Shown here in pieces: positions 1-32,716 of a DNA stretch of 32,716 nucleotides. The translations under genes were made by a program, and so were the position numbers. The notes beneath the pieces were generated by a model, which saw only the letters and a list, made by a program, of their open reading frames with translations, ran no database searches and was not told where the DNA came from. Source of the stretch: an uncultured Litorivicinus sp. (GTDB lineage Bacteria > Pseudomonadota > Gammaproteobacteria > Pseudomonadales > Litorivicinaceae); contig CACECO010000013.1 of NCBI GenBank assembly GCA_902558075.1, forward strand, positions 1 through 32,716, given 5' to 3'. Every line of letters starts with the position of its first letter. Position 1 is the stretch's first letter.

Positions 1-297
1 CGATGAGTGATCTCTCAACAAATGACTACCGGGTACGTCTGTCTGTTTTAGGCGGAGATCAAGCCAATAATCATCTAAACGTGAAGACAGTCTTTCTGAT
101 GCACGAGAGGCTCTGTGCAGGGACTTTGTACGCAGACTCAGGATCACACGATCAGTGCGATAGAACGTCTGTAAATCGCTAGGAATGCGTCTCACAAAGT
201 AATACACACCACGTTTGAGATAGGTGTATGGAACAGCTGAAAATGTTCTACCCATTGTTGTACCTACAACACTGTTGGACACGGTAAGTGCAGGCAT
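1..297 (-). CDS. Tyrosine recombinase/integrase, N-terminal part (partial, runs off left edge)
   Basis: The minus strand is open for 99 codons from an ATG at 297 to the window edge. The protein contains a stretch reading YTYLKRGVYYFVRRIP, then SDLQTFYRTDRVILSLRTKS and a run of Arg/Ala/Ser residues. This is the pattern of the DUF6538 N-terminal domain, found at the start of many phage- and island-type tyrosine recombinases. The catalytic domain, with its Arg-His-Arg-Tyr residues, would lie outside the window. An in-frame TAA lies just upstream of 297. A second ATG at 255 has a weak AGGT before it and could be the real start. The gene begins 34 bases from the 3' end of a tRNA-Leu gene, a typical place for an integrase. 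Family assignment is from pattern recognition; the role as an element integrase is inferred. Confidence 0.72.
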   Translation of the reverse strand, partial: MPALTVSNSVVGTTMGRTFSAVPYTYLKRGVYYFVRRIPSDLQTFYRTDRVILSLRTKSLHRASRASERLSSRLDDYWLDLRLKQTDVPGSHLLRDHSS

Positions 298-330
298 ATC
301 AATGAGTTACATGTGAAGAAGTGGTGTTTA

Positions 331-417
331 TGGTGCCGGTGGCCAGACTCGAACTGGCACGAGGTTTCCCTCTCCGGATTTTAAGTCCGGTATGTCTACC
401 AATTCCATCACACCGGC
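331..417 (-). tRNA. leuZ: tRNA-Leu (anticodon UAA)
   Basis: Read on the minus strand, a 7-bp acceptor stem GCCGGTG pairs with CACCGGC, followed by the discriminator A and an encoded CCA at 333-331. The anticodon stem CCGGA/TCCGG encloses the loop CTTAAAA, which gives anticodon TAA (383-381). The T arm contains GTTCGAGTC. Total length is 87 bases, which with the long variable arm fits a class II tRNA-Leu. In E. coli the tRNA-Leu(UAA) gene leuZ lies downstream of pgsA, after glyW and cysT. Here only the Leu gene is present in that position, and its 3' end faces the integrase gene. Confidence 0.95.
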
Positions 418-762
418 GCGAAATCCTCGACTTGGTCAGGTAAAGATTATACAGCGTTCGCTTCAATTGAAAAGTAATCACAAAACGATTTCATTGAATA
501 CTCAAGAGAAATCACAAACACGCAATTCACCGTTTAAATTCAGTTTAATATTTAATACTAGCTTTCAATTTCTGATCCAGAAATGCACTTTGACCTTTGA
601 TGCGTTAACTACTGAACCTCTCAGTTTCCAGAGACTATTTGAAGAGATAATCTGCTACATCCTTTTACAGATAAATAAGCCAATTCTCGTCAGACCCGCT
701 TCAGACAATCGCTGATACCCCACTAAACAACGACACAGCGGGTTCGAGTATTCATTTGATTC
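418..762. other. Intergenic region between tRNA-Leu and pgsA
   Basis: About 345 bases with no supported gene. It holds the tRNA promoter near 446-473. A 7-bp inverted repeat (ACCCGCT/AGCGGGT) flanks a spacer of nearly 40 bases near 694-744, too loose to call a terminator. I searched both strands for tRNA-Gly and tRNA-Cys, which separate pgsA from tRNA-Leu in E. coli, and saw neither T-arm nor acceptor-stem patterns. A plus-strand open frame starting inside the tRNA looks accidental. Confidence 0.6.
446..473 (-). promoter_or_regulatory. Likely promoter of tRNA-Leu
   Basis: On the minus strand there is a perfect -10 hexamer TATAAT at 451-446. A weak -35 (TTTTCA, 473-468) precedes it by 16 bases. 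Transcription would start near 439, about 20 bases before the mature 5' end of the tRNA at 417. The -10 is convincing; the -35 is not. Confidence 0.5.
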
Positions 763-1317
763 TCAATCGGTGGTCGATGCGCTGAGGTGAGGCCACGCTG
801 CCTTGAGGTAAGTCCACATAGACCATAAAGTCAGTAGTGCCGCAAGCACTAAAATCCAAAGACCAGGATGCAATAGAGTTTCTTCTACAGGAAGCGCAAG
901 ACATACGGTGATTGCAAGCATTTGGGCCGCAGTCTTCACCTTGCCTAGCCAGCTGACTGCAACATGCGCACGCTGCCCGATTTCAGACATCCACTCTCTC
1001 AAGGCACTGACCACAATTTCCCGACCAATAATAACGACAGCGGATAATGTCACCAACACTGAATTAAATGCATCGACAAGCAAAACAAGAGCGGCCGCCA
1101 CCATCAGTTTATCTGCGACTGGATCAAGAAAAGCACCGAAGGCTGATTCCTGCTGCCAACGACGTGCCAGCCAGCCATCAAGCCAGTCTGTCGCCGCGGC
1201 TATCAAAAACACAAGTGCTGAAATCTCGCCTGCATACTGTGATGGAATAAACCAGACGAGAACAAGGACAGGAATCAGAACGACACGTAATAATGTTAAA
1301 AAGTTCGGTAAGTTCAC
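763..1317 (-). CDS. pgsA: CDP-diacylglycerol--glycerol-3-phosphate 3-phosphatidyltransferase
   Basis: A 184-residue integral membrane enzyme that makes phosphatidylglycerophosphate from CDP-diacylglycerol and glycerol 3-phosphate, the committed step toward phosphatidylglycerol and cardiolipin. The CDP-alcohol phosphotransferase signature is complete: D44-x2-D47-G48-x2-A51-R52, then G61-x3-D65-x3-D69. The rest is mostly hydrophobic segments, as expected. Length is close to that of E. coli PgsA. It starts 9 bases after the uvrC stop codon, the conserved uvrC-pgsA pair, so the two are almost certainly co-transcribed. Nothing is odd in the sequence. Confidence 0.96.
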   Translation of the reverse strand: MNLPNFLTLLRVVLIPVLVLVWFIPSQYAGEISALVFLIAAATDWLDGWLARRWQQESAFGAFLDPVADKLMVAAALVLLVDAFNSVLVTLSAVVIIGREIVVSALREWMSEIGQRAHVAVSWLGKVKTAAQMLAITVCLALPVEETLLHPGLWILVLAALLTLWSMWTYLKAAWPHLSASTTD

Positions 1318-1326
1318 AAAGATCTC

Positions 1327-3144
1327 TCAGTCAGTGTGCAACGCAGAGTACACCAATTCTGCGGTTTGTTGACTCATTCCTGCCACCTTTGCGATATCAG
1401 ACGCACTTGCTCGCGCTAATTCTCTTATACCTCCAAAATGCCTTAATAAAGATTGCCGTCTCTTTGGACCGACTCCGGGAATACCTTCAAGCGGACTCTG
1501 GGCTCGCGCCTTACCGCGTGCCTGCCTATGTTTTGTAATTGCGAAGCGGTGGGCCTCGTCACGAATATGCTGAATCAAATGTAACGCGGGAGCTGAACTC
1601 GGGAGACTTAACTCTTCGCCCGTATCCGCTCGATGGAGTAATTCAAAACCAGCCTTTCGAGAAGGACCTTTTGACACACCGAGCAGAAATACGTCGTGCA
1701 CACCCAGTTCGCTCAGAATACTTATCGCCTCAGACAGTTGCCCTTTTCCTCCATCGATAACCAAGACATCCGGTAGCGGTACTTCCCCTGACTTCACCCG
1801 ACGATATCGACGTGTCAATGCCTGACGCATTGCGGCGTAATCATCGCCTGCATTTACATCGGTAATATTGAACATCCGATAGTCACTCTTTAAGGGACCA
1901 GACGCATCGAACACAACACAACTCGCAACCGTTGCCTCGCCAGAAGTATGACTGATATCGAAACATTCAATTCGCTCGGGTGCATCGCAATTGAATCGCT
2001 CGGCAAAATCCATGAGTCGTTTCGCCTGACCATCGCGAGTTGCGAGACGCAAAGCCAGAGCCTCCTCGGCATTAGTCTTCGCCAACTCCAAGAACTGTTG
2101 GCGAACTCCGCGAACAGCGTGGGCAATCCGAACTTTCTTACCGCAAGCCTGGCTAAGTGCCTCTGACACTAGGTTTGTCTCGTTAATTTCGTGCGAACAA
2201 ATGAGCTCTGCTGGAATAGCGCGCGCTGAGGCAAGGTAATACTGAGGGATAAATGCATCTAAGATCTCCTCAGGTGTTTCTAAAAGTCCAGCATCAGGAA
2301 ATTGGCTATTGACTCCGAGAACGCGACCGCCGCGCACACTTAAAATTGCGATACAAATCCCGCCGCTTTGCTCGAATACTGCAATCACATCCAGATCAGC
2401 TGAATCACTTTCCATTACCTGCTCGGATTGAACACGACGCACGCGAGCAATTGTATTGCGATACCGTGCAGCTTTTTCGAACTCAAGTGATTGACTGGCC
2501 TCGTCCATTCGGGCTTCGAGTGACACAATTAATTCGCCACTTCGACCCTCAAGAAACAGGCGTGTATCCTCCAAGTCTTCTGCATAATCATCCGGACTCA
2601 CAAACCCGACGCAAGGCGCGCTGCATCGACCAATCTGATATTGCAAACATGGTCGACTGCGATTCTGAAAAACGCTCTCCTCACACTGTCGAATTTGAAA
2701 AGTCTTCTGTATCAAATTGAGTGTTGACTTTACAGATCCAGCGGAAGGAAACGGGCCGAAGGTTTTCCCGGTGCTTTGGCGATTACCCCGCCGGTAATAA
2801 AGCCCTGGGTACGGATGCGCTGTATTCATGTATACGTAAGGGTATGACTTATCATCCCGCAGTAAAATATTGTAGGGAGGCCTCGAATCCTTGATCAGGT
2901 TTTGCTCGAGCAGCAACGCCTCCACCTCGTTTCGCGTGACCGTAATATCGATGTGCGCGATCTTAGCCACCATCGCCATCGTCTTCGACGCAAGTCCACT
3001 ACCACGAAAATAGCTCGACACGCGTAGTTTTAAGTTCTTCGCTTTGCCGACGTACAAAATATGACCGTCAGCGTCTTTCATTTGATAGACACCAGGGCGA
3101 ACCGTAAGGCTTTTCAGAAATCGTGTTGAATCAAATTCGACCAT
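1327..3144 (-). CDS. uvrC: Excinuclease ABC subunit C
   Basis: A 605-residue nuclease subunit of UvrABC nucleotide excision repair, which makes the 3' and 5' incisions around a lesion. An N-terminal GIY-YIG domain starts at GVY (18-20) and YVG (31-33). Four cysteines (C154, C166, C174, C178) have the spacing of the UvrC iron-sulfur site. A UVR motif that binds UvrB lies around 205-240, followed by the RNase H-like C-terminal nuclease domain. Tandem helix-hairpin-helix motifs (IPGVGPKRR and the segment after it) lie from about 545 to the end. The start ATG overlaps by 14 bases the end of a decayed gacA/uvrY gene; the intact pair gacA/uvrY-uvrC is conserved in gammaproteobacteria. A GGGAG lies about 12 bases before the start. 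Confidence 0.97.
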   Translation of the reverse strand: MVEFDSTRFLKSLTVRPGVYQMKDADGHILYVGKAKNLKLRVSSYFRGSGLASKTMAMVAKIAHIDITVTRNEVEALLLEQNLIKDSRPPYNILLRDDKSYPYVYMNTAHPYPGLYYRRGNRQSTGKTFGPFPSAGSVKSTLNLIQKTFQIRQCEESVFQNRSRPCLQYQIGRCSAPCVGFVSPDDYAEDLEDTRLFLEGRSGELIVSLEARMDEASQSLEFEKAARYRNTIARVRRVQSEQVMESDSADLDVIAVFEQSGGICIAILSVRGGRVLGVNSQFPDAGLLETPEEILDAFIPQYYLASARAIPAELICSHEINETNLVSEALSQACGKKVRIAHAVRGVRQQFLELAKTNAEEALALRLATRDGQAKRLMDFAERFNCDAPERIECFDISHTSGEATVASCVVFDASGPLKSDYRMFNITDVNAGDDYAAMRQALTRRYRRVKSGEVPLPDVLVIDGGKGQLSEAISILSELGVHDVFLLGVSKGPSRKAGFELLHRADTGEELSLPSSAPALHLIQHIRDEAHRFAITKHRQARGKARAQSPLEGIPGVGPKRRQSLLRHFGGIRELARASASDIAKVAGMSQQTAELVYSALHTD

Positions 3145-3535
3145 GAGCAGATTCTACTCCCTTCAGGCCATGGTTGTAGGCCCAGTGCGTTAACTCAATA
3201 TCAGAATCCATCCCAAGTCTTTTCAGAAATTCTATATCGATAGGTATTGATCGTTTTCGCTGAAACAGCTAGCTGCTGAGCAACCTTAGGTACCCGACAA
3301 CCCTCAATGACAAATTACACGCCCTGAGTTCAAGCGGTGACAGCTTATCCAACGGGTTCGCTGATCGAAACCGACTCAAGGCCAGCGCTTGCGCAATCTT
3401 AGGAGGCATATGCACTTCCTTCCGCATCAGCTTCCTTAGTGCACCGACCATATGATCGTTCGAGCAACGGGCATCGATTAACCTAGAGACGCCGAGTGAT
3501 AGTAGCCGATAGGACTTCGGGTCAATATATGACAA
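3131..3535 (-). pseudogene. gacA: gacA/uvrY response regulator remnant (receiver domain lost, two frameshifts)
   Basis: Three frames read in succession give the second half of a GacA/UvrY response regulator. The first segment (3535 to about 3320) contains the end of the receiver domain (RLLSLGVS), the linker (HMPPKIAQALALSRF) and the start of the LuxR-type helix-turn-helix (LSPLELRA). After a one-base deletion the frame continues as FVIEGCRVPKVAQQLAVSAK and then TINTYRYRI. A one-base insertion near 3210 then leads into LGMDSDIELTHWAYNHGLKG. The final TGA (3133-3131) overlaps the uvrC start, as in intact gacA-uvrC pairs. The first two-thirds of the receiver, including the phospho-Asp, is gone; the uppP coding end sits directly on the break. 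The product cannot be a working two-component regulator. GacA/UvrY normally drives small RNAs that titrate CsrA/RsmA. Confidence 0.85.
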
Positions 3536-4319
3536 GCAGCACGAGTAATATCAGACCAAGCGCAAGGCGATAGGCAACAAACGGAAGCAACCCCACGCGC
3601 TGAATCAATGCAAGGAATAGACGAATGCAGAGATACGCAGAGGTAAAACTAACCACGATGCCAGTCGTTATCAGATCCCAGGCTATTGGATCAGATGTCG
3701 AAAGAAGATCCTTCGTCTTAAGCAGTGCGGCTCCCAAAATAATCGGTATCGAGAGCAAGAATGAAAACTTCGCCGCGACTCGACGAGATAAGCCTAACCA
3801 GAGTCCAGCGGTCAAGGTGATTCCTGAGCGCGAGGTCCCAGGAATCAATGCGAGTGCTTGCGCTAAACCGATGACTAACGCTTCTTTGAGTCGTATTCGA
3901 GCGAAGCCGCCACGACCTTTTTGATAGTGTGCCCACCACAGCAATAGTCCAAACCCGATGGTCGCCCACGCGATGACTATGTCCCTGCGAAGCTCAGTTT
4001 CGATGAGGTCCTGAGCGATCAAGCCCACGAAGACAGCGGGTAACGTCGCCAAACCAATCAACCATCCGAGCCGAGCATGCCGAGGATATCGTCGACCCAC
4101 CCCAACAACCATACCCGTTGTGACTCTCTGAATCTCTGGACGCAGACTAAGAATCACGGCTCCTAAAGAACCGAAGTGCACGGCGACGTCGAAAGCTAAT
4201 CCCTGATCCGGCCAGCCAAAGACTGCTGAGGGCAAAATTAAATGTGCAGAGCTCGAGATTGGAAGAAACTCTGTCAAGCCCTGAATGAGTGCCAGAAAAA
4301 ATGCGTACTCAATAGTCAT
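3522..4319 (-). CDS. uppP: Undecaprenyl-diphosphate phosphatase (BacA/UppP family)
   Basis: An integral membrane phosphatase of about 265 residues that converts undecaprenyl pyrophosphate to undecaprenyl phosphate, recycling the lipid carrier for peptidoglycan and other envelope polymers; it also confers bacitracin tolerance. Both signature loops are present: EFLPISSSAHL at 17-27 and PGTSRSGIT at 160-168, with many hydrophobic segments. I chose the ATG at 4319, which gives the family's usual N-terminus (MTIEYAFFLALIQGLTEFLP). A longer frame to 4361 would add 14 polar residues antiparallel to nothing in the family. The start overlaps the tsaB stop by 11 bases, implying coupled translation. Its 3' end abuts a truncated gacA, so a deletion or rearrangement probably brought uppP here. 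Confidence 0.95.
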   Translation of the reverse strand: MTIEYAFFLALIQGLTEFLPISSSAHLILPSAVFGWPDQGLAFDVAVHFGSLGAVILSLRPEIQRVTTGMVVGVGRRYPRHARLGWLIGLATLPAVFVGLIAQDLIETELRRDIVIAWATIGFGLLLWWAHYQKGRGGFARIRLKEALVIGLAQALALIPGTSRSGITLTAGLWLGLSRRVAAKFSFLLSIPIILGAALLKTKDLLSTSDPIAWDLITTGIVVSFTSAYLCIRLFLALIQRVGLLPFVAYRLALGLILLVLLVIY

Positions 4320-4950
4320 ATAATTTCGACGGCTGCTCGGAGAGCGGTTTCCATGACACAATTTGTCGCAAATACAATGGTGTTAGTTGTTGTCCTGGAA
4401 TCCACTTCGATGAATCCATGCCTGATGCCAAGCGTCTGAGCGTCTCAAGTGTCGGCGAAACAGGAGTCGGCGATACGGGAAACCGATCTATTTCTTCAGC
4501 GTGACAAATCCATGCATTTTCTCCGTTGAGCTCATTGACTGACATAAGTTCGAGGCGACTAAAAGTCCCATCTGCTTGTCGGTCGAACCCAACATAGACT
4601 TCATTCATTCGCGCATCAAGCAATGCATAATCAGCTTCATTCTCACTTGCAGCTGCCAACAGTGAGAGTTGATCGACAGGCAGCACGCGCAGTGGATGAA
4701 CCAAATCGAGGGCATGAATACAAGACACGGCTATTCGCAGACCTGTAAAACTCCCTGGGCCATTAATCACAACACATTGCGACAATTTATTCACCGACTG
4801 CCTCGATTCAATGCACAGCGATCGGATCGACTCGAGTAGCACCGCATCATGACGCCCCTTAATCGCATCATATGCGATCCAGTCGGATCCCACTTCTATT
4901 CCGACAGACAATCGATCGCGTGATGCGTCAATATATAAACAACTCATCAC
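4309..4950 (-). CDS. tsaB: tRNA N6-threonylcarbamoyladenosine biosynthesis protein TsaB
   Basis: About 212 residues. TsaB is the non-catalytic partner of TsaD in the complex (with TsaE and TsaC) that makes the universal t6A37 modification of ANN-decoding tRNAs. The ASKHA-fold signature GPGSFTGLRI lies at about residues 63-72, after the usual N-terminal strand (CLYIDAS). The catalytic residues of TsaD are absent, as expected for TsaB. Start is either GTG at 4950 (GAGG seven bases upstream) or ATG at 4947. It lies 27 bases after alr and overlaps uppP by 11 bases. In Pseudomonas tsaB also follows adk closely. Confidence 0.93.
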   Translation of the reverse strand: MMSCLYIDASRDRLSVGIEVGSDWIAYDAIKGRHDAVLLESIRSLCIESRQSVNKLSQCVVINGPGSFTGLRIAVSCIHALDLVHPLRVLPVDQLSLLAAASENEADYALLDARMNEVYVGFDRQADGTFSRLELMSVNELNGENAWICHAEEIDRFPVSPTPVSPTLETLRRLASGMDSSKWIPGQQLTPLYLRQIVSWKPLSEQPSKLYDY

Positions 4951-4977
4951 GCAGTGGCCTCAAACACAGATTTCAAT

Positions 4978-6033
4978 TCAAACAAAAACTCGCTCCATAC
5001 GAGCACCGAGGCGCGTCAAACATTCGTACCCAATTGTATTCGCTTTTTGGGCAACCGCATCCAAGGAAATCCCTGGCCCCATCATTTCGACCCACGTCCC
5101 CTCCTTAACGCCTTTAACCGTGCTCACATCGACAGTAATCAAATCCATGCTCACCCGACCAATAATAAGACACCGTTTTCCTTCGACGAGCACTTCACCT
5201 CGGCCACTTAACGCGCGCAAGTAGCCGTCCGCATAACCGAGACCAATCGTTGCGACTGATAACTGACGGGGTGCGACATAGGACCCACCATAGCCGATGG
5301 TGTCACCAGCACGCACCTGCTGTAGCTCAATGACCTGAGCATGCCAGGTCACAACTGCCTCAAATCCTCTGGGATCAGCCGGATTAGGTGAGCCTCCGTA
5401 AAGACCAATCCCTGGCCTAACAAGATCATAGTGATAGGGAGCACCAAGCAATATTCCTGCCGTATTGGCAAGTGAGCTTGGTGGGCACAACATACCGAGG
5501 CTCGATCTGATCATTTCAAATTGGGCGCGCTGCTGCTCGCTATCGGGACGTTCAGGTTCATCGGCCGATGCCAAATGACTCATCAAAAGTGACGGCTGAC
5601 ATTGCGATACCGCATCGATCAACTGATCATGCTGGTATTCGGGAATACCAAGTCGGCGCATCCCGGTATCAACATGAATCGCTGGCTTCAAGACAGCGAT
5701 CGCCGGATTAAGTGCGTCGACCAGTGTATTGATGACCGGTCGAATGTGACCAGCTGATGCAATTTCAACCTCTTGTTCAGTCATCCCGTGAAACACGTAA
5801 ATAACGGCATCCGGTACCAACGCGCTGAGAGCTATAGCTTCATCAAAATAGGCGACAAAAAAGGTTCGACAGCCGGCTTCCCACAGCACGGGAGCTGCGA
5901 AGTCAATGCCAACACCATAGGCATTTGCTTTGATAGATGCCGCACACTCTGCCTTGCCCGAAAACGAAGACAGGCGCTGGTAGTTTGTTGCCAACGCCTG
6001 TTTTGAGAGTATCAGCCGAGGCTTTCGGCTCAT
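4978..6033 (-). CDS. alr: Alanine racemase
   Basis: A 351-residue PLP enzyme interconverting L- and D-alanine and supplying D-Ala for peptidoglycan. The PLP lysine is K35 in SIKANAYGVG (the family usually reads VVKANAYGHG; the serine and valine are mild variants). The second catalytic base is the tyrosine in TIGYGGSY, and the C-terminal barrel carries GLGYADGYLRALSGRG. Length matches the gammaproteobacterial enzymes. It begins 3 bases after the adk stop codon, so it is very likely on the adk transcript. This adk-alr-tsaB order differs from Pseudomonas, where tsaB directly follows adk. Confidence 0.95.
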   Translation of the reverse strand: MSRKPRLILSKQALATNYQRLSSFSGKAECAASIKANAYGVGIDFAAPVLWEAGCRTFFVAYFDEAIALSALVPDAVIYVFHGMTEQEVEIASAGHIRPVINTLVDALNPAIAVLKPAIHVDTGMRRLGIPEYQHDQLIDAVSQCQPSLLMSHLASADEPERPDSEQQRAQFEMIRSSLGMLCPPSSLANTAGILLGAPYHYDLVRPGIGLYGGSPNPADPRGFEAVVTWHAQVIELQQVRAGDTIGYGGSYVAPRQLSVATIGLGYADGYLRALSGRGEVLVEGKRCLIIGRVSMDLITVDVSTVKGVKEGTWVEMMGPGISLDAVAQKANTIGYECLTRLGARMERVFV

Positions 6034-6036
6034 CGA

Positions 6037-7098
<1,062 letters not shown>

Positions 7099-7899
7099 TC
7101 AAAGAGCTTTAGCCTGATCCCATAGTCCATTTTTGTCGTTGTCTGTTGCTGTCGTTAAGTCGATCCCTTGGGCTTTCGCCAACCGTTTCACTGTCTCGAT
7201 TCGGGATTCAAATTTTTGTGTTGCAAGTCGAAGCGCTTGCTCGCTATCAAGACCAAGATGCCTTCCCAAACTCACGATCGTAAAGAGTAAATCACCATAC
7301 TCTTCTTGGATGGCCGCTGAATTCTCATCGGTCCGGGCAGTGTGTAACTCAACCAACTCTTCATCAATTTTTTCGAACACGCCCACAATCGAAGACCAAT
7401 CGAAGCCGACCTTCAAGGCTCGCTTTTGAATTTTTTGAGCCCGAGATAAAGCGGGTAATGCGAGCGGAACATCATCAAACAATCCAAGCTGTTTACGGCT
7501 CGCACGCTCTTCTGCTTTTTTTGCTTCCCATGTCTGTTTGATTGACTGAACTGACGCACTTTCGCCCCTCCCGAAACTTTGGAATGTTGCATCTGGAAAT
7601 ACGTGCGGATGACGGGTTAGCAACTTAGATACAATTGCCTCGATGACATCATCCAATGTAAAGCGATCATCCTCTTCTGCGAGCCGCGCGTAGAACACCA
7701 CCTGAAATAACATATCCCCAAGCTCTGCGCACAGTTCGTCAAACTTGCCACGCTCAATCACATCGCCAACTTCATACGCTTCTTCAAGCGTGAATGGAAC
7801 AATGCTGCGATAGGTTTGACTTCGATCCCAAGGACAACCATGCTCAGGATCACGCAAACACGCCATGAGTCGCACTAAATCAGTGAGCCGGTGACTCAT
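7099..7899 (-). CDS. mazG: Nucleoside triphosphate pyrophosphohydrolase
   Basis: A 266-residue enzyme that hydrolyses (d)NTPs to the monophosphate and pyrophosphate; in E. coli it limits ppGpp effects and removes aberrant nucleotides. Two tandem MazG domains are visible: the first with CPWDRSQT, EEAYEVGDVIE and ELGDMLFQVVFYARL (about 20-105), the second with EEYGDLLFTIVSLGRHLG (about 190-215). The Glu/Asp residues that bind magnesium are present in both. The ATG overlaps the relA stop by four bases (ATGA), the conserved relA-mazG coupling. Confidence 0.96.
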   Translation of the reverse strand: MSHRLTDLVRLMACLRDPEHGCPWDRSQTYRSIVPFTLEEAYEVGDVIERGKFDELCAELGDMLFQVVFYARLAEEDDRFTLDDVIEAIVSKLLTRHPHVFPDATFQSFGRGESASVQSIKQTWEAKKAEERASRKQLGLFDDVPLALPALSRAQKIQKRALKVGFDWSSIVGVFEKIDEELVELHTARTDENSAAIQEEYGDLLFTIVSLGRHLGLDSEQALRLATQKFESRIETVKRLAKAQGIDLTTATDNDKNGLWDQAKAL

Positions 7900-10124
7900 G
7901 CCGTCCGGATCCGTTTTGCTGTTATAACATTGTGGATACGCTGCACTCGATCAAGAACCTGTGATAGTTGAGATAAGCTATCCACCTCAATCGACAGTTG
8001 CAATCGAGCGGTATTGGCTAACGCGTCAGTCATTGTTTGCATACCAGTTACATTGACCCGTTCGTTCGCAAGGACCGAAGTGATATCCCGTAACAACCCC
8101 TGACGATCATACGCGCTAATCTCAATATCCACTGGATAAGTTTCAACCTGGTTCTCACCCCAGGATACCTCAATGATTCGCTCTGGTGACTCATCACCGA
8201 GACTCAAAAGATTGGAGCAGTCGTCGCGATGAATACTCACACCGCGGGTTTTTGTAATGTAGCCGAAAATGGGATCACCTGGCACTGGGTGGCAGCAAGT
8301 TGCGATCTGCGTTAATAACTTTCCTACACCGCGAATTTGAATCCCGTCGGTTCGTGCTTGGGGCGAAGCCTGCCGTGGCTCTAGATCGAGTTCCCGTTGA
8401 GTCGATCGAGAGAGTCGACTGACAGCACCCACAACCTGCGAGACTCTGACATCGCCGGCGCCGACCGCTGCATATAAGTCATCACTCGATTGCAGATTCA
8501 GGATTCGTGGAACGATCTGTAAATCAAACGAACCAAGCGCAAGTCGCTTAATTTCTGAATCGATTAACTGTTTCCCGGCAGACACATTTTGCTCGCGATC
8601 TAGTTGCTTGAACCAGGCTTGAACCTTGGCTCGAGCACGGGAGGTTTTTAAATAGCCGAGACTTTGATTGAGCCAATCCCGACTGGGTCTCTCTTCACTC
8701 TGTCGCAAGATATCAACCTGATCACCCACTTTGAGTCGGTAAGTCAACGGAACAATCTTGCGATTCACTTTTGCGCCACGACATGAATGGCCGATTTCGG
8801 TGTGCACTTTGTAGGCAAAATCAAGTGGAGTAGATCCAGACGGCAGGTCGACCACATGCCCGTCGCGGGTGAATACGTAAATCCGATCTTCGAGAACCTC
8901 TTGCCGAAGCGCATCGGACAGTTCTCGAAGATCGCCCACTTCATCATGCCAGTCGAGCACCTGCCGCAACCATGCAATCTTTTCTTCATACGCCTCGCCA
9001 CTGATATCGGTATCAGTCCCTTTGTATTTGTAATGCGCGCAGACACCATACTCCGCTTCATCGTGCATTTGCTGTGTCCGGATTTGTACCTCAACAACCT
9101 TTCCTTGGGGCCCGACCACCGCAGTATGGAGCGAGCGATAGCCGTTGGGTTTTGGTGATGCTATGTAGTCATCGAACTCGTGCGGAATACTCTTATATGC
9201 ACCATGCACTAAACCCAGCGCGGCGTAACAATCATGAACAGAATCCACAAGAATTCGAATCGCTCGAACGTCGTAAATTTGCGAGAAATCAACTCGCTTT
9301 CGTTGCATCTTTCGCCAAATTGAAAAAATATGCTTTGCACGCCAAGTGAGATCTGCATGAATTTGCTGGGACGCTAATGTGTCCTGAATCGAATCGACCA
9401 ATTCTTGAATATATCGCTCACGGTCTTCGCGACGTTCAGCAAGCGCCTTAGCAATTTGCTTATAGGCATTTTCTTCGAGATATCGAAATGAGAGATCTTC
9501 CAGCTCCCACTTCAGATGCCCAATCCCAAGACGATGAGCAAGGGGCGCATAAACTTCAGAAACTTCCTGTGCAACCTTGATCCGGCGTGAGTTATCAGCC
9601 GACTTAACCGCACGAATCGCGGCTGTCCGTTCAGCAAGTTTGATCAGTGCCACCCGGACATCATCTATCACCGCAACCAACATCCGTCGGAATGCATCGG
9701 CCTGATTCTCTGCGGCTCCGAAGAATTTTTTTGGCGTGTCTTGACGCGTCTGGCTAATAATCGCCATCTGCTGCACACCCTCAATCAATTTGGCAACCGT
9801 TTTGCCAAAGTCCTGACGTATATCACGCAACTGCAAACGGCCAATCCGGACAGATCGGTAGAGTAATGCAGCAACTAGTGCATCTTCATCAATCGGCATG
9901 GTTGACAGGATATCGGCCATCTCAAGACCAAACCGGTGCGCATCGGGACCCTTCCAATCTTTGGCCATTGCATCTTGAGTCTCAAGCGCTTCGATCAACT
10001 CGATCGCTTTTTGAAGCTTTTTTGTTGATACAAGGTGTGCTTCACGAACAAATCGCTCAGCCCAATTTTCCAACGAAAGATCGGAGTCGAGCTGAATCGG
10101 ATGAAGTTCCCGTGCCTTAACCAC
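7896..10124 (-). CDS. relA: GTP pyrophosphokinase ((p)ppGpp synthetase I)
   Basis: About 742 residues, close to E. coli RelA (744). It makes (p)ppGpp when uncharged tRNA stalls ribosomes. The N-terminal hydrolase region lacks the HD metal residues, as in RelA and unlike SpoT. The synthetase has QIYDVRAIRIL, EFDDYIASPKPNGYRSLHT (around 310-330) and VEVQIRT. A TGS domain follows (about 415-475), then a zinc-finger region with ATCCHP near 609 and a later His and Cys, and a C-terminal ACT domain (about 660-740). I chose the GTG at 10124, which gives MVKARELHPIQ, similar to E. coli; it overlaps the rlmD stop by eight bases. The open frame extends to an ATG at 10196, but that adds 24 unrelated residues inside rlmD. 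Confidence 0.96.
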   Translation of the reverse strand: MVKARELHPIQLDSDLSLENWAERFVREAHLVSTKKLQKAIELIEALETQDAMAKDWKGPDAHRFGLEMADILSTMPIDEDALVAALLYRSVRIGRLQLRDIRQDFGKTVAKLIEGVQQMAIISQTRQDTPKKFFGAAENQADAFRRMLVAVIDDVRVALIKLAERTAAIRAVKSADNSRRIKVAQEVSEVYAPLAHRLGIGHLKWELEDLSFRYLEENAYKQIAKALAERREDRERYIQELVDSIQDTLASQQIHADLTWRAKHIFSIWRKMQRKRVDFSQIYDVRAIRILVDSVHDCYAALGLVHGAYKSIPHEFDDYIASPKPNGYRSLHTAVVGPQGKVVEVQIRTQQMHDEAEYGVCAHYKYKGTDTDISGEAYEEKIAWLRQVLDWHDEVGDLRELSDALRQEVLEDRIYVFTRDGHVVDLPSGSTPLDFAYKVHTEIGHSCRGAKVNRKIVPLTYRLKVGDQVDILRQSEERPSRDWLNQSLGYLKTSRARAKVQAWFKQLDREQNVSAGKQLIDSEIKRLALGSFDLQIVPRILNLQSSDDLYAAVGAGDVRVSQVVGAVSRLSRSTQRELDLEPRQASPQARTDGIQIRGVGKLLTQIATCCHPVPGDPIFGYITKTRGVSIHRDDCSNLLSLGDESPERIIEVSWGENQVETYPVDIEISAYDRQGLLRDITSVLANERVNVTGMQTMTDALANTARLQLSIEVDSLSQLSQVLDRVQRIHNVITAKRIRTA

Positions 10125-11475
10125 TCGCTGCCCGCTTAACAAACAGCGCCATAGATTCGACGTGTGCAGTCTGTGGAAACATATCCACGATTCCAATATG
10201 CGTCATCGAAAAGCCACGATCAATCAATATTCGTGCATCTCTTGCAAACGTTGCCAGATTACATGACACATAAAGCACACGCGCGATATTTTTCAGTGGT
10301 AATGCTTCAAGCACTTCTTTCGCACCTGAGCGTGGAGGGTCAACAATCAGCGTATCCCATGATTCCTTAAAAAACTGCTGTTCCGCGATCGGCTGCGTCA
10401 AATCGAAGGCAACCGCTGATACATTGTCCAACGAGTTATGGCGCGCATTGTGAAGAACCCTCTCGACCATTGTCTTCGAAACCTCAACCCCTACCACTGA
10501 GGCACACCGTGTTGCGACTGCGAGCGTAAAGTTACCGAGACCACAAAATAAGTCCAATACTCGTTCGGTTCCCTTGAGTTCGAGAAGATCGACGGCCTGC
10601 ACTATCATTTTCCGGTTCATCGCCGCGTTGACTTGCGTGAAATCTGTCACCGCAAACTGATACTCAAGACCGTACTCGCCAATGCGGTATGCGAGCCGTT
10701 CTGGCCCTTTAGAGGGCCAGAGTCGCGCAATTGTGTCAGGGCCCTTAGGTTGCAAATAGACATGCCATCCGGTCTGCTGACCAAGCGTCGACAAGGTGAT
10801 CAAATCAGCCTCACAAAGCGCGTCGAGATGTCGAATAACGATGGCTAAGGTGTCATCACCTGCAGCAACCTCCACTTGTGGAATGCAATCAGGTTGAGAG
10901 AGTGAGGCAATCGTTGATTCCAATAAAGCCACGGATTGACCAATCCGTTGATCCAATACGGGACAGCCGTCAATATCTGCGATGAGATTTGAGCCTTTTT
11001 CCCGAAAGCCAATCAATACACGATCTTTTGCATGCACCCAACGAACCCCTAGCCGCGCGCGCCGGCGGTACCCTAGCGTTGGCCCTCGCAGTGTTGGGAG
11101 TTTTTCGACTCGATCGAGTGAGACACCTTCACGTATCATTAACTCATCAAGCGTTTTCGATTTGTGAACAAGCTGCGCTGCATGGGGAATATGCTGAAGT
11201 GAGCAACCACCACAAATCTCAGCATGTCGACATGTCGGCTGACCACGTTCCGGCGATGGAACCAAAACCGCTAGCGCGATCCCTTCGGCGGTCCGTGACG
11301 ATTTATGAGTTACTCGAACGGTGACAAGTTCCCCAGGCAGCGCACCATCCACAAACATTATCCGCTCACCCCACTGCACCAAACCACGGCCTTCGTGTGA
11401 GAGCTTATCGATTCGAATCGGAAAGTCAGGTGTTTGTTTACGACGTGGGGCGCGTTTTCGTGTACGTTGATTCAT
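10117..11475 (-). CDS. rlmD: 23S rRNA (uracil(1939)-C(5))-methyltransferase RlmD
   Basis: A 452-residue SAM-dependent enzyme that methylates U1939 of 23S rRNA (formerly RumA). An N-terminal basic stretch and TRAM domain (about 15-75) precede iron-sulfur cysteines C82, C88, C91 and C171, which match the E. coli spacing closely. The SAM-binding loop is VLDLFCGLGNFTL (306-318). The catalytic cysteine is C405 in YVSCNLATF, and VDPPRSG is present. Its ATG overlaps the cysM stop by four bases and its stop overlaps relA. The order cysM-rlmD-relA-mazG is that of Pseudomonas; E. coli has rlmD-relA-mazG with barA next to it. Confidence 0.96.
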   Translation of the reverse strand: MNQRTRKRAPRRKQTPDFPIRIDKLSHEGRGLVQWGERIMFVDGALPGELVTVRVTHKSSRTAEGIALAVLVPSPERGQPTCRHAEICGGCSLQHIPHAAQLVHKSKTLDELMIREGVSLDRVEKLPTLRGPTLGYRRRARLGVRWVHAKDRVLIGFREKGSNLIADIDGCPVLDQRIGQSVALLESTIASLSQPDCIPQVEVAAGDDTLAIVIRHLDALCEADLITLSTLGQQTGWHVYLQPKGPDTIARLWPSKGPERLAYRIGEYGLEYQFAVTDFTQVNAAMNRKMIVQAVDLLELKGTERVLDLFCGLGNFTLAVATRCASVVGVEVSKTMVERVLHNARHNSLDNVSAVAFDLTQPIAEQQFFKESWDTLIVDPPRSGAKEVLEALPLKNIARVLYVSCNLATFARDARILIDRGFSMTHIGIVDMFPQTAHVESMALFVKRAASG

Positions 11476-12368
11476 CGGGGGAAGAGGTCCGTCGACAGAT
11501 AGCGGTCGCCACGATCACAAACAATACAAACCACCACACCGTGAATCAGCTCACGTGCGACGCGCAATGCACCAGAAACCGCTCCACCAGCGCTGACACC
11601 ACAGAAAATTCCTTCTTGGACAGCGAGCTGTCTGGCCATGTCTTCCGCGTCTTTCTGATCGATATCCAAGGTGACATCAACGCGCGATGGATCGAAGATT
11701 TCTGGACGGTACTCAATCGGCCAACGACGAATCCCCGCGATCTTTGAACCATCACTCGGTTGTAGACCAATTATCTTTATGTTGGGATTTTGTTCTTTCA
11801 AATACCGAGAGACACCCATGATGGTACCTGTGGTCCCCATCGCGCTCACAAAGTGAGTGATGTTACCGTCGGTATCCTTCCAAATTTCGGGACCGGTCGT
11901 CTCATAATGCGCACGTGGGCAATCCGGGTTCGCAAACTGGTTCAACACGCGTCCTTCTCTGTCGGTTTCCATTTGTAAGGCCAGATCGCGGGCACCCTCC
12001 ATGCCCTCTTTTTCAGAGACCAGAATGAGTTCCGCGCCATAGGCAGTCATCGCACGCTTTCGTTCGTCAGAGAGGTTATCCGGCATAATCAAGGTCATCC
12101 GATAACCAAGAATGGCACCGACCATTGCAAGCGCGATTCCTGTGTTACCACTGGTTGCTTCGATCAAGTGATCACCAGGTTGAATCTCACCACGCTCCTG
12201 TGCGCCCTGAATCATGTAGAAAGCAGCTCGATCTTTGACCGAGCCCGCAGGGTTATCGCCCTCCATTTTGCAAAGCACAGTCACTTGGGGTGGCAGACCT
12301 GCGTTGAGACGCTGGAGCCGCACAAGGGGGGTGTGGCCGAGTGTTGATTCAATGGTTGGATAATGCAC
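11472..12368 (-). CDS. cysM: Cysteine synthase B (O-acetylserine sulfhydrylase CysM)
   Basis: A PLP enzyme of about 298 residues that makes cysteine from O-acetylserine and sulfide or thiosulfate. The PLP lysine is K45 in NPAGSVKDRA; the phosphate-binding loops are SGNTG (73-77) and GTTGTIMG. The CysM rather than CysK type is shown by QPSDGSKIAGIRRWP and by PDNLSDERKRAMTAYGAEL. I chose the GTG at 12368 because a perfect AGGAGGT lies five bases upstream and the resulting start (VHYPTIESTLGHTPLVRLQRL) matches the family; an ATG at 12401 would lie before that ribosome site. cysB, the activator of cysteine genes, is in the same window but about 9.6 kb away. Confidence 0.95.
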   Translation of the reverse strand: MHYPTIESTLGHTPLVRLQRLNAGLPPQVTVLCKMEGDNPAGSVKDRAAFYMIQGAQERGEIQPGDHLIEATSGNTGIALAMVGAILGYRMTLIMPDNLSDERKRAMTAYGAELILVSEKEGMEGARDLALQMETDREGRVLNQFANPDCPRAHYETTGPEIWKDTDGNITHFVSAMGTTGTIMGVSRYLKEQNPNIKIIGLQPSDGSKIAGIRRWPIEYRPEIFDPSRVDVTLDIDQKDAEDMARQLAVQEGIFCGVSAGGAVSGALRVARELIHGVVVCIVCDRGDRYLSTDLFPR

Positions 12369-12424
12369 GTGGACCTCCTGTGGCGCGATAGAATACCGCA
12401 CTCAGCGAGCGAAGGCTTCAAGGA

Positions 12425-12880
12425 TCAGTCAAATGCAAGAGGCTGCCTGAAGTACCTTTCGTAATGTCCCTCCGAAACCGCCAAATATTCAGAATTCATC
12501 GCATTCCAGATTTCGCTGTAAGATAAGGCCTCCGCTTCTGAGTTTTTCGATAAACCGAGGTCCGCCAATCGGGCAAATTGACCACGCGTCTGCCGAAATA
12601 GATCATAGGCCCAACATTCAGGAGGTTGATCTCTCCGATATCGCAGACTGTGACTGTCGAGAACGTTTTGAAGCAGTTGCGCATCAGTTACCAACACATA
12701 TCGACTCACCACCCCCAACATTAATTGAGTCAACCTCGAGAGCACCGCGGATTTTTGCTGATTGTCGTAACGATTCCAATCCACAATTTCGTGGGCAAAA
12801 CGCTTACAGCCCCGGCAGACGGAATCGCCATAGGTTGTCGAACAAAGCCCTACGCAGGGGGTCGGTACGCGCGTTTGCAT
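12425..12880 (-). CDS. DUF1289 domain-containing protein
   Basis: About 151 residues. The N-terminal part is a DUF1289 domain: PCVGLCSTTYGDSVCRGCKR followed by FAHEIVDWNRYDNQQKSAVLSRL, with four cysteines in a CxxxC...CxxC arrangement that suggests a small metal site. The remaining 100 residues are helical-looking and carry no motif I recognise. I chose ATG 12880, since the cysteine motif then begins a few residues in; a GTG ten codons earlier is possible. It is 56 bases upstream of cysM on the same strand and may be co-transcribed. Function is unknown. Divergent from gap. Confidence 0.82.
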   Translation of the reverse strand: MQTRVPTPCVGLCSTTYGDSVCRGCKRFAHEIVDWNRYDNQQKSAVLSRLTQLMLGVVSRYVLVTDAQLLQNVLDSHSLRYRRDQPPECWAYDLFRQTRGQFARLADLGLSKNSEAEALSYSEIWNAMNSEYLAVSEGHYERYFRQPLAFD

Positions 12881-12967
12881 GATAAAGATTGGCCTCTGAG
12901 ATGGTACCACTTATACAAATTAGGCCTTTGGAAAAAAAAACAATCGTGCGCTACGCAAAAAAAATTT

Positions 12968-12993
12968 ACGACTAAACATTATAATTCAGTCGT
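12968..12993 (+). promoter_or_regulatory. Possible gap promoter with inverted repeat around the -10
   Basis: The very AT-rich DNA before gap has a perfect TATAAT at 12980-12985. It lies within a 6-bp inverted repeat ACGACT (12968-12973) and AGTCGT (12988-12993). No good -35 is visible at 16-18 bases, so either the promoter is activator-dependent or the -10 is elsewhere. An operator bound by a repressor over the -10 is an inference. Confidence 0.35.
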
Positions 12994-13078
12994 TTTAAAA
13001 GCGTTTTTCCGAAATTAGTTGATGTTACAACATTCAAGACTCCACAATCATGGTCCAAATAATGAAGGAGGACACACG

Positions 13079-14530
13079 ATGTCACTGGATCTTCTCAATG
13101 AGTCCATGGAGGACTGGAACAGTAAAGTCTCTGCTGCCGAAGAAATGATGCCAATCATTGGTCGTCTTTTCCGCGAAAAAGCGATCGAAACGTCGATTTT
13201 CGGACGACTACTCAATAACCGTACGGTCATCAATATCATCAAGTGTTGTCGTTTTGCACGCCAAGTCGAAAACGAAGAACTGTCTTCTGAAGAAGCCCGT
13301 GATGTCCTGCTTGAAATCGCTAAGCTAGACCTAAATCCATGCCACGTTGATATCGGAAAATTGGCTGTCAATTTCCGCCGACTTAGCGCTGGACGAGACC
13401 TTGGAGCCTACGTCGCCGACGAACTCGAGGGGGCCACCGGAGAAGCGCCTGCAGGCGATGTTAAAACAGACATTGTTCTCTACGGATTTGGACGAATCGG
13501 TCGGTTGCTTGCCCGCGAGTTGATTGCGAAATCGGGTTCTAAAGAGGCCATTCGCCTCCGTGCGATTGTGATCCGCAAGAATGGCGATAACGATCTGATG
13601 AAACGTGCGAGCCTCTTACGAAGAGACTCAGTACATGGCTCATTTGATGGAACCATCGCTGTTGACCATGACAGTAATGCCATTATCGCGAACGGACAGC
13701 GCATCCAGGTGATTTATGCATCAAGCCCTTCCGAAGTGGATTACACCGCATACGGTATCGAAAACGCATTAGTTGTCGACAACACAGGTAAATGGCGGGA
13801 TCGCGAAGGTTTGTCGCAACATTTGCAGTCCAAGGGTGCGAGCCGGGTACTTCTGACAGCACCAGGTAAGGGTGATTTGAGGAATATCGTCCATGGCGTC
13901 AACCATGACGAAATTACAGATGCGGATGCGATTGTGTCTGCAGCCAGCTGCACGACCAACGCAATCACGCCAGTCTTGGCAGCAATTGACGAGAAGTACG
14001 GAATACAAAACGGACACGTAGAAACAGTGCACAGTTACACCAACGACCAGAACTTGATCGATAATTTCCATTCGGGTGATCGGCGTGGTCGGGCCGCGGC
14101 CTTGAACATGGTGATCACAGAAACAGGCGCTGCTAAAGCCGTTGCTAAAGCATTGCCTAATTTAAGAGGCAAACTCACCGGTAACGCAATCCGTGTTCCA
14201 ACACCAAACGTCTCGATGGCGATTTTGAAACTGAATCTGGATAAGCCTGTTGAAAAAAATGAGTTAAACGATTATCTGCGCCAAGTAGCAATCCATTCGA
14301 AATTGCAAAAACAAATCGACTACTCTAATTCGCCGGAAGCTGTAAGTACTGACTTTGTAGGATCACGCGCCGCCGGCATCGTTGACGGCCTTGCGACCAT
14401 TGCGGCCGGAAATAATAGCTGTGTTGTTTATGTTTGGTACGACAATGAGTACGGCTACAGTTGCCAGGTCATTCGTTGTTTACGACAGATGACCAAGGCA
14501 ACACTGCCAGCTTTCCCAATCGAGAACTGA
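13079..14530 (+). CDS. gap: Glyceraldehyde-3-phosphate dehydrogenase, long form with N-terminal extension
   Basis: A 483-residue protein, about 150 longer than ordinary GAPDH. The extra N-terminal 130 residues are mostly helical. The NAD-binding fold starts at YGFGRIGR (136-141 for GFGRIG). The active-site cysteine is C291 in SAASCTTNAITP, followed by the typical SYTNDQNLIDN and RRGRAAALNMV segments. Long GAPDHs of this kind are known in Pseudomonas and other gammaproteobacteria. The ATG at 13079 is set by AAGGAGG seven bases upstream. An earlier in-frame ATG at 13019 would add residues with no ribosome site. Whether it acts in glycolysis or gluconeogenesis cannot be read here, but acnB and ppsA nearby fit growth on organic acids. 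Confidence 0.92.
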   Translation: MSLDLLNESMEDWNSKVSAAEEMMPIIGRLFREKAIETSIFGRLLNNRTVINIIKCCRFARQVENEELSSEEARDVLLEIAKLDLNPCHVDIGKLAVNFRRLSAGRDLGAYVADELEGATGEAPAGDVKTDIVLYGFGRIGRLLARELIAKSGSKEAIRLRAIVIRKNGDNDLMKRASLLRRDSVHGSFDGTIAVDHDSNAIIANGQRIQVIYASSPSEVDYTAYGIENALVVDNTGKWRDREGLSQHLQSKGASRVLLTAPGKGDLRNIVHGVNHDEITDADAIVSAASCTTNAITPVLAAIDEKYGIQNGHVETVHSYTNDQNLIDNFHSGDRRGRAAALNMVITETGAAKAVAKALPNLRGKLTGNAIRVPTPNVSMAILKLNLDKPVEKNELNDYLRQVAIHSKLQKQIDYSNSPEAVSTDFVGSRAAGIVDGLATIAAGNNSCVVYVWYDNEYGYSCQVIRCLRQMTKATLPAFPIEN

Positions 14531-14537
14531 CCCACAC

Positions 14538-14580
14538 GAAATCTGCGACCAAGGACGGAGGCAGATTTCTCGAATTTTTT
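14538..14580 (+). terminator. Intrinsic terminator after gap
   Basis: A perfect 9-bp stem, GAAATCTGC (14538-14546) with GCAGATTTC (14561-14569), encloses a 14-base loop and is followed after five bases by six T. It lies eight bases after the gap stop, so gap and acnB are probably separate transcripts. Confidence 0.75.
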
Positions 14581-14670
14581 GTTACACTCCCGCCTCCAAG
14601 AGCGCTGTGAATCGGTTCCCAAAAGGATCCACCCACCGCGTTCAACTCAATCTGAACAAGGACAATGATT

Positions 14671-17238
14671 GTGCTGACAGAATATCGCAAACATGTCGAG
14701 GAGCGTGCTGCTGAAGGTATCGTGCCAAAACCCCTGAACGCGGACCAAGTTGCCGAACTGGTAGAACTTCTGAAACAGCCACCTGCTGGCGAAGAGACCC
14801 TTTTACTGGATTTACTAACAAACCGCTCTCCAGCAGGTGTTGATGAGGCGGCTTACGTCAAAGCGGCGTTCCTGACTGACGTTGCAAAAGGCAACACTGC
14901 TTGCGCTCTGATTTCACGTGTTGAGGCAACACGCCTTCTCGGAACCATGCTAGGTGGCTATAACATCCCTCCACTGGTTGAATTGCTTGACGATTCAGAA
15001 GTCGGAAAAACATCCGCAGAAGCGCTCAAGAGCACTTTGTTGATGTTTGATGCGTTCCACGATGTCGAAGAAAAGCGTCAAGCAGGCAATACATTGGCGC
15101 AAGAAGTCATGGAATCCTGGGCGAACGCAGAATGGTTTTTGAATAAACCTGAAGTACCTGCTGAAATTCGAGTCACTGTATACAAGGTCCCTGGTGAAAC
15201 AAATACTGATGATTTGTCTCCAGCGGTTGATGCTTGGAGCCGCCCAGATATCCCATTACACGCACAGACAATGCTTAAATCGCGTATGGATAAACCTCTC
15301 GAAACAATAGCAGAGTTGAAGAAAAAAGGTCACCCACTCGCTTATGTTGGCGATGTGGTTGGAACGGGTTCTTCACGCAAGTCAGCCACAAACTCAGTCC
15401 TTTGGCACATGGGCGATAACATTCCATTTGTACCGAATAAGCGTGCTGGTGGCGTCTGTATTGGCGGAAAAATCGCACCGATCTTCTTCAATACAATGGA
15501 AGATGCTGGCGCCTTACCAGTTGAATGTGACGTCACACAAATGAATACAGGCGACGTCATTGTCGTCAAACCCTATAAGGGCGTTGTCACAAACGAACAG
15601 GGCGTAACTATTGCCGAATTTAAATTTAAGAGTGACGTCATTCTTGACGAAGTTCGCGCAGGTGGCCGAATCCCGTTAATTGTTGGCCGTGGTCTCACTC
15701 TGCGCGCACGTGATGCGCTCGGACTTGGAGCAGCTGACTGCTTCAGAACACCGAAGGCTCCAGTTGACTCAGATCAAGGTTTCACACTGGCTCAAAAGAT
15801 GGTCGGCAAAGCATGCGGTGTTGAAGGCGTGCGCGCAGGCACATATTGCGAGCCTCGCATGACGACGGTAGGCTCACAGGATACGACGGGGCCAATGACT
15901 CGTGACGAACTGAAGGAGCTCGCATGTCTTGGTTTCCAAGCGGATCTAACAATGCAGTCGTTCTGTCACACAGCGGCTTATCCAAAGCCAGTTGACGTGG
16001 ATACCCAGCACACACTGCCGGACTTCATCATGAACCGTGGCGGTGTTTCTCTGCGTCCTGGTGACGGGATCATCCATTCATGGTTGAACCGGATGTTGTT
16101 GCCAGACACCGTTGGTACGGGCGGCGACTCACATACACGCTTCCCAATCGGTATCTCATTCCCTGGTGGCTCAGGTCTTGTGGCATTTGCTGCAGCAACA
16201 GGAGTCATGCCATTGGATATGCCTGAGTCGGTATTGGTGCGCTTTAAAGGACAAATGCAGCCGGGCATCACACTCCGCGATCTGGTCAACGCAATTCCTT
16301 ATGCAGCTATTCAACGTGGTTTACTTACTGTCGGTAAAGAAGGTAAGAAAAACTGCTTCTCAGGCCGAGTGCTCGAAATTGAAGGTTTGCCAACATTGAC
16401 CGTTGAGCAAGCATTCGAGCTATCCGATGCATCCGCTGAGCGTTCAGCAGGTGGCTGTACAATTAAGCTAGACGAAGCACCAATTCGTGAATACCTCGCA
16501 TCAAACATCACACTCTTGAAGTGGATGATCGCTGACGGTTATGGTGACGCACGCACAATCGCACGCCGTATCCAAGCAATGGAGGCATGGCTTGAAAATC
16601 CGAAACTCCTCGAAGCTGATGCTGATGCCAAATACGCTGAAACCATTGAAATTGATCTCAACGAAATTAAAGAGCCACTACTGGCTTGCCCGAACGATCC
16701 AGATGATGTGAAACCACTGTCTGAGGTGCAGGGCACTGGCGTTGATGAAGTCTTCATCGGGTCGTGTATGACTAATATCGGGCACTACCGTGCCGCTGGC
16801 GAACTGCTGAAGAAAACGGAATCGATTCCAACACGGTTGTGGATTGCTCCACCAACACGGATGGATGAGCATCAGCTCATGGAAGAAGGTTACTACTCAA
16901 TTTTCGGCAAAGCGGGCGCTCGAACAGAGATGCCCGGATGCTCGCTCTGTATGGGTAACCAGGCACGAGTTGCTGATAATTCAACTGTTGTTTCAACATC
17001 AACCCGGAACTTTCCGAATCGTCTTGGTACGGGGGCAAATGTTTTCTTGGCAAGTGCTGAGCTCGCTGCAGTCGCGTCCATCATCGGTAAATTACCGACT
17101 GTTGCAGAGTACATGGAGTTTGCCAAAGACATCGACTCGATGGCTAACAACATCTACCGTTACATGAATTTCCATCAAATTGCGGAATTCCAAGCAAAAG
17201 CTAAGGAAGCGAATATCCCCGTAACAGAGATTGCTTAA
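14671..17238 (+). CDS. acnB: Bifunctional aconitate hydratase 2 / 2-methylisocitrate dehydratase
   Basis: An 855-residue TCA-cycle enzyme isomerising citrate and isocitrate; AcnB also acts in the methylcitrate cycle, and its apo form binds mRNA. Domain order is AcnB-type, with the HEAT-like domain first ([19 protein letters not shown]), then the swivel domain ([10 protein letters not shown]), then the catalytic core. The [4Fe-4S] ligands are C699 ([11 protein letters not shown]), C757 and C760 ([10 protein letters not shown]). I chose the GTG at 14671: AAGGA lies eight to nine bases upstream and the start MLTEYRKHV matches E. coli; an ATG two codons earlier is too close to the ribosome site. 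The stop codon lies inside an 8-bp hairpin (17230-17248). Confidence 0.97.
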
Positions 17239-17290
17239 ACTAAGCAATAAAAAACTTCGGCGAAATAGGTGTCAGGGATCTTTTATGTCT

Positions 17291-17781
17291 TCAATTTGCG
17301 TGTTTTAAACGTCGAGAGCGACAGGTTACAAAACAATCGTTGTTGTCAGATACAATACAAACGCGAGGATGGATTGTGACACCTGCGAAGGTCATCAGAA
17401 TATAAGCATTACCAATCCCCTTCTTTTCTGTCTTCATCGGATATATTGCGAGCGCTTGAACACCAAGATCCATCGCACCAAGCTCCTCCATATCGTGAAT
17501 TGAGCCATAAATCACGAAACCCACCCAACATTAGCTAGGGCATTGGCAACAATCATGTCACCGAGTAATGCCGGCCGCAGCCAACCGCTACCATCAATAA
17601 CCAACACGCGTTTGTTTCCGGCGGTGCCTGCTAATTGCTTTACTTTGAAGTTGACTTTAACACGTTTCTCGGTGACGGCTTCACCATAAAATTGTTGACG
17701 ACCACCAAAGTAAGTGAATAACGGCTCGAGGCCGGCGATTCTGCCTTCGTATGGATCAAATAAATCCGAGGTAGATTTCAT
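17291..17781 (-). pseudogene. rraA: rraA (regulator of ribonuclease activity A), frameshifted
   Basis: Two overlapping frames together make one RraA. The first (17781 to 17512) starts [20 protein letters not shown] and runs through LFTYFGGRQQF, RVLVIDGSGWLRPALLGD and ALANVGW. The second (from about 17520) continues GFVIYGSIHDMEELGAMDLG, VQALAIYP and FAGVTIHP. The break is at 17520-17522, where CCC (GGG on the coding strand) needs one more base: restoring it gives NVGWGFVIYG. The last 20 residues (CFVTCRSRRLKHAN) also depart from the family. RraA binds RNase E and modulates mRNA decay. The ATG shares one base with the ppsA stop, so it was translationally coupled. A sequencing error in the G-run is possible. 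Confidence 0.8.
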
Positions 17782-20156
17782 CACTTATTGTCCTGGGCAT
17801 CAGCCAAGAAGAACCAAGTCTCCAGCACTGTATCTGGGTTCAGTGATACTGAGTCAATTCCCTGCTCCATCAACCAGAATGCAAGGTCAGGGTGGTCTGA
17901 TGGTCCCTGTCCGCAAATACCGATGTACTTACCCACGTTGTTGCATGCTTGAATTGCGCGGGACAGCAAGAATTTCACCGCGGGGTTACGCTCATCGAAC
18001 GCATCCGCAATAATTCCTGAGTCTCGATCAAGACCAAGCGTCAACTGCGTCAGGTCGTTTGAGCCAATGGAGAATCCGTCGAAATATTCAAGAAACTCCC
18101 CTGCCAAAACAGCGTTCGACGGAAGCTCACACATCATGATGACTTCGAGACCGTTCTTACCCCGCTCGAGGCCATTCTCTTTCAATAGCTCAATCACAGT
18201 GGCAGCTTCATCCAATGTCCGTACAAACGGAACCATAATGGCAACGTTGGTGAGACCCATCTCATCACGCACCTTCCTAAGCGCGCGGCATTCAAATTCG
18301 AAACATGGACGGAATGATTCGGAAATGTAACGCGATGCACCGCGGAATCCCAGCATTGGATTCTCTTCTTCGGGCTCGTATAACGGTCCACCGACCAAAT
18401 TACGATATTCATTAGACTTAAAATCTGACAAACGAACAATTACACGCTCAGGCGCGAATGATGCGCCAAGTGTCGCTATCCCCTCGACCAGTTTTTCAAC
18501 GTAGAAATCTGTCGGATTTGCATAGCCACCAATCCGTTCTGAAATCTCCTCTTTTAAGTCAGCAGGTAACGTGTCGTAATCCATCAGAGCACGCGGATGC
18601 ACACCAATCATTCGGTTAATAATGAACTCGAGGCGGGCCAAACCGACGCCCGCATGCGGAAGACGTTGAAAATCAAATGCACGATCGGGATTACCGACAT
18701 TCATCATAATTTTAAATGGCAGTTCAGGCATTGCGTCAACGCTGGTTACGCGGTGATCATGGTCTAGAATCCCAGCATAGATATGACCCGTATCCCCTTC
18801 AGCGCAACTGACAGTTACATCGACTCCAGTCGATAGCAATTCGGTAGCATCACCACAGCCAACCACCGCAGGAATACCTAATTCACGAGCGATAATCGCA
18901 GCGTGACACGTACGGCCTCCACGATTGGTCACGATCGCTGAAGCACGCTTCATTACTGGCTCCCAATCAGGATCGGTCATATCCGTCACAAGGACGTCAC
19001 CTAGTTGGACTTCATCCATCCTCGAGATGTCCTTCACCAGGCGAACCGGACCTTGGCCGATTTTTTGACCGATCGCACGACCTTGAGCAAGTACTTCGCC
19101 CTTTTCCTTTAAAACAAAACGCTCCATTTGCCGGCCGTCTTGTTGACTCTGAACGGTTTCAGGTCGTGCCTGAACAATGTATAGCTGACCATCATCGCCA
19201 TCACGCGCCCACTCGATATCCATGGGTCGTCCATAATGACTCTCAATAATCAACGCTTGGCGCGCAAGAGATTCGACCTCTGCATCCGTAACACAAAACT
19301 GACGACGGTCTGCAGCGTCAACATCAACCGTCTCGACTGATCGGCCTGGTTTCGACGAATCCGCATACACCATTTTGATCAATTTTGACCCACGCGTTCG
19401 ACGTAATACCGAAGGACGGCCAGCATCCAACGTTGGCTTATGAACATAGAATTCATCAGGGTTCACGGCACCCTGAACGACCGTTTCTCCCAAACCATAG
19501 GCAGCAGTCACAAACACTACGTCACGGAATCCACTTTCGGTATCCATGGTAAACATCACGCCAGCAGCACCTGTCTCGGAGCGAACCATGCGCTGAATAC
19601 CTGCTGATAATGCTACCGACTGGTGCTCAAACCCTTGGTGTACTCGATATGAAATCGCACGATCATTGAATAAGGATGCAAAGACCTCCTTTATCGCGTG
19701 TTTTACATTGTCAATTCCGGAAATATTCAGGAATGTTTCTTGCTGACCCGCAAAAGATGCATCCGGAAGATCTTCTGCTGTAGCTGATGAGCGAACAGCA
19801 ACCTTCATTCCTGAATTATCCGCAGTCATTTTGGCAAATTCGGCCTCAATCGCTCGATCAAGGGCTGGTTGAAACGGTGTATCAATGATCCATGAACGAA
19901 TCTCTGCACCGGTTTCTGATAATGTATTCACATTATCAACATCTAAAGCAGCGAGCGACTGATTAATTCGATCTGCGAGGTTTTCGTGAGCCAAAAATTC
20001 ACGATATGCATGCGCTGTTGTAGCAAATCCATTCGGGACGCTGACGCCAACTCCAGAAAGATTCGAAATCATTTCACCGAGCGATGCATTTTTGCCACCA
20101 ACGCGCTCGACATCGTCCATGCCGAGCTCATCAAACCAAAGGATATACTTGTCCAA
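17781..20156 (-). CDS. ppsA: Phosphoenolpyruvate synthase (pyruvate, water dikinase)
   Basis: About 791 residues. It converts pyruvate + ATP + water to PEP + AMP + phosphate, the gluconeogenic entry from pyruvate. An N-terminal ATP-grasp domain ([19 protein letters not shown], then [20 protein letters not shown]) is followed by the swivelling domain with catalytic His418 in [20 protein letters not shown], and the C-terminal PEP-binding barrel ([12 protein letters not shown]). The threonine two residues before the His is the site PpsR phosphorylates. I chose the TTG at 20156, with AAGGGGA about six bases upstream and a start ([13 protein letters not shown]) like other PpsAs; the ATG at 20174 is the alternative. 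It is divergent from its regulator ppsR. Confidence 0.95.
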
Positions 20157-20293
20157 AAGGAATCCCCTTCCCATCTTGTGTCTTGGTAACCGCTAACGCA
20201 GACTTATCTCAAGTTCGCTTCCTTGCACTGACTCAAGAAACGTTAGTCGACTAGTCGATAAAGCGCGATAGTATAAATGATTTGGAACCAAAT

Positions 20294-21121
20294 ATGATGT
20301 CAGAAATGCGTCCAGTATTCTTTATTTCCGATGGAACTGGTCTGACCGCCGAAGGCTTGGGGCAAGCTTTGTTGAGCCAATTCAATACGGTCCAGTTCGA
20401 CAAAACGACCTTGCCTTACATCGACAGTGTTGAAAAAGCAAAAAAAGCAGTACTAGAGATCAATGCGGCAGGGGTCGAACACGAAGTAACACCGATCGTT
20501 TTCGACACGATTGTGAATCAGGAAGTTCGTGACGTGTTGGCGGATTGTAATGGATTTTTAGTCGATATTTTTCAAACCTTTCTTAAACCGCTTGAGCGGG
20601 AACTTGGCCAAGGTTCAAGTTATTCGGTTGGAATGAGTCATGCAGTCGCACCCGATGGCCAGTATGCTCGCAGGATCGATGCAATTAACTTCGCCCTTGA
20701 TAATGACGACGGAGCCCGGATTCGTTACTACGATCAAGCAGACCTCATTCTGATTGGCGTCTCACGTTCTGGAAAAACACCAACCAGTCTCTATCTCGCG
20801 ATGCAGTATGGTCTAAAAGTCGCGAACTACCCATTAACTGAAGATGACCTCGATGATGAACACCTCCCTGACACACTGCGAAAACACAAGGCTAAATTAT
20901 TTGGATTAACCATTGATCCAGAGCGGCTTCAGGCGATCCGGGAAATGCGCCGCCCCGACTCCCGTTATGCCTCGTTAAAACAATGCCAATACGAAGTCAA
21001 CGAAGTCGAAGCGCGATATCGGCGGCACGCGATTCCATTCTTATCAACAACTGAGCGCTCCGTAGAGGAAATAAGTGCTCGAATTCTTCAAGTGACCGGG
21101 AAGCGAAAGGGAAATCGTTAA
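20294..21121 (+). CDS. ppsR: Phosphoenolpyruvate synthase regulatory protein (bifunctional kinase/pyrophosphorylase, DUF299)
   Basis: About 275 residues. It switches PpsA off by ADP-dependent phosphorylation of the active-site threonine, and on again by phosphate-dependent dephosphorylation. The family N-terminus [20 protein letters not shown] is present, with the P-loop GVSRSGKT at 155-162, followed by [19 protein letters not shown] and [12 protein letters not shown]. The ATG at 20294 follows GGA by seven bases; a second ATG comes immediately after. The ppsA target is divergently transcribed across a 137-base gap, as in Pseudomonas. Confidence 0.95.
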
Positions 21122-21342
21122 CGACCGAAATGCTTACAGATTAAGTCTGTGCACCCGCTCTGTTTCTGTTTAGGCAAAACGTGATCTACATCTGGTACAG
21201 ATTGATACCGCCATTGCGATTTCGAGGTTACGATATGCGGTGAAATGGGTGCGCGTCTTGGAGGCTATTGGAGCCAACGAGGCTCAAGGCAAGGTTGGGG
21301 CGCTTGGTCAATTAAAGGCATTTGGTCAATATGCCAGGCACC

Positions 21343-21956
21343 TTAATTGACCGCCGTTAATGCATGAGCAAGGCCTTTCGGTCGATTCAGCAATCGCTGG
21401 ATCTTTAATCGTTCAAAACGTCGATGGGTGGATCTGTTTGGTGAAATCAAATCCCAAAACTGCGTCACACCAACAATAGGATCGCAGTCTGAAAGTAACG
21501 CCGAGGCAACAATCGCATACTGTGCTCGTAAGGCTCTAAACTCATCAATCGACACTCGTTCAAACAGCGCAGGCTCCAATAAAACCAAGTCACTGACAGC
21601 TCCCGGATAAAGTGCGTTGACCATCAATGCGATCAGACCCTCGAAGCTATAGCCAACCATTTGACAGTGTCTCACTGAAAATTCAGTCAATAATTCGCAG
21701 ATATCGTCAGCCACAACTTCAGCTGTAATTGCATGGTATTCAAAATCAGGCACATGAGAACGACCCATTCCGCTCAGATCTGGACAGAGTATGCGTCGAA
21801 ATCACTGAAATGTAGGAAGTATTGGATACCAAGTGGATTCTGAGGCGACAACAGCCCCATGCAATAAAATCAGATCTCCATTACCGGTTGAATTTGGACT
21901 GACATGAATAGCAAGTCGGTAGTCATCGAGATCAATGAATCTGATATCGATAGAGG
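21343..21956 (-). pseudogene. Alpha/beta hydrolase (esterase) remnant
   Basis: One frame carries hydrolase features from end to end but is broken. It reads RFIDLDDYRLAIHVSPN, DLILLHGAVVASESTWYPIL (oxyanion-hole HG), then an in-frame TGA at 21804-21802, then FRRILCPDLSGMGRSHVPDF, and MVGYSFEGLIALM, in which the nucleophile elbow has Glu where a small residue is expected. A TAA lies upstream at 21960-21958 and no start codon lies between it and the first strand. It ends early at 21343. Further down (to about 21170) a different frame gives SVPDVDHVLP, like the catalytic-His end of such enzymes. The downstream ORF with ATG 21768 is therefore only a piece. In Pseudomonas an esterase gene neighbours ppsA, which fits. 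Confidence 0.75.
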
Positions 21957-21965
21957 GTTATGAAC

Positions 21966-22943
21966 TCAAAGCATCGGAACGTCGACTGACTCAAAAATCC
22001 TTTCAGCCTCTGCCTGACCCTGGCTTCTCAGAAACTTCCCGATCAACTCTCTCGATAAATGCGGCGCAAACAAATTGACAAACCGATACATATACCCACG
22101 TAAAAAGGTGCCGCGCCGGAAAGCGATAGAGGTCACACTCGGACTGAACAAGTGACTTACATCGACCGTGACTAAGTCACCATCTGTTTGTGGGTCGTGC
22201 GCCATATCGGCAACAATTCCGACACCAAGGCCCAAACGCACATACGTCTTGATCACATCAGCATCGGCAGCAGTGAACACAACTTTCGGCGACAATCCTG
22301 CTTGCTCAAATGCCTCATCAAGACGTGAACGGCCCGTAAAACCAAAGACATAGGTCACGATCGGATGACGCGCTAGTTCAACAAGTGTCAGCGGACCATC
22401 GAGTTGCGCTAGCGGATGGTCTTTGGGAACAATCACCGCCCGATTCCATTGGTAACATGGCATCAAAAGCAAATTAGAGAAATGCTCTAATCCCTCGGTC
22501 GCAATTGCAAAGTCTACGTGACCGCTGGCAGCCATTTCCGCGATTTGTGCAGGCGTTCCTTGCTGCATCTGCAATGACACTTCAGGGTAATCACGCATAA
22601 ATTGGTTGATTATGGGTGGTAGGACATAACGCGCTTGCGTGTGAGTCGTCGCTATCGAAAGCACTCCCTTGGTTTCATCTGAAAACTCCTGAGAGATTTG
22701 TTTGATCGCGTCAACTTTATGGAGGATTTCACTCGCAACACGCAACACCTCCGCGCCTGCAGGCGTAATTGAGACCAAATGCTTGCCATTCCTCGCAAAA
22801 ACTTCCACACCTAGCTCCTCTTCCAACAAACGAATCTGTTTAGAGATTCCCGGCTGAGACGTGAACAGGCTTTGCGCTGTAGCAGAGACGTTCAGATCGT
22901 GATTAGCCACTTCACTAATGTAACGAAGTTGTTGTAGTTTCAT
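21966..22943 (-). CDS. cysB: HTH-type transcriptional regulator CysB
   Basis: A 325-residue LysR-family activator of sulfate assimilation and cysteine genes, which responds to N-acetylserine/O-acetylserine. The winged helix-turn-helix is at the N-terminus (MKLQQLRYISEVANHDLNVS, then TSQPGISKQIRLLEEELGV). The CysB-specific effector domain is clear: ATTHTQARYVLP, CYQWNRAV, TYVFGFTGRS and FTAADADVIKTYVRLGLGVG match E. coli CysB. Length is also the same. Its 3' end is 10 bases from the decayed hydrolase frame. cysM, a likely target class, lies elsewhere in the window. Confidence 0.97.
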   Translation of the reverse strand: MKLQQLRYISEVANHDLNVSATAQSLFTSQPGISKQIRLLEEELGVEVFARNGKHLVSITPAGAEVLRVASEILHKVDAIKQISQEFSDETKGVLSIATTHTQARYVLPPIINQFMRDYPEVSLQMQQGTPAQIAEMAASGHVDFAIATEGLEHFSNLLLMPCYQWNRAVIVPKDHPLAQLDGPLTLVELARHPIVTYVFGFTGRSRLDEAFEQAGLSPKVVFTAADADVIKTYVRLGLGVGIVADMAHDPQTDGDLVTVDVSHLFSPSVTSIAFRRGTFLRGYMYRFVNLFAPHLSRELIGKFLRSQGQAEAERIFESVDVPML

Positions 22944-23290
22944 AAATTCATCGATCCCTGATAGGACTCAAAAATGCCTGCCTCAACCAACCCAATATAA
23001 CTGTTTTATACCATAGTCGGTACGTATAATAACCAAAATACGCAGTCAAATCCTCGATCTCATCATTGAGTGACATTGACCGGTTCGATCGTCCAAAATA
23101 CCTTTACCTCCACATACCACTATAAAAGTTAAATTTAGATGTTGGTGCCATAAAAAGAGAGAACAAAGTGACTGCGGCAATGGCAGGCTTCAAGTATGAC
23201 TGAAGCAGTGATTAATATTTCGCAATGATAGGTGCAACCTCGGGTATTCTCAGTATGACTTCGGCGTACTCTGCGCGTGCACCTTAGCTG
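22944..23290. other. Intergenic region between ttcA and cysB
   Basis: About 347 AT-rich bases upstream of cysB and downstream of ttcA, with no supported gene. An inverted repeat, TTATAC (23006-23011) and GTATAA (23024-23029) with inner TACC/GGTA, lies about 65 bases before the cysB start and could be promoter or autoregulatory DNA. A 7-bp inverted repeat AGGTGCA/TGCACCT (23230-23236, 23278-23284) sits just after the ttcA stop, with a 41-base loop and no T-run. No intrinsic terminator is evident. Confidence 0.5.
23006..23029. promoter_or_regulatory. Inverted repeat upstream of cysB, possible operator
   Basis: Perfect 6-bp arms TTATAC and GTATAA are separated by 12 bases that contain a nested TACC/GGTA pair. 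On the minus strand the right-hand arm contributes a TATAAA-like -10 for cysB. CysB is known to autoregulate in enterics, but this repeat does not let me name the binding protein. Confidence 0.3.
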
Positions 23291-24229
23291 TTAAATAACC
23301 GTATTATTCATTTGGATCATCTGATCAGTATCCGATGGCACGTCAACCCACGGATTGAGTTCTGCTTCAGCCAATGCTTCCCGGATCTCAGAGGCTTCAT
23401 CCAATGGATTTTTACTCCGATAGGCGAGCAATTCATTTGGGCTTGGACTGTCGAAAGGATACAGCTCAGCATCCATCAAGTGTGAGGGTACGATATTCCG
23501 CAAACCACGAAATAGATTCTCGACGCGCCCTGGGTGGCGTTTCTCCCAATCGGCGATCATCGCTTTAATCTCAGCGCGTTTGAGGTTCGGCTGAGAACCG
23601 CAGAGATTGCAAGGAATGATCGGATAACCCTGATCCTCCGCAAACTGTGCCAAATCTGACTCTCTACAATATGCAAGTGGTCGAATGACAACATATCGCC
23701 CATCATCTGAGACTAACTTGGGTGGCATCGTTTTCATTTTTGACCCAAAAAATAAATTCAGAAAAAAAGTTTCAACAATGTCATCACGATGATGCCCCAA
23801 GGCGATTTTAGTAACGCCATTGGCTTCCGCGAATCCATATAAGGTTCCCCGGCGTAACCTTGAGCATAACGCGCATGTTGTCTTACCTTCAGAAACAACA
23901 CGTTTGACGGTCGAATACGTATCACGCTTTATCACATAAAATGGAATCGCTTTCATGGCCATGTACTTTGGCAAGACGTGCTCCGGAAACCCCGGCTGCT
24001 TTTGATCGAGATTCACAGCGATCAGATCGAATGAGACTGGCGCTGACTTTCTCAATGAGATCAACATATCAAGTAACGTGAAGCTGTCCTTACCACCTGA
24101 TAGACACACCATAACTTTGTCGCCCTCTTCGATCATTCGATAATCTCCTATCGCCTGACCAGTAAGACGCCTCACTCGTTGTTGACGTTTCGCTCGCTCA
24201 AACGCCTGCTGATCTCTTGATCTCGTCAT
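23291..24229 (-). CDS. ttcA: tRNA 2-thiocytidine(32) synthetase TtcA
   Basis: About 312 residues. TtcA is an iron-sulfur enzyme that thiolates C32 of certain tRNAs using ATP and a sulfur carrier. The PP-loop SGGKDS is at 44-49. The cluster motifs are C119-x2-C122 (TTCALCSR) and C207-x2-C210 (PCNLCGS), and GHHRDD follows the PP-loop fold. I chose ATG 24229 ([17 protein letters not shown]); a GTG three codons upstream is possible and GAG lies eight bases before the ATG. The C-terminal tail beyond residue 270 ([12 protein letters not shown] onward) is a little longer than in E. coli. Confidence 0.95.
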
Positions 24230-24825
24230 GGGCTCCACTCAAATTGGATGTTGGCCCCCACCAATATTCTGCCGTCACCAAATGTCGTATGGCGCCAAAA
24301 AGTCGGAACATCAAGACTGTCGACCATCTTTCTAAATCCGAAGTGCGAGATAGCATGAAGACTCTGACTTACAACAGCTTTTCGGCAAACTTTCGCAACC
24401 TCAATAGTTTGGCTTAGCATTGAAAACCCTCACAACAGCGCAGTGTAGCAATCTTGGAATTTCTAGATCTTAGGTAGTTAATGTAATCGGCAAATGGACA
24501 ATTCCTCACAGCAATAACAATCGCCATTTTTGCTATCCTACTTCAAGTTCTTAATGCTAATAAAACGACTCTCAGCGGCGCCCTTCTTTTCTCGATTCGA
24601 CCGAGGTCTCAACCATTTGCATGCTGAGGCTACACCCGCACCACATGGGATACGAATGTTCTCTTGCCAGTAGGCTTGGGCGTTTTGCTCTTCCGTGCCT
24701 CCCCATCCTTGTTTTCACTCGTTAAAGTTCAAACAGTTTGGAGAAATTACCACCAAAAGAGACAACTCAAATCAGTACATTGGTCGTATTATGTACATGA
24801 TAGTAACTGAATCGAAGGAGTGCTT
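24230..24825. other. Long intergenic region between ttcA and the hybrid kinase gene
   Basis: About 600 bases without an intact gene. On the minus strand near 24711-24640 one frame reads GTEEQNAQAYWQENIRI, very like the N-terminus of DUF4212 proteins, the small partner subunits of acetate-type solute symporters. It lacks a start codon and is followed by unrelated sequence and a TAG. A 64-codon minus-strand frame at 24226-24420 ending [13 protein letters not shown] just overlaps the ttcA start; I cannot assign it. An inverted repeat precedes the kinase gene (24775-24796). Nothing resembles 6S, SRP or tmRNA. Confidence 0.4.
24775..24796. promoter_or_regulatory. Inverted repeat upstream of hybrid kinase gene
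   Basis: GTACAT (24775-24780) and ATGTAC (24791-24796) form perfect 6-bp arms with a 10-base spacer, about 30 bases before the start codon. The right arm extends into the palindrome ATGTACAT. It may be an operator; no regulator is identifiable. Confidence 0.3.
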
Positions 24826-27800
24826 GTGCACATCAGTTGGCAACTTATCGTGCTGTCTTTGGCATATGTTGGCGTCCTCTTTATTATCGCATGGCAAGGC
24901 GATCGGAATACAGCGTCATTCGGCGGTGTAAGAGCATCGCGCTGGGTCTATCCATTATCGATCGGCGTCTATGCAACCAGTTGGACCTACTATGGAGCCG
25001 TTGGCTCCGCAGCCGCTCATGGCTGGGAATTCATGCCAATCTATGTGGGCCCAATTCTAGTCTTCATTTTTGGTTGGCCTATCATTTCGAAGTTCAATGC
25101 CGTGGTAAAAACACACCGGATCGGTTCTTTGGCTGACTTTATGTCAGCGCGTTATGGACGCTCGCATTCATTAGCCATGCTAACAACATTGGTGGCACTA
25201 CTTGGCACCATTCCCTACATCGCTCTGCAACTTAAAGCCGTTGGTCAAACATTTAACATCATGGCAGGTTCGCCAACCGGAACTGAGCCTAGCGTTTTTG
25301 ACACCGCATTTTTCGCAGCAATCTTTCTAACAATATTCGCGATTCTTTTCGGAACGCGTCTTCCAGGACAGCGTAGAGACAGTAACCGAGGAATGATGAT
25401 TGCGATTGCCTTTGAGTCAATTGTCAAACTGGTTGCTTTTGTTCTGGTGGGCTTATTTTGCACATTTCAGCTCTTTGATGGCTTTGACCATCTGTTTGTT
25501 CTAGCCCGCCAAGATCCGGCGGTGGCGACTGTATTCAGGACCAATTTTTCACAATGGGGGTTGGCAACACAACTGATCCTTGCAAGCCTTGCCATTATTT
25601 GTCTGCCGCGACAATTTCATGTGACCTTTGTTGAATCCCCCGATGAAGAGCGGTATCGAAATAACGCGCGCTGGATCTTTCCACTCTACCTGCTGGGGTT
25701 CATAATCTTTGTTGTTCCAATCGCCGCTGCCGGACTGCTGAAATTTGGTGGGCTGGCTCCCCCTGATGCCTTCGTATTACTGTTACCAATGGCTTTCAAT
25801 AATGAGCCTCTGGCCGCGCTGGCATTCCTTGGCGGACTTTCTGCGGCAACTGGAATGATTCTGGTTTCTACGCTTGCCCTAGCGATCATGGTTGCAAACG
25901 AGTTGCTCTTACCATTGCTGTTTCGTTCATCCTCCGAAGAGCTCAGAGAGCGCAGAGATCTCTCTTGGATCACTGTCATAGTCAGGCGTCTGTCGATCAT
26001 CGGCATCATGACATTAGCTTGGCTGTACTATCAGTCCGCAACCAGCGAAAGATCACTCGCATCCATCGGGCTCGTGGCTTTTGTCGCTGCCGCTCAGTTC
26101 GCACCAGCGCTCCTTGGTGGACTGTATTGGAGACTAGGTAACCAGTATGGCGCATTCGCAGGGATGCTCATTGGTCTCATGACCTGGTTATTGATGTTGG
26201 TATTACCAGAACTATCTGATGGACCGCTTGAAACACTACAACCACTGCTCATTTTACCGGTCGATCCATTAACAAACGCCGTGGTTGTTTCACTTGGGCT
26301 GAACCTGTTGACCTATGTGTTGATTTCACTGGTAACCACCTCACGACTGATTGATCGAGTGCAATCGGCGACCTTTGTCGACGTCATGTCCCCAAGTTCG
26401 AAGTCGGGCCGATACCTCAAAGAAGAACTTCGGATTGATGATCTGACTACCTTAGCCATTCGCTTTATCGGACAAGATCGCTTACAACACATTCTCGATA
26501 CTTACGTCGCTGAGCATCGCCTTCAACAACTGAACGATAGAGACCAAGCCCCACCCCAACTGATTGAAGCGATTGAATCAATTCTTACTCAAGAGATCGG
26601 CTTTACCTCGGCTCGACTCATGATTCGCTCCGCGTCACGCGGTAAACGCATTCACCTTGGAGAACTGGTATCGCTGGTCGATGAGGCGTCAACACTCGCC
26701 AAGCAAAACCAAGAACTCCTTCGAAAGGCGATTGAGCATCTTTCGCAAGGGATCAGTGTGGTTGACCCAAACCAGAAGCTGGTTGCTTGGAATAAGCGAT
26801 ATCGAGAGTTATTTGACTATCCTGATGAACTTTTGACGGTCGGTCGACCAATCGCAGATTTATTTCGCTATAACGCAAAAAAAGGACTGATCGGTGACTT
26901 CACCACCGATGAACAGATCGAGCAAGCCTTGCAAAAACGCCTTGATCACCTGAATCGTGGAAGCGCCTATCGCCGTGAGTCGATTCTTTCGAATGGAATC
27001 ACGCTCGAGATCATCGGTGAGCCGATGCCAAATGGTGGATATGTTGCCAGTTACTCAGACATCTCTTCGTATAAAGAAACAGAATCTGCACTGCGCGAAT
27101 CCGAACAAGCTATTCGCGTATACACAGATAACGTTCCCGCCATGATTGCCTATGTCGACAGTGATTATCGAATTCAGTTTATTAACAAAGCATTCGAGCG
27201 CACAATGCGGGTGTGGCGCGAGCAAGTCATCGGTAAACCCAATAAAGAGATGTTCACCGACGCCGAATATCAAACGCGCCTTCCCTATCTCAAACGTGCA
27301 TTCAAGGGCCGGCGACAACGTTTTGAAGTGGCAATCGACCGCGCTGGAGAGCATCGTGAATTCGAAGCACTCTACGTTCCTCATAGAAATGATAGTGGTG
27401 ATGTCCAAGGTATCTTCGTCCTCTACCAAGATGTGACCGATCGAAATGAAGCAAAACGCGGGCTCGAGACAGCCAATGAGACTCTGGAAGCACGTGTCGA
27501 TGAGCGAACCGAAGCGTTGCAAGCAGCAAATGAGGCGTTAGAAGCGGAAAATATCCGTCGAGCTGAAACGGAAAAAGCCCTAACTGAGGCGATGCGAGCC
27601 ACCGAAGAGGCCAATCGATCAAAAACCCGTTTTTTGGCGGCCGCATCACATGACTTACTACAACCGCTCAATGCCGCGAGGCTCTTTACGACATCGCTAG
27701 CGGAACGCGCCAAGACCAACGAAATCCGGGAACTGACTGGCCACCTCGAAGGCGCTTTAAGTTCTGCAGAAAATTTGATTTCCACACTTCTCGAAATCTC

Positions 27801-28734
27801 AAAACTGGATGCTGGCGCGCTTCGTGCCGAACCGAAACCATTTGTACTGACTGAGCTTTTCGATCAATTATCACAGGAATTTCAATTGATCGCCGATCAA
27901 CGCCACATTGCATTCAAGGCAAAATCACGCTACGCGGTGGTTCATACAGACCCCAGACTCTTGCGGCGAGTCCTACAAAATTTCTTATCGAATGCACTTC
28001 GTTATACAGAGCCGCATGGCCGCGTTCTTTTTGCCATGCGGATCTTTGGGGCATCCGTTCGCGTAGAAATATGGGATACGGGAATTGGCATGCACCCGGA
28101 TGATTTACCATCAATCTTCGACGAGTTTAAACGGCTCTCTGAAGGCATACAGACCGAGAAAAAAGGCCTCGGCCTTGGCTTATCGATTTCTCAACGAATT
28201 TGCGATCTCCTCGGGCTAACCTTGAAAGTACACTCAACGCCTAGCGTTGGATCATGTTTCTCTGTGACATTGCCGTGTTCAGAGTTACGGCCCGATTCAC
28301 TCAACCCACGACAAGTGTTTCGCAGTCAAATGCTGTCTCAGCCACTTACCGGTCGAACTGTCCTCGTGATCGATAACGAAAAAGCGATTTTAGTCGGCAT
28401 GCAGAGTTTACTTGGTGGATGGGGTGCAAACGTAATGACAGGAATGACTCTTGATGAAGCTAAGGAGGCGGTCAAAGTAAATAACAATATTCAAGCGGCG
28501 CTTATTGACTATCATCTGGATAACGATGTACTTGGTGTCGACGTAATCGCTGTGTTGAGGGCACTTCGAGGGAACATCAAATGTGCACTGATTACCGCTG
28601 ATCGCAGCGAGGAAATGAAGAGGCAGGCTACTGAAGTTGGCGCGTCCATTTTGAACAAACCATTGAAACCGGCCGCGCTCAGATCATGGCTTACTCAGAA
28701 GCTTCGGGGGAAGCCGCTTCCACCATCGGCTTGA
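24826..28734 (+). CDS. Solute-symporter/PAS hybrid sensor histidine kinase, CrbS/MxtR-like
   Basis: About 1302 residues. Residues 1 to about 490 are a sodium:solute symporter (SLC5) membrane domain with a dozen or so hydrophobic segments. Two PAS domains follow (about 635-745, 760-880), then a coiled coil (about 875-930), HisKA with phospho-His942 (AASHDLLQPLNAARLF), HATPase (NFLSNALRY, WDTGIGM, KGLGLGLS) and a C-terminal receiver with phospho-Asp1228 (ALIDYHLDN). This architecture is that of CrbS (Vibrio) and MxtR (Pseudomonas), which with CrbR/ErdR control acetate use through acs. No partner regulator or acs is in the window, so the link is by family only. GTG 24826 is set by AAGGAG five bases upstream. 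Its last 44 bases overlap grxD on the other strand. Confidence 0.88.
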   Translation: MHISWQLIVLSLAYVGVLFIIAWQGDRNTASFGGVRASRWVYPLSIGVYATSWTYYGAVGSAAAHGWEFMPIYVGPILVFIFGWPIISKFNAVVKTHRIGSLADFMSARYGRSHSLAMLTTLVALLGTIPYIALQLKAVGQTFNIMAGSPTGTEPSVFDTAFFAAIFLTIFAILFGTRLPGQRRDSNRGMMIAIAFESIVKLVAFVLVGLFCTFQLFDGFDHLFVLARQDPAVATVFRTNFSQWGLATQLILASLAIICLPRQFHVTFVESPDEERYRNNARWIFPLYLLGFIIFVVPIAAAGLLKFGGLAPPDAFVLLLPMAFNNEPLAALAFLGGLSAATGMILVSTLALAIMVANELLLPLLFRSSSEELRERRDLSWITVIVRRLSIIGIMTLAWLYYQSATSERSLASIGLVAFVAAAQFAPALLGGLYWRLGNQYGAFAGMLIGLMTWLLMLVLPELSDGPLETLQPLLILPVDPLTNAVVVSLGLNLLTYVLISLVTTSRLIDRVQSATFVDVMSPSSKSGRYLKEELRIDDLTTLAIRFIGQDRLQHILDTYVAEHRLQQLNDRDQAPPQLIEAIESILTQEIGFTSARLMIRSASRGKRIHLGELVSLVDEASTLAKQNQELLRKAIEHLSQGISVVDPNQKLVAWNKRYRELFDYPDELLTVGRPIADLFRYNAKKGLIGDFTTDEQIEQALQKRLDHLNRGSAYRRESILSNGITLEIIGEPMPNGGYVASYSDISSYKETESALRESEQAIRVYTDNVPAMIAYVDSDYRIQFINKAFERTMRVWREQVIGKPNKEMFTDAEYQTRLPYLKRAFKGRRQRFEVAIDRAGEHREFEALYVPHRNDSGDVQGIFVLYQDVTDRNEAKRGLETANETLEARVDERTEALQAANEALEAENIRRAETEKALTEAMRATEEANRSKTRFLAAASHDLLQPLNAARLFTTSLAERAKTNEIRELTGHLEGALSSAENLISTLLEISKLDAGALRAEPKPFVLTELFDQLSQEFQLIADQRHIAFKAKSRYAVVHTDPRLLRRVLQNFLSNALRYTEPHGRVLFAMRIFGASVRVEIWDTGIGMHPDDLPSIFDEFKRLSEGIQTEKKGLGLGLSISQRICDLLGLTLKVHSTPSVGSCFSVTLPCSELRPDSLNPRQVFRSQMLSQPLTGRTVLVIDNEKAILVGMQSLLGGWGANVMTGMTLDEAKEAVKVNNNIQAALIDYHLDNDVLGVDVIAVLRALRGNIKCALITADRSEEMKRQATEVGASILNKPLKPAALRSWLTQKLRGKPLPPSA

Positions 28735-29017
28735 GTTCACCAGATTGGTACATCTCGAGCACGATATCGCAGCCGCCGACCAACTCGCCGTCAATCCAAA
28801 GCTGCGGGAAAGTGGGCCACTCTGCATATTTTGGCAGTTCAGCACGGATATCTGGATGCTCCAAAATATTCACAAACGAAAAAGGACGACCACAAGCCAT
28901 CAAAGCCTGAACTGTCTGCGAAGAAAATCCGCACTGGGGCTGGTTTGGGGTGCCTTTCATGTACAAAAGTACTGGGTTTTCTTCGATTTGTGATTTGATC
29001 GTCTCAAGTGTGCTCAT
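28691..29017 (-). CDS. grxD: Monothiol glutaredoxin, Grx4 family
   Basis: A 108-residue monothiol glutaredoxin; the family binds [2Fe-2S] clusters with glutathione and takes part in iron-sulfur delivery. The active site is CGFS at 29-32 (PQCGFSSQTVQAL), with VLLYMKGTP before it and the glutathione-binding TFPQLWIDGELVGGCDIV after it. The open frame extends to 29161, but the family N-terminus (MSTLETIKSQIEENPVLLYM) and an AGGAAGAG site fix the ATG at 29017. It is divergent from argF across 69 bases, an arrangement also close to that of Pseudomonas. Its 3' end overlaps the kinase gene tail to tail. Confidence 0.95.
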   Translation of the reverse strand: MSTLETIKSQIEENPVLLYMKGTPNQPQCGFSSQTVQALMACGRPFSFVNILEHPDIRAELPKYAEWPTFPQLWIDGELVGGCDIVLEMYQSGELKPMVEAASPEASE

Positions 29018-29086
29018 CTCTTCCTCTCTGTGCTCGCTTGAATAGGTCCTAAATGATACACTGCGTCGCTGTTCCGGAATACGGTA

Positions 29087-29995
29087 ATGGCGAAAACAGA
29101 TTTCCTCACGCTCAATGATTTGTCTCAGTCCGCACTTTTTAAAGTGCTGCGACGCGCTCACGCGCTCAAAAAGGACTATCAGGCAAGAAAATTCAGCCGA
29201 TCATTGTCTCAACATGTCCTCGCCATGATCTTTGAAAAGTCATCCACTAGGACGCGCGTAAGTTTCGAAGCAGGCATGACGCAACTCGGTGGTTCGGCAA
29301 TTTTTCTAGCTCCGAACAATACACAACTCGGTCGCGGAGAACCACTAGAAGATACCGCGCGCGTATTATCTGAAATGGTGAGCACAGTGCTGATTCGCAC
29401 CGACGATCACGAGAAGCTTTTGCGCTTTGCAAAGGCTGCAACAATTCCAGTGATTAACGGACTTTCAGATAGTTGTCATCCGTGCCAACTACTCGCCGAT
29501 ATCCAGACCATGCAAGATGTTTTTGGTGATGTTCAAGGGCTCAAGGTCGCCTGGATCGGTGATGGAAATAATGTCTGTCATAGCTACTTAGAAGCAGCCG
29601 GCATTTTTGGTTTTGAGCTGATCATTGCAACACCACCAGGGTATGAACCAGCGGCTGAATGGATCGAGCGGGCAAACGGAAACGTAGTCTTTGTCGATTC
29701 TCCACAGGATGCAGCCCGTCATGCACAGGTCATCACAACCGATGTATGGGCCAGCATGGGTCAAGAAGATGAGACCGATGAACGGCTGAATGCATTCAAT
29801 GGATACCAAATCACTCCTAAACTACTTGATCTCGCTGCCCATAACGCATGCTTCCTGCACTGTCTGCCAGCACACGAAGGCGAAGAAATTGCACCAAATT
29901 TATTTTCCGATCCTCGGACTCAAACCGTCTGGGCGCAAGCCGGTAATCGTCTGCACGCACAAAAAGCGTTACTCGAGTATCTCATCATCGGGTGA
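29087..29995 (+). CDS. argF: Ornithine carbamoyltransferase
   Basis: A 302-residue arginine-biosynthesis enzyme that joins carbamoyl phosphate and ornithine to form citrulline. The carbamoyl-phosphate motif STRTR is at 53-57, HPCQ at 131-134, the ornithine-binding SMG at 223-225 and HCLPA at 258-262, all of OTCase type rather than aspartate carbamoyltransferase. GGA lies nine bases before the ATG. A convincing ArgR box was not found in the 69 bases shared with grxD. lexA starts 36 bases downstream with its own SOS box. Confidence 0.95.
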   Translation: MAKTDFLTLNDLSQSALFKVLRRAHALKKDYQARKFSRSLSQHVLAMIFEKSSTRTRVSFEAGMTQLGGSAIFLAPNNTQLGRGEPLEDTARVLSEMVSTVLIRTDDHEKLLRFAKAATIPVINGLSDSCHPCQLLADIQTMQDVFGDVQGLKVAWIGDGNNVCHSYLEAAGIFGFELIIATPPGYEPAAEWIERANGNVVFVDSPQDAARHAQVITTDVWASMGQEDETDERLNAFNGYQITPKLLDLAAHNACFLHCLPAHEGEEIAPNLFSDPRTQTVWAQAGNRLHAQKALLEYLIIG

Positions 29996-30012
29996 TTCCA
30001 TTTCACTCCTAA

Positions 30013-30032
30013 TACTGGTAATTTATTCAGTA
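30013..30032. promoter_or_regulatory. SOS box (LexA operator) of lexA
   Basis: TACTGGTAATTTATTCAGTA is a 20-base near-palindrome with perfect outer arms TACTG/CAGTA. It fits the gammaproteobacterial LexA operator (CTG, ten AT-rich bases, CAG; consensus CTGT-N8-ACAG with one mismatch in each half). Its last base is the A of the lexA start codon. This supports autoregulation by LexA. Confidence 0.8.
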
Positions 30033-30721
30033 TGAGTGAGATCAAATTGACTAAAGCCCAAATCCGCGTCTTGGATGTAATCCAACAATCGATTCGAGAT
30101 GAAGGCAGACCACCGACCCGCGCAGAAATTTCTGATGCACTAGGTTTTCGCTCGATTAACGCAGCTGAGTCGCATCTGCGGGCACTCGAGAGACGTGGTG
30201 CCATTCGTTTACAAGGAGGCGCAAGCCGAGGCATCCAATGCTTGATTCCACTGGATGACAATGAACAGCAAGAACTCGGATTACCAGTCATTGGTAAAGT
30301 GGCCGCAGGTGTCCCGATCGACTCGGTCGCACATATCGAAAAAACGGTTCCTGTTCGCTCTGAACTGTTCTCTCCAGCACCTGACTATCTCCTCCGAGTC
30401 CAAGGGGACTCAATGATCGATATCGGTATTTATGATGGCGATTTACTGGCCGTTCGAAAATCGGAAACCGCGCGACACGGCGATATCGTTGTTGCACGGG
30501 TCAATGGAGAGGTAACAGTCAAACGTTTGGACCGAAACCCCAAAAGGGTGCGATTGCTTGCGGAGAACCGAGACTACGACCCGATCATCATCACACCGAA
30601 CGCAGAGTTCTTCATTGAGGGACATGCAGTCGGCGTCATCCGAACTGCGATCTACGATTCGTCGAATCGATTTTTAAATTCGTCGATGAGATCAGACAGC
30701 TCATCCACCCATGCGGAATAA
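30032..30721 (+). CDS. lexA: LexA repressor (SOS response)
   Basis: A 229-residue repressor of the SOS regulon that cleaves itself when RecA is activated. The helix-turn-helix is PTRAEISDALGFRSINAAES. The cleavage bond is A92-G93 (KVAAGVPI), the catalytic serine S127 (GDSM) and the lysine K164 (VTVKRL), each eight residues on from E. coli numbering. The usual C-terminus (GHAVGVIRT) is followed by about 24 extra residues (IYDSSNRFLNSSMRSDSSS and a short tail), coded antisense to the end of the DUF6586 gene. There is no Shine-Dalgarno before ATG 30032; a TTG at 30047 (LTKAQIRV) is an alternative start resembling the E. coli and Pseudomonas N-termini. Confidence 0.95.
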   Translation: MSEIKLTKAQIRVLDVIQQSIRDEGRPPTRAEISDALGFRSINAAESHLRALERRGAIRLQGGASRGIQCLIPLDDNEQQELGLPVIGKVAAGVPIDSVAHIEKTVPVRSELFSPAPDYLLRVQGDSMIDIGIYDGDLLAVRKSETARHGDIVVARVNGEVTVKRLDRNPKRVRLLAENRDYDPIIITPNAEFFIEGHAVGVIRTAIYDSSNRFLNSSMRSDSSSTHAE

Positions 30722-31134
30722 CGCGTGTTCTTTAATTGATCAAGCATACTTGTATCCGTCATCGGTATCTGTTTGGGATCAAACGATTCAGTGCTTTCTT
30801 CTGGACAGGATACTTTGGCGTGATGTGACCAAAATGCTGCGAGCCAACTGTTTGGATCAGAAGCCAAGGATTCAAGCATATCCGCCTCAAGCGACACTAA
30901 TTGCCGCTGGGATAGTTGGCTCGTAAGATCAATCAACGATTGGATACTCTCAGGCTTTAGACCATGCGCGTCCCCAACTTGTCGAATGAGAGCCACCCAA
31001 GTGGCTTCGATCTGATTGAGTACTGCTTCACTTAACGCATGATGTTGTAGTCGAGACTCTGCTTGGATGCTCAACAATGCCTTGGCTTTGGCCAGTGATT
31101 CCAGTACCCGACGGCGTGTCCTAACTGGTCGCAT
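30652..31134 (-). CDS. DUF6586 family protein
   Basis: A 160-residue, mostly helical protein of unknown function. Its likeness to the small proteins encoded between lexA/sulA and topA in Pseudomonas (DUF6586) rests on length, position and the segment ASDPNSWLAAFWSHHAKV. No catalytic motif, signal peptide or membrane segment is visible. The ATG shares one base with the topA stop codon (TGATG), so translation is probably coupled to topA. Its 3' end overlaps lexA by 70 bases tail to tail. Confidence 0.7.
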   Translation of the reverse strand: MRPVRTRRRVLESLAKAKALLSIQAESRLQHHALSEAVLNQIEATWVALIRQVGDAHGLKPESIQSLIDLTSQLSQRQLVSLEADMLESLASDPNSWLAAFWSHHAKVSCPEESTESFDPKQIPMTDTSMLDQLKNTRYSAWVDELSDLIDEFKNRFDES

Positions 31135-32716
31135 CAGCCTTCACACCAACGCCCATTGTCATAGACCATTTTCCACTTGGTTGCCTTTCCATCGATTTCG
31201 CTCATCACATATTGTGCATTCGCTTTCCGAGAGAAACGGACTTGTGCTGGATTACCTTCTGGATCTGTCGTTGGAGCCGCCAAAATAAACTGGTATTTGG
31301 GGTCTAACTGATCTTTGATCATTACGAGTTCAGACACCAGTGGAGCCCGGGTTTCACGATTTTTTGGAAACCCACTCGCAGCTAAAAATAGACCACTCGC
31401 ACCATCCCGTAGAACGTAGGTATCATCCACCTTTTGACATTTCAGCCATGGCATAGGAATCGGATCTATTTTAGGTGGCGCGGCCTGACCATTCTTCAAT
31501 AATTTGCGGGTATTTTTACACTCCGTATTGGTGCACCCGAAAAACTTACCGAATCGGCCCGTTTTCAATTGCATTTCGCTCGCACATTTATCGCACTCAA
31601 TCGACGGCCCCTCATATCCCTTAATTTTGAAATGGCCTTCCTCAATCTCATGTCCAGAGCAGTCCGGGTTATTTCCACAAACATGGAGCTTTCGTGTGTC
31701 GTCGATCAAATAGGAATTCATGGCTGTTTGACAAATCGGACAACGCTGTTTCTCCAACAGTGCGGCTGTTTCCGCCTCGTCTCCGTCGGCAATTGCTTCA
31801 TCACCAGGAGTAAGATTAATCGTTGTTTTACAACGCTCTTTCGGCGGCAACCGATATCCTGAACATCCGAGGAATACCCCTGTCGTCGCCGTCCGAATCA
31901 TCATTGGATGACCACAAGTCGGGCAGGAAATATTCGTCTCTGTGGGCGTATTCGGGCGCATACCCTCCGGGCCAGCGGCTTGATCGAGGGTTTGCTGAAA
32001 TTGACCGTAAAACTCATCCAAAAGACCCAGCCAGTCCTTGCGACCCTCGGCCACATCATCCAATGAATCTTCCATTCCGGCTGTGAAATCGTAGTTCATT
32101 AAATCACTGAAATTCTCGACGAGCCGATCAGTGACGATTTCACCCATCTTAGTCGCAAATAACCGGCGGCTCTCCATTTCCACGTAACCTCGATCCTGAA
32201 TCGTAGAAATGATTGCAGCATAAGTCGATGGCCGGCCTATTCCCTGTTTTTCAAGTTCACGCACCAGCGATGCTTCATTGAATCGCGCCGGAGGCGAGGT
32301 AAATTTTTGTTGCGGGTCTAAGGCGACGAGGTCAAGTTGATCGCCAACCTGCACATCGGGAAGTTCGGTAGCATCATCACCCTGACCACCTGGTGGCAAT
32401 ACCGCTTGATAGCCAGCGAATGTAGTGACCTTTCCACGCGCCTTCAACCCATATCCATTCGCTTCGACCTTGATGGTCGTTGTGAGGTATTCGGCACGGG
32501 TCATCTGACATGCGACGAACTGTCGCCAAATGAGCTCATACAGGCGTTGTGCATCCCGCTCGACTGACGTCAAATCGGATCCTTTCCTGCGGACGTCTGA
32601 GGGGCGGATCGCCTCGTGGGCCTCCTGAGCATTTTCACGATTGGCGTAGAAGTTCGGTTTTTCTGGCACATAACGCGCATCAAAATGGGACTCAATCAGC
32701 GCGCGAGCCGAATGAA
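31134..32716 (-). CDS. topA: DNA topoisomerase I (partial, N-terminal part beyond right edge)
   Basis: The C-terminal roughly 527 residues of topoisomerase I, which relaxes negative supercoils behind RNA polymerase. The frame is open to the window edge: the codons before 32669 read [17 protein letters not shown], matching E. coli TopA, so the apparent start at 32669 is not real. The active-site tyrosine region (RTDSTN) would lie just outside the window. Visible parts are [13 protein letters not shown]-like [51 protein letters not shown], then three C4 zinc fingers ([24 protein letters not shown]) and the C-terminal domains ending DNGRWCEG. Confidence 0.96.

Follow-up and report, generated by a model that had tools for sequence, protein, structure and literature searches.

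In the Litoricola/OM252 clade, marine Gammaproteobacteria with small genomes, the gene for the response regulator GacA (UvrY) has decayed repeatedly, and the stretch between uppP and uvrC described here holds one of several such wrecks, a gacA pseudogene. It lies in the window, by which we mean the whole stretch of 32,716 nucleotides that was analysed, contig C13 of an uncultured Litorivicinus genome (assembly of 1.506 Mb, 72.4% complete). With a probability of roughly 0.82, we read the feature as the outcome of a course of events in which the BarA/GacS kinase was lost, GacA persisted as a kinase-independent pseudo-receiver, and the gene was then lost several times. Dead copies carry disabling lesions and decay neutrally, a tree of the genus calls for at least three losses, the surviving proteins have a pseudo-receiver, csrA is kept, and no near-full-length BarA/GacS was seen. 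The feature is ordinary as a pseudogene and unusual in its setting.

Results

A broken gacA lies between uppP and uvrC

On the minus strand of the window, 377 nt separate the stop codon of uppP (3522-3524) from the start codon of uvrC at 3144 (Table 1). The list of open reading frames gives uppP as 3522-4361, counted from an upstream TTG. Alignment of the loci showed that the same slot carries a full gacA in relatives. In translation, the receiver tail, the linker and the first helices of the helix-turn-helix (HTH) are read in frame A (LLSLGVSRLIDARCS...LSPLELRACN), the recognition helix in frame B (VAQQLAVSAKTINTYRYRIS), and the C-terminal tail once more in frame A (DSDIELTHWAYNHGLKGVES). A search with the intact GacA of LSUCC0096 as the query recovered the remnant at E=1.8e-36 with 50% identity and two internal stops. 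Aligned with HIMB30, the window lacks 334 nt across the joint and, further on, shows two frameshifts of one base each.

The translation, the search and the alignment confirm the original prediction that 3131-3535 holds a remnant of gacA/uvrY, and the shortening and the frameshifts bear out its view that a deletion in this slot left a dead gene. It had also described the remnant as lying in three frames; there are indeed three pieces, but they fall in two frames. The deletion edge, said to lie exactly where uppP coding ends, is in fact in the spacer past the stop codon. The prediction had named an intact gacA elsewhere in the genome as evidence against it; we found no second copy at E<=0.001 with the LSUCC0096 protein as the query in this 72.4% complete assembly.

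Table 1. Coordinates of the gacA slot, its neighbours and related genes (window positions unless a contig is named).
Feature	Position	Strand	Basis or remark
uvrC, intact, 605 aa	1327..3144	-	
gacA/uvrY remnant: receiver tail, linker, broken HTH; three pieces, two frames	about 3131..3504	-	translations, alignment, search
Final 45 nt of the slot, adjoining uvrC, with AAGGGAG at 3157-3163 in the end of gacA	3145..3189	-	alignment of four long-decayed relatives
Single-base frameshift no. 2, past the recognition helix	3217..3221 (approximate)	-	alignment against HIMB30
Single-base frameshift no. 1, within the HTH	3310..3314 (approximate)	-	alignment against HIMB30
TACTATC at the deletion joint	3498..3504	-	in G004, flanks the missing stretch on either side
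uppP 3' spacer ahead of the gacA remnant	3498..3521	-	alignment with relatives
uppP, intact	3522..4319	-	ATG at 4319, stop 3522-3524; relatives by tblastn
Hybrid kinase, 1304 aa: sodium-symporter-like N-terminal part, PAS, HisKA, HATPase, receiver; NahK/ErcS-like C-terminal half	24820-28731	+	
csrA paralogues, two, diverged; one nearer the Pfam model	G000 C3:28886-29041 and C3:133507-133653		

A short repeat marks the deletion joint

In G004, a relative with the longer arrangement, TACTATC occurs after uppP and again inside gacA, at both ends of the stretch that is missing from the window. The alignment shows one or two mismatches to this motif in one or both copies in G021, G019 and G009. Slippage or recombination between the two short TACTATC repeats probably removed the 334 nt in the window's lineage. 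The other recognisable dead copies (G004, G019 and G021) do not have this deletion. Three sister genomes thus carry a dead gacA without it, so the 334-nt deletion was not required for the death of the gene.

Dead copies decay neutrally

We refer to the genomes by labels, of which G000 is the window's genome, G009 is HIMB30, G001 is LSUCC0096, G019 is AG-915-K04 and G021 is AG-900-B21. HIMB30 and LSUCC0096 are given as OM252 isolates in PMC8269220. Lesions of gacA differ from copy to copy: four stops and a 2-nt insertion in G021, insertions of 1 and 3 nt and one stop in G019, and a 76-nt deletion and three stops in G004. Several of the dead copies stem from incomplete genomes.

We counted lineage-specific changes by codon position. 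In the dead copies, 21 of 27 changes in the window, 13 of 22 in G021, 35 of 47 in G004 and 25 of 43 in G019 fell at codon positions 1 and 2, and all four are indistinguishable from the neutral two thirds (p 0.26-0.5). Living copies had 4 of 15 (G009), 6 of 19 (G001) and 2 of 14 (G014) at these positions, and G016, whose status is uncertain, had 21 of 79; all of these are below neutral (p 0.0023 or less). The decay in the dead copies is neutral, and gacA there is a pseudogene, with disabling lesions and no codon constraint.

The branch common to G000, G021 and G004, taken against G009 and G019, has 5 of 15 changes at positions 1 and 2, suggesting that gacA was constrained for at least much of that branch. 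G000 and G021 have eight changes in common, five of them at positions 1 and 2. When G021 was compared with only G009 and G019, 39 of 84 changes fell at positions 1 and 2, which is below neutral (p=0.00017) and counts against the reading of neutral decay; we attribute this value to older, constrained changes on the shared branch.

No identical lesion is common to the four dead copies near HIMB30 (G000, G004, G019 and G021). Codon 13 is a stop in both G004 (TGA) and G021 (TAA); the window has lost this part of the gene. These two stops may be one old lesion that was changed later, and G000, G021 and G004 possibly died once for that reason. A separate death of G019 is likelier than separate deaths among the other three.

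gacA was lost at least three times in the genus

The gene is dead or missing in nine of the 22 genus genomes and intact, as far as the contig reaches, in ten (G001, G002 in part, G003, G006, G007, G009, G010, G011, G014 and G020). Four of the 22 (G000, G004, G019 and G021) have a recognisable dead copy. Another four (G005, G008, G012 and G018) have about 340 nt in the slot, with alignment to gacA above chance confined to the final 27-40 nt, and G015 has about 72 nt there. We counted G016 as uncertain because its partly covered gacA has a 1-nt insertion but is otherwise constrained, and left G013 and G017 unplaced because uvrC was not found in them. Among the ten genomes with an intact gene, the order uppP-gacA-uvrC stands on a single stretch in eight, G002 and G014 being cut by contig ends.

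We placed these states on a tree of UppP and UvrC with 21 rows, 20 genus genomes and G022, to which UppP contributed 254 residues, beginning one position ahead of its start and leaving off the final 12. At minimum, three changes of the dead label are needed on this tree (shuffled mean 7.0): one near HIMB30, one in the clade of G005, G008, G012 and G018, and one in G015, whose place in the tree is unsettled. An in-frame stop, either an error or a real lesion, splits one frame within uppP of G018 (L076 3454-3456).

Flagellin is present in seven of the nine gacA-dead genomes (absent from G008 and G019) and in five of the ten gacA-intact ones, and is absent from G016, so that we rejected the idea that loss of gacA tracks loss of flagellin. 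PMC8269220 reports flagellar genes in 18 genomes of the OM252 clade and describes the clade as less streamlined than SAR11. Besides shorter flagellin frames, very long frames with a flagellin N-terminal domain occur, of 1671 aa in the window's genome and up to 1705 aa in the genus (L255, L262).

The end of gacA may survive as a uvrC leader

The end of gacA overlaps the start of uvrC. In the four long-decayed relatives (G005, G008, G012 and G018), 36 of 45 columns are identical in the last 45 nt before uvrC, compared with 138 of 298 over the remaining slot (Fisher p=2e-5, with a tail length of 45 nt that was picked by eye after viewing the sequences). Their tails carry GAAGGGAGTAGAAT or GAAGGGGTTAGAAT. 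Judging from this conservation, the last 30-45 nt of gacA have probably been kept because they serve as a uvrC leader. In the decayed slots L076-L079, conservation looks higher at and around a short inverted repeat (AGCCAATTAATTTGGCT-like) than elsewhere.

Surviving GacA proteins have a degenerate receiver

In all ten genus GacAs examined (nine full-length and the partial G002), both metal-binding acids, the Ser/Thr and the Lys needed for phosphorylation are replaced, with the phospho-acceptor Asp kept. In the sister genus, the GacA of G022 keeps all five residues and, judged by eye from sequence alone, the proteins of G023 and G024 resemble it in this. The Pfam Response_reg model was unlisted in five of six genus proteins scanned and reached 18.2 bits in the sixth (cut-off 30.2), HMMER's filters dropping most weak matches; with the same model, two outgroup proteins scored 71.8 and 97.1 bits. 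GerE, the LuxR-type HTH, scored 54.6-61 bits in all six genus proteins; this HTH is the one that is broken in the window. On average, pairs of the nine full-length genus GacAs share 48% identity over the receiver part, compared with 79% over the HTH part.

The LSUCC0096 protein was modelled with AlphaFold2 from an input of seven sequences, one of them partial; the model had a mean pLDDT of 88.4 and showed the receiver and HTH layout with the receiver fold kept. The best NCBIfam match is NF007018 (UvrY/SirA/GacA), at 104-115 bits in four genus proteins, below the cut-off of 280. The sister-genus protein, in which the pocket is complete, also reached only 129 bits, so the low score does not come from pocket loss alone; a canonical relative from the order reached 320 bits. 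From its residues and the predicted structure, the genus GacA is a pseudo-receiver response regulator, with a predicted receiver fold but without key residues for phosphotransfer. In titles and abstract openings, neither a GacA with a pseudo-receiver nor the loss of gacA from the Litoricola/OM252 clade came up, and a term search of the OM252 paper (PMC8269220) returned no GacA, CsrA or two-component.

No near-full-length BarA/GacS was seen in the family

We searched for the cognate kinase with NF008318 (BarA/GacS), taking as near-full-length those listed matches that begin by position 10 and finish at 890 or later. Such matches were present in 20 of 32 genomes of the order outside the family (608-882 bits, 1.6e-182 or better), whereas none was seen in 25 family genomes at a threshold of 1e-60 with at most 12 candidates scored per genome. 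Any match at 1e-60 was found in 11 of the 25, the best having 415 bits (1.3e-124) over positions 269-783. In nine genomes, the matches were among those listed and all were partial, covering about 269-791 of 920; G002 (2.3e-80) and G012 (1.6e-64) make up the others. Where looked at, the partial matches are a soluble GAF hybrid kinase. In LSUCC0096, Pfam scans of five of the eight places with HisKA proteins gave none that was BarA-like; for two of the remaining three, the scans covered counterparts from G021 and the window. From this absence, in genomes of uneven completeness, the BarA/GacS phosphorelay was apparently lost at or before the origin of the family.

Two candidates for a substitute kinase were rejected. 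The soluble GAF hybrid kinase, together with a free Hpt that is present in part of the genus, has no BarA-type N-terminal sensor, and no Hpt was found in G000. The 1304-aa hybrid kinase in the window, with its SSF part, has a NahK/ErcS-like protein as its best NCBIfam match, with BarA far behind. HisKA frames of similar length occur in many genus genomes. Hpt matches were found in six of the 22 genus genomes, all in short, free-standing frames of 109-116 aa. In G021 and G009, a small receiver, a free-standing 109-aa Hpt and a GAF-HisKA-HATPase-REC-REC hybrid kinase form a three-gene cluster (L153, L062, L157, L061), and the Hpt and the GAF hybrid kinase are also close together in G019, G008, G018 and G003.

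csrA is kept

csrA (PF02599) scored above the cut-off in 21 of the 22 genus genomes, at two places in 16, three in 2 and one in 3, and at none in G006. The window's genome keeps csrA, as the original prediction presupposed, and both of its copies are open. Most genus genomes have two csrA places, whether gacA is alive or dead.

The models of the Rsm/Csr RNAs, RF00166 (RsmZ) and RF00018 (CsrB), gave nothing above cut-off in the genus, and they reach the cut-off in just 1 and 0, respectively, of 57 genomes; one CsrB match below threshold (17.9 bits) was found in G013. We also searched for the GacA box, with the consensus TGTAAG-N6-CTTACA. Allowing one mismatch, the pattern occurred at 31 places in the 22 genomes and its reversed control at 43. 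The two exact places (G000 and G004) stand at a gene junction, dapB/carA by our reading of the frames, and not ahead of a small RNA. In G000 and G001, ten frames chosen from around flagellar genes and csrA included no FliW.

Discussion

We propose that the BarA/GacS kinase would have been lost first, that the genus GacA would then have worked without phosphorylation while retaining its DNA-binding output, and that a weakly needed gacA would then have disappeared from several lineages. In the window's lineage, the TACTATC repeats would have been the site of slippage or recombination that took out the 334 nt. A further version of this idea, to which we give somewhat less than an even chance, is that GacA of OM252 dropped phosphorylation, is now kinase-independent and is vanishing in parallel, and that two csrA genes are kept in these bacteria with neither BarA-UvrY nor, as far as the local frames show, FliW. 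If this version is true, the genus would offer a graded set of natural cases, running from intact Gac control to its complete loss, in which CsrA persists.

The 334-nt deletion might instead be an artefact of amplification or assembly at the 7-nt repeat, in a gene that is otherwise lightly damaged. Amplification can produce deletions at short repeats; a short direct repeat does sit at the joint, the other recognisable remnants are without this deletion, and two close sisters, AG-915-K04 and AG-900-B21, are perhaps single-cell genomes going by their names, whose style is one used for such genomes. The record title of AG-915-K04 says MAG, and the main text of a single-cell paper (PMC6122165) contains neither name. 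We think an artefact unlikely, because the remnant has two frameshifts and a neutral pattern (21 of 27) outside the deletion and is flanked by an intact uppP and an intact uvrC. It is highly improbable that the remnant yields a functional HTH-only or shortened regulator: an 88-aa frame is open at 3269-3535, but it stops ahead of the recognition helix, which is in the other frame, and the codon positions are under no constraint.

The original prediction went further and held that the deletion freed CsrA/RsmA from its usual control. Such a recent and abrupt release from control by BarA, GacA and the Rsm RNAs would fit a dead GacA beside open csrA genes, but we consider it quite unlikely, and our results do not support it. 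The receivers are degenerate in all ten genus GacAs examined, no near-full-length BarA/GacS was seen in the 25 family genomes, and relatives with an intact gacA have no Rsm/Csr RNA above cut-off, though the models are weak. With four of five residues gone in intact GacAs and this kinase unseen in the family, the signal input was probably lost long before the deletion.

In Gammaproteobacteria, BarA/GacA is regarded as the usual switch acting upstream of CsrA. In Litoricola/OM252, csrA is retained, mostly as two copies, alongside a pocketless GacA or no GacA and with no BarA seen. The isolates HIMB30 and LSUCC0096 retain an intact pseudo-receiver gene, so that the role of GacA without a kinase, and the control of CsrA after its loss, could be tested in culture. 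According to a 2020 review, most or perhaps all Gammaproteobacteria seem to express sRNAs that antagonise CsrA (PMC7652899). The genomes in a figure of a 2015 survey were picked for holding at least one of the compared systems, and the survey, as far as that figure goes, cannot show that genomes with neither system are absent.

The genus system resembles BarA-UvrY/GacS-GacA with CsrA/RsmA in that gacA stands in the same slot before uvrC, csrA is present, the HTH is close to that of the canonical relative from the order, and NF007018 is the best NCBIfam match. It differs in lacking the phosphorylation pocket, in scoring far below the cut-off of that model, in having no near-full-length BarA, and in being dead in the window. 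Among the matches listed, the nearest solved folds and sequences to the modelled LSUCC0096 GacA are the NarL-family regulators VraR/LiaR, EvgA, DesR and RcsB, at 14-26% identity in the 50 matches listed; most of these regulators are phosphorylated. There is also a likeness to the pseudo-receiver, or atypical, response regulators reviewed in PMC12632262, in that the genus GacA has a predicted receiver fold, its key residues are gone and no cognate kinase was seen. By term counts, the main text of that paper has neither GacA nor UvrY. In the genus, it is the gene in the gacA slot that has become a pseudo-receiver, with repeated loss to follow.
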